From Porphyromonadaceae bacterium (GTDB lineage Bacteria > Bacteroidota > Bacteroidia > Bacteroidales > Porphyromonadaceae): a stretch of 62,586 nucleotides of DNA. Within the stretch, counting starts at the first letter, position 1. Each line of letters begins with the position of its first letter. Made by a program: the position numbers and the translations under genes. The notes below the pieces were generated by a model, which had not been told where the DNA came from, made no database searches, and saw only the letters and a program-made list of their open reading frames with translations. The stretch spans positions 1 to 62,586 of the forward strand of contig JAUMYQ010000010.1 in the NCBI GenBank assembly GCA_030528555.1, in the 5' to 3' direction. This document shows positions 1 to 62,586 of this stretch, piece by piece.

Positions 1-26
1 TCACAGCTCACAGCTCACAGCTCAGC
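1..26 (+). repeat. TCACAGC heptanucleotide tandem repeat in glycosyltransferase gene
   Basis: Three full copies of TCACAGC followed by a partial copy (TCAGC), running into the window edge so the real copy number may be higher. The unit is not a multiple of three, so copy-number change would shift the reading frame of the downstream glycosyltransferase. Confidence 0.7.
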
Positions 27-1188
27 AGATGAGCAGCATCGACACATCGTTATACTTCTCAACGAAGTAGCCAAAGGGGGCGTTACCTCTGTCATCAAAA
101 ACACAATCGTACGGCTGATCAAGCTCGGAGTACGCGTGTCCATGGCAACCATGAAGCTAGACCATGAGGCCATTAGCCCAGAATACTTCCAAAGCCAGGA
201 TGTCGGTCTCCTAATCTTCCCAAGCGAACTCGAAGATGCCTCCAAAAAGTTGATTACATATGTACATGAGCACAGTGTTAATCTCGTCATTTGCCTCGGT
301 CTTTGGGATATTCATCCTCTAGCAAACAAGATAAAAGAGAATACCTCGGCAAAGATTGCCAACTGGCGACACATGATGCCCTTCTACAATAAAAACCTTG
401 ATAAGAGCAAAGCACACACTTCCCTGAAAGCATTCCTCAAATATTATCTCATCAAACTGCCCTTTGTCTACACACTGGGATACAGAGATACTTTGAAAGA
501 GCAAAATATGTACATCATCCAAAGCTACGACTACCTCATCGTGCTCTGTAGCGAATACAAGGATGAACTGATTACTGCCTTACACCTAGACGAAACTCAG
601 GCCAAAAAGATAATTCCACTTATCAATACTATCGACATAAATCCCAACCCTGAGCTGAACAAACGTAAAGAGATTGCCTATGCTGGCCGATTTCACAACG
701 AAGACAAACGGCTAACAGATCTGCTGCGCGTCTGGCAACGTATAGCTCCAAGTCTACCCGAGTGGACATTAAAACTATATGGCTCGGGCATTGATGAAGA
801 GTTTCTCAGATCATTTGCCCAAGAGCGAGAGCTACAGAGAGTAGAATTTGTAGGTTATACACAAGATATGCAAGCAGTCTATGACAGAACCTCGATTATA
901 TGCCTAACATCAGTTATAGAAGGCTGGCCAATGATGCTCATCGAGGCGCAAAACAATGGCGTAATCCCCATATCTTACAACTGTGCCGCTAGCATCGCAT
1001 CTATCATTGGCAAGGGTGCAGGCAAACTAATTAAAGATGGAGATATAGCGAAGTTCGCTCGCGAACTACTCACCCTTGCACAAAACGAAGACGAGCGTCA
1101 ACGGCTGCAAACAGCTTGCCTCGAGAAACGACTAGACTATGCCCCAGATATCAATGACGATACCTGGCGTACTCTACTTAACCTATAG
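1..1188 (+). CDS. GT4-type glycosyltransferase, 5' end outside the window
   Basis: The frame is open from base 1, so the gene is partial at its N-terminus; the GTG at 136 is not a convincing start because upstream codons read as a normal GT-B start (VILLNEVAKGGVTSVI). The C-terminal half has the GT4 donor-site pattern: YAGRFHNEDKR, then LKLYGSG, FVGY, and an E-x7-E-like region around SVIEGWPMMLIEAQNNG. Such enzymes move a sugar from a nucleotide-sugar donor to a surface glycan at the cytoplasmic face of the inner membrane; acceptor and sugar cannot be told. The coding sequence starts with tandem TCACAGC heptamers. It converges on clpB and ends at a strong bidirectional terminator. Family call firm, specific role unknown. 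Confidence 0.85.
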   Translation, partial: SQLTAHSSADEQHRHIVILLNEVAKGGVTSVIKNTIVRLIKLGVRVSMATMKLDHEAISPEYFQSQDVGLLIFPSELEDASKKLITYVHEHSVNLVICLGLWDIHPLANKIKENTSAKIANWRHMMPFYNKNLDKSKAHTSLKAFLKYYLIKLPFVYTLGYRDTLKEQNMYIIQSYDYLIVLCSEYKDELITALHLDETQAKKIIPLINTIDINPNPELNKRKEIAYAGRFHNEDKRLTDLLRVWQRIAPSLPEWTLKLYGSGIDEEFLRSFAQERELQRVEFVGYTQDMQAVYDRTSIICLTSVIEGWPMMLIEAQNNGVIPISYNCAASIASIIGKGAGKLIKDGDIAKFARELLTLAQNEDERQRLQTACLEKRLDYAPDINDDTWRTLLNL

Positions 1189-1235
1189 GTACGTATAAGG
1201 GGCGGAGGCATAGTGCCTCCGCCCCTTATACGTAC
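1189..1235. terminator. Perfect 21-bp hairpin, bidirectional terminator
   Basis: The arms 1189-1209 and 1215-1235 are perfect inverted repeats around a 5-nt loop (ATAGT). It lies between the convergent glycosyltransferase and clpB genes and can end transcription from both sides. Confidence 0.85.
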
Positions 1236-1252
1236 ACATTACCAGAAAGAAC

Positions 1253-3841
1253 CTAACGAAAGATAATACTCCCCTCCGAAGCATCAATAGTGATGCGCCC
1301 CCCAGGCTCAACTGTACCACTGAGAATACTACGACTTAGCTCACTGAGCAGCCTACGCTGAATGATGCGACGAACGGGACGAGCACCAAACTCAGGGTCG
1401 TATCCCTCCTCGGCAAGTAAATCAATCAAGGCAGGAGTATAGGTCAGTTCGATACCATTCTCTGCCAAGAGAACAATGGTGGCGTGCAACTGAAGCTCAA
1501 CGATCTGCCTAATCTCTGAAGCTCGCAAAGGAGTAAAGACTATAGTCTCATCGATTCTGTTTAGGAACTCAGGGCGGAGTGTCCCCTTGAGTAACTCAAG
1601 TACTTCGCTTGCAGTACGCTCCAGCAACTCAGTCTCATTGTCTGGCCTAAGGCTAGCCATACGCTCACGGATGAGATCGCTACCCATATTGCTCGTCATA
1701 ATGATGATAGTGTTCTTGAAGTTCACCGTACGCCCTTTATTGTCAGTGAGCCTACCATCGTCCAACACCTGAAGAAGTACGTTGAATACATCGGGATGAG
1801 CCTTCTCTATCTCGTCAAATAGCACCACAGAGTAAGGCTTACGCCTCACGGCCTCAGTCAGCTGACCTCCCTCATCATAGCCCACATAGCCCGGAGGTGC
1901 GCCCACGAGCCTAGAAGCACTATGCTTCTCTTGATACTCGCTCATATCAATACGTGTAAGCATCTGTTCATCATCGAAGAGTACCTCGGCCAAGGCTCGT
2001 GCGAGCTCGGTCTTGCCCACCCCCGTGGTACCAAGAAAAATGAACGAACCGATGGGTCGCTTAGGGTCCTGAAGCCCAGCCCTACTTCGCCTAACAGCCT
2101 CCGCCACAGCATGCACAGCGGCCTCTTGTCCTACCACACGCTTGTGCAACTCGTCCTCAAGATGCAGAAGCTTATCGCGCTCACCCTGGAGCATCTTACC
2201 TACGGGAATACCCGTCCATCGAGAGACAATCTCAGCAATATCCTCAGCCTCGACCTCCTGACGTATCATAGCCCCAGAGAGCTGTGCCTCGTGTAGCAGA
2301 TCTTGCAAGCGAGATATCTCATCTTCGCGCTCCTTGACCTTACCGTATCGAATCTCCGCCACAAGGGCATAGTCTCCCGAACGCTCGGCGCGTTCGGCCT
2401 CGGCACGCAGCTGCTCAATGTCTATCCTAAGTCTCTGTATTTGCTCAATAAGCTCCTGCTCCTGACGCCACTTGCCCAAACGACCAGCCTCCTGCTCACG
2501 CAGCTCGGCAATCTCACGCCCTAGAGACTCCAGCTTGGGTTCGTCCTGCTCTCGACGAATAGCCTCACGCTCGATCTCAAGTTGTTTGATGCGTCGCGCT
2601 ATCTCGTCTAGGTCTTCGGGTAGAGAATCCATCTGCATCCTCAAGCGTGCCGCAGCTTCATCCACAAGGTCAATAGCCTTATCTGGCAAGAACCTATCAG
2701 TAATATACCTATCAGATAGACGCACAGCAGCAATGAGGGCATCATCCTTGATGCGCACCTTATGGTGTGTCTCGTACCGCTCCTTGAGGCCTCGTAGGAT
2801 AGATATGCTACTCAACTCGTCTGGCTCATCTACGAGCACCATCTGGAAGCGGCGCTCCAAAGCTTTGTCCTTCTCAAAATACTTCTGATACTCATCCAGA
2901 GTGGTCGCTCCAATAGAACGCAACTCACCACGAGCCAGGGCAGGCTTGAGGATATTGGCAGCATCCATCGCTCCATCACTCTTACCAGCACCCACGAGCG
3001 TATGTATCTCATCGATGAATAGGATGATCTCTCCCTCGCTACGGCTTACCTCACTGACGACACTCTTTAGTCGCTCTTCGAACTCTCCCTTATACTTCGC
3101 TCCAGCTACGAGTGCGCCCATATCGAGCGAATAGACTTGCTTGTGACGTAAGTTCTCTGGCACATCTCCACGAACTATACGGTGTGCCAGCCCCTCGGCA
3201 ATAGCGGTCTTACCCACACCTGGCTCGCCAATGAGTATAGGATTGTTTTTCGTTCGCCTAGAGAGGATTTGCAATACTCGGCGGATCTCATCATCTCGAC
3301 CAATAACAGGGTCAAGCTTACCCTCTCTAGCTCGAGAGCAGAGGTTGATGGCATACTTCTCCAGTGCCTGATATTGCTCCTCTGCCGTTTGGCTCGTCAC
3401 TCGACTTCCACCACGCAAATCGGCAATAGCACGCTTTAGTTCGGAGACATTCGCCCCAAGATCTGTCTTAATAAACCTAGCCGTGGGACTATCCACCTCA
3501 AGAATGGCAAGGAACAAATGCTCCAAAGTGACGAAGTCATCCTTCATTTCTGAGGCTATTCCCTCAGCTCTTGTGAGCACACTATTGGTTGTACTACTGA
3601 GGTATGGCTCTCCTCCAGACACCTTGGGCAGCTGTGCTATCTCTCTGCCGAGCTGCTCCTCTAGTTTGCTGGATGTAATCCCCAGTTTACCGAGAAGAAA
3701 AGGCAGAGGACTGCTTTCTAAACCTAGCAAACTCATGAGCAGGTGTGCGGGCTCTATGGCCTGATTGCCTACCTTTTGTGCAAGGGCTACTGCCTGCTGC
3801 AGTGCCTCCTGAGATTTGATTGTGAATTTGTTGATGTTCAT
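1253..3841 (-). CDS. clpB: ATP-dependent disaggregase chaperone ClpB
   Basis: ClpB is a hexameric cytoplasmic AAA+ machine that pulls polypeptides out of aggregates together with DnaK. The 862-residue length is normal for the family. Domains in order: Clp N-domain (about 1-145), first AAA+ module with Walker A GEPGVGKT near residue 205 and Walker B ILFIDEIH, a long coiled-coil middle domain (about 390-530, rich in Glu, Arg and Leu) that marks ClpB rather than ClpA/ClpC, and a second AAA+ module with GTTGVGKT and [11 protein letters not shown]. It is monocistronic, with no recognisable CIRCE operator in the 290 bp upstream, so heat-shock control is not visible from sequence. Confidence 0.98.
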
Positions 3842-4131
3842 TGTCTTGTATTGTTTTTACTAAAGGCTTAGGCAAAGGCTATTCCGAGGAGTACAAGACG
3901 CGCCATTTTGTCTGAAATAGAGCTCCTTAGGGATATTCCAACGGATTAAACACTGACTATTTGTCTCATTATCTGCCAGTTTCTTCATCCATTAGAACAA
4001 TCACATTCAAAACAAGAGAGCAGAATACCCAATTGTGCCAAGCGAGCTGGAGAAGCATCCTCATACTATATCACTCCCTGGCACTAGAAAATTTTTATCC
4101 TAGGCAATGATCTAAGAAGCACACGAGGAAG

Positions 4132-5700
4132 CTATTTACATATAAACCCTAGGGTCCATCGCTCCTCAACCTGCTTGGTTTTACTGTTTTCTAAATAAAA
4201 AGTCATCACTCCCGAGCGTCCCGATAGGCTCAGGGTCATGGGCAAACGTCCGTCCGATGCTATTAAACTTCGCACAACCTCCACAGCTCTGCGACCATCG
4301 AGCCTGACGAGGGTACGCCCCAGGAGATCTGAGACCAGAAGCTTAGCATGCAGCTTTGTATCTGCTGCTACGCGCTCGAGCATTTCTTGTAGCTGCCCCT
4401 GCTGCCTTTCGTCTATCTCCTCACGAGCCTTAGCAGGCTCCTTGTCTCTTGGGGCACGGCCAGGTGTAGCATAAGCATCCAAACTACTAGCAGCCGTCCA
4501 CGAAGCATCTTTATGAAGAGGAGCACGCTCTAGAGCAACGCCCCTTTTGGTCCTTAACCCTTTTGGAAAGTCCAAACGATTGTAGTTCAATACATCAATG
4601 GGCTCATCATCTGCATACAAGCTTAGCCGAAAGGCCCCATTAGGTAAGGTCGGCAACCTATAGTAAATGAAGGTCTCCTCTGGTGCATCTGGGTAAGCCA
4701 TTTGCAAATCCTTAGGCGAAGATGTCAACACAATCATCCCTCTCGGATCTATACTTAGCCCATCGAGCAACAAACGCTTACTCGATGTAGGGCTAGTAGT
4801 AAGCAACAAACTGTAGCCCTCTAGAGGGAGGGTGGTATCATTGGGGTTGTATAGCTCGATATACTCGGGACAGCCTGGAGCAGGATTTGCCATCACCTCA
4901 CTAAGCAGTGGTGAACGAAGTAGGGGCTCGGTGGGTTGTGGCTCAAGGACATGCTCTGTCTCCTCTAGTTTGTTATCCCCAGCATAGATATTTAGCTGCC
5001 CAAAGTGAAAACCACTGTGCCGTGAAGCAGTATAGACACAAAGTATACCAAAGCTGTTACTTGGGTCGAAAGCCTCACTCCACTTCGTACTAGCCTCTAT
5101 CAGCTTTAGCTTGGGATGCTCATAGTCCGATAGATTAAGGCTAAGTTGCTCGCGTACCTTATCGTAAGTAACGGAGAAGCGCACACCACCACGAGCCAGA
5201 GCACTGGGACTTTGATGCGTCTCTATCAACACATGCTCACGAGCTATATGCCACGGTATATGGCCCCTTGTTCGTAACCTAAGCTCAACGAGAGCGATAC
5301 TCTCTCGCCTGCCTCCACCAATACTCAAGGCCAAATAATCATACTCGTCAGCTGAATCAACCTGCGCATAACATCCGAGCAAAATGTAGGCATGGTTGCG
5401 TACCGATGGTAATGCCGAGAGTCTGACTACACCTTCCCAACGAACGAGGTCACTCAACCGGGTAGTTAGGCTAACAAGCTTACGCCCAGATGACCTACTC
5501 TGTGCAGCAAGAGATAGCCAGCCCCCCTGGATCGTATAGTCTGCCACATCGTGCCGCCATACATCCCTATTCAACTCTCCAGAGCTTGACAAAGCTATAC
5601 GCTCACTCTGTGCTCGTAAGGGCAATGATAGCAACATGAGTACCATCAAACAGGTCTTTGACCACATATTTCGCACCATACACCTCTTCATTAGTATCAA
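4132..5700 (-). CDS. Secreted lamin-tail-domain protein
   Basis: A 522-residue exported protein. The N-terminus has a basic stretch and hydrophobic core ending near LPLRAQS, a signal peptide; several Met codons (residues 1, 4, 8, 12) could be the start. Residues about 265-420 form a lamin-tail domain: LLSEVMANPAPGCPEYIELYNPND is followed by GYSLLL and an NGAFRLSLY-DEPIDVLNY strand pattern. The first 240 residues contain a jelly-roll-like region (HYLLGCYAQVDS-type strands) that I do not assign. The C-terminus (SDLLGRTLVRLDG and later SGVMTFYLENSK) loosely resembles the beta-sandwich tails of type IX cargo, but no confident sorting signal is seen. Probably at the cell surface or periplasm; function unknown. 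No gene is close enough to form an operon. Confidence 0.75.
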   Translation of the reverse strand: MILMKRCMVRNMWSKTCLMVLMLLSLPLRAQSERIALSSSGELNRDVWRHDVADYTIQGGWLSLAAQSRSSGRKLVSLTTRLSDLVRWEGVVRLSALPSVRNHAYILLGCYAQVDSADEYDYLALSIGGGRRESIALVELRLRTRGHIPWHIAREHVLIETHQSPSALARGGVRFSVTYDKVREQLSLNLSDYEHPKLKLIEASTKWSEAFDPSNSFGILCVYTASRHSGFHFGQLNIYAGDNKLEETEHVLEPQPTEPLLRSPLLSEVMANPAPGCPEYIELYNPNDTTLPLEGYSLLLTTSPTSSKRLLLDGLSIDPRGMIVLTSSPKDLQMAYPDAPEETFIYYRLPTLPNGAFRLSLYADDEPIDVLNYNRLDFPKGLRTKRGVALERAPLHKDASWTAASSLDAYATPGRAPRDKEPAKAREEIDERQQGQLQEMLERVAADTKLHAKLLVSDLLGRTLVRLDGRRAVEVVRSLIASDGRLPMTLSLSGRSGVMTFYLENSKTKQVEERWTLGFICK

Positions 5701-6256
5701 ATAAAGTCGCAGCAGAGACCTAAATACTATATCATATTACAAGCTATCTACATTCTAACAAATTTATCAAAAAAGGCGAAGGGGCAAACCTTAACAGGCT
5801 CACCCCCTCTGAGAGTAAAATCAATAACTAAGACGAAAAAGATAATATTTTCTTGGCTGCAAAGTTCCGATATCTAAGTAAAAAGAACAAGGGATAAAAT
5901 ATGTTATATAGCATCTTTAGGTACTGTTTTTAAGATAAAACCTCACTTTTTTTGAGATATATCTCCCCTAATATCTCCCAAACTCTGGGACAATCACCTC
6001 ACCCCCTAGAGTAACAACTCAAGTAATCTAGAGTCTAGAATAAGAAAACACAATACATTCATTTACAAATAATTAAAATCTATCCCGATTAGTCAAAAAA
6101 ATCTTCGGGAACATTCAAAAAAAACTTCCCGATCTTTTTGGAAAAAGATCGGGAACTCCGAGAAAAAAGTTCGGGAACATTTTTTCGGGTATTCCCGAGC
6201 ATTTTTCTTCCCCTCACTCAGTGGATAAATAGCTTTGTAGATACATATAAAAATAA
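5701..6256. other. Long AT-rich intergenic region with hairpin repeat copy A
   Basis: No supported gene. It holds the upstream region of the lamin-tail gene and one copy of the dispersed repeat at 6113-6207. No tRNA or riboswitch pattern was seen. Confidence 0.6.
6113..6207 (+). repeat. Dispersed intergenic hairpin repeat, copy A
   Basis: One of four copies (the others at 18.6k, 30.7k and 45.6k) built from TTCGGGAAC/GTTCCCGAA modules and A or T runs. The core is a perfect hairpin TTCCCGATCTTTTT-GG-AAAAAGATCGGGAA, followed by CTCCGAGAAAAAAG, a second GTTCGGGAAC and TTTTTTCGGGTATTCC. No ORF of note. Confidence 0.85.
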
Positions 6257-6286
6257 GTCTGGGGATGCGTATTTGCACCCCCAGAC
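6249..6286 (-). terminator. rplY terminator hairpin
   Basis: Stem GTCTGGGG (6257-6264) with CCCCAGAC (6279-6286), extended by an inner TGC/GCA. On the minus strand the stem is followed by TTATTTTTATA. Confidence 0.75.
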
Positions 6287-6317
6287 CTCAAATCTGTAAT
6301 TCCTTAAAAGTAAGACC

Positions 6318-6893
6318 TTACTTACCGCTCTTAGCCATAGCACCACGAGCAGCACGCGTAAGCTTCACGGCACATACTACAGCATTCTTGGCATTCATCA
6401 ACTCCAGACCGTCGAAGCTAAGCGCACCGACTTGGATAGTCTTACCCAGACCAAGGGTCGTCACATCAATGAATAGTTTCTCAGGTATCTCTGTATATAC
6501 GGCCTTTACCTTGAGCTTACGCATCTCAAGGCTGAGCTTACCACCAGCCTTAACACCCTCAGCGTGGCCCGTAAGTACCACTGGAACCTCGATCACGACA
6601 GGTTTCGTCTCATTCACCTGTAGGAAGTCTAAGTGTAGAATCTTATCCGTTACGGGATGGAATTGTATATCCTTGAGGACAGCCTTAACAGCCTTGCCAT
6701 CTACTGAGAGATCAATAGCAAAGATTTCGGGAGAATAAATCAGGTTACGCACAGCGTCCTGCGTTACAGAGAAGTGAACGACCTCATCACCTCCATAGAG
6801 TACTGCTGGAATACTGTTGTCCACACGCACGGCCTTAGAGGCCTTCTTTCCGAGGTCGGTACGCAGTGTACCTGAGAGCTGGAATGTCTTCAT
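6318..6893 (-). CDS. rplY: 50S ribosomal protein L25/Ctc
   Basis: A 5S rRNA-binding large-subunit protein of the long Ctc/TL5 type. The start MKTFQLSGTLRTDLGKKASK and the IPAVLYGG segment mark the N-terminal L25 domain (about 1-90); the rest forms the C-terminal beta-domain (TKPVVIEVPVVLTGHAEGVK). At 191 residues it matches the usual two-domain form. The basic tail ends AARGAMAKSGK. A -7 box at 7036-7043 gives a leader of about 140 nt with several small stem-loops, longer than expected for a simple promoter region. Confidence 0.96.
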   Translation of the reverse strand: MKTFQLSGTLRTDLGKKASKAVRVDNSIPAVLYGGDEVVHFSVTQDAVRNLIYSPEIFAIDLSVDGKAVKAVLKDIQFHPVTDKILHLDFLQVNETKPVVIEVPVVLTGHAEGVKAGGKLSLEMRKLKVKAVYTEIPEKLFIDVTTLGLGKTIQVGALSFDGLELMNAKNAVVCAVKLTRAARGAMAKSGK

Positions 6894-7035
6894 TTGCTTA
6901 AAATACTTTTAGTGTTACTCAAAATTAGTCTTCGATTGGCTCTGCCTAATTTCCCATCACACAGCGAGAGTAACTCTCTAGGCTTCCCTTATGAGGGCTC
7001 TCTCATCAATGCTTCGAGTTCATCGAAAATCGGGG

Positions 7036-7043
7036 CAAAGGTA
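7036..7043 (-). promoter_or_regulatory. Probable -7 box of rplY (TACCTTTG)
   Basis: CAAAGGTA on the plus strand equals TACCTTTG on the minus strand, matching the Bacteroidota TAnnTTTG consensus. No exact TTTG lies 19-21 nt upstream, so only the -7 element is supported. Confidence 0.5.
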
Positions 7044-7080
7044 CACAATTTATTCTATTCATCCCTGCTACCAATCTAGC

Positions 7081-7600
7081 ATTGTATTCCTGAGAGAGAA
7101 GGTATGCACCACCCATTATTATATATGAATGTATTATGAGGAATTAAATTTATCTATAAATCTTATGTAATAATAATAGCCGTGTAGGGTGTGGATTGTG
7201 ACGTAACTTAAACTGCTATCCACAGAGTAAGGGATGAATTACTAGCAAGATATAGGTTAGGCTATCCACAATGATAAATCATTGATATAAAGTATATAAT
7301 CTGCTAAATGAGATTTTTTATAAACAAACTCCATGTAGCACAGCTATACACGCTATGCTCTTATGTGTAGTTTGAGTTTATGATTTCGGTGGCTATCCAC
7401 GAGCTTGATAGGTGTATCTGAGCGGGGAATTTCTTATCTACTTGACTATTGTATCTGTAGTGTATAGATATTTATATTTTGCACGACCTATACACGGAGC
7501 TTTCTTCCTTTGTTTTCCTTTTTGCCTATCGAATCATGAGTACCTCAAGAGAACATATTCATGGATGGTATTGCGAGTTTGGATGGGACATTGCCATAGC
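7081..7600. other. AT-rich intergenic region with DnaA-box-like sites
   Basis: No supported gene in about 520 bp. Three CTATCCAC-type sites (7216-7224, 7262-7270, 7393-7401), the first two differing from TTATCCACA at one base, lie in an AT-rich stretch together with a reverse-strand TGTGGATTG (7190-7198). Confidence 0.4.
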
Positions 7601-8302
7601 CTAGAGAGCTACGGCCGCGACAAAGATGTCAATACTCCTAACCCCTGCTACCTCTAGCAGGTAGCACATCTCCAGGAGTGTGGAGCCAGTAGTGAGAACA
7701 TCGTCTACGAGTAATATATGTTTGCCTTTGAGGAATTTTGAGGCTTGAGCATTTTGAGCAAAGGTATGCTTCATGTTATTCATCCGCTCGATGCGTCCTA
7801 GGTTTGTTTGCGTATGGCTGCCACGCTTGCGCCTAATGAGCTTGTCCGTAGCTTCGATAGCCAAACCCTTAGCTAGCTCCTTGGCTATGAGCAGTGATTG
7901 GTTGTAACCTCTTTTTTGTAATCTGTTTGGCTCGACGGGGACTGCGATGATAAGGTCATAGTTTTGTGTACTCCAATTCATTCCATAGAGGGCAGCGCGT
8001 CCAATGTAGTGTGCTGCAGATCTGTAGCCGTGGTATTTGATGGCGTGAATAAGCTGTTGTATGGCGCAACCTTTTTGATAGGTGTACAAAGCGTATAGAT
8101 TACAAAATAACGGACAGCTATAAAGACGCTCCTCACCACGGTGTATCTCAGGTGCATAGGGCTGTATCTCGAGGGTACATAGAGGACAAATCGCCACCTC
8201 ACTTCTGTAAGAGAGGCGACGATGACATATAGGACATAGGGAGGGATAGAGCAGCTCGATGAGTGGAGAGAGCAACATTCCGAGGCGGCTCGTGCTATCC
8301 AT
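7601..8302 (-). CDS. comF: ComF-family phosphoribosyltransferase-like protein
   Basis: The family is linked to DNA uptake in naturally competent bacteria; its fold is that of type I phosphoribosyltransferases. The 233-residue protein has the two CxxC zinc pairs at the N-terminus (CPICHRRL...CPLC, residues about 19-42) and the PRPP loop ILLVDDVLTTGSTL near residue 200, with the RGYNQS motif (residues about 130) typical of ComF. It is the last gene of a likely operon: 15 bp separate its start from the stop of the epimerase gene. The real biochemical activity of ComF proteins is poorly defined. Confidence 0.93.
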   Translation of the reverse strand: MDSTSRLGMLLSPLIELLYPSLCPICHRRLSYRSEVAICPLCTLEIQPYAPEIHRGEERLYSCPLFCNLYALYTYQKGCAIQQLIHAIKYHGYRSAAHYIGRAALYGMNWSTQNYDLIIAVPVEPNRLQKRGYNQSLLIAKELAKGLAIEATDKLIRRKRGSHTQTNLGRIERMNNMKHTFAQNAQASKFLKGKHILLVDDVLTTGSTLLEMCYLLEVAGVRSIDIFVAAVAL

Positions 8303-8317
8303 TGTCTACTTCACAGC

Positions 8318-9343
8318 CTATAGCAGCCCCTCGGTACGTGCTGCTTCGATGGTTCGGCGCAGACCCTCCTCAAGAGGATAGCTAGGAACAAAGCCAAGCT
8401 CGAAGAGCGGTGAGGCATCACAACGCCAAGACCGTTGTGAGAGGATGGGATATTTGTCTCGGTTAATTGGTGTAGTACGCCCTGTGAGTCTCGTCCATAA
8501 TGAGCCGAACTGGCAGATGATCCATAAGAACCATAGGGGAGCGCGTAGGTGTAGGCAGTATTTGGTGCCAAGTAATCTCTGCGCTAGGCGACTAAACTCC
8601 TCGTCTGTGTAGGTAGCTCCGTCCGAGACAATGTAGCTCTTTCCTTTGGCCTGATCGTGTGTGAGTGTCAGTAGAGCAGCTCGGGCGAGATCTTCGCCGT
8701 AGACGAAGGTCAGAGTTTGTTTCGTGAGACCGCTCATAAAGTTCAGTCCCTTGGCAATAGACTGGATAGCCATTAGATAGTCTTTGTCTCCTGGCCCATA
8801 AACTCCTGTGGGGAGTAGGATGGTGTAGGGAAGACCGCTTGCGCGTACATACTGCTCGGCAAGGAGCTTACTTGCTCCATAGGCTGAGTGAGGTTTCTGC
8901 TTATCCTCTACAGAGATGGGGCGATCTCCCATGGCCTCTCCATAGGTACTGAGGCTGCTCATGAGTATAAACCGCTCAACGCCACCGCGTGATCTCTTTA
9001 GGGCCGAGCAGAGGCGACGCGTGTGCTCGGCGTTTACCTCGTTGAATTCTTTTAGATCTCGAGACTTCGTTATTCCAGCATTGTGGATAATGTAGTGCCA
9101 TGCAGGATCTCCCTTAGGGCTGTGCTGCTCGATTTGGCAGAGCATGGCCTCCTCATCGGTGTAATCCATCGGTACAGTATTTACACCCAGGGCTTGAGCT
9201 TTGCGTGGATCGGTCTCGGCACGTACAGCTATCCAAACTTTGTAGCCTGCCTTCAAGGCTGCTCGTACAAGATGCCCTCCGATGAAACCTGTTGCACCTG
9301 TGATAAGGATACGTTTTCCGCTAGAAGAGGGAGAAGTGTACAT
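8318..9343 (-). CDS. NAD(P)-dependent epimerase/dehydratase (extended SDR)
   Basis: A Rossmann-fold short-chain dehydrogenase acting on a nucleotide sugar or similar substrate. The N-terminal GxxGxxG motif (ITGATGFIGGHLV, residues about 14-26) binds NAD(P), and the catalytic pair lies in YGASKLLAEQY (Tyr and Lys) with the active-site serine in MSSLSTYGEA. The 341-residue length fits the family. Its start overlaps the end of the MCE gene by 23 bp, showing translational coupling. The substrate cannot be predicted; Bacteroidota homologues are annotated only as epimerases. Confidence 0.9.
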   Translation of the reverse strand: MYTSPSSSGKRILITGATGFIGGHLVRAALKAGYKVWIAVRAETDPRKAQALGVNTVPMDYTDEEAMLCQIEQHSPKGDPAWHYIIHNAGITKSRDLKEFNEVNAEHTRRLCSALKRSRGGVERFILMSSLSTYGEAMGDRPISVEDKQKPHSAYGASKLLAEQYVRASGLPYTILLPTGVYGPGDKDYLMAIQSIAKGLNFMSGLTKQTLTFVYGEDLARAALLTLTHDQAKGKSYIVSDGATYTDEEFSRLAQRLLGTKYCLHLRAPLWFLWIICQFGSLWTRLTGRTTPINRDKYPILSQRSWRCDASPLFELGFVPSYPLEEGLRRTIEAARTEGLL

Positions 9344-10205
9344 AGCGTTTGGGGTTTTCTTTTAGGTCTTTCATCAAAAGATCGGCACTGAGTGCTAGGC
9401 TGTCTAGTCTATTGTAGAGCGATGGATCGCTTAGTAATAGCCCTGCTGTGCCTTGCTTCGTAGAGAGCTGACTGCTCATGTTGCTTAGATTGGCACTTAG
9501 GATGTTGAGGTTGTGCATTAGTGTGTCTACGCGTATTTGCTCTACATGCTGTCCTATCGAGGCAAAGCTACTACTGGCTGTGCGGACGTTGCTCATGATG
9601 CCAGGCAGGTCGTTCATCGACCTATTGATCTTACCGATGGTTTGCTCTAGCTCTTGGCTTGTCTGTCCGAGGCTCATAAGCATTGTATCTATGCGTTTGT
9701 TAGATAGTAGCTCATTGAGGCGCTCGATGGTCTTTACTATTTGGGGCATAGTCTCGACTATCGATGGCAATATCTTCTCTGAGGCTACAGCCATCAGGTC
9801 TTGTGGTGCTTCGATAGATGGGATAGTATCGCCAGGGGAGATGTAACCAGGGTGAATTTTCTTGGTCATGAGTACTAACTCCGAGCCAGTTAGGAGGTTC
9901 TTTCGGATGGTTAGCTCTCCACCTTGGGGGATATTTACCTCAGGATCGATGGCTATGGTGACTACTGCCCCGTAACCACTGCTAGAGCGGTACTCAAACT
10001 CTACCTGGCGCACCGAGCCTACTTTGTAGCCACTGATGATGACAGGCGTAGCTTTGGCCACACCGTTGAGGTCGGCAAATTTGACATAGTAGATACTCTC
10101 CCTCTTGAATAGGTCTATCCCTTTGAGAAAGTTTAGCCCAATATAGCCCAGCGTAAGGGCTACGATGGTGATGATACCGATCTTAGCTTCTGTTTTTAGT
10201 TTCAT
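9321..10205 (-). CDS. MlaD-like MCE-domain protein
   Basis: An inner-membrane-anchored substrate-binding subunit of an Mla-type lipid transporter between the membranes. One N-terminal helix (IGIITIVALTLGYIGLNFL, residues about 9-27) is followed by a single MCE domain (YYVKFADLNGVAKATPVIISG to ITIAIDPEVNIPQG, about 39-115) and a long helical C-terminal region likely to oligomerise. Length of 294 residues suits MlaD-type proteins of this phylum. It overlaps the epimerase gene and lies 37 bp after the amidase gene. No MlaE or MlaF partner is next to it. Confidence 0.9.
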   Translation of the reverse strand: MKLKTEAKIGIITIVALTLGYIGLNFLKGIDLFKRESIYYVKFADLNGVAKATPVIISGYKVGSVRQVEFEYRSSSGYGAVVTIAIDPEVNIPQGGELTIRKNLLTGSELVLMTKKIHPGYISPGDTIPSIEAPQDLMAVASEKILPSIVETMPQIVKTIERLNELLSNKRIDTMLMSLGQTSQELEQTIGKINRSMNDLPGIMSNVRTASSSFASIGQHVEQIRVDTLMHNLNILSANLSNMSSQLSTKQGTAGLLLSDPSLYNRLDSLALSADLLMKDLKENPKRYVHFSLF

Positions 10206-10242
10206 TGATTAGAATGTCTAGGGGATACTGCTTCCGTCTTCT

Positions 10243-11397
10243 TTACTCTACTCGTCCGACATAGTTGCCGTCCTTGTCCATAGAGATGACGTAGGCATCC
10301 TTGTAGTACTTCTTAATTTGGGTACGTAGGTTGCGTGCCTCAGCGAGTGTCTTGAGATCACCTACCATGTAGCGGTATACATTTTTGTACTTCATCCGAT
10401 AGATTGGTGCGCCCAGGTGGGCAAACTTCTTGTCCTGTGTGTCGATAAGCTGTGGAATAGCCATGAACTGTACTCGATAGCTTGTGGCATTATTCCTATT
10501 ACCCTGACTTTCAGAGTAGGCTACTTTGGGTGCACTCTCCTTTATCTCAGTTTTTTTGACTTGAGAAGTAGACACTCCTATAGGTTCGGTTATAGGCTCG
10601 ATCTCGGTAGCGGAGGATTGCTGCGAGGCTGCGCCACTATAAAACTTTGCCACTGCCCTATACAGTGCTCTGGCGATAATAGCCTGACCCTCTTTGCTAC
10701 TGAGAAACTGTGCTTCGGCTTGGTCCGAGATGAAGCCTATCTCCGTCAGTATGCTTGGCATGGCACTTTGGCTAAGTACCCAGAAAGGAGCTTGACGTAC
10801 GCCACGGCTGCGCCTGCCTGCCTGCCGATATTGTGCCTCCACTAGACGAGCCAATTCGATACTACGCTCCTGGTAGGCCTCTTGCATGAGCTTGAAGGCG
10901 ATAAGGCTCTCGGAGCTATTGGGGTTGTAGCCCTTGTAAATGGTTTTATAGTTGTCCTCTAGCTCCATGACCTTATTCTCGCGAAGGGCTACACTCAGGT
11001 TGCTTTGTTGTTTGTCTAGCCCTAGCACATAGGTCTCTGTCCCCGAGACTGTGCTGGGAGCACTGTTTACATGGATGCTTAGGAAGAGCGATGCTCTATG
11101 ATTATTGGCAAAGTCGGCGCGCTGCTGTAGGCCCACGAACTTGTCCGTAGACCTTGTGTAGAGTACTTTTATATTGGGGTGGTTCGCCTTAATAAGTTCG
11201 CCTAAGTGCAGAGCTACACCTAGGGTAATATCCTTTTCCATGATGGAGCCTCTACGCGCTCCAGGGTCTTTACCACCATGTCCAGCATCGAGCACTACAA
11301 CGAAAGGATAAGACTTTGCCCACAATCGTCCACTGATGCTTCCTGCACATAGTATGTATAGAGAGAGTAGCAGTAGCGTCCGTATATTTTTGGTCAT
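10243..11397 (-). CDS. N-acetylmuramoyl-L-alanine amidase with SPOR domain
   Basis: A periplasmic zinc amidase of the AmiA/B/C type that cuts the peptide stem from peptidoglycan during cell separation. A signal peptide (about 1-27) precedes the Amidase_3 domain: VLDAGHGGKDPGA (zinc His), later SIHVNSA (zinc His) and the catalytic Glu in PSILTEIGFIS. A linker of about 60 residues rich in Ser, Thr and Glu leads to a C-terminal SPOR-like domain (YRVQFMAIPQ... to the end) that would bind denuded glycan at the septum. It is the first gene of the amidase-MCE-epimerase-comF operon. Confidence 0.95.
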   Translation of the reverse strand: MTKNIRTLLLLSLYILCAGSISGRLWAKSYPFVVVLDAGHGGKDPGARRGSIMEKDITLGVALHLGELIKANHPNIKVLYTRSTDKFVGLQQRADFANNHRASLFLSIHVNSAPSTVSGTETYVLGLDKQQSNLSVALRENKVMELEDNYKTIYKGYNPNSSESLIAFKLMQEAYQERSIELARLVEAQYRQAGRRSRGVRQAPFWVLSQSAMPSILTEIGFISDQAEAQFLSSKEGQAIIARALYRAVAKFYSGAASQQSSATEIEPITEPIGVSTSQVKKTEIKESAPKVAYSESQGNRNNATSYRVQFMAIPQLIDTQDKKFAHLGAPIYRMKYKNVYRYMVGDLKTLAEARNLRTQIKKYYKDAYVISMDKDGNYVGRVE

Positions 11398-11520
11398 GCC
11401 TATTCTTGTTAGTCTCAGCTAATTCGTTCGCATGAGCGAATGTAACACAAAGTTAAGCATAAATACGTACGCTTTTAGGGGTGGGCTTTTGAGTTGTGAT
11501 AACCTAATGTATATGAAAAG

Positions 11521-11569
11521 AGCATGGGCAGAGCACACCGATTTAGGTTTGTTCCCTGCCCATGTTTTT
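11521..11569 (-). terminator. Probable hemB terminator hairpin
   Basis: Arms CATGGGCAG (11523-11531) and CTGCCCATG (11556-11564), with a T-rich stretch on both sides, between hemB and the amidase gene. Confidence 0.5.
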
Positions 11570-11662
11570 AGATCAAATAGATCAAAGTTTCTATATTCTA
11601 TCTCGATGATACCCGATATATTAGCTCTAGCAAGTGATACTTGCTCTTGGAGTAAGGACGCG

Positions 11663-12634
11663 TCATCGAGCTAATAGTCGAGCGGCATCAGCTGCAAAGT
11701 AGGTAAGTATCATTTTTGCTCCAGCACGTTTGATAGAGAGAAGGCTCTCGAGGACGATGCGCTCCTCATCTATCCATCCCATACTTGCCGCAGCCTTGAT
11801 CATTGCATACTCGCCACTAACCTGATAGGCGGCCATGGGTATTGGAAACTTATGTGTGGCCTCCTTGATGACATCTAGGTAAGGCAGTGCAGGCTTGACC
11901 ATCACGATGTCCGCTCCTTCAGCGATATCTAGCTCTATCTCGCGCAGAGCCTCGCGTCCGTTGGCAGGATCCATTTGATAGGCACGGCGGTCTCCAAAGC
12001 TTGGTGCTGAATTCGCCGCATCTCTAAACGGACCGTAGAAGGCAGAGCTGAACTTTGCTGCATAGGACATAATGGGCATTTGTTCAAATCCCTCGGCATC
12101 GAGAGCTGTACGTATGGCAGCTATGCGTCCATCCATCATATCGCTTGGGGCAAGTATGTCTGCTCCTGCCTCGGCATAGGAGAGAGCTTGACGACAGAGA
12201 TAACCGAGAGTTTCGTCATTGATGACCTCACATTCGTGGATGATGCCACAGTGCCCATGGTCGGTGTACTCACACATGCATATATCGGCAATGACAATAA
12301 TCTGTGGTACGTCTCTTTTGATGGCACGGATAGCTTGCTGTATGATACCATCTGGGCTGTAGGCTTCGCTACCAGTGGCATCTTTGGTCTTGGGGATGCC
12401 GAAGAGCATTACGCCCGAGACGCCAAGGCTATGTAGCTCTCGACACTCTTTTATTAGCTCATCTATAGATAGGCGATACTGCCCAGGCATAGAGCTAATC
12501 TCCTCTCTGATACCCGAGCCGTGTATGACAAAGAGGGGAGCAATGAAGTCGCTGGGGCTAAGGCTTGTCTCGCGCACCAGCGTGCGCAGCGCCTCGGTGC
12601 GCCTAAGGCGACGTAGTCTTGTCTGTGGATACAT
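11663..12634 (-). CDS. hemB: Porphobilinogen synthase (5-aminolevulinate dehydratase)
   Basis: Condenses two 5-aminolevulinate molecules to porphobilinogen, the first common pyrrole of haem, sirohaem and cobalamin. Both Schiff-base lysines are present: Lys194 in MSYAAKFSS and Lys247 in [10 protein letters not shown]. The active-site metal Cys ligands are in [14 protein letters not shown] (Cys119, Cys121, Cys129), the zinc-type arrangement. The 323-residue length is normal. It stands alone here, but its product would feed the corrin pathway encoded at 50-61 kb. Confidence 0.98.
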
Positions 12635-12866
12635 ATTGGTTGTGTTACTTAGTTTGGGGTGTAAAGATACGGAGTATTGATTAGCTGATGATAATAAACT
12701 CTCTAGCTACATCTGTCTTACGCTTTTGAGAGGGCGTTATTTAAAAGATGGGGATGTAGATCATCGTGCCATACTAATCTGAGAGACCCAAGCCAGAAAT
12801 GAGGTCTGAGGATACCTGTATGGAGATAAGCTCGTCTTGAAGTCATACAAGCTCTTTAGAGGTAAG

Positions 12867-13442
12867 CTATCTAACGAAGCGGTAGTGCCATTGGTCTTTG
12901 GGTAGTTTCTCTCCATCGAGATAGAAGGTACGCTTCATGGAGTGAGGGCCTAGCTCCTTGGTCCAAGTGGCTTTGTTGACGACACGTAGGCTATTTGTCG
13001 TCTCATCTTGCCAGTGTAGCGTGATAGTTTTGTCCATTTCTTGGCCACCATCGAACTGACCAAAGTGTATTTCCCACTCCTTTGTAAGATAATCTTGATA
13101 GAAATAGAAGCCGTAGAAGTGAGCTAAATAGGCTCGAAATTCGGGTTTGTTGGCAAGATTTTCCAGCGGATATACTTTGCCATCCATCTCTATCCTGATG
13201 TTTGTCTTCGTGATGCTTTCGGGGTGATTGGGTTCAATGAGGTTCGCTCCCGAGTTGTTGACCACTTTAATACGGAAAATAATAGGCATGTAATCTACTA
13301 TTAGTTCCCCATAGGGGTCTTCAGTATTTTTGCCCTTGGGCTCATTTGTGTTCTTTTCGCAGGCAGATAGTGTGAAAACGAGTAGCCCCAAAAGGAGGCC
13401 TAGGATGAGGTCTTTGCCTTTCCACAGTGTTAGGTGTCGCAT
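12867..13442 (-). CDS. Hypothetical lipoprotein
   Basis: A 191-residue protein with a lipoprotein signal (GLLVFTLSAC, Cys at about 28) and a charged, Asn/Lys/Glu-rich linker. The rest reads as beta-strand-rich, for example IIFRIKVVNNSGANLI and IRIEMDGKVYPL, and ends DQWHYRFVR. No family is recognised. Likely anchored to the outer membrane by its lipid. It is separated from hemB and from the TonB receptor by more than 200 bp, so probably monocistronic. Confidence 0.75.
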   Translation of the reverse strand: MRHLTLWKGKDLILGLLLGLLVFTLSACEKNTNEPKGKNTEDPYGELIVDYMPIIFRIKVVNNSGANLIEPNHPESITKTNIRIEMDGKVYPLENLANKPEFRAYLAHFYGFYFYQDYLTKEWEIHFGQFDGGQEMDKTITLHWQDETTNSLRVVNKATWTKELGPHSMKRTFYLDGEKLPKDQWHYRFVR

Positions 13443-13628
13443 AACTGTTAGTTTTTTAGATTATTGGTAATGTATTTATTTCGATAAAGTTATAGAAATT
13501 TGAGAAAATAGGTTATCGTCTGGCTTATGCTTTCGTAGTCTTCACATGATATTTTGCCATCTGAGGAAGATCAGACGACACAATCTAGGAGGGGTGTGTC
13601 GGCCTAAGAGTGGATGGGGCTACAGATC

Positions 13629-13666
13629 AAAAAAGAGGCTGGGCATACATGCCCAGCCTCTTTTTT
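13629..13666 (-). terminator. Terminator of the Oar-like receptor gene
   Basis: Perfect 18-bp stem (13629-13646 with 13649-13666) and a 2-nt loop; the A run on one side gives a U tract in minus-strand RNA. Confidence 0.85.
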
Positions 13667-13689
13667 ATGAGATACTCTAGCTAATCGGA

Positions 13690-16600
13690 CTAGAAGATGT
13701 ACTTAAGACCAACCTGAGCCCTCCAGCGAGAGGATATATTGGACTGCTCCCACAGAGAAGACAGCGGAGTGAAGGTATACTTACCTCCCCTATATCCCAA
13801 GGGATTGATGGCATCGTACTGTACAAAATGACTTAACCCCCATCCACGGTCAATTAGGTTGCCGATGTTGATGATATTGGCATTGAGCTGTAGCGTATGA
13901 CGGCGACCTGCAACATTGATGAAGAAGTCTTGAGAGAAGTGTAGATCAAACTGATTGACGAAAGGAGTTACAAGACCATTACGTTCGATGTAGCGGCCGC
14001 GCTGCTCGGCTAGCTCGGGGTTGTTATTGATGAAGTCTTTGAACTGCTTACGTTGCTCCTCGGCCTCGGCCTCTACGACCGTCTTCTTGGAGAAAGCGAG
14101 ATACTTGGTACGCTGAGTGAAAGGCATAGCATCGATCTCGGCATCCGTAGGTACGTAGAGTAGGTCGTTGCCCCAAGCTCCATCGCCGTTGAGGTCGCCA
14201 TTGGTTACGATGCTGAAGCGATTGCCACTCTGTCCGTTGTAAACGAGACCGATGGTTGTGGCGAAGTGCTTGCCATACTCCACTCGATAGCTAAGATTAC
14301 CCACGATGCGGTGACGCATATCGAAGTTACTGTGGTATAGCTCGTCCATGGCATCACCGTAGAAGCCTTGAGTATACTCCCATACACTCTTGGCTTGGCT
14401 GCTAGAGCCATCGTTTACGCTCATAGCTCGTCCGTAGGTATAGGCCAGAGATGCGCTCAGACCGAAGTCGAACTCCTTACTCAGGGTCGTAGTGAAGTTG
14501 TACGTATATCCCTTGTTTGTATTCTGTAGCAGGATGATGTCGCTAAAAGTTTCGGGATCTACCTTTTCATAAAGAGGACGCTCGAGATCACCCTGAGAGA
14601 GGGTCTTGCCCGAGATGCGGTTATTGAGGTTGCGTACTACGATGTTGTTGAGGTTGTAGGTAAGCATACCCTCCATAACAGCTTTGATATCTCCAGGTAA
14701 CACTGCCTCGAAAGCAAGGTTGAAGCGTGCCACTTGTGGGAACTTGAAGCTCTGAGCCACAAGGTTAATCTCCGAGGTACGAGCTGCAGCGAATTGGTTG
14801 TTCACATCAGGATTGAAGCGCAGGTCCTTGGCTGCCTTGCCACTTAGGCTTAGGCGAGTAAACTCAAGACCTGTGTTGCTGAAACTGTTCGACATCCAGA
14901 CGAAGGGAATACGGCCTGTGAAGATCCCAGCTCCACCACGGATGAGGTATTTGCGCTCCTCGTCTACTTGATAGCGGAAGCCAAGGCGTGGCGACCATAG
15001 AGGCGTTGTGCTGGGCATCATGTGGTTCGCTACACCATGCTCCTTGGCGATAGCACTTTGGTTGAAGGTGTCATTGGCCCTTGGATGCTCAAAGAAGAGA
15101 GGTACATCTACACGAAGCCCGAGAGTGAGGCGCAGATTGCTGTTTACCTTCCACTCATCCTGGAGGTAGAAGCCTAGCTGTGCAGCCTGAAACTCTGGTG
15201 CATAGCGAGGGTCTTTGGTAACATCTACGTTGGCAAATGAATAGTCATAGCGGTCGGGACCCTCTTCGAGGCTCTTACCTGCAGCATCGAAGGTACCTAT
15301 CTTGTAGAACTTATCTGCCGTGTCGTAGCGGTATGCACCGTAGTTTTCGCGGATGAATAGGTTCTGCATGCGGAACAGTTCATTGTGCGTACCTAGGGTC
15401 AGGGCATGGTTACCAATGCTCCAGCTAAAGTTGTTAGTCAGGGTGAAGATGTCTTGGTCGAGTCTGTTGGCCATAGAGAAACGCTCTGTACCAAACTGTA
15501 CTTGGCGGTTGTCATCTATATTTACCTGGACGTAGGGAAGAGGTTTGCCCTCTGGTGTGCGGAAGTCTCGTACTCGAGTATAGCCCAGACGCAGCTCGTT
15601 GTTCTTACCTCGCCCGAAGTTTGAGTTGAGCTCACCGACAATGGAGTGCGTCTTATTGTTCATCGTGTAGCCGTTGTGGTTGAGGCGCAGTAGGTTGCTC
15701 GAGCGGCCAAAGATGTAGTTACTGCCCTGCACATAGCTGTAGCGCAGGTTGAGGCGGTGGGCTTGGTTGATATTCCAATCGATACGTGCCAGGGCCTTGT
15801 AGTTGGTCATCGGGATGTCCTTTTTGGCATATCCGCCACCATCGTACCCTCCTGATATCTTTTTGATATGCTCGATGAGCGGATCAATCTCCTCAGCCTT
15901 GATGGCAGACCCATCGCCTACGTTAAAAGAAGTCTGGGTCTTGCGATCTACATATTCCCCATTGACGAAGAAGAAGAGCTTATCCTTGATGATAGGACCA
16001 CCGAGTGTGAAGCCAAGCGTATTTTCCATCTGCTTGTCTAGCTTGGTGCGTTTGGCAACATCCGCCCCAGCTGTCGTACCGTAGAAGTCTTGGTTATGGA
16101 AGTAGTCGTAGGCTGATCCTCTGAATATATTTGATCCGCTCTTGGTGATGGCGTTGATACCTCCGCCTGTGAAACCGCCCTGGCGTACATCGAACGGTGC
16201 GATGACTACCTGTAGGGCTTCAATAGCTTCCAGAGAGATAGGGTTAGCACCAGACTGACCGCCATTGGTTCCCGATCCAGATAGACCAAATACGTCGTTG
16301 TTTACGGCTCCGTCTATCTGGAAGCTGTTGTAGCGATTACTACTACCAGCAAAGGAGATACCTGAGTTCGTTATATTAGCTTGGGGTGTTAGTTTGGCAA
16401 TGTCCATGATGCTACGGCTCACCGATGGTGTACGGTCGATAGCAGTACGGTCGAAGCTGCTAGCTGCCCCCATACGAGTACCTGTTAGGTTGTGGTTCTT
16501 CTGTGCCGTTACGATTACTTGCTCGAGAGCTCGAGAGTCGTCCTTGAGCTTGGCATTGATAGTCTCCGTCTCACCGAGAGATAGCGTCACGTTGTTGAGG

Positions 16601-16878
16601 ACAACGGTGCGATAGCCGATGTAGGAGATCTCTACAGTGTATGGCCCTCCTGGGCGCAGACCAAGGAGGCTAAAGTTACCCTTTTCGTTGGTTGCTGCAC
16701 CGTAGACTGTACCTGTGGGCAGGTGTTTGGCTACGACAGAGGCACCGATGAGGGTCTCACGCGTGGCTTCATCGGTAATCGTACCATTGATGCCAGAGCT
16801 CGTCACCTGCGCAGTTGCTTCGCTTAGCGGAGCTAATAGCAGCAGTGTGGCAAACAAACGTAGTAGATACTGCTTCAT
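13690..16878 (-). CDS. Oar-like TonB-dependent outer-membrane receptor
   Basis: A 1062-residue outer-membrane beta-barrel protein. A signal peptide ends near SEATAQ; residues about 28-115 form a carboxypeptidase-regulatory-like domain (GTITDEATRETLIGASVV to LIGYRTV), then comes the plug with ALEQVIVTAQKN and the Oar-type segment VIAPFDVRQGGFTGGGINAITKSGSN. The barrel ends in an aromatic C-terminus (AQVGLKYIF). Oar-type proteins differ from SusC in lacking a SusD partner, and none is next to it. Ligand unknown; Oar-like proteins are major outer-membrane proteins in Porphyromonas and relatives. Confidence 0.93.
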   Translation of the reverse strand: MKQYLLRLFATLLLLAPLSEATAQVTSSGINGTITDEATRETLIGASVVAKHLPTGTVYGAATNEKGNFSLLGLRPGGPYTVEISYIGYRTVVLNNVTLSLGETETINAKLKDDSRALEQVIVTAQKNHNLTGTRMGAASSFDRTAIDRTPSVSRSIMDIAKLTPQANITNSGISFAGSSNRYNSFQIDGAVNNDVFGLSGSGTNGGQSGANPISLEAIEALQVVIAPFDVRQGGFTGGGINAITKSGSNIFRGSAYDYFHNQDFYGTTAGADVAKRTKLDKQMENTLGFTLGGPIIKDKLFFFVNGEYVDRKTQTSFNVGDGSAIKAEEIDPLIEHIKKISGGYDGGGYAKKDIPMTNYKALARIDWNINQAHRLNLRYSYVQGSNYIFGRSSNLLRLNHNGYTMNNKTHSIVGELNSNFGRGKNNELRLGYTRVRDFRTPEGKPLPYVQVNIDDNRQVQFGTERFSMANRLDQDIFTLTNNFSWSIGNHALTLGTHNELFRMQNLFIRENYGAYRYDTADKFYKIGTFDAAGKSLEEGPDRYDYSFANVDVTKDPRYAPEFQAAQLGFYLQDEWKVNSNLRLTLGLRVDVPLFFEHPRANDTFNQSAIAKEHGVANHMMPSTTPLWSPRLGFRYQVDEERKYLIRGGAGIFTGRIPFVWMSNSFSNTGLEFTRLSLSGKAAKDLRFNPDVNNQFAAARTSEINLVAQSFKFPQVARFNLAFEAVLPGDIKAVMEGMLTYNLNNIVVRNLNNRISGKTLSQGDLERPLYEKVDPETFSDIILLQNTNKGYTYNFTTTLSKEFDFGLSASLAYTYGRAMSVNDGSSSQAKSVWEYTQGFYGDAMDELYHSNFDMRHRIVGNLSYRVEYGKHFATTIGLVYNGQSGNRFSIVTNGDLNGDGAWGNDLLYVPTDAEIDAMPFTQRTKYLAFSKKTVVEAEAEEQRKQFKDFINNNPELAEQRGRYIERNGLVTPFVNQFDLHFSQDFFINVAGRRHTLQLNANIINIGNLIDRGWGLSHFVQYDAINPLGYRGGKYTFTPLSSLWEQSNISSRWRAQVGLKYIF

Positions 16879-16917
16879 ACTTACAAAAATTAGTTAGTGA
16901 AATAGGGATAATACTCC

Positions 16918-16969
16918 AAAAAAAACAGACGGATACGCATCACTCATGGAGTGAGCCGTATCCGTCTGT
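16918..16969 (-). terminator. rpsP terminator
   Basis: A 13-bp outer stem (16925-16937 with 16957-16969) and an inner CACTC/GAGTG stem. Plus-strand AAAAAAA at 16918-16924 becomes a U tract on the minus strand. Confidence 0.85.
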
Positions 16970-17014
16970 CTATGTTGTGAAACATCGGCAAAACCGGTTA
17001 GAAAGTTTTAAGCC

Positions 17015-17554
17015 TTATTCTGCTGCTGCCTCTTCGCTTTGAGTTTCTTCTGTTGCAGCTTCTTCTGCGGCAGCGAGTGCCTCAGCCGCTGCAGCGGCAG
17101 CTCTCTTTTGTACTACCTGAGCAGCTTTGGCCTTGTTGGCTGCTTGCTCTGCTTCGAAGGCCGTCTTGGCAGCGTTTAGTTTCTCTTGCTTTAGGTTTGC
17201 CTTGAGCGTACCGAGGCTTGCCTCACGTTCCTTGGTCCAAGCCTCAAATTTGGCTTGAGCTGTCTGCTCATCGAAAGCTCCCTTCTTGATACCCCCCTTG
17301 AGGTGCTTCATTAGGAGAACACCCTCACGAGACAGGATGTTGCGGGCCGTGTCGGTAGGCTGTGCACCATTCGTAAGCCAATAAAGTGCGCGCTCGAAAT
17401 TTAAATCTACTGTGGCAGGATTGGTGTTGGGGTTGTACGTACCAATCTTCTCAATAAATTTACCATCTCGTGGCGCTCTACTGTCTGCAATCACGATCTT
17501 GTAAAAAGCATAAGCCTTACGACCATGACGCTGCAATCTGATTTTAGTTGCCAT
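17015..17554 (-). CDS. rpsP: 30S ribosomal protein S16 with long C-terminal extension
   Basis: S16 binds 16S rRNA early in small-subunit assembly. Residues 1 to about 80 are the S16 domain ([40 protein letters not shown]). The remaining 100 residues form a helical, Ala/Glu/Lys-rich tail ending SEEAAAE; most bacterial S16 proteins stop near 80-90 residues, but long tails are usual in Bacteroidota. A perfect promoter lies just upstream, and a terminator follows, so the gene is monocistronic here, without the rimM-trmD-rplS genes seen in Proteobacteria. Confidence 0.97.
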
Positions 17555-17600
17555 TACACTGTGATATTAAAATTCTTGCTCGCGTTATTGCTTGCGAGCG

Positions 17601-17631
17601 CAAAGGTAATACTATTTATCTGACTGACAAA
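17601..17631 (-). promoter_or_regulatory. rpsP promoter, TTTG-N19-TACCTTTG
   Basis: On the minus strand TTTG (17628-17631) and TACCTTTG (17601-17608) are separated by exactly 19 nt, a full match to the Bacteroidota consensus, about 50 bp before the rpsP start codon. Confidence 0.85.
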
Positions 17632-17651
17632 GAGCATTCCTTTGGGCTCTG

Positions 17652-17741
17652 TCACTTCGAGGTTAATCCTGCTCGATCTCCTAGCCCAAGCTCCTCTAGC
17701 CATCTGGCTACATCGAATGATGGACAGGCTTTCTGCGCTAC
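17652..17741 (-). pseudogene. Readthrough tail of the interrupted amidase
   Basis: After the TAG at 17742-17744 the same frame continues for 29 codons to TGA at 17652, reading VAQKACPSFDVARWLEELG. KACPSFDV is the conserved end of Amidase_2 domains and carries the catalytic Lys and the zinc-ligand Cys. This shows that the full gene ran from 18320 to 17652. Confidence 0.85.
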
Positions 17742-18320
17742 CTAATAGTGCCCTACGATGCCTACCTCGGGATGCTTCTGGGCGAAGGCTCGGATATACT
17801 CCTCCAGGGCTCTGCGTTGTGGATCCGTGCGTGTGTCGGCTGGCTTGCCGTGCTTGTCTAGCCCACCAACGTAAACGATATCGCGGCTAATATGATTATA
17901 TCCCATCGCACCATAGGTTATTTCATTGGGATCCACGTAGTCATCTTCATCGTTGGGTCTTAGTCGCTCTATCCTACTATCCAAATGTATCATGTCTGTA
18001 TAGCCAACCCTGGCCCAACCTCTGCCTTGAGGTCTAGGCGAAGTGTGGAAGCGACGTACTTGCTCGCCCGTCATCGTTTGCCCATCTTTTGTGGCGGTGC
18101 AATGGATGAATAGGTACTGCACCCGAGGTCGAGTGAAGTAATTGATCAGCGGAACGAGGTGCCCACGGAAGTAGTAGATACAGAGAGCTAAGATAGCAAG
18201 AGCTATACTCCAGACTAGAAGCCTAGACAGCCTACTTCTCTTTTTGCCCCTGAGCCGACTTTGGGGGCGTTTGCTCCGCCTAGATCTGACGCATGAGTGC
18301 GAGTAAGTTTGCATTTTCAT
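17742..18320 (-). CDS. Membrane-anchored N-acetylmuramoyl-L-alanine amidase cut by an in-frame TAG
   Basis: A 192-residue ORF with a very basic N-terminus, one membrane helix (LLVWSIALAILALCIYYF, about 34-51) and a T7-lysozyme-like Amidase_2 domain in the periplasm. It has the first zinc His in LFIHCTATKDG and the second in GIVGHY, but the ORF stops right there. Downstream in the same frame is KACPSFDV, the missing Lys and zinc Cys. The stop is most simply a CAG to TAG change, since Gln often occupies this place in relatives as I remember them. As it stands the product lacks a zinc ligand and should be inactive unless the amber codon is read through. Confidence 0.85.
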   Translation of the reverse strand: MKMQTYSHSCVRSRRSKRPQSRLRGKKRSRLSRLLVWSIALAILALCIYYFRGHLVPLINYFTRPRVQYLFIHCTATKDGQTMTGEQVRRFHTSPRPQGRGWARVGYTDMIHLDSRIERLRPNDEDDYVDPNEITYGAMGYNHISRDIVYVGGLDKHGKPADTRTDPQRRALEEYIRAFAQKHPEVGIVGHY

Positions 18321-19025
18321 GATGTGTTCCTGTCCATAACCTCGTTACCGTTATTAATCAAATGTCGTAGCAAACTTAGAAATAAACGTCAAAGCCAAAA
18401 TCCTTTTATCACGGAAATATAGTAATGATTGGCTGTGAGATGTCGTCCAATATCATTTGTTCATTTGGAGGTTGACAAACGAAGGGAAAAGGAAATCGGG
18501 GGGTAAAGTGGAGGATGATGGGATGAGATTTTGATAGGCCAAGGAGGCTGTTTGGGGTTTGATTTCGTGTTTTCTTAATCATTTGTTTTTGAGTGTATTA
18601 AGAAAATACTCGAAGGGCTGAAAAAATGTTCCCGAACTTTCAAAAAAAACTTCCCGAACTTTTTCCAAAAAGTTCGGGAACTCCGAGAAAAAAGTTCGGG
18701 AGCATTTTTTCGGGTATTCCCGATGTTTTTTTGAGGCTTGCCGAGAGGGTGCGTAGAAGCCCTATCATGTGTCCAGTTTTGTTCCCTTCGGAGCATATTA
18801 GTATCCGTGGATTTGGTGCTTTGGAAAGGATATTGAGCTTGTGGCGAGGAGGGGAAGGTATAGGAGGACTTCAGTGTACATATATATAATGTGTGGGATG
18901 CTCTTATGATACTATCGTCTTGTTGCTTTGGTCCTAGTTGGATCTGTTGAGGCCTTGTCCTAAAAAAGCAGGTGGCAACCGACTCACGTCGCCTGCCACC
19001 AAATTATTGAAAAACAAAAAGAGAG
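18321..19025. other. Intergenic region with hairpin repeat copy B
   Basis: About 700 bp without a supported gene. It holds the repeat at 18621-18732; short ORFs crossing it are artefacts of the repeat. Confidence 0.6.
18621..18732 (+). repeat. Dispersed intergenic hairpin repeat, copy B
   Basis: Same orientation as copy A. Its core hairpin is TTCCCGAACTTTTT-CC-AAAAAGTTCGGGAA, so one stem pair and the loop differ from copy A while pairing is kept. Confidence 0.85.
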
Positions 19026-19099
19026 CGCTTTCTCTTGGGCTCGAACCAAGGACCCTCTGATTAACAGTCAGATGCTCTAACCGACTGAGCTAAGAAAGC
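19026..19099 (-). tRNA. tRNA-Asn (anticodon GTT)
   Basis: Acceptor GCTTTCT pairs with AGAAAGC, D stem GCTC/GAGC, anticodon stem TCTGA/TCAGA with loop CTGTTAA, T stem CTTGG/CCAAG with loop TTCGAGC, discriminator G. CCA is not encoded. Confidence 0.96.
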
Positions 19100-19127
19100 G
19101 TTTCCGTTACTAATCCGTTCGCGTGTG

Positions 19128-19160
19128 CAAAGATAAGGCGTTTTTTTCGAAACCTCCAAA
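19128..19160 (-). promoter_or_regulatory. tRNA-Asn promoter, TTTG-N21-TATCTTTG
   Basis: Minus-strand TTTG (19157-19160) and TATCTTTG (19128-19135), 21 nt apart, about 30 bp before the mature tRNA. Confidence 0.7.
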
Positions 19161-19222
19161 TCCTTGGGGAAATAATTTGTGCTAGTCGTCCAACGATGTT
19201 CTACGTTGGCATGGCCGATTCT

Positions 19223-19957
19223 CTAGGAAGATCGGCTAAGCCAGCCCTTGAGGCGGAGTAGCCATTGGCCAAGTCTTCCGAGGCGTTGGGCGATGAGGTC
19301 TTTGATGCGCTGCCCCCTTGGCATCCACGAGGCGTGGTAGTGGTGTACACTGTGCGTTTGGGGCGTGATGCGTAGCTTTTGGTTGTGGTAGCCTCTGGGG
19401 GCAAAGTATTCGGTGGGATAGATGTGTAGCCCCTCAATATCCTGATGCATATCGGCAATATCGAGCCCCATAGGCTCTAGCACCTCGGCAGCGATGCGAA
19501 TGACCGTTACCTCGTGTAGCCCCTCCGCTGAGCGAGGGAAGGAGGTTCGCTCATAAACTTCCAGCATCCGCCCAGCGAACCAATGCCCCTCGGGCAAGGC
19601 AAAGCCAAGGCCGAGGGCAGGATAGTACCGACCTGCCTGTCCTTCCTCCCGAGCAAGCCAAGGACTACGAGCGCACACTTCATCGAGGGGGCGCAGCAGC
19701 TCCACGTCAGTATCAAGGTACAGCCCCCCGTGCTGCTGCACAGCCCGTAGGCGCACATAATCACTAACGAAGGCATACTTGCCCAGCTCGTACGCCTCAC
19801 GGACAAAGGAGACGCTGGAGACGTCGAAGTTCGCCTCGCTCCACAGGCGCAGCTCCCACTCTGGCATATGCTGTCGCCATGAGGCGATGCACCGCTCCGC
19901 CAGCGGTGGGAGGGGCTTCGGACCGAACCAACAGTAATGAATGATCTTGGGTATCAT
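19223..19957 (-). CDS. GT32-family glycosyltransferase (capsular/mannosyltransferase-like)
   Basis: A 244-residue cytoplasmic enzyme of the Och1/capsular sugar transferase type. It opens with MIPKIIHYCWFGPKPLP and has the DxD metal site in GGLYLDTDVELL (residues about 77-88), preceded by KYAFVSDYVRLRA, both standard for GT32. It would add a hexose to a surface polysaccharide or lipid-linked glycan; sugar and acceptor cannot be told. It follows der by 24 bp on the same strand and may be cotranscribed with it. The base composition is more GC-rich than its neighbours. Confidence 0.92.
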   Translation of the reverse strand: MIPKIIHYCWFGPKPLPPLAERCIASWRQHMPEWELRLWSEANFDVSSVSFVREAYELGKYAFVSDYVRLRAVQQHGGLYLDTDVELLRPLDEVCARSPWLAREEGQAGRYYPALGLGFALPEGHWFAGRMLEVYERTSFPRSAEGLHEVTVIRIAAEVLEPMGLDIADMHQDIEGLHIYPTEYFAPRGYHNQKLRITPQTHSVHHYHASWMPRGQRIKDLIAQRLGRLGQWLLRLKGWLSRSS

Positions 19958-19981
19958 CTCTCGGGAGCTGCTAGGAGCGTG

Positions 19982-21292
19982 CTACTTCTCTCGGATAAAG
20001 ATGTTGATGGGCGTACCGCAGAAGTTCCAATGCTCTCGGATGCGGTTCTCGAGGAAGCGGCGGTAAGGCTCTTTGATCCACTGAGGTAGGTTGCAGTAGA
20101 AGGCAAAGCTCGGTACGGCTGTGGGTAGCTGCATCACGTACTTGATCTTGATATATTTGCCCTTGTTGGCTGGCGGTGGCGTTGCCTCGATGATGGGCAG
20201 CATCACCTCGTTGAGCTTGCTTGTGGGGATGCGTGTGCTACGCCGTGCGTACACCTCTTGGGCTGTCTCCAGCACCTTGAAGATGCGCTGCTTGGTCAGG
20301 GCGGAGATGAAGATGATGGGGAAGTCGGTAAAGGGCGCAAGGCGCGAGCGGATGGCATCCTCAAAGGTTTTGATGACCTTTTGGCTCTTGTCCTCGACCA
20401 AATCCCACTTATTGACGCACACCACGAGGGCTTTGCTATTCTTCTGAATGAGGGAGAAGATGTTGAGGTCTTGGCTCTCGATGCCTCGGGTAGCATCTAG
20501 CATTAGGATGCAGACATCGCTATTCTCGATGGCACGGATGGATCGGATGACGGAGTAATACTCCAAGTCTTCGCTCACCTTGCCACGCTTACGGATACCA
20601 GCCGTGTCTACGAGGTAGAAGTTCATGCCGAACTTGTCGTAGTGTGTGTAGATAGAGTCCCTCGTTGTGCCTGCTCTATCGGTCACGATATTGCGCTCTT
20701 CGCCAATGAACGCATTGACGAGCGAACTTTTACCCGCATTCGGTCTGCCTACGATGGCGATACGTGGGGCATCTAGCTCCTCTTCCTCGTCGACCTTGTC
20801 GGGCAGAGCTTTCACGATGAGGTCGAGCAAATCGCCCGTACCGCTACCGCTGATGGCAGAGATAGCAATCGGATCTCCCAGCCCGAGGGCGTAGAACTCC
20901 GATGCAGCGTAATATAGTTCGTTGTTATCTGCTTTATTGGCCACAAGAAGCACAGTCTTCTTGCTACGGCGCAGCATCGAGGCGACCTCATCGTCTAGGT
21001 CGGTCGTGCCGTGATCCACATCCACGAGGAAGAGAATGACATCTGCCTCTTCGATGGCTACCGCCACCTGCTTGTTGATTTCCTCCTCAAATACATCTTC
21101 GCTCCCCACGACCCAGCCACCTGTGTCTACGATGCTGAACTCTCGATCGAGCCACTGCACCCGACCATATTGGCGATCTCGCGTTGTTCCTGCCTCTTCG
21201 TTTACGATGGCTTGGCGTGTCTGCGTCAGCCTATTGAATAGAGTAGACTTACCCACGTTGGGACGACCTACTATTGCTACCAAATTACTCAT
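19982..21292 (-). CDS. der: Ribosome biogenesis GTPase Der (EngA)
   Basis: A GTPase needed for 50S maturation. It has the two tandem G domains unique to Der: [12 protein letters not shown] with DTGGW and NKAD in the first (about 1-165), and [12 protein letters not shown] with DTAGI and NKWD in the second (about 175-345), followed by the KH-like C-terminal domain ending in INIFIREK. The 436-residue length is typical. Confidence 0.98.
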
Positions 21293-21796
21293 AATACTCT
21301 ATTTAGTCTTCGCAAAGATAGCCAATTATCCCAGCACGTTCCCTCGCATGTGCACTAGTGGCCTCCTAGGCTACTGCCTCAAGATCGTTGTTCTCTTTAG
21401 TAAAAAATAATATCCTTGCTCCCCGAAGGTAATGGCATTATATATGCTATCCACTTCGAAGATGCTACCAACGAACATTGTGCTGCTCATCGTTACACAC
21501 GTGCTTGCAGAGGTATGCTCTACATAGATGCTATTACTATGGCAATGATATGGGTATTATGCTTTGAGGATGATCAGGTCACTAATTTGGGTTTTTCGGA
21601 ATATTATTCTGTTTCTTGAGGATGTAGTAACGGATTATGCTGAGATATTGGGGTCGAGGTATAAGGCTTTTGCGCTCTTAGGTCCTCAAGGAACACCTCA
21701 TTTTTCTGGCCTATACACAAGACTTCGTGATGAGGAGGACTCAGCGTTTCACAAGATGGATACTACGGGCTGCACTTGTTGCTTGCATCTCTTGCA
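21293..21796. other. Intergenic region between era and der
   Basis: About 500 bp with no gene I can support; plus-strand ORFs of 67-78 codons have no recognisable features. A possible der -7 box (TATCTTTG, minus) is at 21313-21320. Confidence 0.5.
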
Positions 21797-22696
21797 TTAG
21801 TCTAGCTGGTAGCCGTAGCGACGGAGTAGGTTGTCCCTATTGCGCCAGTCTTTCTCTACCTTGACGAAAGTCTCAAGGAAGACCTTCTTACCTAAGAATC
21901 TCTCCATATCCTTGCGTGCCATCGTGGCTACGCGCTTGAGGGCAACGCCCTTCGGTCCGATGATGATGCCCTTTTGGCTCTCTCGCTCGGTAATGATAAG
22001 GCAGCGAATGCGGATAAGGTCTCGCTCTTCCTTAAACTCTTCGACCACGACTTCCACCGAATAGGGGATCTCCTTTTGATAATAGAGTAGGATCTTCTCC
22101 CGAATAATCTCTGTGACGAAGAAGCGTGCTGGGCGGTCGGTGAGCGCATCCTTCTCGAAGTAGGGAGGTGAGAGGGGGATGAGGCTCTCGATACGCCGCC
22201 TGAGGGGCTCGACGTTGAAGCGACTTAGAGCCGATATGGGTACGATCTCCGCCTGTGGGATGCGTTCGTGCCACAGAGCTACCAGCCCCTCCAGCTTGGC
22301 TTGGTTGCTGAGATCGAGCTTATTGATGACCACGATGATGGGGCAAGTGAGTGAGCGCACACGCTCCAAGAAATCTTCGTTCTTCTCCGCACTCTCCACC
22401 GTGTCGGTTACATAGAGCAGCACATCGGCATCGCCTAGGGCGCTTTCGCTGAAGCCGAGCATACTTTCTTGTAGCTTGTGGTTGGGGCGTAGCACGCCTG
22501 GGGTATCGCTATAGACGATCTGCATCTCGGGCGTATTGACGATACCGAGGATGCGGTGGCGCGTAGTTTGCGCCTTGCTCGTGATGATAGACACGCGCTC
22601 GCCCACGAGTAGGTTCATCAGTGTAGACTTGCCCACATTGGGGTTGCCCACGATGTTAACAAAACCTGAGCGATGCGTTGTAGTTATTTCGGTCAT
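21797..22696 (-). CDS. era: GTPase Era
   Basis: An essential GTPase binding the 3' end of 16S rRNA. The G domain has [20 protein letters not shown] and NKLD; a C-terminal KH domain follows, with IGPKGVALKRVATMARKDME. I start it at 22696 (MTEITTTHRSGFVNIVGNPN, 299 residues), the normal Era length. The frame stays open upstream to 22828, but that part crosses a likely -7 promoter element (TATCTTTG at 22816-22823 on the minus strand) and has no Era similarity. Confidence 0.97.
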   Translation of the reverse strand: MTEITTTHRSGFVNIVGNPNVGKSTLMNLLVGERVSIITSKAQTTRHRILGIVNTPEMQIVYSDTPGVLRPNHKLQESMLGFSESALGDADVLLYVTDTVESAEKNEDFLERVRSLTCPIIVVINKLDLSNQAKLEGLVALWHERIPQAEIVPISALSRFNVEPLRRRIESLIPLSPPYFEKDALTDRPARFFVTEIIREKILLYYQKEIPYSVEVVVEEFKEERDLIRIRCLIITERESQKGIIIGPKGVALKRVATMARKDMERFLGKKVFLETFVKVEKDWRNRDNLLRRYGYQLD

Positions 22697-22955
22697 ATTG
22701 TTTCTCTCATATATGAAGTAGGGCAAAGTATATTTATGCGTAGCACTGTATGACTTGCCTGTCCATTGGAGAGTCAGGCAGCGAGGAGTGGTCCAAGAGA
22801 TGGATATATCGGAGGCAAAGATAGCCAATTCTCATCTTGACGCTCATCCTGTGGGCGTTTTTGCTCTTTCGATAGTGTTTATGACCCTAACTAGGGCTTT
22901 TTAGTGTGCTTTGCCACAGGAGAGCAGGCTGTTGTAGAGATATTGAAAATAGTTG

Positions 22956-22963
22956 TAACTTTG
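22956..22963 (+). promoter_or_regulatory. Promoter -7 box TAACTTTG of the arginine decarboxylase gene
   Basis: TAACTTTG matches TAnnTTTG; a GTTG at 22931-22934 lies 21 nt upstream as a partial -33 element. It is 54 bp before the start codon. Confidence 0.6.
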
Positions 22964-23017
22964 CCAGTCACGATAGAGTATTCAAAAATATTAGTCACTC
23001 CATAATTCAGGTTTCAA

Positions 23018-23566
23018 ATGAGCAATTTCGTAGGGAATTTGATCCCCAACACTTTCTTCGTTACCAAGGGTAGCGGTGAGTCTGACCTAGAGCTGCACGC
23101 TGGTTCGTACCATATGGCACTCTTCGATGCTGGTATCTCGGATTTTAATATCATGGTGTATTCGTCCGTTTTGCCAGCTACAGCTCGCCTAGCAACGATG
23201 GACGAGATTGACCTACCTCCCTTTGGTTCTGAACTTAAGACCATCCTTGCTGTATCTCACGGTCAGCAGGACGAGTTTGTTTCTGCTGGCGTGGTGTATG
23301 CCTGGATGTATGCGGACGAAAATTTTGACGAGAAGGTGGGAGGTCTTGTGTGCGAAGTGAGCGGACGTTATCGCATCGAAGAGCTCGAGGCGCGCCTAAT
23401 CCGTGTGATCAACGACCTGCACGCCAAAACGTACTCTCATTTCTATCTTGGCGAGTTGAACTTCGTTACCGAAGGTATTACTATTGAGAAGCGCTATGGT
23501 ACGGCTCTTGCTGGCTTGTGCTTCGTGGACTTTAAGCAGCCTATCCTAGAGGGTAAGAACGACTAA
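23018..23566 (+). CDS. Pyruvoyl-dependent arginine decarboxylase
   Basis: Converts arginine to agmatine and CO2, using a pyruvoyl group made by self-cleavage instead of PLP. The 182-residue proenzyme has the family pattern FFVTKGSGESDLELHAGSYH and the self-cleavage Ser-Ser at 49-50 in MVYSSVLPATA, giving a 49-residue beta chain and an alpha chain headed by pyruvate. Family members of this type act in polyamine synthesis or acid resistance. The gene is alone, between its own promoter and a strong terminator, and no agmatine-handling gene is close. Confidence 0.93.
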   Translation: MSNFVGNLIPNTFFVTKGSGESDLELHAGSYHMALFDAGISDFNIMVYSSVLPATARLATMDEIDLPPFGSELKTILAVSHGQQDEFVSAGVVYAWMYADENFDEKVGGLVCEVSGRYRIEELEARLIRVINDLHAKTYSHFYLGELNFVTEGITIEKRYGTALAGLCFVDFKQPILEGKND

Positions 23567-23606
23567 GTGCTAGGCTCTCGTTAGAGAGAAGCTTAAGTTA
23601 TAGACT

Positions 23607-23647
23607 ATAGGGGTCTCGACAAAACTAATTTTTGTCGAGACCCCTAT
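23607..23647. terminator. Bidirectional terminator
   Basis: Perfect 18-bp inverted repeat (23607-23624 with 23630-23647), loop CTAAT, between the convergent arginine decarboxylase and dehydrogenase genes; A/T at the stem top, moderate U content after. Confidence 0.8.
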
Positions 23648-23725
23648 GACTTATGCCTACAACTCAGGCTGCGTGTATAGACAGACCTAGGATAAGCCTC
23701 CTTGTGATGGGTAGGCTGATCTGTT

Positions 23726-24691
23726 TCAGAGGAGATCTACACGGCTGATGTTGGGTGAGCCAGCAAGGAAGCCGAGGACATTGTCTACTAGCTCGTGTAC
23801 CATGCGACAGCGAGCCTCGTAGGTCTGGGTACCAACGTGAGGTGTGAGTACCACATTGGGTAGGTCTAGTAGTGCGCTGCGTGGTACATCACTGTCCTCA
23901 AAGACATCTAGCCCAGCCCCAGCGATACCTCCAGAGCTTAGGGCAGCGATGAGAGCATCTTCATCTACGATAGAGCCTCGGGCGGTGTTGATGAGTAGGG
24001 CCGAAGGCTTCATTAGGGCGAGAGCTCTCGCATCGATCTGATGATGCGTCTGGGGGCTATACGGCGTATGTAGGGAGACTACATCACTTGCTTTGAGCAG
24101 GTCGGCAAGTGTGGCGTAAGTGATGCCCCTCTCTGTCTCCTCATCCTGTGACAGACGCGTGCGTTTGTAGTAGAGAACCTTCATGCCGAAGGCTTTAGCC
24201 CTGCGTGCCACTGCTGCTCCGATATTTCCATAGCCTACGATGCCGAGTGTTTGTCCATAGAGGTCCATTCCCATCATGCCAAGCCTGCCGAGCCCGAGCT
24301 TCCCATTACTAGAGCGCAGTGCGCGGTCTAGCTCTGCCGTTCGCCTACTACAGCTTAGCATCAGTGCCATGGCAAGCTCTGCTGTTGGCTCGATGACGGA
24401 TAGAGGTGTATTGGTTACAGCAATGCCGAGCTGCCGAGCTGCTGCGATATCAATGTTGTTGTAGCCTACGGCATAGTTAGCCACTAGATGTAGCCGATTG
24501 CCTCTCTGCATTAGTTCTTTGCCGATGTGAATATCGAAGACGGAGCACAGTACATCACAATCCACGATGAGCCTCTGTAGCTCCTCTTGGGAGAAGTCCG
24601 TCCCCTTAGGCGGACGGATAACCTCATGTGCCACTGTTAGACGTTCAAAACCTTCGTCTACGGTGTCGAAAGCAACTAAAATCTTTGCCAT
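23726..24691 (-). CDS. D-isomer-specific 2-hydroxyacid dehydrogenase
   Basis: An NAD-dependent oxidoreductase of the glyoxylate/hydroxypyruvate reductase and phosphoglycerate dehydrogenase family. It has the Rossmann motif LGIVGYGNIGAAVARRAK (near 150), catalytic Arg in NTARGSIVDE, Glu/Asp in GLDVFED and His in LTPHVGTQT. At 321 residues it lacks the ACT domain of SerA-type enzymes, which argues for a reductase of glyoxylate, hydroxypyruvate or another 2-ketoacid. No neighbour narrows the substrate. Confidence 0.92.
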   Translation of the reverse strand: MAKILVAFDTVDEGFERLTVAHEVIRPPKGTDFSQEELQRLIVDCDVLCSVFDIHIGKELMQRGNRLHLVANYAVGYNNIDIAAARQLGIAVTNTPLSVIEPTAELAMALMLSCSRRTAELDRALRSSNGKLGLGRLGMMGMDLYGQTLGIVGYGNIGAAVARRAKAFGMKVLYYKRTRLSQDEETERGITYATLADLLKASDVVSLHTPYSPQTHHQIDARALALMKPSALLINTARGSIVDEDALIAALSSGGIAGAGLDVFEDSDVPRSALLDLPNVVLTPHVGTQTYEARCRMVHELVDNVLGFLAGSPNISRVDLL

Positions 24692-24761
24692 GACTTGTTC
24701 GTTTAGTCGGTTGATAACTTTTGTTTATTAGCTTTTGGGGCAAATTCAATTTACAAAGAAG

Positions 24762-24814
24762 TGCGCTCGTCCTCTGGGAGACTATTATGGTGTCTTTCCA
24801 AAGGGACGAGCGCA
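24762..24814 (-). terminator. Hairpin downstream of the RND operon
   Basis: Eleven-bp arms TGCGCTCGTCC (24762-24772) and GGACGAGCGCA (24804-24814) with a 31-nt loop, in the gap after the RND pump gene. U tract is poor, so the call is tentative. Confidence 0.45.
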
Positions 24815-24857
24815 TCCATTGAGGCTCTGCCGCGAGTCAGCCGCTAGGATTATCCCC

Positions 24858-27800
24858 TTACTGTCGCTCAGCAGCCTTGCTTCTGAGTTTGTGAGCGTAC
24901 ATGATGCGGTCACGCTTTAGGCGGAAGCCTTCCAAACTAGCATAGATTGTTGGGATGAGGATGAGCGTTACCAATGTTGAGACGCTTAGCCCGAAAGCTA
25001 CGGTGACGCCCATTGATTGCCACATCTCACTACCCTCGCCGATACCTAGAGCCATTGGAAGCATACCTAGTACGGTGGTTAGGGTGGTCATGAGTACAGG
25101 GCGTAGACGTGAGCGACCCGACGTAAGGATGGAGCGTGTAATGCTCGTGCCTCTCTCGCGACAGAGTTGTATGTAGTCGATGAGGACAATACCGTTTTTC
25201 ACTACAATACCTACGAGCATGATTAGCCCTATGAGAGCCATTGCTCCCATAGGTATTTGAGTAACGATGAGGCCTAGGAAGACACCTGTGAAGGCAAATG
25301 GTACGGAAAACATGATGACGAAAGGAGCTGAGAGGCTCTCAAACTGTGCAGCCATGACAATGAAGACAAGGATGATGATGAGGGCCAAGAGGAGCGTTAG
25401 CTCACTATTGGTCTCCTGCTGCGTCTCGTACGTTCCGCCCAGCTTGTAGCTAACTCCTGAGGGTAGCTCTGTGTCCTGCATGATTTTCTTGACATCATCG
25501 GCAAGCTCACTCAGAGCGCTGCCAGGGGCTAGCCCGATGCCGAGGGTCACTACACGAGAGCGGTCTTTGCGTTCGATAGATGGAGGAGTAGATGCAGCTT
25601 CTAGATAGCCTAGATCTCCTAGACGTACGGCAGCTCCGCTCGGAGTGTAGGCGAGTACCTCCTTAATGTCCTCGTGGCTTTCCCTAAACTCGGGAGAATA
25701 GCTTACTCTGATGGGGTACTCGTCGCCATCCTCACGATAGTAAGATGCCGTCACTCCTCCCATGGCATTGCGTAGGTAGCTAGTAGCTGAGGCAAGGCTT
25801 AGGCCATGCTCAGCGAGCTTTTGGCGGTCAAAAACGAAGTGTAACTCTTCGTTATAGTCCTTACGGCTAATGGTTACTTGGGCACAATGAGGAGAGGTAA
25901 GTAGCTTTTGTCTAAGCTCTCCGGCTAGAAGCGTTGTCTCTGTCATATCGTAACCAAAGATGTCTAGGTCAATGGGGTTGCCACCGCCTTTCTCTCCAGT
26001 ACCATCCTTAATGATGGCGTTAGCGATCTGTGGATATTCGGATGCAATGCGCCTCATCTCAGCCACAACCTCCTCCTGAGAGCGGTCGCGCTCAGCTAGG
26101 GGAATGAGGCTGATGTTGTAGGTCGCCACATTTGTTCCGTTGGTCTGCGTGGCTGCAAATGCATTACTTGCGTCAGCTTGCCCCACGGTCATCGATACCA
26201 CGCTTAGCTCAGGTAGCTCTTCGCGCCAGCGACGCGTAAGTTCCAGTCCGAGCTCTCGAGTTAGCTCCAGGCGAGTGCCTACGGGTAGCTCAATGGTTGC
26301 TTGGACGAAGCCGTTGTCCTGCTTGGGCATGAATTCCGTTTTGATGAGACCTCCCAGGCTTAGGCTGCCCACGAAGGTAAGCAGAGCTAGGCCGATCGTG
26401 AGCTTACGATGCCGCAGAGCCCAGCCAAGTGTGGCTACATAGAGATTGTCTGTGGCGCTGAGGATACGCTCCAGCATGCTTTTGCGACCAGACTTGCCAG
26501 CCTTTGGCTTGCTTCGTCTGAGAAGCTGTGAGCTCATCATGGGCGTTAGGGTGAGGGCAGCAAAGGTGGAGACGATCATGACAATGCTTATGATCCAGCC
26601 TAGCTGCCGAAATAGCAGGCCACTCTGCCCCGACACCATGGTTAGCGGTAGGAATACCGCTAGCATAGTTAGCGTAGAGGCTACAACGGAGATACCGACC
26701 TCGTTTGTTCCATGCACGGCAGCTTGCTTGGGATAGCTGCCTCGCTCAATGTGTGTGGTGATATTCTCCAGCACTACGATAGCATCGTCTACTACCATGC
26801 CGATAGCTATTGATAGCGAGCTCAGGGAGATGATGTTGAGCGAGTTGCCCGACATGAGCAGGTAGATGAAGGAGCCGATGAGCGATACTGGGATCGTCAG
26901 GATAATGATGAACGTAGCCGAGGCACGAGCCAGGAAGATGTATACCACGATCATCACGATAATGAAGGTGATGGCAATGGTTTGCCCGAGGCTGTTGATG
27001 CTTGAGGTGATGAACCTCGAGGTGTCCATCAGATAGGTTAGCTCGACATCCTTGGGTAGGTTTTGCGTCAGCTTGGGTAGCTCTTCGGCAATGAGCTTCG
27101 ATATGGCTACGGCATTGGCTCCTGACTGTTTGGAGACGAAGATCATCGCTCCGCGCTTACCATTGGAGTAGTTCTCTTGCTGCCGCTCCAGAGTGCCGTC
27201 CACGAGGGTAGCGACCTCCGAGAGATAGACGTTGGCTCCATTCCTCGAGGCTACGACTATGTCTCCAAGCTGGGCAGGGTCTGCTAGCTCACCTTGTACG
27301 CGAATGCTCTGCGATTTACTGCCCAGATCCAGTTGTCCAGCTGGGATGTTGGTATTCTCTGCACCGATGATTTGGGCTATTTGGGCTATTGTTAGTCCAT
27401 AGCTTTCGAGCTTCTTGGGGTCGCAGTAGACATGGATAGCGCGCTCTGCCGCTCCAGCTACGGCAACTGAGCCTACACCATCGACACGCATGAGGGGGTT
27501 AACCACGTTATACTCCAGGATCTTGTCTAGCGCTGGAGCGCTCTCTTCGGCTTGTACAGAGATGAAGGCTACGGGGATATCCGAGCTGCTAAACTTGAAT
27601 ATCGTGGGGTTTGAGACACCGGTGGGGAGCTTGGCGCGTATGGCATCGATCTTGTCTCGGGTGTCGTTCGTTGCTTCAGCGATGTCTGTTCCAGGGTCGA
27701 ACTCGAGTGAGATGATACACGTATTCTCATTGCTTACCGACCTGATGTGCTTGAGGTTGTTTATGCTATTGAGGCTATTCTCGAGCACTTTGCTGACGTT

Positions 27801-27983
27801 GCTCTCAATGTCCTTTGCACTTGCTCCAGGGTATGCAGTGATTACCATGATCGTTGTAGGGTCGGTCTCGGGCAGTAGATCAATAGATAGTCTGGTGAAC
27901 GAGAATACCCCTATGATGGCTATGGCGATAAATATAAGAGCCGTAGTAATGGGCCTGCTTACGGCGGATGAATAGATGCTCAT
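24858..27983 (-). CDS. RND efflux pump inner-membrane subunit (AcrB family)
   Basis: A proton-driven trimeric exporter of drugs or other amphiphiles. The 1041-residue protein has the usual 12 helices and two large periplasmic loops. It starts MSIYSSAVSRPITTALIFIAIAIIGVFSF, and the proton-relay aspartates sit in AIGMVVDDAIVVLENI in helix 4. It is the last gene of an adaptor-permease-channel set in the order channel, adaptor, pump (gaps of 36 and 22 bp). Substrates cannot be predicted and no regulator gene is adjacent. Confidence 0.97.
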   Translation of the reverse strand: MSIYSSAVSRPITTALIFIAIAIIGVFSFTRLSIDLLPETDPTTIMVITAYPGASAKDIESNVSKVLENSLNSINNLKHIRSVSNENTCIISLEFDPGTDIAEATNDTRDKIDAIRAKLPTGVSNPTIFKFSSSDIPVAFISVQAEESAPALDKILEYNVVNPLMRVDGVGSVAVAGAAERAIHVYCDPKKLESYGLTIAQIAQIIGAENTNIPAGQLDLGSKSQSIRVQGELADPAQLGDIVVASRNGANVYLSEVATLVDGTLERQQENYSNGKRGAMIFVSKQSGANAVAISKLIAEELPKLTQNLPKDVELTYLMDTSRFITSSINSLGQTIAITFIIVMIVVYIFLARASATFIIILTIPVSLIGSFIYLLMSGNSLNIISLSSLSIAIGMVVDDAIVVLENITTHIERGSYPKQAAVHGTNEVGISVVASTLTMLAVFLPLTMVSGQSGLLFRQLGWIISIVMIVSTFAALTLTPMMSSQLLRRSKPKAGKSGRKSMLERILSATDNLYVATLGWALRHRKLTIGLALLTFVGSLSLGGLIKTEFMPKQDNGFVQATIELPVGTRLELTRELGLELTRRWREELPELSVVSMTVGQADASNAFAATQTNGTNVATYNISLIPLAERDRSQEEVVAEMRRIASEYPQIANAIIKDGTGEKGGGNPIDLDIFGYDMTETTLLAGELRQKLLTSPHCAQVTISRKDYNEELHFVFDRQKLAEHGLSLASATSYLRNAMGGVTASYYREDGDEYPIRVSYSPEFRESHEDIKEVLAYTPSGAAVRLGDLGYLEAASTPPSIERKDRSRVVTLGIGLAPGSALSELADDVKKIMQDTELPSGVSYKLGGTYETQQETNSELTLLLALIIILVFIVMAAQFESLSAPFVIMFSVPFAFTGVFLGLIVTQIPMGAMALIGLIMLVGIVVKNGIVLIDYIQLCRERGTSITRSILTSGRSRLRPVLMTTLTTVLGMLPMALGIGEGSEMWQSMGVTVAFGLSVSTLVTLILIPTIYASLEGFRLKRDRIMYAHKLRSKAAERQ

Positions 27984-28005
27984 ACCGTTATTTATAATTG
28001 AATTG

Positions 28006-29070
28006 TTAGTCGGCTGAGCCCCCTAGGCGTACCTTCGTACCAGACTGCATACTCGAGAGCGAAGATACGATTACGGGCTCGCCTACCTCGAGCCCAGAGA
28101 GGACTTCGTAGCGATTGCCATGCAGCTCGCCTAGCTCTACTTCACGGTAGATGGCCTTTCCATCCTGATAGAGGTAAACGTATTTGGTCGAGGTCCCGAT
28201 TTGTTTGACTACGGCCTTGTCTGGTACCAATACGGCCTCACGTCTGCCAAGATCTAGCTCCACCTGACTATACATGCCAGGGCGTAGCTGTTCACTGGGG
28301 TTGGGTATCTCTACCTCTACGGGGATGGTGTGCGTGCGCGCCTCCACTGTGGGGAATATGTTGGCGATGCGTCCCTCGAAGCTCTTACCCTCTAGGGCCC
28401 TTACCGTTACCGAGGCTGTCATGCCACGCTTGAGGAGAGCGAAGTGCTGCTCGGATATGCGCACCGTGGCTTTGATAGGGTTGATTTGCTCTACTATCAA
28501 CACTGGTTGGCTAGGCGTGGTCATATCGCCTGCATCGTAGTGTTTGGCAGTTACTACACCCGATATAGGGCTGCGCAGCACTACGTTGCTTGAGAGGTTG
28601 GAGTATGCCTGCTGAGCTATTTGGTATGCACTGCGTGCCTGCTCCCATTGTGCCCGAGATATGCCTCCTACCTTGTAGAGGTCATCGGCACGTTCGTAGC
28701 CCAGTTTGGCATCATCTAGCTGTATCTTGGTTTGTGTTAGCTGGAAGCCGTCTAGGCGAGCTACTTCCTCTCCACGCGTTACTCTATCACCAACCTTTAC
28801 TGAGAGGTGCTGTAGTCGCCCTCCCGTTTGTGACGAGATAGCGTTGCGCACCTGTGGCTCTAGCTGGGTGCTGTACCGCAGGCGTACTTCGATGCTGTCA
28901 TGCACTACGGAGGCTATCTCTACGAGGCGCACCTCTTGCTCGGGAGTATTGCTCTCGGCCTGAGCCGTATCTTTCCCCTTGGGTACACAGCCTCCGAGCC
29001 CCAAGATGAGGCCGAGGGTGAGAGGCTTCCACAATTTTCTATACATACTTTCCATATTAGGTCTTTGCAT
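28006..29070 (-). CDS. RND efflux periplasmic adaptor (membrane fusion protein), lipoprotein
   Basis: Links the pump to the outer-membrane channel. The N-terminus has a lipobox LGLGGC, so it is a lipoprotein; start may be residue 1, 6 or 9 (MYRKLWKPLTLGLILGLGGC is the tightest signal). It has the split biotinyl-lipoyl motif (GGRLQHLSVKVGDRVTRGEEVARLD and later NVVLRSPISGVVTAKHYDAGD) around an alpha hairpin, then beta-barrel and membrane-proximal domains. Length of 354 residues is usual. Confidence 0.95.
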   Translation of the reverse strand: MQRPNMESMYRKLWKPLTLGLILGLGGCVPKGKDTAQAESNTPEQEVRLVEIASVVHDSIEVRLRYSTQLEPQVRNAISSQTGGRLQHLSVKVGDRVTRGEEVARLDGFQLTQTKIQLDDAKLGYERADDLYKVGGISRAQWEQARSAYQIAQQAYSNLSSNVVLRSPISGVVTAKHYDAGDMTTPSQPVLIVEQINPIKATVRISEQHFALLKRGMTASVTVRALEGKSFEGRIANIFPTVEARTHTIPVEVEIPNPSEQLRPGMYSQVELDLGRREAVLVPDKAVVKQIGTSTKYVYLYQDGKAIYREVELGELHGNRYEVLSGLEVGEPVIVSSLSSMQSGTKVRLGGSAD

Positions 29071-29106
29071 TCTTTAATGTCTGTAATTTGCTTGCCTATC
29101 TATCTC

Positions 29107-30480
29107 CTAGAGCTGCTCTCTACCCTCTAGCTCATCCAGGCTGTAGGTGGCTACCATATAGCTGTGGATGGCTTGCTTGAGGCTAAGTTGTGCTTTCAGG
29201 AGGGCTACTTGAGCGTCATTGACCTCGAGGAGGGTCCCCACGCCCGTAGAGTAGCGCATGAGAGCAATCTCGTAGCCCTGCTGTGCACTCCGCTCTGCTC
29301 CGCGAGAGGCGAGAAATACCTCTGCTGCACTGCGCTGCTCGCTTTGCGCACTAGAGAGGGCAAGCTCGAGCTCTCGCTCTGCCTGCACACGCCTTTGAGC
29401 CAGCTGTGTTAGCTGTAGGCGTGTGGCGCGAATGTCATTATACTTGCTACCACCGCTGAAGATGGGTACCGTCAGGCTCAGACCTACCATGGAGTGTGGG
29501 GACCAGCGTTTGCCATTGTCCAGAGTCAGGCGGTCGCTTGCGAAGCTGTAGCTGTAGGAGAAGCTAGCGGCTAGTGTAGGTAGGTAGGCCATCTTCTTGA
29601 TCTTTAGGCTCTGCTCCAGCTGCCGCCCCTGAAGGTCTAGGCTGCGCAGGGTGGTATTGCCCGAGAGTGAGGGCTCGTTCATCCCCGAGAGAAGCTGTAG
29701 CTCCACTACGCGTTCATACTGCTCTAGTCGCTCTGTCAGGGTGATGGGCTGGCTTGGGGAGAGGTTCATCAGTACAGCGAGCTTGTGCCGCGATAGACGT
29801 ACAGCCTCCTCGGCGCGCAGTACCTCGGGCAGGAGGTTCTGTACCTGTGCCTGCATACGCACCAGATCATACTCGGCCACCAGTCCCTTTTTGAGCTTCA
29901 TATCGATGTCTCGCTCTGTCTGTCGCATCTGCTCGTAGCTTTGTCGCAGCACGAGTGCAGCCTCTTGTGCCAGCAATGCTCCCATGTAGGCCTTGCGCAC
30001 TTGGCTCACCATCCCTACGCGAGAGGCACGTGCGCCTTCGATGGCTGCTGCTACGAGGTCGCTCTCTAGCTTTAGACTTGCCCAAAGCTGTGGCATGACC
30101 AGGGGCATTGATGCCTGAACGCCTCCTTGCAGGTTGTGCTTCTGCCCCATCTCGATACCCTCCTCTGGGAAGAAGCTACTCATTGGGTTAGGCCTGTCGT
30201 CCTCTCCGCTGCCGAAGTAAACACGTTGTTTCTTGAGCGTGTAGCCATATGAAGCCGTGAGGCTTGCCTGTGGAAGTAGTGCCCCATAGGCTTTTTGTCT
30301 GTTGTAACGAGTGCGTGTAACCTCGTCTGTGGCTGTGGTTACATTGGCGTTGTGTGTCAGGGCCTCATGTACTGCTCCATTCATGTCTAGGCGCAGCGTG
30401 TCTGGCGCGTTTGCCCATAGGGCTGGCCCACCTAAGAGGGTTAGGGTCAGCAGGAGCGTATATCTATTATTCCTAATCAT
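29107..30480 (-). CDS. TolC-family outer-membrane efflux channel
   Basis: The exit duct of the tripartite pump. I start it at 30480 (MIRNNRYTLLLTLTLLGG), which gives a clean signal peptide cut near ANA; the frame stays open to 30534, but that part is not signal-like. The mature protein has two repeats of helical-barrel sequence (RKAYMGALLAQEAALVLRQSYEQM and STGVGTLLEVNDAQVALLKAQ), the standard outer-membrane-factor signature. It is the first gene of the operon; a -7 box TACTTTTG (minus, 30521-30528) lies about 40 bp upstream. Confidence 0.94.
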   Translation of the reverse strand: MIRNNRYTLLLTLTLLGGPALWANAPDTLRLDMNGAVHEALTHNANVTTATDEVTRTRYNRQKAYGALLPQASLTASYGYTLKKQRVYFGSGEDDRPNPMSSFFPEEGIEMGQKHNLQGGVQASMPLVMPQLWASLKLESDLVAAAIEGARASRVGMVSQVRKAYMGALLAQEAALVLRQSYEQMRQTERDIDMKLKKGLVAEYDLVRMQAQVQNLLPEVLRAEEAVRLSRHKLAVLMNLSPSQPITLTERLEQYERVVELQLLSGMNEPSLSGNTTLRSLDLQGRQLEQSLKIKKMAYLPTLAASFSYSYSFASDRLTLDNGKRWSPHSMVGLSLTVPIFSGGSKYNDIRATRLQLTQLAQRRVQAERELELALSSAQSEQRSAAEVFLASRGAERSAQQGYEIALMRYSTGVGTLLEVNDAQVALLKAQLSLKQAIHSYMVATYSLDELEGREQL

Positions 30481-30719
30481 CATGCTTATATATGTAATGT
30501 ATAGATGCACTTCTTTAGGGCAAAAGTACGTCAATTCTGTTACTTGTTATGATAACCTGCCATGTGGAGCCACTCTCATTGATTTTGATGTGGTCAATCT
30601 GGGTTGATTTTTGAGAAAAGGCAGGTCAGCTGTAGGTGATTACCTCCTTAATTTGTGGTGTTTAGATGAGAGCTCCTAATTTATTTATGTAGAGCTTATT
30701 ACAAGGGTACCCCATTTTT

Positions 30720-30814
30720 GAGAAAAAAGTTCGGGAACTTTTAGGAAAAAGATCGGGAAGAAATTTTCAAAAGTTCGGGAACATTTTTTTCGGAGTTCCC
30801 GAAGGTTTTTTCGG
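30720..30814. repeat. Dispersed intergenic hairpin repeat, copy C (rearranged)
   Basis: Shares modules with A, B and D (GAGAAAAAAGTTCGGGAAC, AAAAAGATCGGGAAGAAATT, TTCGGGAACATTTTTT), but in a different order and with fewer intact stems. Confidence 0.75.
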
Positions 30815-31015
30815 CCATTCAGGATTATATGTAATTTCCTTAAATATAGCTGGTTATCTTTTTGTGAGCCGAATCCTTTCTCGAGGTCAGTGTGCCCTGA
30901 TTTTGTGTCGATCTCGTTATCGTTTTTGGGGCGGGAAGTTGTCAATTTTGGACCATAGTGCAATGAATCTATCCTCTTTGTATCGATTTGGACACCGTGC
31001 CCCTTGAGGCCCATC

Positions 31016-31023
31016 TACCTTTG
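31016..31023 (+). promoter_or_regulatory. Possible -7 box (TACCTTTG) of the HU/lysis-like cassette
   Basis: Matches TAnnTTTG; the nearest TTTG (30987-30990) is 25 nt upstream, longer than ideal. It would give a leader of roughly 110 nt. Confidence 0.4.
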
Positions 31024-31135
31024 TATTGTCATCGGGCGAGGATGGCGCGCTCTAGAGCTGGTCTCTTACTAGGTCCGACCCCGAGGTCAAAACAGTGTAT
31101 TTTATTGAATGTTTCACACAAAAACTTTATTTACT

Positions 31136-31612
31136 ATGTCTATTTCGTATAAAGTTCGTCAGCAACGTTTGACCACTCCCAAGGGTAAGCAGACCTTATT
31201 CATTGCTCAGGTTGTGAGTAATGGAGAGACCACAATCGACCACCTACAGAAACTTATCTCCAAGATCTCAGCCGTGAGCGAGGGTGATGTGCGTAGTGTA
31301 CTGCTCACTCTTACTCAGCTAGTAGCATCGGAGCTGGCAGCTGGGCGTAGGGTTTCGTTGGGCGATTTGGGGCGTTTACGCATCGGTATCTCCAGCCGAG
31401 CCGTAGCGCGTGGGGAGGACTTCACCGTTCAGGACATTCGTAGGGCCAAGGTAAACTTCCATCCAGGCTCGCTCATCCGCAGTGAGCTACGGAGTTTATC
31501 TTATCAGCGACATGGCGATGCTCCCAAGGGAGAGTTGCGTGGGTCGGGCGGTAGTCCAAGCACGCCAGGCGCTAGTGGCAAGGACAATGAGGCTGCACAT
31601 GCTGGTATATAG
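31136..31612 (+). CDS. HU-like DNA-binding protein with C-terminal tail
   Basis: A 158-residue protein of the HU-like family found in Bacteroidota (HU-HIG type). Residues about 1-125 carry the fold: YKVRQQRLTTPKG, LIAQVVSNGETTIDHLQKLI, TLTQLVASELAAGRRVSLGDLGRLRIGI and VNFHPGSLIRSEL. The last 30 residues are a Gly/Ser/Pro-rich tail. The start at 31136 (MSISYKV) fits family members better than the 31109 ATG. The 3' end overlaps the next gene by 26 bp. Such genes often sit next to an amidase in this phylum; whether it regulates the cassette or structures DNA is not known. Confidence 0.88.
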   Translation: MSISYKVRQQRLTTPKGKQTLFIAQVVSNGETTIDHLQKLISKISAVSEGDVRSVLLTLTQLVASELAAGRRVSLGDLGRLRIGISSRAVARGEDFTVQDIRRAKVNFHPGSLIRSELRSLSYQRHGDAPKGELRGSGGSPSTPGASGKDNEAAHAGI

Positions 31613-32003
31613 CACGCTTTTGCTGCTGGTCCTCTGTAGTGGTTGCGTAGCGCGACAGACACGCTCTCAAGTGCAAGCTCTGGAGCAGCATACCGAGGCG
31701 ATACATTTGCAGCACGAGGGGCATGAGCAGGCAATGCTGGAGGACGTGGCGTGTGAGGAAGAGTGGGGGAGTGATGGCTCCCCCACGACCTTCCGCCGAG
31801 TGCGCATTAGGCGTAGGGCTCACGAGGGCTCACAGGCTCTGGAGGTAGTTCATCAGCAGACGACTGAGGCCACTGCACATGTAGAGCAAGCTACCCAGGT
31901 AGCTACCTCTTCTCCTCGAGGTTACAGATGGGTTATGGTGTCTATAGCTATGGTTATAGGTCTAGCTATTGGGCTGAGGCTAGGGTGGCAGAGGCGGAGG
32001 TGA
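31587..32003 (+). CDS. Small lipoprotein with C-terminal membrane helix, u-spanin-like
   Basis: I start it at 31587 (MRLHMLVYSTLLLLVLCSGC), which creates an ideal lipobox LCSGC. The 138-residue product has a hydrophilic, Glu/Gln/His-rich middle and one C-terminal helix (YRWVMVSIAMVIGLAIGLRLGW) capped by RRR. An outer-membrane lipid anchor plus an inner-membrane C-terminal helix is the topology of unimolecular phage spanins (T1 gp11 type), which fuse the two membranes during lysis. It overlaps the HU-like gene and precedes an endolysin-like amidase, which supports that reading. Sequence similarity to known spanins is not claimed. Confidence 0.65.
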   Translation: MRLHMLVYSTLLLLVLCSGCVARQTRSQVQALEQHTEAIHLQHEGHEQAMLEDVACEEEWGSDGSPTTFRRVRIRRRAHEGSQALEVVHQQTTEATAHVEQATQVATSSPRGYRWVMVSIAMVIGLAIGLRLGWQRRR

Positions 32004-32074
32004 GGCTCGTCTGAACGCACACTCCCCCAGTGGGACAATTGTATTATTTGACTTTTGAAAAACGACAGTATATT

Positions 32075-32533
32075 ATGATGAGAAGAAAGGATATTAAGTT
32101 CATCGTGCTGCACTGCTCGGCTACGCGTAGCAATATGAGTTACTCTGCCGAGCAGCTCGAGGCAGATCATATCGCACGGGGATTTCGTAGGGCAGGTTAT
32201 CACTTTTATGTACGTCGCTCAGGGCAGGTGGTGTCACTGCGCCCTCTGAGTGAGGCTGGGGCGCATGCCTGGGGCTTCAATAGGTGCAGCATCGGGGTTT
32301 GCTACGAGGGAGGGCTCAGCCCTGGTGGTACAGTCGAGGATACGTGCACACTCGAGCAGAAAGCAGCTCTGCTCGCTCTGCTGCATCGCCTCAGGAAGCT
32401 CTACCCCAGAGCTGTTATTCTGGGACATAGAGATCTTAGCCCTGATCGAGATGGGAGTGGTAGGGTAGAGCCTAGTGAATGGCTTAAGGCATGCCCAGCC
32501 TTCGATGCTATGGCCGAGTATAGAGGTCTCTAG
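32075..32533 (+). CDS. T7-lysozyme-like N-acetylmuramoyl-L-alanine amidase
   Basis: A complete Amidase_2 domain of 152 residues with all three zinc ligands: His13 in VLHCSATRS, the His of ILGHRDLSPD, and the Cys of WLKACPAFD, whose Lys is catalytic; AGYHFYV is also conserved. It has no signal peptide, so it is cytoplasmic unless a holin lets it out. The start at 32075 or 32078 (MMRRKDIKFI) is chosen because upstream codons are not family-like. It sits 3 bp before a small two-helix membrane protein. Compare the amber-interrupted paralogue at 17.7-18.3k, which has a membrane anchor. Confidence 0.94.
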   Translation: MMRRKDIKFIVLHCSATRSNMSYSAEQLEADHIARGFRRAGYHFYVRRSGQVVSLRPLSEAGAHAWGFNRCSIGVCYEGGLSPGGTVEDTCTLEQKAALLALLHRLRKLYPRAVILGHRDLSPDRDGSGRVEPSEWLKACPAFDAMAEYRGL

Positions 32534-32536
32534 GCT

Positions 32537-32743
32537 ATGAGTACGACCAATGCGCCCAAACGACCCCAGAGGGTACAACTTCTTCTTTCCGTGGGCCTCG
32601 CAGTTTTGGGGGCTTTGCTTCTGATAGCAGGCTTCTTCGCCCCACCTATCGGTGGTATTGCTCCGAGTGTGCTGGTAGCTTACGGAGAGGTGATGACCTT
32701 CTCGGCTGCTCTCATGGGTATAGACTATCACTACCGTCGCTAG
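32537..32743 (+). CDS. Small two-helix membrane protein, holin-like
   Basis: A 68-residue protein starting 3 bp after the amidase stop. It has a basic N-terminus (APKRPQRVQ) and a first hydrophobic stretch (LLLSVGLAVLGALLLIAGFF), a turn at PPIGG, and a second hydrophobic segment to MGIDYHYRR. Small size, two helices, basic ends and position beside a signal-less amidase fit a class II or III holin; Bacteroidota annotations use the name of a small conserved protein next to HU and amidase. Function is inferred only from layout and topology. Confidence 0.7.
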   Translation: MSTTNAPKRPQRVQLLLSVGLAVLGALLLIAGFFAPPIGGIAPSVLVAYGEVMTFSAALMGIDYHYRR

Positions 32744-32761
32744 CCCTCTAGTGTGTTATAC

Positions 32762-32807
32762 ATGCCGTGCCCCCTTAAGGTTTTCAATACTTAAGGAGGC
32801 ACGGCAT
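32762..32807 (+). terminator. Terminator of the lysis-like cassette
   Basis: 18-bp arms (32762-32779, 32790-32807) with one C/A mismatch and a 10-nt loop, 19 bp after the holin-like gene. Confidence 0.75.
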
Positions 32808-33075
32808 TGAGAGACGACTGTCATGGAGTTGTTTCTCGGCTTTGTGCGCTCACTCTGGGGAGGTCGTAGCACCCTTACATCTGATGAGGGAGCTATCGCT
32901 CCCTCAAAGTATTGGGGATCTCGAGGAGTGAGCCCCTCATACAATTCGTAGTACGATCGAAGTAAGATTGATAAAAGATATCTATCTTTAGTAGAGCAAA
33001 CTCGTTCAGGCCAGACTTGTCCATAGGGGAGAGGCATGAGCGTAAATGAAAAGTTAACAAATAGATAAGTAAACA

Positions 33076-33669
33076 ATGCCGATGAACTTTCTAGAAGCAA
33101 TCCAAAATCGTTACACGACTAAGGCCTATAGTACTGGCTATACCATTCCATCCGAAACCATAGAGCAGTTGGGCGAGGTGCTGCGTCTCTGTCCCTCGTC
33201 TATCAATTCGCAGCCATGGCTCTTTACTATCGTGGGTGATGCCCAAGTCAAGGCACGCTATGCCGAGCTATCACGCTTCAATCGAGAGAAGGTACTTGGG
33301 GCGAGCCATCTTGTCCTCTTCTCCGTTTATGCCGATGTCGCCACTTTTGAGCGTGAGCGTGTGGAAACTCTGCATGAGCATGCTCAAGGGTATTATCGGT
33401 CCTATGTGGCGAGCTGCGGCGAGGCAGCCGTCCATGCTTGGATGGCACGTCAGGTTTATATTGCTCTTGGGGTACTGCTCAGTGCCTGTGCTACGATGGG
33501 GATAGACTCTACTCCGATGGAGGGTATAGACACGGAGGCTTACACCAAACAGCTTGGTGAGAGTAAGTACCGCGTACTTCTGGCTGTGGCCCTTGGGCAG
33601 CGTAGCCCTGATGACCCCAATAGGCTTGAGGTTACGCCTAAGAGGAGGAGGACGGACTCCGTACGGTAG
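33076..33669 (+). CDS. NfsB-like oxygen-insensitive NAD(P)H nitroreductase
   Basis: An FMN-dependent reductase of nitroaromatics or quinones. The FMN-binding start reads AIQNRYTTKAYSTGY with Arg/Tyr replaced at one position, followed by LCPSSINSQPW, both typical. The C-terminal half has RQVYIALGVLLSACATMGIDSTPMEG, the dimer and substrate region. The 197-residue protein is a little shorter than E. coli NfsB (217). Start may be 33076 or 33082 (MNFLEAI). Likely monocistronic, with a hairpin downstream at 33809-33841. Confidence 0.9.
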   Translation: MPMNFLEAIQNRYTTKAYSTGYTIPSETIEQLGEVLRLCPSSINSQPWLFTIVGDAQVKARYAELSRFNREKVLGASHLVLFSVYADVATFERERVETLHEHAQGYYRSYVASCGEAAVHAWMARQVYIALGVLLSACATMGIDSTPMEGIDTEAYTKQLGESKYRVLLAVALGQRSPDDPNRLEVTPKRRRTDSVR

Positions 33670-34116
33670 AGCAGGGCCAAGAGCCTCTATCGGGCTACTG
33701 AGAGGATGGCTCTTGGTCATCTGGCTGCGCCCGTGCGAGATAAGTGGTAGCAAGTAGGGATGACAGACAAAGGATATGTCTACATGTGTTAATATGTGTC
33801 AGCAAGAAAAGAAGCTCCTTAGCCTGATTTTGGAGCTTCTTGGGCTTATACTTAGCGTATATTAGGGCTACAGCTTATCGTTGTTGTCCTACCTAAATGC
33901 CTTGATAAGGGCTAGGATACTCGCTACAGCGAGGTGGAGAATAGGCAAGCATGGTGCTTATCGTGTTTGTTTTGTCTCTCCTTTATAGGTATTAAGACGT
34001 TTTTATAGTGGTGATATTGGACGTTTTGTTATATGGATGGAGATATTTAATAAATTTATTATACTCTTTTCTTGGGTTTATGCCAAAAAGTGAGTACTTC
34101 TTTGTCCAATATTACT
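33670..34116. other. Intergenic region before susC
   Basis: No gene is supported. A hairpin AAGAAGCTCC/GGAGCTTCTT (33809-33818, 33832-33841) may terminate the nitroreductase transcript. Confidence 0.5.
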
Positions 34117-34124
34117 TAGCTTTG
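34117..34124 (+). promoter_or_regulatory. Possible -7 box (TAGCTTTG) of the susC operon
   Basis: Matches TAnnTTTG, 53 bp before the susC start. The nearest TTTG (34101-34104) is too close to be the -33 element, so only the -7 box is supported. Confidence 0.4.
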
Positions 34125-34177
34125 CTTCACAAAAGTACTGTGTGAATAACTAGTTTTTAACACTTTTATAGACTGCA

Positions 34178-37100
34178 ATGAGAATTTTGAAACAATTTCT
34201 ACTCATGATGCTTGTGGGGCTCTTCGCTATCGAGGGGCTGAGCGCGCAGGCAACCCACAAGGTTGTGGGGGTAGTAAAGGATGTCAAGGGTGAGCCCCTC
34301 ATCGGCGTTCAGATTGTCCCTGTAGGAGCTACCCAAAGCGGTACGATTACCGATTTTGACGGTAACTATACGGTGAACGTTCCCAAGGGTATCACCAAGC
34401 TCCAGTATAGCTATATCGGCTATGGTACACAGACTATCGACATCAATGGTCGTGGCAAAATTGATGTAGTACTCCAGGAAGAAGCTCAGACAATCGAGAC
34501 CGTGGTGGTGACAGCCCTGGGTATCAAGCGCAAGAGTAAGACGCTGACCTATGCGACGCAGTCGGTAGACAACAGAGATCTTACGCGTATTAAGGAGCCT
34601 AACTTCGTGAACGCCCTGCGTGGTAAGAGTGCTGGTCTGACCATTACGCCCAACAACTCGGGTGCTGGTGGTGGATCAACCAAGATTACTCTGCGTGGTC
34701 AGAACTCTATCCTTGGATCTAACCAGCCACTTATTGTCCTGGATGGTGTGCCCATGTCTAGCGGTCCTTCGGGACAGGCTACCGACCTTTTGCAGGGGGG
34801 GGGGCGTGATGGCGGTGACATCCTCTCGACCATTAATCCAGATGACATCGCTTCGCTCACGGTACTTAAGGGCCCCAATGCTGCTGCTCTCTATGGTAGC
34901 TCAGCCAACAACGGGGTGCTTATCATTACCACAAAGAGTGGCATGGAGGGTAAGCTCCGCGTAGATGTGTCAAGTAGCACGATGGTAGATATGATTGCAG
35001 ACTATCCTCAGCTACAGACTACCTATGGTATTGGTGCTGGTTACGATGGTTGGGGTAAGCGTATCGACCAGATGACTGACGATGAGCTAGCCGCTACGCC
35101 ATATCTGACCCGTACGCCACGCAATACGATCAGGGATTTCTTCAATATGGGGCTGACGCAAAACACCGCTGCTACTATCAGCGGAGGTACAGAGAAGCAG
35201 CAAACTTACTTCTCGTACGCCAATACCTACCAGACAGGTATTATGCCCAAGAATACGTTTGCTCGTCATAATATTATGCTCAAGCAGTCGTACGACTTGT
35301 TTACTAGACTAAACCTCGATCTGAGCCTCAACTACATCCACCAAAATACGTTGAACCGTCCTATCATTGGTCGCTCTATGAGCCCCATGGCAGCACTCTA
35401 TCGTACACCTGCCAACGTGGATATGCGTTACTTCCGCTCGCATTACTACCACCCTGGTACGTACGATGATATTGTGGTCTATAGCCCCTCGGATGGTCGT
35501 CAAAACAGCAAGCTGCTTGGTCAGCCCGTGCAGACTTGGTACTGGATGGATACGGACTTTAACAATCCTTGGTGGCTAGTCAATATGCTCAATGACGACA
35601 CTACGCAGGACCGCCTCTTGGGGACGCTCTCTGCCAAAGTCAAGATTCTTGACAACCTCAATTTCCAGACGCGTACCAATATGGATTATATCCAAAATCG
35701 TACGATGAACTCTCGCTATGCAACCTCTATCGTAGCTGGTCAGGCTCTCGGAGCGAACTACTACACGGGGCGTACCTATTCTACAGATTTCTTCCAGGAT
35801 GCCTTGCTGTCGTACAATACCGAGTTTGCCAAGAAGTACATGCTTCAGGCAACGGCTGGGGGTAGTTACAAGCGTTCGGCACATCGTAGACTTACTGTGG
35901 GTAATGATCAAGATACCGCTGCACGTCCAAACATCTTCTTGCCAGACAACAATCTACAGATCAACGCGACGAATAAGGCCGGTAGCACAGCTAATCCAGT
36001 GGAGCGCTGGGGCGACAATTGGGAGGCAGCCCTCTTCGCTACGGCCACGCTCGGCTGGGACGAGAAGATCTTCATCGATGGTAGCTACCGTGTGGAGTGG
36101 GCTAAGAGCTTCCAGCAGTTTGCCAAGAAGGATGAGTACATCTCATTCTCATTCTACTCGCTTGGTGCCAATGCTCAGCTAGATAAGTTGCTACCCCTAG
36201 GAGGGCACGTCAATAGCCTTAAGCTGCGCTCCTCGTTTTCTGTGGTAGGTAACCCCATTCCTAACCAAGATTTCTTCGCTCAGGGTATCAACCTGCGTGA
36301 CCCCAATGGCTCGGTGTCACCACCACCTCCTCCCTTCAAGGACCCTCGTCCCGAGACGACTACTTCGTTTGAGGTGGGCTTGGACGGTGCGCTCTACAAT
36401 AATCGGTGGGATTTCGACCTCACGTTCTACAACTCTACGCTCACTCATCAGTTCCTCTATATTGATGGCGTACCAGTCAATACTGGTAAGATCCGCAACT
36501 GGGGGGTGGAGTTCTCAACGAACTATCGCTTTAACCTCACCAAGGATCTAACGTGGCGTCCTGGCTTCAACATCGCTTACAACGACAATAAGATTCTTGA
36601 GACCTATATTCGACCTGACGGTACGCCTCATACTTATGTGACAGGTCCCAATAAGTTCAAGATTAAGTATGTCAAGGGAGGTGCCTATGGTGACATCTAT
36701 GTGAACTCCTTCCTTCGTGACGAGAATGGACACATTGTGCTACAGGACGATGGTAATACGCCAGTACTGGCCTCAGGAGGCTTTGATACTAAGGTGGGCA
36801 ATGCCACTGCTCGTCTCAACTTTGGTCTAAACAATACGTTCTCATATAAGAACTTCCAGCTCTACATGCTCATCGACGGTAAGATCGGAGGCAAGGTGAT
36901 GAGCCTTACGCAGCCCGATATGGACCTCTATGGCGTGTCGGTACGCTCTGCCGAAGCTCGTGATCGCGGTTATGTAGAGCTAAACGATGGTAGCGGACGT
37001 CGCGTAGACCCCGAGGTTTACTACAAGACCATTGGTGGTAATCCTATTGAAGACTATATCTTCGATGCTACGAATGTGCGTCTGCGTGATCTCTCGCTCA

Positions 37101-37300
37101 GCTATACTTTCTACGACATTCTTGGTCCTAGTAAGAACCTACAGCTAAGTGCCATTGCGCGTAACCTATTATTCCTATACCGCACGAGCCCCATCGATCC
37201 AGACATCTCGCAGTCTGCCGCCAATGGCTTTGGTGGTATCGATGCTTACTCTATGCCTACGACTCGCACGTTTGGCGTAAGTGCTAAGATTACATTCTAA
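34178..37300 (+). CDS. SusC/RagA-like TonB-linked outer-membrane transporter
   Basis: A 1040-residue TonB-dependent barrel that imports glycans or peptides with a SusD lid. A signal peptide ends at EGLSAQ; a carboxypeptidase-regulatory-like domain (GVVKDVKGEPLIGVQIVP, FDGNYTVNVP) is followed by the SusC plug (VVVTALGIKRKSKTLTYATQ, ALRGKSAGLTI, PLIVLDGVPM, LKGPNAAALYGSSANNGVLIITTK). The barrel closes with RTFGVSAKITF. A run of ten G at 34795-34804 lies in the plug (LLQGGGRDGGD, about residue 207), a slippage-prone site that could switch the gene off. The partner SusD starts 29 bp downstream. Confidence 0.96.
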   Translation: MRILKQFLLMMLVGLFAIEGLSAQATHKVVGVVKDVKGEPLIGVQIVPVGATQSGTITDFDGNYTVNVPKGITKLQYSYIGYGTQTIDINGRGKIDVVLQEEAQTIETVVVTALGIKRKSKTLTYATQSVDNRDLTRIKEPNFVNALRGKSAGLTITPNNSGAGGGSTKITLRGQNSILGSNQPLIVLDGVPMSSGPSGQATDLLQGGGRDGGDILSTINPDDIASLTVLKGPNAAALYGSSANNGVLIITTKSGMEGKLRVDVSSSTMVDMIADYPQLQTTYGIGAGYDGWGKRIDQMTDDELAATPYLTRTPRNTIRDFFNMGLTQNTAATISGGTEKQQTYFSYANTYQTGIMPKNTFARHNIMLKQSYDLFTRLNLDLSLNYIHQNTLNRPIIGRSMSPMAALYRTPANVDMRYFRSHYYHPGTYDDIVVYSPSDGRQNSKLLGQPVQTWYWMDTDFNNPWWLVNMLNDDTTQDRLLGTLSAKVKILDNLNFQTRTNMDYIQNRTMNSRYATSIVAGQALGANYYTGRTYSTDFFQDALLSYNTEFAKKYMLQATAGGSYKRSAHRRLTVGNDQDTAARPNIFLPDNNLQINATNKAGSTANPVERWGDNWEAALFATATLGWDEKIFIDGSYRVEWAKSFQQFAKKDEYISFSFYSLGANAQLDKLLPLGGHVNSLKLRSSFSVVGNPIPNQDFFAQGINLRDPNGSVSPPPPPFKDPRPETTTSFEVGLDGALYNNRWDFDLTFYNSTLTHQFLYIDGVPVNTGKIRNWGVEFSTNYRFNLTKDLTWRPGFNIAYNDNKILETYIRPDGTPHTYVTGPNKFKIKYVKGGAYGDIYVNSFLRDENGHIVLQDDGNTPVLASGGFDTKVGNATARLNFGLNNTFSYKNFQLYMLIDGKIGGKVMSLTQPDMDLYGVSVRSAEARDRGYVELNDGSGRRVDPEVYYKTIGGNPIEDYIFDATNVRLRDLSLSYTFYDILGPSKNLQLSAIARNLLFLYRTSPIDPDISQSAANGFGGIDAYSMPTTRTFGVSAKITF
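34795..34804 (+). repeat. G10 homopolymer within susC
   Basis: Ten consecutive G in coding sequence (TGCA-G10-CGTGATGG). It is the longest G run in the window. Confidence 0.95.
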
Positions 37301-37329
37301 TCATAGACCAAACAAAGAAGATAGAAGCA

Positions 37330-39075
37330 ATGAAAGTGAATAAGAAACATCTAGTGATAGCCTTCGGTCTATCACTAGCCCTCGGGGGGCTGTCTAGCTG
37401 CGGTTCCAGCGAACTGGACAACTATCCATGGAATTATCCTCGCGACCCTGAGAAGCCTAGTACAGAAGAGCCTGTGGAGATGACGGCCGAGCTCATCGCC
37501 AAGGAGATGAAGCCAGGGATGAACCACGTTATTACTACGCAAGTACACAACTATCAGTATCAGCGAGCCAATAACGTAGATGTGTACGCTGGTTACTGGA
37601 CTGTGACGCAAAACAAATTTCTTTTCGGTGGAGCTCTGCCCACAACCTACACTTTCCCAAATGACTATCTGATGGGGCCTATGGGGCAGGCAACACCTTT
37701 GGCCAAGACGCTCAATAGTGCTTATTTCCACGGTGAGCGACTAGGTGTTCCGTATTACAAAGCCATAGCCATGATTATGTATGGCTTCTTCATGCAGGAG
37801 CTCTCGGATATCTATGGTCCAGTAGCTTTTGATGATATCCGCGCCATCAAGCTATTCCCTCCCTATACTTACTTATCTCAAAAGGATGTGTATGGGCGCA
37901 TCTTTGCCGAGCTAGACGAGGCTACTGCTATCCTCAGGGCTACCGAGCCTTCGGCAGAGGCACTTGCTCAGATTGAAGGGCCACAGGGTGGGGTGTCTCG
38001 TGGAGATTGGCGCAATTGGGTCAAGTTCGCCAACTCTCTTCGTCTTCGTATGGCGATGAATATCGTCAAGGTAGACGCTTCACTGGCCAAGCAGCAGGGA
38101 GAGAAGGCAATGAATGATGAGATCGGAGTCTTCACCGATAAGGACGCTTTTGACTTTACTCAGGATAGAAACTTCTGTGACTGGGCAGGCAATAATCCCC
38201 TGTGGCAGATCTCTGTTGGTTGGGATGACCTCCGTATGGGTGGCTCTATTGAGAATATCATGAAGCGCCACGCCAACCCCCTCATTGGTAAGTGGTTCAC
38301 CACACATGGTAATATCCTCAACAAAGAAAATCAGTCTACTGGTTATCTGGCCGAGGATAAGAACTATATTGGTGTGCGCCAGGGTATACCTATGATCAAC
38401 AAAAGCGACAAACTTCATGGCTACGGTCCATATTCTGCAGCGAGTGCTTATATGCAAAATATGCCTCTGCCTTGGATCAAGCGCACCGAGATGATGTTCA
38501 TTATGGCTGAGGCCGCCTTGCGTGGCTGGGCTGTGCCTGGTGGTGCATCGGCTCAAGAGCTTTACGAGCGTGGCATCAAACTCTCATTCGTGGAGAATGA
38601 GCTGAGTGAGGCCGATGCTGTAGCTTACATGCAGCGCACCAGGCCCGAAGATGTAGACTATACTGACCCCTATGCAGGCAGTGCTCACGACATTAAGGGA
38701 CGTGTGATGATAGGCGTGGCTTGGGACGATCTAGATCCCAACGAGGTCAAGCTGGAGAAGATCATTACACAGAAGTATATGGCCGTCTTCCCTTGCTCGG
38801 GTCCCACATGGACTACGTTCCGTCGTACAGGTTATCCTCGCCTATTCCCTGTATATATCAACAACTGGCGTGGAGTGGATGGTGAGCTACAGTTGCGTCG
38901 CATCCCCTATGTGGAGAATCCTAACAATGCTCAGGATCTAGCTTCGCTGCCACCACTCTTGGGTGGCCCCAACGAGGGTAGTACGCGCCTCTGGTGGGAC
39001 GTGCCTACTGAGGAGCGCGGTGGCCGTGGCGATGACAAAGCTGGCTCGGCACTCGTTATTCCACGCAACTTCTAG
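37330..39075 (+). CDS. SusD/RagB-like outer-membrane lipoprotein
   Basis: The substrate-binding lid of the SusC transporter. A lipobox GLSSC (Cys at about 24) anchors it to the outer leaflet; the charged linker follows. The 581-residue protein has SusD-type helical repeats, for example YYKAIAMIMYGFFMQELSDIYGPVAF, DVYGRIFAELDEATAIL, WVKFANSLRLRMAMNI, and the C-terminal KIITQKYMAVFPCSGPTWTTFRRTGYPRL. It is translated 29 bp after susC, as usual. Confidence 0.95.
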   Translation: MKVNKKHLVIAFGLSLALGGLSSCGSSELDNYPWNYPRDPEKPSTEEPVEMTAELIAKEMKPGMNHVITTQVHNYQYQRANNVDVYAGYWTVTQNKFLFGGALPTTYTFPNDYLMGPMGQATPLAKTLNSAYFHGERLGVPYYKAIAMIMYGFFMQELSDIYGPVAFDDIRAIKLFPPYTYLSQKDVYGRIFAELDEATAILRATEPSAEALAQIEGPQGGVSRGDWRNWVKFANSLRLRMAMNIVKVDASLAKQQGEKAMNDEIGVFTDKDAFDFTQDRNFCDWAGNNPLWQISVGWDDLRMGGSIENIMKRHANPLIGKWFTTHGNILNKENQSTGYLAEDKNYIGVRQGIPMINKSDKLHGYGPYSAASAYMQNMPLPWIKRTEMMFIMAEAALRGWAVPGGASAQELYERGIKLSFVENELSEADAVAYMQRTRPEDVDYTDPYAGSAHDIKGRVMIGVAWDDLDPNEVKLEKIITQKYMAVFPCSGPTWTTFRRTGYPRLFPVYINNWRGVDGELQLRRIPYVENPNNAQDLASLPPLLGGPNEGSTRLWWDVPTEERGGRGDDKAGSALVIPRNF

Positions 39076-39093
39076 CCTCTGGATATAGACAAG

Positions 39094-39155
39094 AGCCCCT
39101 ATTGGTGATATCAAGGGCAATTGCAGCCTTTGATATCACGGCCAGAAGGGGGGCT
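39094..39155 (+). terminator. Intercistronic hairpin after susD
   Basis: Outer AGCCCC/GGGGCT and inner TGATATCAA/TTGATATCA arms (39106-39114, 39130-39138) in the 109-bp gap. It may be an attenuator or 3'-end protector rather than a full stop, as the next gene has no clear promoter. Confidence 0.5.
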
Positions 39156-39184
39156 ATAGCAAATGAATAGTAAACAGTCAATTT

Positions 39185-41224
39185 ATGAATATGAAACAGT
39201 GGATTGTAGCGTTCTTTGCGCTGCTTATCGCAGTGGGAACGTCTTCTTGTAAGGACGAGTTGACGCTATCTGAGGCAGGTGATGAGGTGTACATTACCAT
39301 TACGCCCAGCAACCCCACCATCGTTTATGGAGGTGAACCCTTGGTGATGCAGTGCGAGGTAGTGGGCCATTCGGGCAAGCCCGTGAAGGATGCCACCATA
39401 GAATGGACGTCCGATGACCCCACCGTGGCGCGCTTCGTTGAGGGAAACAAGATTGTAGCCGAGCACGCTGGTATTGGGCGCGAGACTAAGGTGCGTGCCA
39501 AGCTCACCAATGGTAAGTATGCCATCACGACTGTGAAGGTAACTAGCACCAAGGCTGAGAGCCTTGAGCTGCTCATCTATAACGTCTCTACTAGCAAGAA
39601 GAAAGAGAAGATAGTGAACCCCGAGACGGGTGTAGAGGAGGAGAAGGAAGTCGAGAGCTACTCGGTGACGAAGTCTTTCATCGGTGAGCATGTTGTTATT
39701 CCGATGGGTGGCACACTCGATTTTGTGGTCGAGGCCAAACCTGCTGGTGCACTTAAGGCTGGAGATATTGAGGTGCTTGGTATCGATGGTGCGCTCTGCG
39801 AGGTAGCTAAGCTAGAGCTCGACAAGGAGCTCGATAAGGACAAGATAGCGGTGACGCCCGAGGGGGCTGCTTGGTACCGTGCTCGTTCGCTTGGTGTGCG
39901 TGGTGTAGCAGACCTTACTTTCCGTGCCCCAGGTAAGGGAGCCAAGGAGGTCAAGCTTGCGATGAACTTTGGCACTAGGCTCGAGAAGATTGGCTTCAAT
40001 AAGGCGATGGATGTTGTAGAAACATCCGATGTGCTGGACATCAAGCAGGAGGTAGAGGTGCAGATCTTTGCTGAGGTACTGCCTGCTCTGGACGAAGACC
40101 TTGAGGTTATCAAGAAAACTGCTGAGTGGAGTATCACGGATGTGCGTGGCGGTGGCGGAAGCATCATAGAAGAACCCACAGTAATCAAGGGAGAAGGCCA
40201 AGCTATTATCCTGAAGACTAAGGCTAAGGCTGGATTGTTGCCTGGTAACTTTACGCTCCGCTGCTCCCTACAGGGCAAGACGCTTGCCAAGACCTTTACG
40301 GTTATTAACAAGGCGAACATACCTTTCGAGAAGATTACTTTCGAGGGCGAAGGCTTCGATGACCTCTATGCTGGCGAGACGAAGCAGTTGCGCATCCGCA
40401 TCCTACCACTCTCTTCGCTCGTGCACCTGCATCCCGAGATGAAGCTTACCTACTCTGTGCCCGATATCGTTGATGTTGCTTACAATGACGGTCTCTATAG
40501 CGTGTCTGGTAAGAAGGCTGGTAAGACTGAGCTGATTGCTACGTTGCGTGGCAAGGAGTATCGCCTACCCATCACGGTGAAGCCTGCGCCTCGCTCGGTA
40601 CTCATTGATAGCCACACGCCCAACGTGCTGATGCTCGGTGATGAGGTCGCTTGGTCCGCTCAGGTGCAGATGGAGGGTGGTGATACGCCTGTATGGTCTA
40701 GCCTCAAGTGGACGGTAGCTGACACTAAATATGCTAACTTCCTTGGTGCTGCCAGTGGACAGAGCGTCCGTATTAAGGCACTAGAACTGACCGATGGGGT
40801 AAACATCACGGCTGACTACCGTGGTAAGAAGAACGATCGCGTTCTGCGTGTCGTACCCATCCAGGAGAGTGTGACTCTAGCCGATGCCAATATCAATGCT
40901 GGAGAGTCTGGCGTGACTACCGAAAACGGTGCCGTTAAGCTCGAGTTGGTGTCTAAGAATGTTGCCGCTCAGCCATCTCTCAACATAGTTATGAGGCCTA
41001 AGGCAGGTGCTCCAGCCATCGAAGCCAAGAGCTATACTGGCGCAAGCCACGACATCGAGGTGGTGTGGTCTTCGCTCAATCTGCGTAAGGCTGCTGTACA
41101 GTCTAGCTCGGTGACGCTTGTAAAGGCTGGTGCCAAATGGAATGCCACAGTCAATATTACTATGACAGTAGCTGGCAAGGCCATTACAGTAGCTGGCTCG
41201 ATCACAGGTCTAGAGCAATTCTAA
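39185..41224 (+). CDS. Surface lipoprotein with Ig-like domains, SusE/F-position
   Basis: A 679-residue lipoprotein: lipobox GTSSC (Cys at about 22) followed by KDEL, which resembles the acidic export signal of surface lipoproteins in this phylum. The sequence is a string of beta-sandwich modules of Ig-like (BIg2) type, e.g. ITITPSNPTIVYGGEPLVMQCE with SDDPTVARFVEGNKIVAEHAG, then LTYSVPDIVDVAYNDGLYSVSGKKAGKTELIA. Its position after SusCD suggests a surface glycan-binding protein that helps hold substrate for the GH85 enzyme; binding is inferred, not seen. No catalytic motif. Confidence 0.78.
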   Translation: MNMKQWIVAFFALLIAVGTSSCKDELTLSEAGDEVYITITPSNPTIVYGGEPLVMQCEVVGHSGKPVKDATIEWTSDDPTVARFVEGNKIVAEHAGIGRETKVRAKLTNGKYAITTVKVTSTKAESLELLIYNVSTSKKKEKIVNPETGVEEEKEVESYSVTKSFIGEHVVIPMGGTLDFVVEAKPAGALKAGDIEVLGIDGALCEVAKLELDKELDKDKIAVTPEGAAWYRARSLGVRGVADLTFRAPGKGAKEVKLAMNFGTRLEKIGFNKAMDVVETSDVLDIKQEVEVQIFAEVLPALDEDLEVIKKTAEWSITDVRGGGGSIIEEPTVIKGEGQAIILKTKAKAGLLPGNFTLRCSLQGKTLAKTFTVINKANIPFEKITFEGEGFDDLYAGETKQLRIRILPLSSLVHLHPEMKLTYSVPDIVDVAYNDGLYSVSGKKAGKTELIATLRGKEYRLPITVKPAPRSVLIDSHTPNVLMLGDEVAWSAQVQMEGGDTPVWSSLKWTVADTKYANFLGAASGQSVRIKALELTDGVNITADYRGKKNDRVLRVVPIQESVTLADANINAGESGVTTENGAVKLELVSKNVAAQPSLNIVMRPKAGAPAIEAKSYTGASHDIEVVWSSLNLRKAAVQSSSVTLVKAGAKWNATVNITMTVAGKAITVAGSITGLEQF

Positions 41225-41239
41225 AGTAAGTAAACAGCA

Positions 41240-41288
41240 CTCAACCCTTGCCATAGTGGGTATCTCTCCACGCTCGGCAGGGGTTGAG
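41240..41288 (+). terminator. Intercistronic hairpin before the GH85 gene
   Basis: 13-bp arms (41240-41252, 41276-41288) with one G-U pair, inner GTGG/CCAC, in the 107-bp gap; again not followed by a strong U tract. Confidence 0.45.
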
Positions 41289-41331
41289 CGTATAGATAGG
41301 ATTATCAAGTTCAATTTTAATTACCAACACA

Positions 41332-44300
41332 ATGAAAACTAAGAAAGTATTGTGCTTGGGCTTTGTCTCAATGCTGATGGCCACAACGGCCCTCAACGCG
41401 CAGAGCCCGACGGAGTACCTCAAGTGGACAGAGACGAATGGTGTGACGTTTGGCAATGCTTACCGTGCTTGGACGCCGGGGCAGCCTCTCTATGCCAATC
41501 AGGCGGAGGACGAAAACTTCTTCATCAGTCGTATCAAACCCAAAGAGCGCTTTACGCATGCTGCTACGCAGGTAGATCCTGCTCTCGTTGGAGAGAAAGA
41601 TAAGCACGTTCTCAACTGGCTACCCATCGGTAAGGCGGATGGAGGCAACCCCAACGCACTACCCTCGGGTATCTTTGATAGTGATGTGTTCTCTATGTGG
41701 AACTATGTGACTCACTACGGCAACTGGACTGCTCCTATGATCCGTGTGCCAGGAGCTTTCATGGATGTGGTGCACAAGAATGGTGTGACGACCTCAGCTC
41801 TCGCCTCTATTCCTTATGGGCTTGAGATCCGTCCTGGAGACAATGGTCATGGCTCTAACCTCAATGCGCTTGTAGAGGGAGGTGCTGATAAGATGATCCA
41901 GTTCCTCAAGTACTACGGAGTAGATGGTTGGGGGATGAATTCGGAGTTCTCTACGACAGAGAATTTTGCTCGCGCTATTCAGGAGTTCATGGGACAGACC
42001 TATCAGAAGGCTGTTGATCAAAAGAAGCATCCTTCTTACTCTGCTGTCTATTACTCTCTCGTATCCAACAGGGGGCGTTTAGTATTTGGAGAGGGACTCA
42101 CTACGCAACATCAGAGCTGGTTCCGCCACAATGGTAAGAATGTAACTAACTACTACTTCTCAAATTATAACTGGGGCAATAGCGAGCTTGCTGAGAATGA
42201 TCGTCTCTCCAAGCAGCTAGGTCGCGATCCTCGCGATGTATACGCTGGTATGGATATGCAGGGGAGAGGCACAGCCTATTGGACGCTACTGAAGAACTAT
42301 GGTAGCTCTATCGGTCTGTGGGGCGCACACAACATGAGCATGTTCTACGAGAGCCGTAACGAGCGTGGCTCGCACCCCGATGTGCAGCAAAATACGCTCC
42401 TGGGGCGCACAGAGCGTTTCTATACGAACGGTCATCAAAACCCTGCGCGCAAGATTGGTGTGAGCAACATGCTTACTTACAGTTACGAGCGTCTCAAGGG
42501 CTTCCACGGTATCAGTGCTATGGCTTCGGCCAAGTCTGTGCTCAATTGGGACCTCGGTAAGATGCCTTTCTACAGTTTCTTCAACCTTGGTAACGGACGT
42601 TTCTTCAATGTCGGTGGCAAGCAGGTCAGTGGCAATGAATGGTACAACATCGCCATGCAGGACTATCTGCCCACGTGGCGCTACTGGTTCGCTCCTTCGT
42701 TCCTTGGTCGTGAGGTAAATAAGCAGGATCTCTCGGCGACCTTCGTTTGGGATGATGCTTGGTTCGGTGGCTCATGTATGCAGGTGAGCGGTACGACAGA
42801 TAAGGAGTACCTCCACCTCTTCAAGACAAAGTTTGAGCTTAAAGATGGCGACAAGGTACGTATCCGTTATAAGGTAACCTCTGGTGCGGCAACGCTTTCG
42901 CTTGTGGCCTCTGCCGAGGGTACTGAGAATACTGAGGTAGCAGTTAAGCTTGTGGATGCAGCTGAGGTCGACCTCGGTGTATGGCAAGAGAAGGAGATCA
43001 CCGTTGCTAGCGCAGGGCGTAATGCGCTCAGGCTTGCTGGCCAGACGATGGCAATGCTTGGACTGAAGTTTGAGGGCGCTCAGAACCTCGAGGTGAAGAT
43101 CGGGGAGCTGTCTATCTATCGCGGTGCAGTGGAGAAGCCTGCTGCTCCTCAGATCAACACAGCCTATACGAAGCTACTCAAGCACTCGTTCCGTGGTCTT
43201 GATGCCAAGATCATCTTCTCTATGGCAGAGCCTGCTGGACATACTGCTGGCGAGACGGTGTACAACGAAGATGTGAAGACTTCATTCTTCAAGGTATACA
43301 TCAAGCAGGGTGAGGGTGAGCCTAAGTTCGTGACGGCTACTACATCGTGGGCTGCGCTCTGCTTTGCTGCGCCCTATGACAAGGATATGGGCAACAAGGT
43401 GCGCCTTGGTGTTGCTGCCGTTGGTCTCGATGGCGTGACTGAGAGTGACATCACCTGGACGGACGAGCTAGAGGTGCGTGCAGACCTGCTTAAGCTCTCT
43501 GAGCGTGTGCTTATCGATAAGCCTATTGTTAAGCCCGAGCAGCAGTTCACAGTAAGCCTCGAAGACCCCAACCAACCTGAGGCTACTTGGGAGGTAATCA
43601 AGGGTACAGATGTCGTACACAGAGCCTCTGGCAAGTCTTTCTCTCACAAGTTTACGGCCACTGGTCTCTACGATGTGAAGGCAACGCTTGATGGTGGTAA
43701 GGTGGTGACTGTACCAGGTCTCATCCAGGTTTCTCCCGAGAGTGTAGGTGCTTATCCAGAGATCCAGACCCTGACTTTCAACGCTCAGACAGACAACGTC
43801 GGAGGGAAGGTCAATGAGGCCAACAACTTGGTCTATACGGGACGAAATGCCAACGGTTCTGTGTCGCGTGGTCTGAACCTCAAGGAGAGCCCAATGGCAA
43901 CTCGCGTCAGCGAGATCTGGCCAGGTACCTTACCACAAAGCGGTAAGCCAAACTATACGCTGTCTTTCTGGGTGAAGTTCAATAGCCTCGTGCCTGGTGA
44001 GAATGGTATCAACTTGCTTAATATACGTAATCCAAAGGAGCGTTGGCCGAAGAACAACTGGGGGCATATTTGGTCTGAATACCATCCTGCTACACAGCGC
44101 TACGATATTACGCATCGCGGTGCTCAGAACAATCACCAGAAGAATACCTATGCACTAGACCTCAAGGTGGGTGTATGGACGCACTTTGCTTATGTCTTCC
44201 GTACAGAGAATAATAGTCAGGTTTATCTGGACTTCTATGTCAATGGTACACGCGTGCCAACGGTAGAGTATGGTGATGAGCATGGTGGTAAGAAAGAAGG

Positions 44301-45144
44301 TGATAAGAAGACGCCATTTGTTAATGTTCATAGCTTGCCTAACTCCTATTGGATCATGTTTGGTGGTAACATCTTCAAGCGCTCTGGTGTAGACGGTGTG
44401 ATGGACGACATTAAGATATATAAGAAAGCTCTGTCTGCTGATGAAGTGGCTAAGATTGTGTACGACACGAATCCATTCCAGGGCGTTGCCAAGGAAGATT
44501 TGGCTGGCTTCTGGGACTTCGAGGGTGATCCCGAGCCTGACTTCTACTTCAAGAGCCCCGAGACGCAAAAGAGGCTCGCCATTGGTGGTCTGAAGCAGGG
44601 TTCTGGTGAGGGTGAGGCCGACTTTGTGCCATTTGAGCCTGCATTCGAGGCTGGCTCGCCATTCATCTCGGGCTCTAAGTTCAAGATTGAGACAACGGCC
44701 AAGTGGGTATTCCCTGGAGGTCAGGTTGCTACCAAGGATGCGGACAATACGGACCGCGCTGGTAAGGCTACCGTGACTTACAAGAAGACAGGTGTCTACA
44801 CCGGTAAGCTAATCCTTCAGAATAGCTGGGGTAAGGACGAGCGTGTGATCAATGTGATAAATATCATCAACCCAGGTAGTGTGGAGGACATCACGGATGA
44901 GGTAAGCCTCACGGCCTTCCCCAACCCATTTGTTGAGACGGTAAATGTGCGCTTTGCCACTGCTGGCAACTACCAGATTGGTATCTACGACCTCTCGGGT
45001 ACGCTTGTTAGTCGTCAGACGCTCTCTGCCGATGCTGGTAGCGTAGTAACGGTGAACCTCAACGCTCCTGCTGGTCTCTACCTCATGCGTGTGATGACAG
45101 CAGAGGGTAAGCTTCTGCAAACGCTCAAGCTTCAGAAAAAGTAG
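41332..45144 (+). CDS. Secreted GH85 endo-beta-N-acetylglucosaminidase with LamG-like module and T9SS C-terminal domain
   Basis: Predicted to cut the chitobiose core of N-glycans (ENGase). The 1270-residue protein has a signal peptide (cut near LNAQ), then a GH85 catalytic domain: GVDGWGMNSEF contains the family's Asn-x-Glu pair (Asn203, Glu205; Glu is the acid, Asn stabilises the oxazoline), and DVYAGMDMQGRG is also family-like. A jelly-roll and Ig-like region follow (to about 820), then a concanavalin/LamG fold (YTLSFWVKFNSL, YLDFYVNGTR, VDGVMDDIKIYKKAL, about 850-1040). A PKD-like stretch and a type A T9SS sorting domain (LTAFPNPFVETVNV, YDLSGTLVSRQTL, GLYLMRVMTAEGK) end it. It should be carried across the outer membrane by the type IX system and held at the surface. 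Confidence 0.88.
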   Translation: MKTKKVLCLGFVSMLMATTALNAQSPTEYLKWTETNGVTFGNAYRAWTPGQPLYANQAEDENFFISRIKPKERFTHAATQVDPALVGEKDKHVLNWLPIGKADGGNPNALPSGIFDSDVFSMWNYVTHYGNWTAPMIRVPGAFMDVVHKNGVTTSALASIPYGLEIRPGDNGHGSNLNALVEGGADKMIQFLKYYGVDGWGMNSEFSTTENFARAIQEFMGQTYQKAVDQKKHPSYSAVYYSLVSNRGRLVFGEGLTTQHQSWFRHNGKNVTNYYFSNYNWGNSELAENDRLSKQLGRDPRDVYAGMDMQGRGTAYWTLLKNYGSSIGLWGAHNMSMFYESRNERGSHPDVQQNTLLGRTERFYTNGHQNPARKIGVSNMLTYSYERLKGFHGISAMASAKSVLNWDLGKMPFYSFFNLGNGRFFNVGGKQVSGNEWYNIAMQDYLPTWRYWFAPSFLGREVNKQDLSATFVWDDAWFGGSCMQVSGTTDKEYLHLFKTKFELKDGDKVRIRYKVTSGAATLSLVASAEGTENTEVAVKLVDAAEVDLGVWQEKEITVASAGRNALRLAGQTMAMLGLKFEGAQNLEVKIGELSIYRGAVEKPAAPQINTAYTKLLKHSFRGLDAKIIFSMAEPAGHTAGETVYNEDVKTSFFKVYIKQGEGEPKFVTATTSWAALCFAAPYDKDMGNKVRLGVAAVGLDGVTESDITWTDELEVRADLLKLSERVLIDKPIVKPEQQFTVSLEDPNQPEATWEVIKGTDVVHRASGKSFSHKFTATGLYDVKATLDGGKVVTVPGLIQVSPESVGAYPEIQTLTFNAQTDNVGGKVNEANNLVYTGRNANGSVSRGLNLKESPMATRVSEIWPGTLPQSGKPNYTLSFWVKFNSLVPGENGINLLNIRNPKERWPKNNWGHIWSEYHPATQRYDITHRGAQNNHQKNTYALDLKVGVWTHFAYVFRTENNSQVYLDFYVNGTRVPTVEYGDEHGGKKEGDKKTPFVNVHSLPNSYWIMFGGNIFKRSGVDGVMDDIKIYKKALSADEVAKIVYDTNPFQGVAKEDLAGFWDFEGDPEPDFYFKSPETQKRLAIGGLKQGSGEGEADFVPFEPAFEAGSPFISGSKFKIETTAKWVFPGGQVATKDADNTDRAGKATVTYKKTGVYTGKLILQNSWGKDERVINVINIINPGSVEDITDEVSLTAFPNPFVETVNVRFATAGNYQIGIYDLSGTLVSRQTLSADAGSVVTVNLNAPAGLYLMRVMTAEGKLLQTLKLQKK

Positions 45145-45226
45145 AACTCTTAGTCGGCTCTGTCGTGGCGAGCTATTCGGTGATTTGCTGTGGCTATTTG
45201 TTATGTTAGCTTAGGTATTTGGTTTT

Positions 45227-45270
45227 GGTCACGTACTTCAAGTGAGTTCCTTTCAGCCTCCGTCTCGCCG
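45227..45270 (+). repeat. Degenerate TCACGTACTT repeat, copy 1
   Basis: TTTGGTCACGTACTTCAAGT followed by TTCCTTTCAGCCTCCGTC; related stretches are at 55536-55585 and 57901-57945. Confidence 0.65.
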
Positions 45271-45310
45271 TCAGGTATTTATCATCGATAGGGCCAACTA
45301 ACCCAATGAC

Positions 45311-45342
45311 AAGGGGGGCGCATCATCCGATGCGCCCCCCTT
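45311..45342 (+). terminator. Terminator of the SusCD-GH85 operon
   Basis: 14-bp arms AAGGGGGGCGCATC and GATGCGCCCCCCTT with a 4-nt loop, about 165 bp after the GH85 gene; followed by TTTG. Confidence 0.8.
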
Positions 45343-45582
45343 TGTCGTTGTAGCCCATCCATCCCTCGCTTCTTCGTGGCATACTGTTTAGGGTGAGGGC
45401 CTAGGCCTTCGCCGATAGGGAGCCTTCTTCTTCAGGGCTTTGGGTATCTTGCTTGAGGCTCGATTGCTTAGGGGTAGTATTAGAGGAGAAGTCTTTCGGC
45501 TATTGAGGCTGATAAATATTCTCATAAATATTTGTGCATTAGCTCATTAATTCATTCTTTCGCTTGAATACAAAAAGTACCA

Positions 45583-45688
45583 GGAATACCCGAAAAAATG
45601 TTCCCGAACTTTTTTCTCGGAGTTCCCGAACTTTTTCCAAAAAGATCGGGAAGAAATTTTTGAAAGTTCCCGAAGTTTTTTTTGAAAG
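45583..45688 (-). repeat. Dispersed intergenic hairpin repeat, copy D
   Basis: Reverse orientation of copies A and B, sharing GTTCGGGAACTCCGAG (as its complement), the poly-A runs and the TTTTTTCGGGTATTCC end. Its core hairpin has one mismatch (GAAC against GATC). Confidence 0.85.
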
Positions 45689-45932
45689 ATGGGGGTTCCT
45701 GATAACATGTTATAAATAAGTGTTTTATATACTTTTGCTTGCTGAGGATTGTTTTCTGCTGGAGGAGGCCTCATTTACTCTCTCTTATCGAACCGTTGTC
45801 TCGGTCTAAATGTGTCCAAATGGAGGTTGAAGGTTGATGTCCTCTTATGATTATTTTCGTCTCTGAGAGATGAACAAAGGCCTTGACTAGAGCGTTAGTA
45901 TTCTAGATGTAATCAATAAAGGAATGAAATAG

Positions 45933-46655
45933 ATGAGTTTGCAAGATATTCTGAGCTACCGTCGGGCCGTTCGTCGGTTTGCCGATAGCTCGATAGACCC
46001 AGGGGTTGTGCGCAGGTGCATAGAGCTGGCTCAGCTCACGCCCACAAGCTCCAATATGCAGATGTATGAGGTCTATCACGTTACCGATCCGAAGCTCCTC
46101 CAGATCCTTGCACATGCTTGTCTTGGGCAAGGGGCGGCGACCTCTGCTCGGCAGATGGTGGTCTTCGTCACTCGCCAAGATCTGTATAGATCTCGAGCCA
46201 AAGTCCTCCTGGAGTATGAGACGGACAACGTACGGCGCAACAGTCCCGAGGAGCGTCAGGCGCATCGTACAGGGCGCTGGCGTATGTATTACGGCAGATA
46301 TATCCCAGTGGTTTATGCACGCTGCTTCGGTCTTTTGGGCTTGGTTCGCAAGGGGTTGGCCCAAGTGGTGGGGCTGTTTCGTCCTATGGTGCGTCAGCTC
46401 TCTGAGGCAGACAGGCGAGTGTCGGTGCATCAGAGCTGCGGTATGGTGGCTCAGACCTTCATGCTTGCTATGGCAGAGCAGGGCTATGATACCTGTCCGA
46501 TTGGTGGCTTCGACAGTCTGCGCGTACGTCGTGCTTTAGGTTTGCCGAGCGGTGCAGAGGTTGGTATGATTGTCTCTTGTGGCCTTCGGGGCGAGGGCGG
46601 TGTGTGGGGCGATCGATTTAGGTTACCTTTCGCGGATGTGTATCGACATCGATAG
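45933..46655 (+). CDS. NfsA-like flavin nitroreductase
   Basis: A 240-residue FMN-dependent NADPH oxidoreductase: start SYRRAVRRFADSSIDPGVVRR, then LTPTSSNMQMYEVYHV (FMN site) and VAQTFMLAMAEQGYDTCPIGGFDS. The C-terminal part (VGMIVSCGLRGEGGVWGDRFRLP) is like the NfsA/FrxA group. It may reduce nitro compounds or quinones; physiological substrate unknown. The strand and spacing show that it is monocistronic. Confidence 0.9.
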   Translation: MSLQDILSYRRAVRRFADSSIDPGVVRRCIELAQLTPTSSNMQMYEVYHVTDPKLLQILAHACLGQGAATSARQMVVFVTRQDLYRSRAKVLLEYETDNVRRNSPEERQAHRTGRWRMYYGRYIPVVYARCFGLLGLVRKGLAQVVGLFRPMVRQLSEADRRVSVHQSCGMVAQTFMLAMAEQGYDTCPIGGFDSLRVRRALGLPSGAEVGMIVSCGLRGEGGVWGDRFRLPFADVYRHR

Positions 46656-46673
46656 GCTTGGGAGTGTCCCAAA

Positions 46674-46705
46674 TTTGTCGTAGTCGAGCCAATGAGCTAT
46701 CTTTG
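46674..46705 (+). promoter_or_regulatory. tRNA-Arg promoter, TTTG-N20-TATCTTTG
   Basis: TTTG (46674-46677) and TATCTTTG (46698-46705) with a 20-nt spacer, about 35 bp before the tRNA. Confidence 0.75.
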
Positions 46706-46740
46706 CATGAGCGAAGCCAGGGGGTAGGCCTCTGGGAGTT

Positions 46741-46812
46741 GCCCCTGTAGTTCAACGGATAGAACGAGAGTTTCCTAAACTTTAGATAGCAGTTCGATTC
46801 TGCTCGGGGGTA
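46741..46812 (+). tRNA. tRNA-Arg (anticodon CCT)
   Basis: Acceptor GCCCCTG with CGGGGGT (two G-U pairs), D stem GTTC/GAAC, anticodon stem AGAGT/ACTTT with loop TTCCTAA, T stem AGCAG/CTGCT with loop TTCGATT, discriminator A. Decodes AGG. Confidence 0.95.
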
Positions 46813-46972
46813 CTTTTTGGGGCTTTTACGCCCCTTTTCTTTTGCCCAAAACTTCACCAAAACAGCACGAAAACCCACTAATATCCAGATTTCCAGCATT
46901 TACATCCCTAAGCATTTGGTACACTAGAAACGCCCAAATACTACTTATAAGTACGAATTACGAGATTTTTAG

Positions 46973-47002
46973 ACACAAAAAAAGGGGTAGCTATACCCCT
47001 TT
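46973..47002 (-). terminator. tRNA-Gln terminator
   Basis: AAAGGGGTA (46981-46989) pairs with TACCCCTTT (46994-47002); on the minus strand the stem is followed by a run of U. Confidence 0.8.
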
Positions 47003-47005
47003 GTG

Positions 47006-47076
47006 TTGCCTCATAAGGACTCGAACCTTAACAAACAGGACCAGAATCTGTTGTGCTACCATTACACCATGAGGCA
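47006..47076 (-). tRNA. tRNA-Gln (anticodon CTG)
   Basis: Acceptor TGCCTCA/TGAGGCA, D-arm GTGTAATGGTAGCAC, anticodon loop TTCTGGT, T stem and loop AAGG-TTCGAGT-CCTT, discriminator A. The anticodon stem (ACAGA/CCTGT) shows an A-C apposition next to the loop. Confidence 0.93.
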
Positions 47077-47121
47077 GTGTTGAGCCACGTAACGAACTAT
47101 CTAAGTGGCCTGATTTGAGCG

Positions 47122-47152
47122 CAAAGGTAGATAAAATTTTGAACTTACCAAA
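47122..47152 (-). promoter_or_regulatory. tRNA-Gln promoter, TTTG-N19-TACCTTTG
   Basis: Minus-strand TTTG (47149-47152) and TACCTTTG (47122-47129) with an exact 19-nt spacer. Confidence 0.85.
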
Positions 47153-47173
47153 GCTTTATTCAAGTCGCTAGAC

Positions 47174-47228
47174 AAGGAAGCCCTACGCCAACAATATCGT
47201 TCGGTGTAGGGCTTCCTTACTGGGGCTC
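47174..47228 (-). terminator. ppc terminator
   Basis: AAGGAAGCCCTAC (47174-47186) pairs with GTAGGGCTTCCTT (47216-47228), with an inner CCAAC/GTTCGG-type pairing, just after ppc. Confidence 0.75.
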
Positions 47229-47249
47229 GCTCTCAAGGCGAGATGAAGT

Positions 47250-49898
47250 TTATCCTGAGTTGCGTACGCCAGCAGCAATGCCAGAGATAGTCACCATGAG
47301 GGCCTGCTCGATGTCTTGCGAGGGCGTTTCGCTCGAGCGTGAACGCTTGAGTAGCTCAGCTTGCAGGAGGTTGAGTGGCAGCGTGAAGCTCGTGCGGATA
47401 GCTACATTCTCCGCTGCCCCACCTTGGATATCTTGCATTAGATCCTCATCGTGCGAGATGGAGAGGATGGTCTCTGTATCTCGTAGTAGCCTTGCTCTGA
47501 GATCTTCACCGAGATAGCGATAGGATTCAGAGACGAGACACTCGTCATAGTACGCTGCCACGGCCACATCCGCCTTGGCATATACCATCTCGAGCATACT
47601 AATGCGGGTGTTGAAGAATGGCCACTCCTGGTACATCGCCTCGAGCAGCTGACGCTGCCCGGCATCGAGTGCCTGCTGGAGTGCCTCGCCTGCCCCAAGC
47701 CATGCAGGGAGCATGAGACGATTTTGCGACCAGCTGAAGATCCAGGGTATGGCCCTGAGGTTGTCGATGGTGGGCGCAGCTCTGCGTTTGGCAGGGCGTG
47801 AGCCCATGGGCAGTTTGGAGAGCTCGGTGATGGGGGTCGCTTCATCGAAGTAGCGGATGAAGTCCTCATTGCCTCGTACAATACCCTGATAGATGGCACA
47901 TGATCTGTCTCGCAGCTCGTTCATGATGTTGCGCCATTCGGGTTTGGGGACGGGAGGGGGAAGTATGTTTGCCTCGAGAATGGCCTCGAGATATAGGGCA
48001 AGGGTACGGATTGCCAGGTCGGGTCGGCCGAACTTGAAGCGAATCATCTCTCCCTGTACCGTTACACGTAGCCCACCTTTGAGCGAGCCTGGGGGTTGGG
48101 AGAATAGGGCTGTCTTGGCTGGGCCTCCGCCTCGGCCGATCGTTCCTCCGCGTCCGTGAAAGAGGGTTAGGCGTACGCCCGCCGCATCGCAGACCTTGAT
48201 GAGCTCCTCCTGGGCGCAGTACTGCGCCCAGCCAGCGGCCAGCGCGCCAGCATCCTTGGCAGAGTCGGAGTAGCCGATCATGACCATCTGCCTGCTGTCG
48301 ATGCTACCTCGGTACCAGCCGATAGAGAAGAGCTGCTGCATGACACCAGCGGCATTCTCTAGGTCCTCTAGCGTTTCGAAGAGGGGGCCAACGGGCATGC
48401 GGTAGGGACAGTTGGTCTCTTTGAGTAGCAGATGCACGGCCAGGATATCCGATGGAGTCTGCGTCATTGAGATTAGATAGACGGGGATAACTCCCTCGGG
48501 GGTTTCAGCGATGACACGGCAGGTGTCGATGACCTCCGCTGTCTCGGCACTAGGCTGCCAGTTGGCAGGTATGAGCGGACGCTTGGAGGCAAGCTCGCGG
48601 ATGAGAAAGGTTTGCTTCTCCTCCTCGCTCCAGCTGGCGTAGTCGCCAAGGCCGAGGTAGCGCAGCAGTTCGGAGAGGGCCTCTGTGTGGCGTAGGCTTT
48701 CCTGGCGCACATCTGTCTTGACGAGCGTTACCCCGAAGCATTGCACTCGGCGCAGAGTATCGCTCAGTTTGTCATGGGCGATGCTGCTCATCTCGCACGA
48801 CACGAGCGACTGGTAGCATTGCATGAGCGGCTCCCAGAGCTGGTTGTTGTCCCAAATAACGTGGCTAGGCACGGCAGCTGTGCTGCCATCTAGACGTTCG
48901 TCTATATATACGATGGTGTCTTTGATGGCGGAGCGCAGACGCTTCATTAGCTCGCGATAGGGCTCTTGTACCTCTTCGTCTTTGATATAGGCTCTGAACT
49001 CTGGAGTGCAGACGCTCATCGACAGCTCCTTGACGAGGACTTCGATGTCTTGAAGGAAGAGCTTCATGGCACGACGGCGATTTTGTAGCAGCACCTCACG
49101 GGTGACGCTGGCCGTCACGTTGGGATTGCCATCGCGGTCGCCCCCCATCCAAGCCGTGAACTGGATGGGACGAGCCTCGATGGGTAGCGTGTATCCATCG
49201 AGCATGGCCTCTAGCTGTACGTTGAGCTCACGTACAAACTCTGGCACAGCATACCACAGACTGCTCTCAATGACATCGTTGCCCCACTTGGCTTCTTCTA
49301 CAGGTGTGGGCTTGTGCTTACGGATCTCGTCCGTATACCAATACTGTACTATGAGCTGCTTGAGGCGGCGCAGGAGCTGTGCTCGCTTATACTCGGGTAG
49401 GTCTGGGCGGTCTAGCTCGCTGAGACACTCGCTTGTCTCGTTGAGGTTGTTGATGAGGGAGCGGCGGTTGATTTCTGTTGGGTGAGCCGTCAGGACAAGG
49501 TCGATAGACATCGCCTCAAGGGCGGATATGATCTCGGCACGGCTTGCGCCTTTGCTCTGGAGCTCCCGGCATAGTTCGACGAACTGAATCGGATTTTCCA
49601 GCCCTACGGGGCGATCGCTCAGAGAGCTGAGCTGCTCGGCCGTATTGATGAGGTTGAGAGACTGGTTGAAGGCTTGTGCTACATACAGAAGCTCTTTGTC
49701 CGAGAGCGAGGCAATGGCTTGTAGTAGCTCGGGAGAGGGTACACGCCCCTCGGTAGCGTCTTGGTCGGCAAGTGTGCGAATGGCTTCGATGCGCTCACTC
49801 ATTTCCGCCCCGAGGTCTTCGCGTACGGTCTGCGCTAGCAAGTCTTTCAGGAGCAGTAGGTGGTCGCCCATCTGCGTTTGTTTCTTCTTACGACTCAT
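47250..49898 (-). CDS. ppc: Phosphoenolpyruvate carboxylase
   Basis: Carboxylates phosphoenolpyruvate with bicarbonate to oxaloacetate, an anaplerotic reaction. The 882-residue protein has the catalytic His motif VLTAHPTEINRRS (near residue 135), MGGDRDGNPNVTA, the Gly-rich FHGRGGTIGRGGGP, the VQGEMIR region, and a C-terminus ending SGIAAGVRNSG in place of the common RNTG. A possible -7 box TATCTTTG (minus, 49943-49950) is about 45 bp upstream. Confidence 0.98.
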   Translation of the reverse strand: MSRKKKQTQMGDHLLLLKDLLAQTVREDLGAEMSERIEAIRTLADQDATEGRVPSPELLQAIASLSDKELLYVAQAFNQSLNLINTAEQLSSLSDRPVGLENPIQFVELCRELQSKGASRAEIISALEAMSIDLVLTAHPTEINRRSLINNLNETSECLSELDRPDLPEYKRAQLLRRLKQLIVQYWYTDEIRKHKPTPVEEAKWGNDVIESSLWYAVPEFVRELNVQLEAMLDGYTLPIEARPIQFTAWMGGDRDGNPNVTASVTREVLLQNRRRAMKLFLQDIEVLVKELSMSVCTPEFRAYIKDEEVQEPYRELMKRLRSAIKDTIVYIDERLDGSTAAVPSHVIWDNNQLWEPLMQCYQSLVSCEMSSIAHDKLSDTLRRVQCFGVTLVKTDVRQESLRHTEALSELLRYLGLGDYASWSEEEKQTFLIRELASKRPLIPANWQPSAETAEVIDTCRVIAETPEGVIPVYLISMTQTPSDILAVHLLLKETNCPYRMPVGPLFETLEDLENAAGVMQQLFSIGWYRGSIDSRQMVMIGYSDSAKDAGALAAGWAQYCAQEELIKVCDAAGVRLTLFHGRGGTIGRGGGPAKTALFSQPPGSLKGGLRVTVQGEMIRFKFGRPDLAIRTLALYLEAILEANILPPPVPKPEWRNIMNELRDRSCAIYQGIVRGNEDFIRYFDEATPITELSKLPMGSRPAKRRAAPTIDNLRAIPWIFSWSQNRLMLPAWLGAGEALQQALDAGQRQLLEAMYQEWPFFNTRISMLEMVYAKADVAVAAYYDECLVSESYRYLGEDLRARLLRDTETILSISHDEDLMQDIQGGAAENVAIRTSFTLPLNLLQAELLKRSRSSETPSQDIEQALMVTISGIAAGVRNSG

Positions 49899-49929
49899 AG
49901 CTAAACATTGTTTTAGTTAATAAGAAAAT

Positions 49930-50363
49930 TGCTTTAACGCCTCAAAGATAGAGATTAGAGCTGAATAAGTGGTATAATTAGGGAGATTTTTCTCTAAATA
50001 ACCCATTTTTTGTTCTAAGTAATTGGGAGCTAATCTGAATTGTAGTGTGTTTTGGGCCGATTTTCTTCTTAGTGGCAGCTCTTGAGCTGTGAATACTTGG
50101 CCTGAAAGGGTGGTCGGAGGCGGCGATCTCAAACCGAGTTTTTGGTTTGGTCTCAGGAGTAGGTGTTTGGGGCTATTGCACTCAAAATGCAGAGCGTCCT
50201 TTGTAGTATCTGCTGCTCGGTGGGTACGTATGACGAAGTTGAAGGGCCTGTAGCAGGATTGTCTTGCTACAGGCTTTGATTTTGAGGAGGGATTTGGGGA
50301 GAGGGAAAATGCTTGAGCAGCAGCTCAGGGGGGATTGTTTGTTTGGTGTCTGCTCGGCATGAG
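49930..50363. other. Intergenic region between ppc and cbiJ-cbiD
   Basis: No supported gene in about 430 bp. A hairpin GCCTGTAGCA/TGCTACAGGC (50246-50255, 50265-50274) lies downstream of the corrin gene and may be its terminator, although its U tract is on the plus-strand side. Confidence 0.5.
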
Positions 50364-52163
50364 CTAGCACTGGTAGCGGATAGTGCCCTCGTCATCGATG
50401 AGCAGTACGATGAGGGCACGCCCTGGGACGAGTGGTTGGCAGACCTCGTGGCAAGCCCGCGTAATTTCGCTCATCATGCGGTTCAGGTCTTCGGGAGCAA
50501 GGCCTGTCCACAGCTCGCGAGCCAGGGTCAGCTCATCAATTAAGGCGTGCGCTGCCTTTGATGTGCCTACACGCTCGGCAAGCGTATGCAGGAAAGTGCG
50601 GTTCATCACAACCTTTTTGCTGTGCGTATCTGTATTGCCCTCGGCTAGCTTGACGGCTTTGCCTAGCATAATACCCATATAGATTTGCCGTACCTCCTCA
50701 TGGGTGGCAAGCTCCTTGAGCGTCTCGCCAATGAAGTTGCCGTACTGGACGAAGCTCTGCGCTGGGAGACCCGAAAATCGCTCCCGTAGGTAGCCCTCGC
50801 TCTTCGCTCCGCTGTTGATGACGATGGTCTCAGCTCCGAGAGAAATGGCGACATCCACCTGCTTGGCGATGGAGGCGATGAAGGCTTCACTTGAGAAGGG
50901 TTTCACTACGCCCGAGGTGCCAATGACCGAGATACCACCCACGATGCCGAGGCGTGGGTTGAAGGTCTTCTCCGCTAGCTCCTCGCCCTTGGGGATACTG
51001 ATGATAATGTCGATACCGCCCTCGGGGATGAGGCGGCGCACCTCTCGGGTCATCATCATACGGGGCGTGCTGTTGATGGCTGGCTCGCCCACCTCGATAC
51101 CGATACCAGGTAGGGTTACTCGGCCTACGCCTACGCCTTGGAGGAAGCGCACCTCACCGTGTGTGGCGTGGCGTACCTCTGCCCAAATCTCTGCCCCATG
51201 CGTGATGTCAGGGTCATCGCCCGAGTACTTGATCGCCCCAGCGAGGTAGCCTCTCTCGGTTCGCTCCACCGAGAGGATGGGGAGGGCGACAACTTCGCCA
51301 CTTGGTAGCTCTATCTCGGCACGCTCGGCGGTCTCTTCGCCAAGCACCAAGGCACGCAGAGCAGCCACTGTGGCAGCCGTGGCAGTCGAACCAGTCGTGA
51401 AGCCCGACTTGAGGGCGAAGAAGCCAGGCGCGAGGTCCTGCACCGCCTTGCGCAGCCCTACGGGACCATTAACTGTATGATAGTGCTCGGGCAGAGGCGG
51501 ACGAGTGATCATATAGACAGGTACGCCAGCCGATAGGGCAGGGGCGATCTTGGCATCGAAGAATCCGCTCTCACCACTCTCCTTGGTTGTGACGGCATCG
51601 GGCTGGATTTCGTCGAATAGCTGCTGGTCTTCGCCCTCGACAAAGTAGCGGATGTGTGAGGAGGGGAAGCCCACCTCGGCGGCTTTCTCTCGTGAGTCGT
51701 CCCTATCGAGTATACGGAAGTAGCTCTCACGTTGCGACCAAAATCGCTTCATTGGGCGCAGGGTATTCACCCCCGTGAGGGCAAGCAGGCGGTGAGCAGG
51801 CTGCATAAGCAGCCGATCGATCATCTCCTCATAGCTGGCGCAGGTGATGATGCGTGGGTCGAGGGGCGGATACCTCCGTTCATAGCGCAGCGCAGCAACC
51901 CCCATATCTGCCGTGGCGCGCCCGATGGTGCGGTGCAATTCCGCGGCAAAGGGATGGGCGGCATCAATGACGAGGCGAATGCCCTGCTCGCGGATGAAGG
52001 CGCACATCGCCTCGTAGGTCATTGCCCCCATGAGGCGATGCCCATGCACTAGCTCCACCTCTTGGGCCTCGCCCTTGGTAGAGTAGTAGTACTCTTGCCC
52101 CGAGGTGTCTAGCACGGAGCAGACGATACGCCCCTCGGTCGTGCCACCAAAGACGAGTATCAT
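50364..52163 (-). CDS. Fused precorrin-6A reductase CbiJ and cobalt-precorrin-5B C1-methyltransferase CbiD
   Basis: Two steps of the corrin ring pathway in one 599-residue protein. Residues 1 to about 245 are CbiJ/CobK: MILVFGGTTEGRIVCSVLD, VIDAAHPFA, VTTKESGESGFFDAKI. From about 253 the protein is CbiD: LKSGFTTGSTATAATVAALRAL, KYSGDDPDITHG, GEPAINSTPRMMM, VVKPFSSEAFIASI, GNFIGETLKEL. The two steps are not adjacent in the pathway. Its first 4 bp overlap the stop of the cbiG-cbiF gene, so the two are translationally coupled. Confidence 0.95.
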   Translation of the reverse strand: MILVFGGTTEGRIVCSVLDTSGQEYYYSTKGEAQEVELVHGHRLMGAMTYEAMCAFIREQGIRLVIDAAHPFAAELHRTIGRATADMGVAALRYERRYPPLDPRIITCASYEEMIDRLLMQPAHRLLALTGVNTLRPMKRFWSQRESYFRILDRDDSREKAAEVGFPSSHIRYFVEGEDQQLFDEIQPDAVTTKESGESGFFDAKIAPALSAGVPVYMITRPPLPEHYHTVNGPVGLRKAVQDLAPGFFALKSGFTTGSTATAATVAALRALVLGEETAERAEIELPSGEVVALPILSVERTERGYLAGAIKYSGDDPDITHGAEIWAEVRHATHGEVRFLQGVGVGRVTLPGIGIEVGEPAINSTPRMMMTREVRRLIPEGGIDIIISIPKGEELAEKTFNPRLGIVGGISVIGTSGVVKPFSSEAFIASIAKQVDVAISLGAETIVINSGAKSEGYLRERFSGLPAQSFVQYGNFIGETLKELATHEEVRQIYMGIMLGKAVKLAEGNTDTHSKKVVMNRTFLHTLAERVGTSKAAHALIDELTLARELWTGLAPEDLNRMMSEITRACHEVCQPLVPGRALIVLLIDDEGTIRYQC

Positions 52164-53977
52164 CGGCGGAAGAGGTGCTTAAATTCGTCTGCATAGAGGC
52201 GAGACAGCCCCTTGCGGTTGTCGATCGCCTCGCCCACTACGAGCATAGTTGTGAGCGTTAGGTTATGGCTCTTGACAATGTGGGCGAGATTTTGGAGTTC
52301 GCCCCGATAGATGCGCTCATCGGGCCAGGTGAGGTGATAGCAGGCAGCCACTGGTGTGGTGGGCGGATAGTGCTGGAGCAGTTGTGCCTGCACATCCTCC
52401 ACGATGCCAGCCGAGAGGAAGATGCACATCGTACTCTGCGAGCGAGCCAGCAGATGCAGCTTCTCTCGCTCGGGCATGGGCGTACGCCCCTCGCCTCGGG
52501 TGAGGATGATGGTCTGCGTCTTCTCGGGGATGGTAAACTGCGAGCGCAGCGCAGCTGCAGCGGCTTGAAAGGACGATATGCCTGGCGTGATGTGGTAGCT
52601 CATGCCGTATTCGTCGAAGAAGGCCATCTGCTCCTGGATTGCACCATAGATGCTTGGGTCGCCCGTGTGAAGTCGTACTACAAGCAGCCCACGGTCATAA
52701 AACTCTTTCATGATGGCGAACTGCTCCTCCAGGTTCATCGATGCCGAGCTGCGCACCACTGCACCCTGCTTGGCGCAGTCCGTCAGGGCTCTTGGCACAA
52801 GGCTACCAGCGTAGAGTATGAGGTCGGCAATCTCGAGGAAGGCACGCCCACGGATAGAGCAGAGGTCGGGGTCGCCAGGGCCTGCCCCTACGATCTCAAT
52901 ATGTCCCCTACGCTCGGCCTCTCGGTCTATGGCGAGGGCAAAGGTGAAGTCGTTCCCCGAGTGAATCATCCCTTTTTGCTTCTCGATGAGGATAGAGCCT
53001 AGGCGTGCCGAGAGGCGTGCAGCACTCTCCGATACGCCATATACGCCCGTCACTTCGTAGACCTTTTGCGAGGGGTTGGGGATCTCTACTGGTGCGAGGT
53101 CCTCTGCCGTGTAGATATTAGCCTGCCCGATACCCCAACGTCCTAGCAGCTCCGCGAGGAGTGGCTCGTCCTTCTTGAGGTCAATCGTGCCGATACGCTT
53201 AATCGCCTCGGGGTAGTAGCCGTGCGCTCGTATTTGCTCCTCTATATGTATAGGTATGTCGCGTGGGTCGCACTGGTAGCGACAGCCGAGGCCAAGGGTC
53301 AGGACCTTGGGGACGAACTGGATGCAGGGCCTGCTGCACTCGTAGATGCGTGGGCTAACCACCAGCACCAGTTCGTAGTCCTCGGGGGCGAAGTCTTCAC
53401 GGCGGTAGAATACATCCACATGGGTGGCTCGGCTGCGCTCTAGCTCTTGCGTCCCTTTGTCTTTGACCTCGAGTAGAAGGGCGGTGCGCCCTAGGTTGGT
53501 GTATAGGGCAATGGGGCGGTTTAGCCCCTCGGTGTTGTGATGTACGCCCCAGTCGTATTTCTTGCCGAGGAGGTCGAGCGCCCACAGCCCCGTGCTGTCC
53601 GTCTGGGTGCTAATGACCGCCTCTGCCCCGAGGGTCGCAGCCAGGCGAGCGGTTAGCTCGTTTGCGCCACCAATATGGCCCGAGAGGACGGAGACAACGT
53701 ACCGCCCCGTGCTGTCGATGTTGATGACGGCTGGGTCGTGGTACTTATGCCCAATATGTGGGGCAATGCTGCGCACGCAGATACCCATCGCCCCGATGAA
53801 GACCCAAGCATCGTACGCTTGGAACGCCTCAGAGACGAAGCTCTTAATGTCGGGTATGGTGGCGAAGTCTGCCCCCCCGTGTGTGGAGAAGAGCGTCATC
53901 TCGTTAGGGTACTCGCCCCACAGGGTGCGAGCGATCTCTTGCCCCTTGGGCGACACGGCTATAACGGCTATATTCAT
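52160..53977 (-). CDS. Fused cobalt-precorrin-5A hydrolase CbiG and precorrin-4 C11-methyltransferase CbiF/CobM
   Basis: Residues 1 to about 345 are CbiG, which opens the delta-lactone ring and releases acetaldehyde: FIGAMGICVRSIAPHIGHKYHDPAV, VSVLSGHIGGANELTARLA, LTLGLGCRYQCDPRDI. The C-terminal half (about 355-605) is the SAM-dependent methyltransferase: IEIVGAGPGDPDLCSIRG, LILYAGSLVPRALTDCA, RLHTGDPSIYGAIQEQM, ITPGISSFQAAAAALRSQFT. The enzymes are consecutive (CbiF makes the CbiG substrate), so the fusion may channel an unstable intermediate. It precedes cbiJ-cbiD on the same transcript. Confidence 0.96.
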   Translation of the reverse strand: MNIAVIAVSPKGQEIARTLWGEYPNEMTLFSTHGGADFATIPDIKSFVSEAFQAYDAWVFIGAMGICVRSIAPHIGHKYHDPAVINIDSTGRYVVSVLSGHIGGANELTARLAATLGAEAVISTQTDSTGLWALDLLGKKYDWGVHHNTEGLNRPIALYTNLGRTALLLEVKDKGTQELERSRATHVDVFYRREDFAPEDYELVLVVSPRIYECSRPCIQFVPKVLTLGLGCRYQCDPRDIPIHIEEQIRAHGYYPEAIKRIGTIDLKKDEPLLAELLGRWGIGQANIYTAEDLAPVEIPNPSQKVYEVTGVYGVSESAARLSARLGSILIEKQKGMIHSGNDFTFALAIDREAERRGHIEIVGAGPGDPDLCSIRGRAFLEIADLILYAGSLVPRALTDCAKQGAVVRSSASMNLEEQFAIMKEFYDRGLLVVRLHTGDPSIYGAIQEQMAFFDEYGMSYHITPGISSFQAAAAALRSQFTIPEKTQTIILTRGEGRTPMPEREKLHLLARSQSTMCIFLSAGIVEDVQAQLLQHYPPTTPVAACYHLTWPDERIYRGELQNLAHIVKSHNLTLTTMLVVGEAIDNRKGLSRLYADEFKHLFRR

Positions 53978-54150
53978 CGTTTTTGGTCTTAATATCTTAT
54001 TGCGAATTTGTAGAAAAACTTCCTAAGTATCGCTATACAGATCGGGATACCTCCCTCGGTGGCGACAACCATACCGCACTGGTTATTCAAATCTTTGGGA
54101 AGAAAAGTTGGCTTCATGAGGAAGAAAAACTTCCTTTATCGGGAAGAAAA

Positions 54151-54238
54151 CTTAAAACCACGCTACGATTTGTATAAACCAAGGCTTGATTTGTACAAAT
54201 CAAGTTTGAATTTATATAAATCCAATCACGGTTTTAAG
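54151..54238. repeat. Three 21-bp degenerate tandem repeats between short inverted ends
   Basis: Period-21 units carrying GATTTGTATAAACCA, GATTTGTACAAATCA and GAATTTATATAAATCC; flanked by CTTAAAACC (54151-54159) and GGTTTTAAG (54230-54238), perfect inverted repeats. An ORF across it would read LYKPRLDLYKSSLNLYKS, but I see no ribosome-binding site or family to support a protein. Confidence 0.6.
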
Positions 54239-54322
54239 AATTGACGAGGACGAACGAGTTTTTTGGTCTAGGGAACGAAGGTTTTTCTTGCTGAGGGGTC
54301 GACTTTTTGTGCTAGCTTATCC

Positions 54323-54343
54323 GCTTGCTTTCGTGGCGATCTG
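54323..54343 (-). repeat. Left imperfect inverted repeat flanking the methyltransferase island
   Basis: The 21-nt stretch GCTTGCTTTCGTGGCGATCT+G matches the reverse complement of 57953-57973 at 19 of 21 positions. Together they flank the small-peptide pair and the methyltransferase gene. Confidence 0.6.
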
Positions 54344-54442
54344 TGCAAGCCCACAAGACAGCTAGGATTATAGGGGCTGGCTAAGCCCCCAAGCGACAAA
54401 AGGATGAGGGAGCGAAGCCCTACCGCCCGCCCCCTTGCCGTA

Positions 54443-54538
54443 TTAGCTCAATAGAGCGACGGCACTAGCCACACGGCATAGCACAAGGGCAAGTACCCAA
54501 AGGCGAACCGCTACCGCTAGCAAATTGCGAGAACTCAT
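54443..54538 (-). CDS. 31-residue hydrophobic peptide, unit 1
   Basis: The ORF is below usual gene-calling size. ATG at 54538 follows AAAGGAG with an 8-nt spacer, a strong Shine-Dalgarno that is rare in this phylum. The product, starting MSSRNLLAVAVRLWVLALV and ending RVASAVALLS, is one membrane helix with two Arg and one Cys. It is residue-for-residue the same as the unit 2 peptide after position 6 while its first residues differ. The start region is complementary to the 5' end of its own leader. Size, hydrophobicity, tandem duplication and leader pairing resemble type I toxin genes (TisB, Ldr and Ibs kinds), but I know no matching family. Confidence 0.8.
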   Translation of the reverse strand: MSSRNLLAVAVRLWVLALVLCRVASAVALLS

Positions 54539-54542
54539 AATG

Positions 54543-54714
54543 ACAACTCCTTTCTTTTTGACGCATAGCTGAATTGCCATGCGACTAAATGACTATTGCC
54601 GTGGTGTGAAGCACGACAAAGTCAAAGCCTGCTGCGGTAGGGCAGCAGGCTTTAGGGTTACCCCCCCGACTTTCACACTAGTTGGAGTTGTAATTTGTGA
54701 GTCTCGCAATCACA
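54543..54714 (-). ncRNA. Structured 5' leader of unit 1
   Basis: RNA from about 54712. First a hairpin TGTGA-TTGCGAGAC-TCACA (54696-54714) whose loop and arm can pair with the ORF start; then ACAACTCC (54684-54691), complementary to the Shine-Dalgarno; then GTGTGAA/TTCACAC enclosing AAAGTC/GACTTT and an AAAGCCTGCTGC/GCAGCAGGCTTT terminator-like hairpin; then CGCATGGC/GCTATGCG (54562-54583). It may act as leader or, if it ends at the central hairpin, as a separate small RNA. Confidence 0.7.
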
Positions 54715-54717
54715 CTG

Positions 54718-54748
54718 CAAACGTAAGTCTTTTTTTATAAATAACAAA
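54718..54748 (-). promoter_or_regulatory. Promoter of unit 1, TTTG-N19-TACGTTTG
   Basis: Minus-strand TTTG (54745-54748) and TACGTTTG (54718-54725) with an exact 19-nt spacer: full match to the Bacteroidota consensus. Confidence 0.85.
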
Positions 54749-54812
54749 ATGATAGCTTCAAGTAACAAAATGATAAAGGGGGCGAAGCCCTACCGCCCGC
54801 CCCCTTGCCGTA

Positions 54813-54908
54813 TTAGCTCAATAGAGCGACGGCACTAGCCACACGGCATAGCACAAGGGCAAGTACCCAAAGGCGAACCGCTACCGCTAGCAAAAACGGG
54901 ACATTCAT
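54813..54908 (-). CDS. 31-residue hydrophobic peptide, unit 2
   Basis: ATG at 54908 with AAAGGAG and an 8-nt spacer. The peptide starts MNVPFLLAVAVRLW and then is the same as unit 1. The codons for residues 2-5 differ completely between units, but in both they pair with the local leader, so the sequence there seems chosen for RNA pairing rather than for the protein. Confidence 0.8.
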   Translation of the reverse strand: MNVPFLLAVAVRLWVLALVLCRVASAVALLS

Positions 54909-54912
54909 AATA

Positions 54913-55084
54913 ACAACTCCTTTCTTTTTGGCAGCAGCGACGTTGCTACTCGCCTCAAATGACTATTGCCGAGGTGCGAAGCTCGACAAAGTCAAAGCCT
55001 GCTGCGGTAGGGCAGCAGGCTTTAGGGTTACCCCTCCGACTTTCGCACTAGTTGGAGTTGTAATTTGTGAAGTCCCGTTTCACG
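54913..55084 (-). ncRNA. Structured 5' leader of unit 2
   Basis: Same fold as unit 1 with other sequence: 5' hairpin GTGAA-ACGGGAC-TTCAC; ACAACTCC (55054-55061) opposite the Shine-Dalgarno; GTGCGAA/TTCGCAC (unit 1 GTGTGAA/TTCACAC) around the same central hairpin; pre-start hairpin AGTAGC/GCTGCT plus GGC/GCC (54930-54954). Confidence 0.7.
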
Positions 55085-55087
55085 CTA

Positions 55088-55118
55088 CAAACATAGGTCT
55101 TTTTTCCTAAATAACAAA
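55088..55118 (-). promoter_or_regulatory. Promoter of unit 2, TTTG-N19-TATGTTTG
   Basis: Minus-strand TTTG (55115-55118) and TATGTTTG (55088-55095), again exactly 19 nt apart. Confidence 0.85.
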
Positions 55119-55138
55119 GTGATAGCCGCACCACAAGC

Positions 55139-57805
55139 CTAAGCGAGGTAGCCGTGCTGGTAGACTTTGGGCTGTATCTTCTGCGCTAGGGTCTGCATGG
55201 CGGAGCGGAGGGCCCCGAGAAGCTCGGTGTAGGTGGGGTCAGAGCTGGAGGCGTTCATCTTACGTTTGCCGTTCTTCTCGGAGAAGCCTTGGAAGTGCGC
55301 CCGAATGTCGTAGTAGGAGGCGTTGGGGTTGGCGTTGGGTTGCGCCATATAGTATCGCCAGAGCGCGCGGCCGGCGGCGAAGACGGCGAGGGCTTCATCG
55401 GAAAACTTAATGGGCTGATGCGTGGCATTGCCCTGCAAAACGGGGTCTGTGACCCCCTCGGGGGTATGGGGGGCGGCTAGCCCCCCTCTGGCGGTCATGC
55501 GTGGCGAGCTGCTGTGTTGGCATCGGGTCTCGGCTTCGGTCACGTACTGAAGTACGCTCCCTTCAGCCTCGCCCTTGCCGCCTTGCATCTCATCCACGCC
55601 TGCCTCGCCATAAGTCCTCGGATTGTCTGAGAATAGGTCGGGGGTGTCGCTGGGGGTGGGGCGCAGCCGTCCGCTGATGTAGTCCGTCATCCAGTGGCTC
55701 TCCATAGCTTCGGGCGCATTGACCTCGTCCTCGCGGAAGGGTATCCAGTGGTTCACGCCCTCGGTACTGGTGATGCGGTTCTGCGTGTGGAAGAGCGTAA
55801 AGGTCAGGCAATCGCTCTGGAACTCCAAGTCCCTACGCCAGCTGTCATTGGGGTAGAGAAATTGGTCTCGGTCGTTCAGCCAATCCGCCTCAATGCAGTA
55901 ACGAACAGCAAAAAAAATTGCTCCGATTTGTATATTAGTAAGAGTAAGAGTAAGAGTAAGAGCATGACTACTATCCCCTATATGATGCTGTATATTGATG
56001 AGGTTTTGGTTCTGAAAGTCGTTACGCCCCGAGTTCATCATCCCGATACCTGAGCTTTCAGGGTCTTTGTTGTCGGAGAGCCAAGAGCCGATCTTCTTAT
56101 GGTTGTCGTGGGCGAATAGACTTTTTTGGGGCTGGGAGGGGTAAGGCAGTCCGTTTTTACCGAAAACATCTGCCACGAATTGCGTGAAGACCTCTTCCTT
56201 TTCCGTGTCCCAGATTTTGAGGCCGATGGGGAACTGCCCCTTGACGTTGTCGAAAGTATCGGCTGGAACCAAAAAAATTTGACCGAGCTTCGCTCGGAAA
56301 TGTTGCCTGAACTTCCGGAAGTTGGGCGCTTGCAGAGTTTTCAACTTTGAAAACTCTGCAATTTTGCATAGAGGAAGTTCGTGGTATATTCTCATTAGAA
56401 ATTGGACAAATAGCTCGGCAATCCCTGCTCCAATCATAGGGCGATACCGTTCGTAGGTCTTGTTGCTAGTGGCTGTTCCTCCTTTATTCTCTCCTGTCCC
56501 TGAGCGTTGCTTGGCATTCCCCGCCTCGGCATAGGGGGGATTGATGTAGATGATGAGCTTACGTCGTTCGTTGGGGTTGGCAATGACCTTGTAGAGGCTG
56601 TCGGGGAGCTTGCCGCCCTCGCTCTGTGGCTTGAAGTCATCGTTGAGGAAGTCGAATTGGAAGACGTGGCTCTCGAGGAGGGCCGCCCCCTGCCTGGCCC
56701 GCTCGTGCATGACCATCACGTCCGCTTGGTCGAGGGTGCTGGCCCAAATGCGGTATTTGTTATTGAGCCCTGCCAGCAAATTGCCCGTGCCAGCGGCACA
56801 GTCCCAGATGTAGTATTCGCTCTGCCAATCGTCCCCAAACTCTAGGGCGAGGTACTCCTGGCTCTTCTCCACCCACTGGCGTGGGGTGAAGTACGCCCCC
56901 TTGCGCTCACGGATGTCCTGAGGCACGAGCAGATCCCTGCGCTCGATGATGTACTCCTGATAGGCCTTGAGAGGCGGACGCTTATACCGCCGCCAAAACT
57001 GCTGATAGGCCTCGATGTGGCGGATGCTGATGGTTGCGTCGAACATTTGCCTGAGGCTCTCCTTGGCAATTTTGTACCCTTGGTTTTGATAGATGACGAA
57101 GAGGTTGTCGCGGATGCTGGTGTCGTCCGAGATGCCCACAGTATCCTTATCATCGACGAAGAGGTCGGCCAGATAAAAGTCGCTGTCGAGGATGCCACTC
57201 TTCTTGAGCGCCTCCCAGTCCACATCGATGATGGGGCGCACGGCCTCGACCCAACGGAGATAGATGGGGAGGAAGTTGTTTTTGTCGATGCGGATCTTCG
57301 CCCCCTCGATGCCTTTGGTTAGGTTGTTCTTGATGAAGAAACGCAGCTCCTCCCCCTCGGTCGCATACCTATATATATAGGCGTTTCGCTTGAGGCTGGC
57401 CTCGATGCGTTCGCGCAGCAGGGCAAACTCTCGGGTGGTGTGGTCGCTCGGGGTAACGAGCCAGTTGAAGTCGTTGAGGTAAAAGACATCCTGCACGCTG
57501 ATATAGGGGACGAAGGCGATCTTCTCGGCATCGAACGCCCCGAGGAAGGGTGGGGGGAGCATGCGATCGAAGGTACGTGCCCGGCCGATAGTGAGGATGA
57601 GCTGGACGAACATCGTGACGACATCCACCCTGCCTGCTTTGGCTTCTGCCCACAGCAGGGGAGCTTGCTCGAAGAGGTGCTGCTGAGCTGGGAAGGCGGC
57701 AAAGTCTATGTTGCCGATGATGGCGGTGGTGTCGAGGTGGGCGAACCATTCGGCCCCGACCTTATTCTTGATTTCTTCCTCACGAAGACCAGCGTAGTAG
57801 AGCAT
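55139..57805 (-). CDS. Large N6-adenine DNA methyltransferase
   Basis: An 888-residue protein with SAM motif I WDCAAGTGNLL (335-344) and catalytic motif INPPYAEAG (NPPY 422-425), preceded by RKGAYFTPRQWV, the usual approach to motif X/I in gamma-type adenine methylases. The 300-residue N-terminal part is not recognised and has no PD-ExK that I can see; the C-terminal part would hold target recognition. No separate nuclease gene is adjacent. Odd points: a GTAAGA hexamer repeat (4 units) encoding LTLTLTLT, and a stretch at about 745-800 that reads like a translated intergenic repeat. It could be an orphan methyltransferase, a type IIG enzyme with an unseen nuclease, or a decayed system. Confidence 0.85.
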   Translation of the reverse strand: MLYYAGLREEEIKNKVGAEWFAHLDTTAIIGNIDFAAFPAQQHLFEQAPLLWAEAKAGRVDVVTMFVQLILTIGRARTFDRMLPPPFLGAFDAEKIAFVPYISVQDVFYLNDFNWLVTPSDHTTREFALLRERIEASLKRNAYIYRYATEGEELRFFIKNNLTKGIEGAKIRIDKNNFLPIYLRWVEAVRPIIDVDWEALKKSGILDSDFYLADLFVDDKDTVGISDDTSIRDNLFVIYQNQGYKIAKESLRQMFDATISIRHIEAYQQFWRRYKRPPLKAYQEYIIERRDLLVPQDIRERKGAYFTPRQWVEKSQEYLALEFGDDWQSEYYIWDCAAGTGNLLAGLNNKYRIWASTLDQADVMVMHERARQGAALLESHVFQFDFLNDDFKPQSEGGKLPDSLYKVIANPNERRKLIIYINPPYAEAGNAKQRSGTGENKGGTATSNKTYERYRPMIGAGIAELFVQFLMRIYHELPLCKIAEFSKLKTLQAPNFRKFRQHFRAKLGQIFLVPADTFDNVKGQFPIGLKIWDTEKEEVFTQFVADVFGKNGLPYPSQPQKSLFAHDNHKKIGSWLSDNKDPESSGIGMMNSGRNDFQNQNLINIQHHIGDSSHALTLTLTLTNIQIGAIFFAVRYCIEADWLNDRDQFLYPNDSWRRDLEFQSDCLTFTLFHTQNRITSTEGVNHWIPFREDEVNAPEAMESHWMTDYISGRLRPTPSDTPDLFSDNPRTYGEAGVDEMQGGKGEAEGSVLQYVTEAETRCQHSSSPRMTARGGLAAPHTPEGVTDPVLQGNATHQPIKFSDEALAVFAAGRALWRYYMAQPNANPNASYYDIRAHFQGFSEKNGKRKMNASSSDPTYTELLGALRSAMQTLAQKIQPKVYQHGYLA
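55536..55585 (+). repeat. Degenerate TCACGTACT repeat, copy 2, inside the methyltransferase gene
   Basis: CTTCGGTCACGTACTGAAGT then ACGCTCCCTTCAGCCTCGCC, related to 45227-45270 and 57901-57945. In frame it encodes GEAEGSVLQYVTEAE. Confidence 0.7.
55938..55961 (+). repeat. GTAAGA hexanucleotide microsatellite in the methyltransferase gene
   Basis: Four perfect units, in frame, encoding Leu-Thr repeats. Copy change alters length by two residues per unit without frameshift. Confidence 0.9.
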
Positions 57806-57900
57806 ATGTTGCAGTTTGTTAGTTGATTTTTTGGGGCTTAAAGGTACAGCTTTTTGCAGTTTGAGATGGATGAGATGCTGTACTTCTTGCAGCGCCTGAG

Positions 57901-57945
57901 CTTAGTTACGTGCTCAAGTGCGCTCCTGTCGCCCTCGGCTTTAGA
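57901..57945 (+). repeat. Degenerate TCACGTACTT repeat, copy 3
   Basis: AGTTACGTGCTCAAGTGCGC then TCCTGTCGCCCTCGGC; the most diverged of the three. Confidence 0.5.
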
Positions 57946-57952
57946 GGCATAG

Positions 57953-57973
57953 CAGATCGCCACGAGGGCAAGC
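57953..57973 (+). repeat. Right imperfect inverted repeat flanking the methyltransferase island
   Basis: CAGATCGCCACGAGGGCAAG+C, the inverted partner (19/21) of 54323-54343. Confidence 0.6.
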
Positions 57974-57987
57974 CCAGGAAAATAGAG

Positions 57988-57995
57988 TACCTTTG
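57988..57995 (+). promoter_or_regulatory. -7 box (TACCTTTG) of the cbiH-cbiC operon
   Basis: Matches TAnnTTTG exactly, 99 bp before the start codon; no exact TTTG at the expected distance. Confidence 0.5.
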
Positions 57996-58094
57996 AACCA
58001 TCTGCAACTAATGGTTTTTAATTGACTAATCGAGCCTTACAGCTGGGCCTAGCACCCTCGAGGCGAGGAGTACATCAAACAAAACGAAGTAAGT

Positions 58095-59510
58095 ATGACC
58101 AAACATAGAATAGTCGTAGCAGGCCTTGGCCCAGGTGGAGCGGAGGACATTACGCCAGCCGTCCTCGAGGCCGTGCGTGGGGCGGATGTAGTCGTGGGCT
58201 ACAAGTATTATTTTCAGTTCATCGAGCCGTATCTGCGCCCTGAGACGGTGTGCGTCGATAGCGGTATGAAGAAGGAGCGTCAGCGTGCCGAGGAGGCTTT
58301 TCGCTATGCTCTTGAGGGTAAGGATGTCTGTGTGATCAGCTCGGGCGATGCTGGCATCTACGGCATGGCCCCACTTATTTATGAGATGAAGCGTGATAAG
58401 GGCTTCGAGGCCGAGCACATAGATATCGAAGTATTGCCTGGCATCAGTGCATTCCAAAAGGCGGCATCACTGCTGGGTTGCCCCCTTGGTCACGACCTCT
58501 GTATCATTAGCCTCTCCGACCTCATGACGTCATGGGCGCGGATAGAGCAGCGCATTACAGCGGCTGCCTCGGCGGACTTCGTGACAGCCATCTACAACCC
58601 CAAGAGCCACGGCCGTTACTGGCAGCTCTATCGCCTTGTAGATATCTTCAAGCAGTACCGTAGCCTCGAGACACCAGTCGGCTACGTACGCCAGGCCGGA
58701 CGAGAGGAGCAGAAGGTGTGCCTGACGACCCTGGGAGAGTTTGACCCCGAGGCGATAGATATGTTCACCATAGTCCTTATAGGTAACTCGCAGAGCTATG
58801 CCTGGGAGGGTCACTTCATCACGCCCCGAGGCTATTACCGCGAGGAGGAAGCTCAGGAGGTGAAGCTCGGGCAGAGCATTATGATCGAGAGCTTTCGTAC
58901 CATCGCCTCGGAGCTTCGAGAGCCCAATGTACCTCTAGATCACAAGTGGGCTCTGCTGCATGCCATACACACTACGGCAGACTTCGACATGGAGCAGGTA
59001 CTCTATACCGACCCTGGGGCTATCCAGACCCTGCATGAGGCCGTCATCTCAAGGAGGCTTAGGACCATTATCACGGACGTGACGATGGTAGTCTCTGGTA
59101 TTCGCAAGGGAGCTCTAGAGCGGCTCGGCATAGAGGCTAAGTGCTATCTGCACGATCCTCGAGTGGCTCCTCTGGCCGAGCAGCATGGTATTACCCGTAC
59201 TCAGGCAGGTATTCGCTTGGCGGTAGAGGAACACCCCGATGCGCTCTTCGCCTTTGGTAATGCTCCAACGGCCCTCATCGAGCTGTGCGACCTGATGCGC
59301 AAGGGCAAGGCTCGACCTCAGGGCATCATCGCTTCGCCCGTGGGCTTCGTCAACGTGTGCGAGTCTAAGCATATGGCTATGAGCTTCAAGTCTACTCCGA
59401 AGGTGGTGGTAGTAGGTCGTAAGGGGGGGAGCAATCTGGCCGCTACGCTGGTGAACTCCATCCTCACGCTCGATGATGCCGAGCAGCTAAGACCAGGGCG
59501 CGATGTCTAG
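58095..59510 (+). CDS. Fused precorrin-3B C17-methyltransferase CbiH/CobJ and precorrin-8X methylmutase CbiC/CobH
   Basis: Residues 1 to about 250 are the SAM-dependent CbiH: MTKHRIVVAGLGPGGAEDIT, VISSGDAGIYGMAPLIYE, VLPGISAFQKAASLLGCPLGHD, TAIYNPKSHGRYWQL. The C-terminal part (about 260-471) is CbiC, which moves the C11 methyl to C12: SFRTIASEL, LLHAIHTTADFDME, ITDVTMVVSGIRKGAL, ASPVGFVNVCESK. The first enzyme contracts the ring; the second is near the end of the ring pathway. The stop overlaps the next gene by 8 bp. Confidence 0.96.
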   Translation: MTKHRIVVAGLGPGGAEDITPAVLEAVRGADVVVGYKYYFQFIEPYLRPETVCVDSGMKKERQRAEEAFRYALEGKDVCVISSGDAGIYGMAPLIYEMKRDKGFEAEHIDIEVLPGISAFQKAASLLGCPLGHDLCIISLSDLMTSWARIEQRITAAASADFVTAIYNPKSHGRYWQLYRLVDIFKQYRSLETPVGYVRQAGREEQKVCLTTLGEFDPEAIDMFTIVLIGNSQSYAWEGHFITPRGYYREEEAQEVKLGQSIMIESFRTIASELREPNVPLDHKWALLHAIHTTADFDMEQVLYTDPGAIQTLHEAVISRRLRTIITDVTMVVSGIRKGALERLGIEAKCYLHDPRVAPLAEQHGITRTQAGIRLAVEEHPDALFAFGNAPTALIELCDLMRKGKARPQGIIASPVGFVNVCESKHMAMSFKSTPKVVVVGRKGGSNLAATLVNSILTLDDAEQLRPGRDV

Positions 59511-60771
59511 CCCAGAGCAAGGCCTGAGCTTCGTTGTCTTAGGCATCAGTGACGAGGGGGCTGGAGAGCTAAGCCCCGAGATCCTCGAGCTTATTGGGGG
59601 CTATCGTGTCTTTAGTGGTGGGCGGCGGCACCATGAGCTAGTGGGGCATCTCCTCCCCGATGGGGCGCAGTGGATAGATGTAACGGTGCCACTCTCTGGG
59701 GTCTTTGAACGGTATCGGGCAGCGGACTGTCCCATCTTCGTTTTTGCCTCGGGTGACCCGCTCTTCTTTGGCTATACTACAACACTGATGCGTGAGTTTC
59801 CTGGTCAGGTAAGACGTACCTTCCCGAGCTTCAATTCGCTCCAACTGCTGGCACATGCCCTCACCCTGCCCTACCATGACATGCGTGTTTGTTCGCTGAC
59901 GGGCCGTCCCTGGCAGGAGTTCGATAGAGCGCTTATCGAGCGTACCGCAAAGCTCGGTGTGCTAACCGATAGGCGCAATACGCCCAGTGCCATTGCCTCT
60001 CGAATGCTGGAGTATGGTTATCGCCATTACCGTATGCACATCGGAGTACGGCTAGGGGGCGAGCGGCAGGAGCTGCACACATTGGCTCTTGAAGAGGTTT
60101 CTGGGCGTACATTCGAGCAGCCCAATTGTATTATCTTAGAGGCGACAGAGCTGATTGACTTTGCCCCACGTCTTGGCATTCCCGAGGGCGAGTTTCATCT
60201 GCTCAACGGACGGGCTAAGATGATTACCAAGATGCCCATCCGGCTGCTTAGCCTCAGTTTGATGGAGCTCCATAGGTGCCGTACCATGTGGGACATAGGC
60301 TTTTGCACGGGGTCGGTGTCTGTGGAGGCAAGGCTTCAGTTTCCCCATCTCAGTATTACGAGCTTCGAAATTCGCGATGAGGGAGATGAGCTGATGACGA
60401 TCAATAGTCGTCGCTTCGGTACCCCAGGCATAGACTACCGCATTGGTGACTTTATGGCGCAAGATATTAGTGCTCTACCCGCTCCAGATGTGGTATTCAT
60501 CGGGGGACATGGAGGCGAGCTTATGGGGTTTCTTAGTAGGCTCACGGGCAAGATGCAGGGCAGGGGACGGATCGTCTTCAACTCTGTCTCCGAGGATACG
60601 CTCGCTCTTTTTCGTGAGTCGGTGGCAGCCGTGGAGTGGCGTATCGATGAGGAAATGAGGATTACTCTAGATGAGCATAATCCTATCACCATATTGAGGG
60701 CTATACCAGGGGGACTATCTCGTAGTGTATCCCCTGGTTTGGAGAGATACTTTAGTAAGGTAAGGAATTAA
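59503..60771 (+). CDS. Precorrin-6Y C5,15-methyltransferase (decarboxylating), CbiE-CbiT fusion (CobL)
   Basis: A 422-residue two-domain enzyme that methylates C5 and C15 and removes the C12 acetate carboxyl. The N-terminal CbiE domain shows LGISDEGAGELSPEILELI, FASGDPLFFGYTTTLM, SFNSLQLLAHAL. The C-terminal CbiT domain is a class I methyltransferase: LHRCRTMWDIGFCTGSVSVEA with the SAM-binding Gly-rich loop, and VFIGGHGGELMGFL. Start GTG/ATG region overlaps cbiH-cbiC by 8 bp; its stop overlaps the next start as TAATG. Confidence 0.95.
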   Translation: MSSPEQGLSFVVLGISDEGAGELSPEILELIGGYRVFSGGRRHHELVGHLLPDGAQWIDVTVPLSGVFERYRAADCPIFVFASGDPLFFGYTTTLMREFPGQVRRTFPSFNSLQLLAHALTLPYHDMRVCSLTGRPWQEFDRALIERTAKLGVLTDRRNTPSAIASRMLEYGYRHYRMHIGVRLGGERQELHTLALEEVSGRTFEQPNCIILEATELIDFAPRLGIPEGEFHLLNGRAKMITKMPIRLLSLSLMELHRCRTMWDIGFCTGSVSVEARLQFPHLSITSFEIRDEGDELMTINSRRFGTPGIDYRIGDFMAQDISALPAPDVVFIGGHGGELMGFLSRLTGKMQGRGRIVFNSVSEDTLALFRESVAAVEWRIDEEMRITLDEHNPITILRAIPGGLSRSVSPGLERYFSKVRN

Positions 60772-61115
60772 TGATGATAAAATATCGAGATGATATGAAT
60801 GCAATGGCAAACTCTGAGGAGCTGAAGTCCGTTTTCATTAGTTATAATCAGGCCTATCATGAGCTCGTGTTGCGCATATTGCGTCAGCAGGGTGTCAAGG
60901 GTTATACATCGTGGAGCGAGGTGCATGGACAGGGTAGCCGAGGTGGAGAGCCACATTTGGGGTCGCATGCTTGGCCAACGGTCAACTCTGCCTTACTCTC
61001 CATCGTTCCAGCAGGCAAGGTCGTATCGCTGCTGGAACAGTTGCGAGAGTTGGATGAGGCAACGCCCGAACAAGGGCTTCGTGCCTTTGTGTGGAGTATA
61101 GAGCAAACGATCTAG
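60771..61115 (+). CDS. PII-like small protein in the cbi operon
   Basis: A 114-residue protein coupled to cbiE-cbiT by a TAATG overlap; start could also be 60774 or later Met codons. The core (KSVFISYNQAYHELVLRILR, GYTSWSEVHGQGSRGGEPHL, SALLSIVPAGKVVSLLEQLREL) follows a ferredoxin-like beta-alpha-beta pattern and the mid-chain Gly/Ser/Arg-rich stretch resembles the T-loop of PII-superfamily proteins. PII-like proteins often sense a small ligand or metal and control a neighbouring transporter or enzyme; a role in cobalt or corrin supply is only suggested by context. Confidence 0.65.
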   Translation: MMIKYRDDMNAMANSEELKSVFISYNQAYHELVLRILRQQGVKGYTSWSEVHGQGSRGGEPHLGSHAWPTVNSALLSIVPAGKVVSLLEQLRELDEATPEQGLRAFVWSIEQTI

Positions 61116-61116
61116 G

Positions 61117-62415
61117 GTGTATAGAGTATTCTCAAGTCAGGGGTTCGGATCTAGGGGGATATTTCTCTTAGTTCTGATCGCTTTTGGGGCTTGTTCTCGT
61201 CAGACCTTTGCTCAAGAAGTCGGAGACCTTCCCCTCGCTCAGAGGCGGAGCGACTCGGTTGTGGCTCGATATCTTGATAGCCTTGGCTTCCGTCTCAGGG
61301 GGCAGAATGAGGTGGAGCTACTGCTGAGTGGGCAGCAGAAGTTTGATCGCCTCTTTGCCTCCCTTCGCGAGGCAAAGAGGCACATCCATTTGGAGTACTT
61401 CAACTTTCGCAATGATTCGATCTCCCGAGAGCTTTTTGATATTCTCGAAGACCGAGCTCGTCAAGGCGTGGAGGTGCGTATCCTATTTGATGCCTTTGGC
61501 AACTGCTCCAACAACCGTCCGCTCAAAAAGCCACACCTCGAACTGTTGCGCGCCCGAGGTGTGGAGATAGTGAAGTTTGATCCTATCACATTTCCCTATA
61601 TCAATCATGCTCAGAGCCGAGACCATCGTAAAATAGCCGTCATCGATGGCCTGGTAGGCTATGTTGGGGGGATGAATGTGGCGGACTATTACATTAAAGG
61701 TTTGCCCAAGATCGGCCCTTGGTACGATGCACATCTGAGGTTTGAGGGTGAGGCTGTGGCCGACCTGCAGCGTATATTTCTCTCTACATGGAATGCCGAG
61801 ACTAAGCAGTGCGTCTCAGGTGAGTTTTATTTCCCCCCGTATCTGCCACAGCCCGATACTTCGCTCATGGTGCCTATGACGATCGTAGACCGAGAGCCAC
61901 GCAAATCTCCCGATGCCATCAAAGAGGCCTATGCAAAAGCTATTTCTTCAGCTCAGCAACGTGTGCGCATTATCAATCCTTATTTCGTCCCCACAACCTC
62001 TATTAATAAGGCGATTAAGCACGCTATCCGACAGGGGGTTCAGGTACAGATCATGGTGCCAGCCAAGTCCGATATTCCTTTTACGCCCGATGCCATGCTG
62101 CATAAGCTTCGCCGTTTTTCCAAGCGAGGTGTCGAGGTGCTACTCTATGAAGGGGGCTTCCATCACTCTAAGGTCATGACGGTGGATAGCCTATTCGCCA
62201 CCGTTGGGTCAGCTAACCTTAATAGTCGGAGTTTGCGCTACGATTATGAGACGAATGCCTTCGTTTTTGATCAGAGGCTGACGGCAGAGCTAGACACAAT
62301 GTTTATGACAGATAGGGCATTTTGTGTGCCGATGAATGACGACTATTGGCGTAAGCGCAGTCTCTGGCGCAAGGCTGTTGGTTGGTTCGCCAACCTTTTT
62401 ACTCCTTTCCTCTAG
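61117..62415 (+). CDS. Cardiolipin synthase-like phospholipase D family protein
   Basis: Two HKD motifs, QSRDHRKIAVIDG (about 170) and GFHHSKVMTVDS (about 345), each followed by the family's GS/GN-type residues (GGMNVADYY, GSANLNSRSL), support transfer of phosphatidyl groups to make cardiolipin. Start is GTG at 61117, 1 bp after the previous stop. Unlike ClsA it has no pair of N-terminal membrane helices but a signal-like stretch (FLLVLIAFGACSRQTFAQ) with a possible lipobox FGAC, placing the enzyme outside the inner membrane. It could be a secreted PLD-like enzyme rather than a true synthase. Confidence 0.88.
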   Translation: MYRVFSSQGFGSRGIFLLVLIAFGACSRQTFAQEVGDLPLAQRRSDSVVARYLDSLGFRLRGQNEVELLLSGQQKFDRLFASLREAKRHIHLEYFNFRNDSISRELFDILEDRARQGVEVRILFDAFGNCSNNRPLKKPHLELLRARGVEIVKFDPITFPYINHAQSRDHRKIAVIDGLVGYVGGMNVADYYIKGLPKIGPWYDAHLRFEGEAVADLQRIFLSTWNAETKQCVSGEFYFPPYLPQPDTSLMVPMTIVDREPRKSPDAIKEAYAKAISSAQQRVRIINPYFVPTTSINKAIKHAIRQGVQVQIMVPAKSDIPFTPDAMLHKLRRFSKRGVEVLLYEGGFHHSKVMTVDSLFATVGSANLNSRSLRYDYETNAFVFDQRLTAELDTMFMTDRAFCVPMNDDYWRKRSLWRKAVGWFANLFTPFL

Positions 62416-62586
62416 GCTAGGGAAAAGCCTTGATATAGCTTTTTGTGCTCGGTCTTGCTTGAGAGCTGTCTCAGTTTTCAGGCTATATTGTTCGTTTGTG
62501 TCGCGAATTGTAGGGCTTTATGGAGTATTTGTCACAACTTTTTCTCTCATTTAAGTTTCTGGTTATTTGCTGTTTGTTGATTTTGT
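62416..62586. other. End of window, no gene seen
   Basis: A weak AGGCT-AGGGAAA-AGCCT hairpin (62414-62430) may terminate the preceding gene; the rest shows nothing supportable. Confidence 0.4.

Follow-up and report, generated by a model that had tools for sequence, protein, structure and literature searches.

Tandem units and their surroundings

The window (the whole stretch of DNA that was analysed, 62,586 nucleotides) carries two tandem units of 345 bp each on the minus strand, with an offset of 370 bp and 89% identity, and the arrangement given in the preliminary description was confirmed. A promoter of the form TTTG-N19-TAnnTTTG, claimed there to be perfect, was found upstream in both units. 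The RNA predicted for each unit is about 310 nt long and includes a Shine-Dalgarno (SD) sequence, a 31-codon open reading frame (ORF), also as described, and a terminator-like hairpin.

54412..54756, minus strand: unit 1 (downstream copy); 89% identity to unit 2 over 345 bp, repeat families D1-D3
54782..55126, minus strand: unit 2 (upstream copy); same repeat and identity basis as unit 1
54718..54748, minus strand: unit 1 promoter, TTTG-N19-TACGTTTG, Bacteroidota-type element
55088..55118, minus strand: unit 2 promoter, TTTG-N19-TATGTTTG, Bacteroidota-type element
54547..54555, minus strand: unit 1 SD, AGAAAGGAG; 9-nt complement to the 16S 3' tail of relatives
54917..54925, minus strand: unit 2 SD, AGAAAGGAG; 9-nt complement to the 16S 3' tail of relatives
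54443..54538, minus strand: unit 1 ORF, MSSRNLLAVAVRLWVLALVLCRVASAVALLS, 31 codons; putatively coding from its position, no homologue found
54813..54908, minus strand: unit 2 ORF, MNVPFLLAVAVRLWVLALVLCRVASAVALLS, 31 codons; putatively coding from its position
54407..54435, minus strand: unit 1 terminator-like hairpin; 54417-54426 are a 10-nt complement of the P3 loop region 54634-54643
54776..54806, minus strand: unit 2 terminator-like hairpin; 54787-54796 are a 10-nt complement of the P3 loop region 55004-55013

Sites of the form TTTG-N17-22-TAnnTTTG numbered 12 in the window (0.53 expected from shuffles), and no further copy of the units was found in the 1.78-Mb assembly. Directly upstream of the units lies a gene for 888 amino acids (55139-57805, minus strand), in which an NPPY methyltransferase-like motif was noticed by eye. 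This gene had no Pfam or PADLOC match and one NCBIfam match far below the threshold, to a defence methyltransferase; by its appearance, it looks like a restriction-modification or defence gene. It sits between cobalamin genes, which flank the stretch: one flank has CbiG, a TP_methylase domain and CbiD/CbiJ, and the other has a TP_methylase/CbiC gene.

Predicted helix over the start codon and SD

The 5' end of each predicted RNA is complementary to the beginning of its own ORF, and the resulting helix is hereafter called the lock (outer part, P1a; inner part, P1b).

54684..54710, minus strand: unit 1 lock, 5' strand, P1a AUUGCGAGA/CUCA and P1b ACAACUCC; from inverted repeat I4, fold and self-versus-cross test
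54524..54550, minus strand: unit 1 lock, 3' strand, SD core, AUG and codons 2-5; from inverted repeat, fold and self-versus-cross test
55054..55080, minus strand: unit 2 lock, 5' strand, P1a AAACGGGAC/UUCA and P1b ACAACUCC; from inverted repeat I3, fold and self-versus-cross test
54894..54920, minus strand: unit 2 lock, 3' strand, SD core, AUG and codons 2-5; from inverted repeat, fold and self-versus-cross test

In P1a of unit 1, AUUGCGAGA followed by CUCA is complementary to UGAG-U-UCUCGCAAU, and in that of unit 2, AAACGGGAC followed by UUCA is complementary to UGAA-U-GUCCCGUUU. The letters were checked, and the 9 bp, bulged U and 4 bp that had been reported are present; 8 of the 13 pairs differ between the units, and every one of them is still Watson-Crick. 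As to the extent of the 5' helix, the outer part had been given correctly, but the helix is longer: its 27-nt arms (74% and 78% complementary) include ACAACUCC/GGAGUUGU and reach the SD, which is covered by P1b. The fold energies were far below those of shuffled sequences (z = -8.55 for unit 1 and -7.38 for unit 2).

The ORF changes between the units all lie in codons 2-5 (eight differences, with the remaining ORF DNA identical), and the leader changes cluster in the lock strand and in hairpin P5 (comparison of 54777-54930 with 54407-54560). It looks as if the letters of the lock had been selected to differ between the tandem copies.

Related loci

A covariance-model search for homologues with conserved pairing, which the preliminary description had proposed, found relatives, and the pairing was kept in them. 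Three models were used: R1, built from both units; R2, a core model without the outer helix; and R3, a later core model. Over 38 Porphyromonadaceae genomes, R1 found one more locus (G020, same genus as the window, E = 1e-8), R2 added G019 (E = 5.5e-12) and G037 (E = 2.4e-5), and R3 added G032 (E = 5.2e-5), so that the RNA is carried by 5 of the 38 family genomes. The R3 family search gave 20 rows, of which 14 with E > 0.1 were dropped, and P1a was inspected for part of the rows. A search with the G032 peptide led to a Parabacteroides distasonis plasmid (E = 3e-3), in which the outer lock is the same, and a seven-row peptide profile led to G133, a genome of another Bacteroidales family (E = 3.3e-11). 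The six further loci are thus from four Porphyromonadaceae genomes, one Parabacteroides plasmid and one other Bacteroidales genome. The profile, run over 384 Bacteroidales genomes, gave 19 places at E <= 0.01, and the surroundings were examined at seven of these. Among four strong matches, G133 has the lock, L082 and L084 have local hairpins at the AUG, and L100 has none (ORF assigned by eye).

R1 found only the window's own genome among the Bacteroidales. The R2 and R3 scans of 393 and 384 Bacteroidales genomes, respectively, had weak sensitivity because of stricter filters and the few candidates scored per genome; their candidates (L026-L030, L066 and L067) were taken, on the alignments, for single hairpins or chance matches. 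Similarity to the DNA of the units was found neither in plasmids, phages and E. coli genomes nor in 25 other genomes of the genus. A pattern for the P3 hairpin matched 11 stretches among genome contigs, of which R1 supported only L014 as real, and this is the same contig as that of G020 (identical letters over the shared stretch). Pattern scans of viral sequences gave no relative: one of them matched nothing, L009 is a lone P3-like hairpin, L031 is an unrelated gene, and the 19 viral loci L032-L050 have an ordinary phage-type SD (best R2 score, 20.4 bits). Among the peptide queries, that of the window matched nothing on plasmids, and the G037 peptide, used singly, matched neither phages nor any of 198 Bacteroidales genomes; the G032 and Parabacteroides peptides had only weak matches in phages (E = 3).

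The G037 copy is flanked on one side by an integrase gene, which has Pfam SAM and arm domains, and on the other by a Glyco_hydro_108 gene (endolysin, lysis-type), and further neighbours were taken for lysis genes without Pfam support. The G019 copy lies between a repressor-like gene (Peptidase_S24/HTH_3) and genes with HTH_17, AAA and RecT domains, with an integrase gene nearby; a 383-aa ORF in these surroundings matches a PADLOC candidate model. Directly beside the G019 lock RNA, on the opposite strand, lies a DUF2693 RNA (RF02956; L023, 1112-1335, plus strand), which is also a structured RNA family, but a distinct one without a match to the lock RNA. The G020 copy adjoins a tyrosine integrase gene and an HTH_17 gene, the G032 copy was read as lying among chromosomal ORFs, and the Parabacteroides copy is on a 14.6-kb plasmid. 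A TTTG-N19/20-TAnnTTTG promoter stands ahead of the pairing strand in 6 of the 7 loci scanned; the seventh, the plasmid copy, is cut upstream. In G133, the -7 box is present, and the nearest TTTG is 14 bases off, not 17-22.

Pairing within and between loci

For the self-versus-cross test, 40 nt starting 4 nt past the -7 box were compared with 45 nt after the SD, and the longest exact complement was recorded at the eight loci. The own-locus runs were 9, 9, 8, 12, 11, 9, 9 and 11 nt (for G020, the run is 10 nt if the stretch is untrimmed), while the 56 mismatched combinations had a mean run of 4.7 and a maximum of 7. None of 40,319 reassignments of the eight loci matched the own-pair sum; the two units enter this test as close relatives that are not fully independent, though eight of their lock pairs differ. 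When single loci were compared with shuffled letters, 0 to 43 of 2000 reached the own run. Six of the eight loci had been found without use of the outer lock helix: G019, G037 and G032 came from the core-only models and the Parabacteroides plasmid and G133 from the peptide alone, and the match of G020 to R1 covered model positions 22-171 only.

The own 5' end thus matches the own start region in all eight loci, in agreement with the earlier proposal that the first codons are selected for RNA pairing; the comparison supports a constraint by RNA pairing on these codons. In G032, the pairing even crosses the AUG (UGAAAUCGC-A-AUCCUGC with GCAGGAU-A-GCGAUUUCA). As the pairing is kept while the letters are free to change, conservation seems to act on the lock as such. 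In P1b, 8 nt of the leader pair with the SD in 6 of the 8 loci, in some of them by a copy of the 3' tail of the 16S rRNA; by eye, P1b is only short in G032 and G133. In the five-sequence alignment described below, the SD-masking strand of G019 is the nearer CCCUCC, as against GCACCUCC in the fold of G019 itself.

SD strength and the 16S rRNA tail

Bacteroidia ribosomes are described as concealing the 3' tail of the 16S rRNA and not recognising SDs (PMC9976891). With the mature end assumed, the tail is GGAACACCUCCUUUCU in G001 and G006 (relatives in the genus), G032 and G037; the 16S pattern matched these 4 of the 8 genomes searched and had no match in G000, G019, G020 and G133. In 7 of the 8 loci, the SD region is exactly complementary to this tail over 9-14 nt; in G020, the complement is 7 nt. 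The SD-masking leader strand, in turn, repeats the tail over 12 nt in G020 and G037, 9 nt in the plasmid copy and 7 nt in G019, and over only 4 nt in both units, G032 and G133. Complements of at least 9 nt to the tail occur at six positions in the window (two are adjacent, giving five sites), and two of these are the SDs of the units.

Predicted inner hairpins, possible pseudoknot and kissing loop

Between the two strands of the lock, further hairpins were predicted.

54624..54653, minus strand: unit 1 hairpin P3 (AAAGCCUGCUGC-CCUACC-GCAGCAGGCUUU); fold, covariation in five sequences
54994..55023, minus strand: unit 2 hairpin P3; fold, covariation in five sequences
54591..54623, minus strand: unit 1 hairpin P4; fold, loop 54604-54610 offers a pseudoknot with 54672-54678
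54961..54993, minus strand: unit 2 hairpin P4; fold, pseudoknot of 54974-54980 with 55042-55048
54560..54585, minus strand: unit 1 variable hairpin P5; fold
54930..54954, minus strand: unit 2 variable hairpin P5; fold

In a five-sequence alignment of the core, which was fitted to the structure, 97.3% of the cells of four core helices are paired, and 23 of 39 pairs have changes on both sides; none of 500 shuffles was as high, and slid controls gave at most 5 pairs. In a three-sequence MAFFT alignment with the structure drawn from unit 1, 12 pairs were changed. The P4 loop could pair with the leader as a pseudoknot in both units (with a U-A to C-G change between them) and in G020, G019 and the plasmid copy; G037 and G032 lack this pseudoknot, and its shuffle control is weak (112, 57, 18, 79 and 104 of 1000 where the pairing is possible).

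Complementarity between the P3 loop and the terminator loop extends over 10 nt in the units, 8 nt in G032, 7 nt in G037, and 6 nt in G019 and G133, and this contact, too, covaries. With hand-picked loops, and with the units counted once together with five loci, none of 719 reassignments reached the own sum. In G020, this kissing helix is weak (4 Watson-Crick pairs, 6 with G-U), and terminator loops from other loci are equal or better partners for its P3 loop; the terminator of the plasmid copy was not identified. In the predicted structure, the 5' helix would thus be one part of a branched RNA with a possible pseudoknot and a kissing helix between loop and terminator.

These data bear on one alternative, namely that the units are a DNA-level repeat (an attachment site, a mobile repeat or a recombination duplicate) whose RNA-like arms are accidental. 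Two tandem copies beside a methyltransferase-like gene would suit it. A promoter and a terminator are rightly placed, however, no further copies occur in the assembly, and the pairing is kept with different letters and is best within the own locus, with the kissing helix of G020 as the exception. We regard such an origin as very improbable.

Peptides

The peptides of the units read MSSRN/MNVPF-LLAVAVRLWVLALVLCRVASAVALLS. The strong SD and hydrophobic peptide named in the preliminary description were borne out by a 9-nt SD and by GRAVY values of 1.60 and 1.97, but the peptide has no homologue in the relatives. Outside codons 2-5, the DNA of the two ORFs is identical, so that their comparison carries no signal of coding, and because the hydrophobic peptide has no homologue, the coding status of the window ORFs rests on their position. 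GRAVY is -0.16 for the G020 peptide, -0.93 for G032 and -1.06 for G037. There is no resemblance between the window and G020 peptides (1232 of 2000 shuffles score as well), and the AUG frame of G020 has only three codons; its 38-aa peptide would need a TTG start four bases on. At several loci, the start codon is doubled in another frame (L004, 1480-1500, minus strand; L023, L024 and L072; ATGcTTG, ATGaATG, ATGcATG and ATGTG), and a longer peptide begins at the second, overlapping or nearly overlapping start codon.

The peptides of G019, G037, G032, the Parabacteroides plasmid and G133 belong to a single family; their length is about 40 residues, mostly basic ones, and their core is RYITKNGKRIYP-like. 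The family also occurs without the lock leader at three further Bacteroidales loci (L082, L100 and L084) and, behind other leaders, on plasmids of Staphylococcus, Planococcus, Acinetobacter and Enterobacteriaceae. The leaders of these last relatives are built differently from the lock; in several of them, the SD or the start seems to lie in a hairpin (minimum free energy or by eye, uncontrolled). A basic family of about 40 aa with the pattern Y/F-x-x-Y-I-T-x-N-G-K-R-I-Y-P was noted at L072-L075 and L077-L081, on plasmids of Bacteroidota, Bacillota and Pseudomonadota; it is often without a gene listing, and its leaders seem to form structure around the start codon. In the Acinetobacter plasmid copy (L075, 2492-3770), the peptide gene is closely followed by nucleotidyltransferase and ThiF-family genes, an arrangement that we take to resemble some CBASS-like defence operons. 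DNA like the Enterobacter copy was found in 14 of 5426 E. coli genomes, always plasmid-borne, and all 14 plasmid records list no gene under the match; among the plasmid matches listed, 31 of 40 have no gene under the match, in a gene table that is itself incomplete.

Database searches did not assign a function to these peptides. The window and relatives' peptides had no Pfam match and, in NCBIfam, only one match at chance level (0.14); PADLOC had no match for the basic family; the best PHROG matches were weak and to entries without a function (phrog_10654, E = 0.0043; phrog_30400, E = 0.0049); and the peptide profile matched nothing convincing among solved structures (best E = 0.25).

The same leader thus precedes different kinds of peptide; therefore, on comparison of the sequences, the leader appears to be the module and the peptide exchangeable, and the hydrophobic peptide would not define the RNA. 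In another reading, it would be the RNA itself that functions, as a large structured non-coding RNA that peptides joined in some lineages, and the ORF, at least that of the window, would be incidental. In favour of it, what is conserved is RNA, the fold has high stability, and no homologues were found for the peptides of the units and of G020, whose AUG frame is so short. Against it are the one conserved peptide family at the same place in G019, G037, G032, the plasmid and G133 and the centring of the conserved pairing on the SD and start codon, and we consider an RNA product decidedly unlikely.

Comparison with known systems

The preliminary description did not recognise the family, and in Rfam 15 at the gathering cut-off the RNA of the units had no match (sub-threshold matches in the window were far below the gathering scores), nor did the lock RNA have a match in 13 related loci (G133 not among them). 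No Rfam or sequence match to AapA/IsoA or any known toxin-mRNA family was found, and, among the matches listed in the open-licence literature on the topic, there was no description of the lock RNA. Large catalogues of candidate RNAs, such as that of PMC8040213, may contain it unnamed.

The closest likeness is to aapA/IsoA of Helicobacter. The AapA3 ORF is 90 nt, the full-length mRNA is inert as 5'-3' long-distance pairing hides the SD, activation is by 3'-end truncation, and the fold is kept at various aapA loci (PMC6733600). The short ORF and the SD hidden by long-range pairing, predicted here, are shared as far as that account goes. In contrast to what it describes, the extreme 5' end pairs here with codons after the start, the leader masks the SD, a separate kissing loop engages the terminator, the antisense promoter was not found, an Rfam match is lacking, and most of the relatives' peptides are basic.

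These points bear on the proposal that the locus is type I toxin-like, of which the structured mRNA candidate is supported, and the type I membership lacks support in the form proposed. In a classical type I toxin-antitoxin system, the peptide would be a membrane toxin, an antisense RNA would come from the same locus, and the leader would be a second safety catch. The very hydrophobic peptides of the units and the inertness of full-length AapA mRNA through long-range pairing (PMC6733600) fit such a system. An antisense promoter of the Bacteroidota consensus, however, was found in none of the 7 loci scanned (TTTG-N-TAnnTTTG type only; G133 lay outside the scan) apart from one degenerate match in the plasmid copy, and 5 of the 6 relatives have basic peptides. 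We therefore hold a classical type I system to be unlikely.

In timP/TimR, a structure with a pseudoknot sequesters the ribosome binding site of the full-length, unprocessed RNA (PMC11228461), and the lock RNA likewise has a conserved predicted structure over the ribosome binding site and a possible pseudoknot. Translation of timP depends on its pseudoknot, and repression comes from a separate sRNA (PMC11228461); the host lineage also differs. In Flavobacterium, rpsU is autoregulated by bS21-less ribosomes, and none of the Bacteroidales meet the rpsU criteria used there (PMC9976891). The likeness here is an extended SD of great strength within a class of bacteria in which ribosomes usually disregard SDs; in contrast to rpsU as described, the extended SDs found here are on tiny, often mobile peptide genes and are masked. 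We know of no lock of this kind for rpsU.

Riboswitches have a conserved core inside a variable P1. The same layout here would fit a cis-regulatory sensor, riboswitch-like or of the ribosome state, whose peptide is not harmful, for example a phage regulatory peptide. The extended SD and the 16S-tail mimic point to the ribosome, and the G019 copy lies between a repressor-like gene and early-type genes. There is no ligand candidate, however, the core itself is rather variable, and a P1 of roughly 16-25 bp (read from the folds) would be hard for a small ligand to open; a sensor is possible, if on the unlikely side.

A more specific form of regulation would be a ribosome-state switch on mobile elements, in which peptide synthesis would wait both for ribosomes whose 16S tail is free, for example through loss or replacement of bS21 in phage infection or stress, and for opening of the full-length lock. 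The reasoning is that the ribosomes of the phylum hide the anti-SD, yet these mRNAs carry very strong SDs (up to 14 nt) and mask them, at several loci by the leader's own copy of the 16S tail (12 nt identical in G020 and G037). The letters of the lock would then differ between tandem copies so that each mRNA silences only itself. We consider this switch improbable as it stands.

Proposed mechanism

The reading we prefer, and think probable, is that of a self-locked mRNA module, often on prophage-like elements and plasmids, that silences a small effector peptide until the full-length RNA is opened. This and the alternative readings partly overlap, and the probabilities we attach to them do not sum to one. 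Each unit would be a free-standing gene with a promoter, a self-locking mRNA of about 310 nt, a tiny ORF and a terminator. The 5' end of the transcript would wait for the SD and the first codons and then close over both; the terminator would then kiss the leader, by which the lock would depend on an intact 3' end. The full-length transcript would be translationally silent because its 5' end covers the start and SD and the loops kiss. The peptide is probably a small effector whose constant production would be harmful or costly; it would be made only after opening of the RNA, most likely by cleavage or by a factor linked to infection or stress. The logic would be as in the AapA-type toxin mRNAs as described (PMC6733600), with a different build. 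Since the lock tolerates other letters as long as they pair, a swap of its strands would test the mechanism directly.

If true, Bacteroidota would have in the lock RNA a class of self-silencing mRNA not described before, with unusually complete locks, in which the start codons, the SD and the terminator are all engaged. The class would be tied to prophage-like elements and plasmids, and in most relatives it is joined to a family of tiny peptides that is often missing from gene tables. It would also provide a concrete case for the purpose of strong SDs in a phylum that mostly ignores them.
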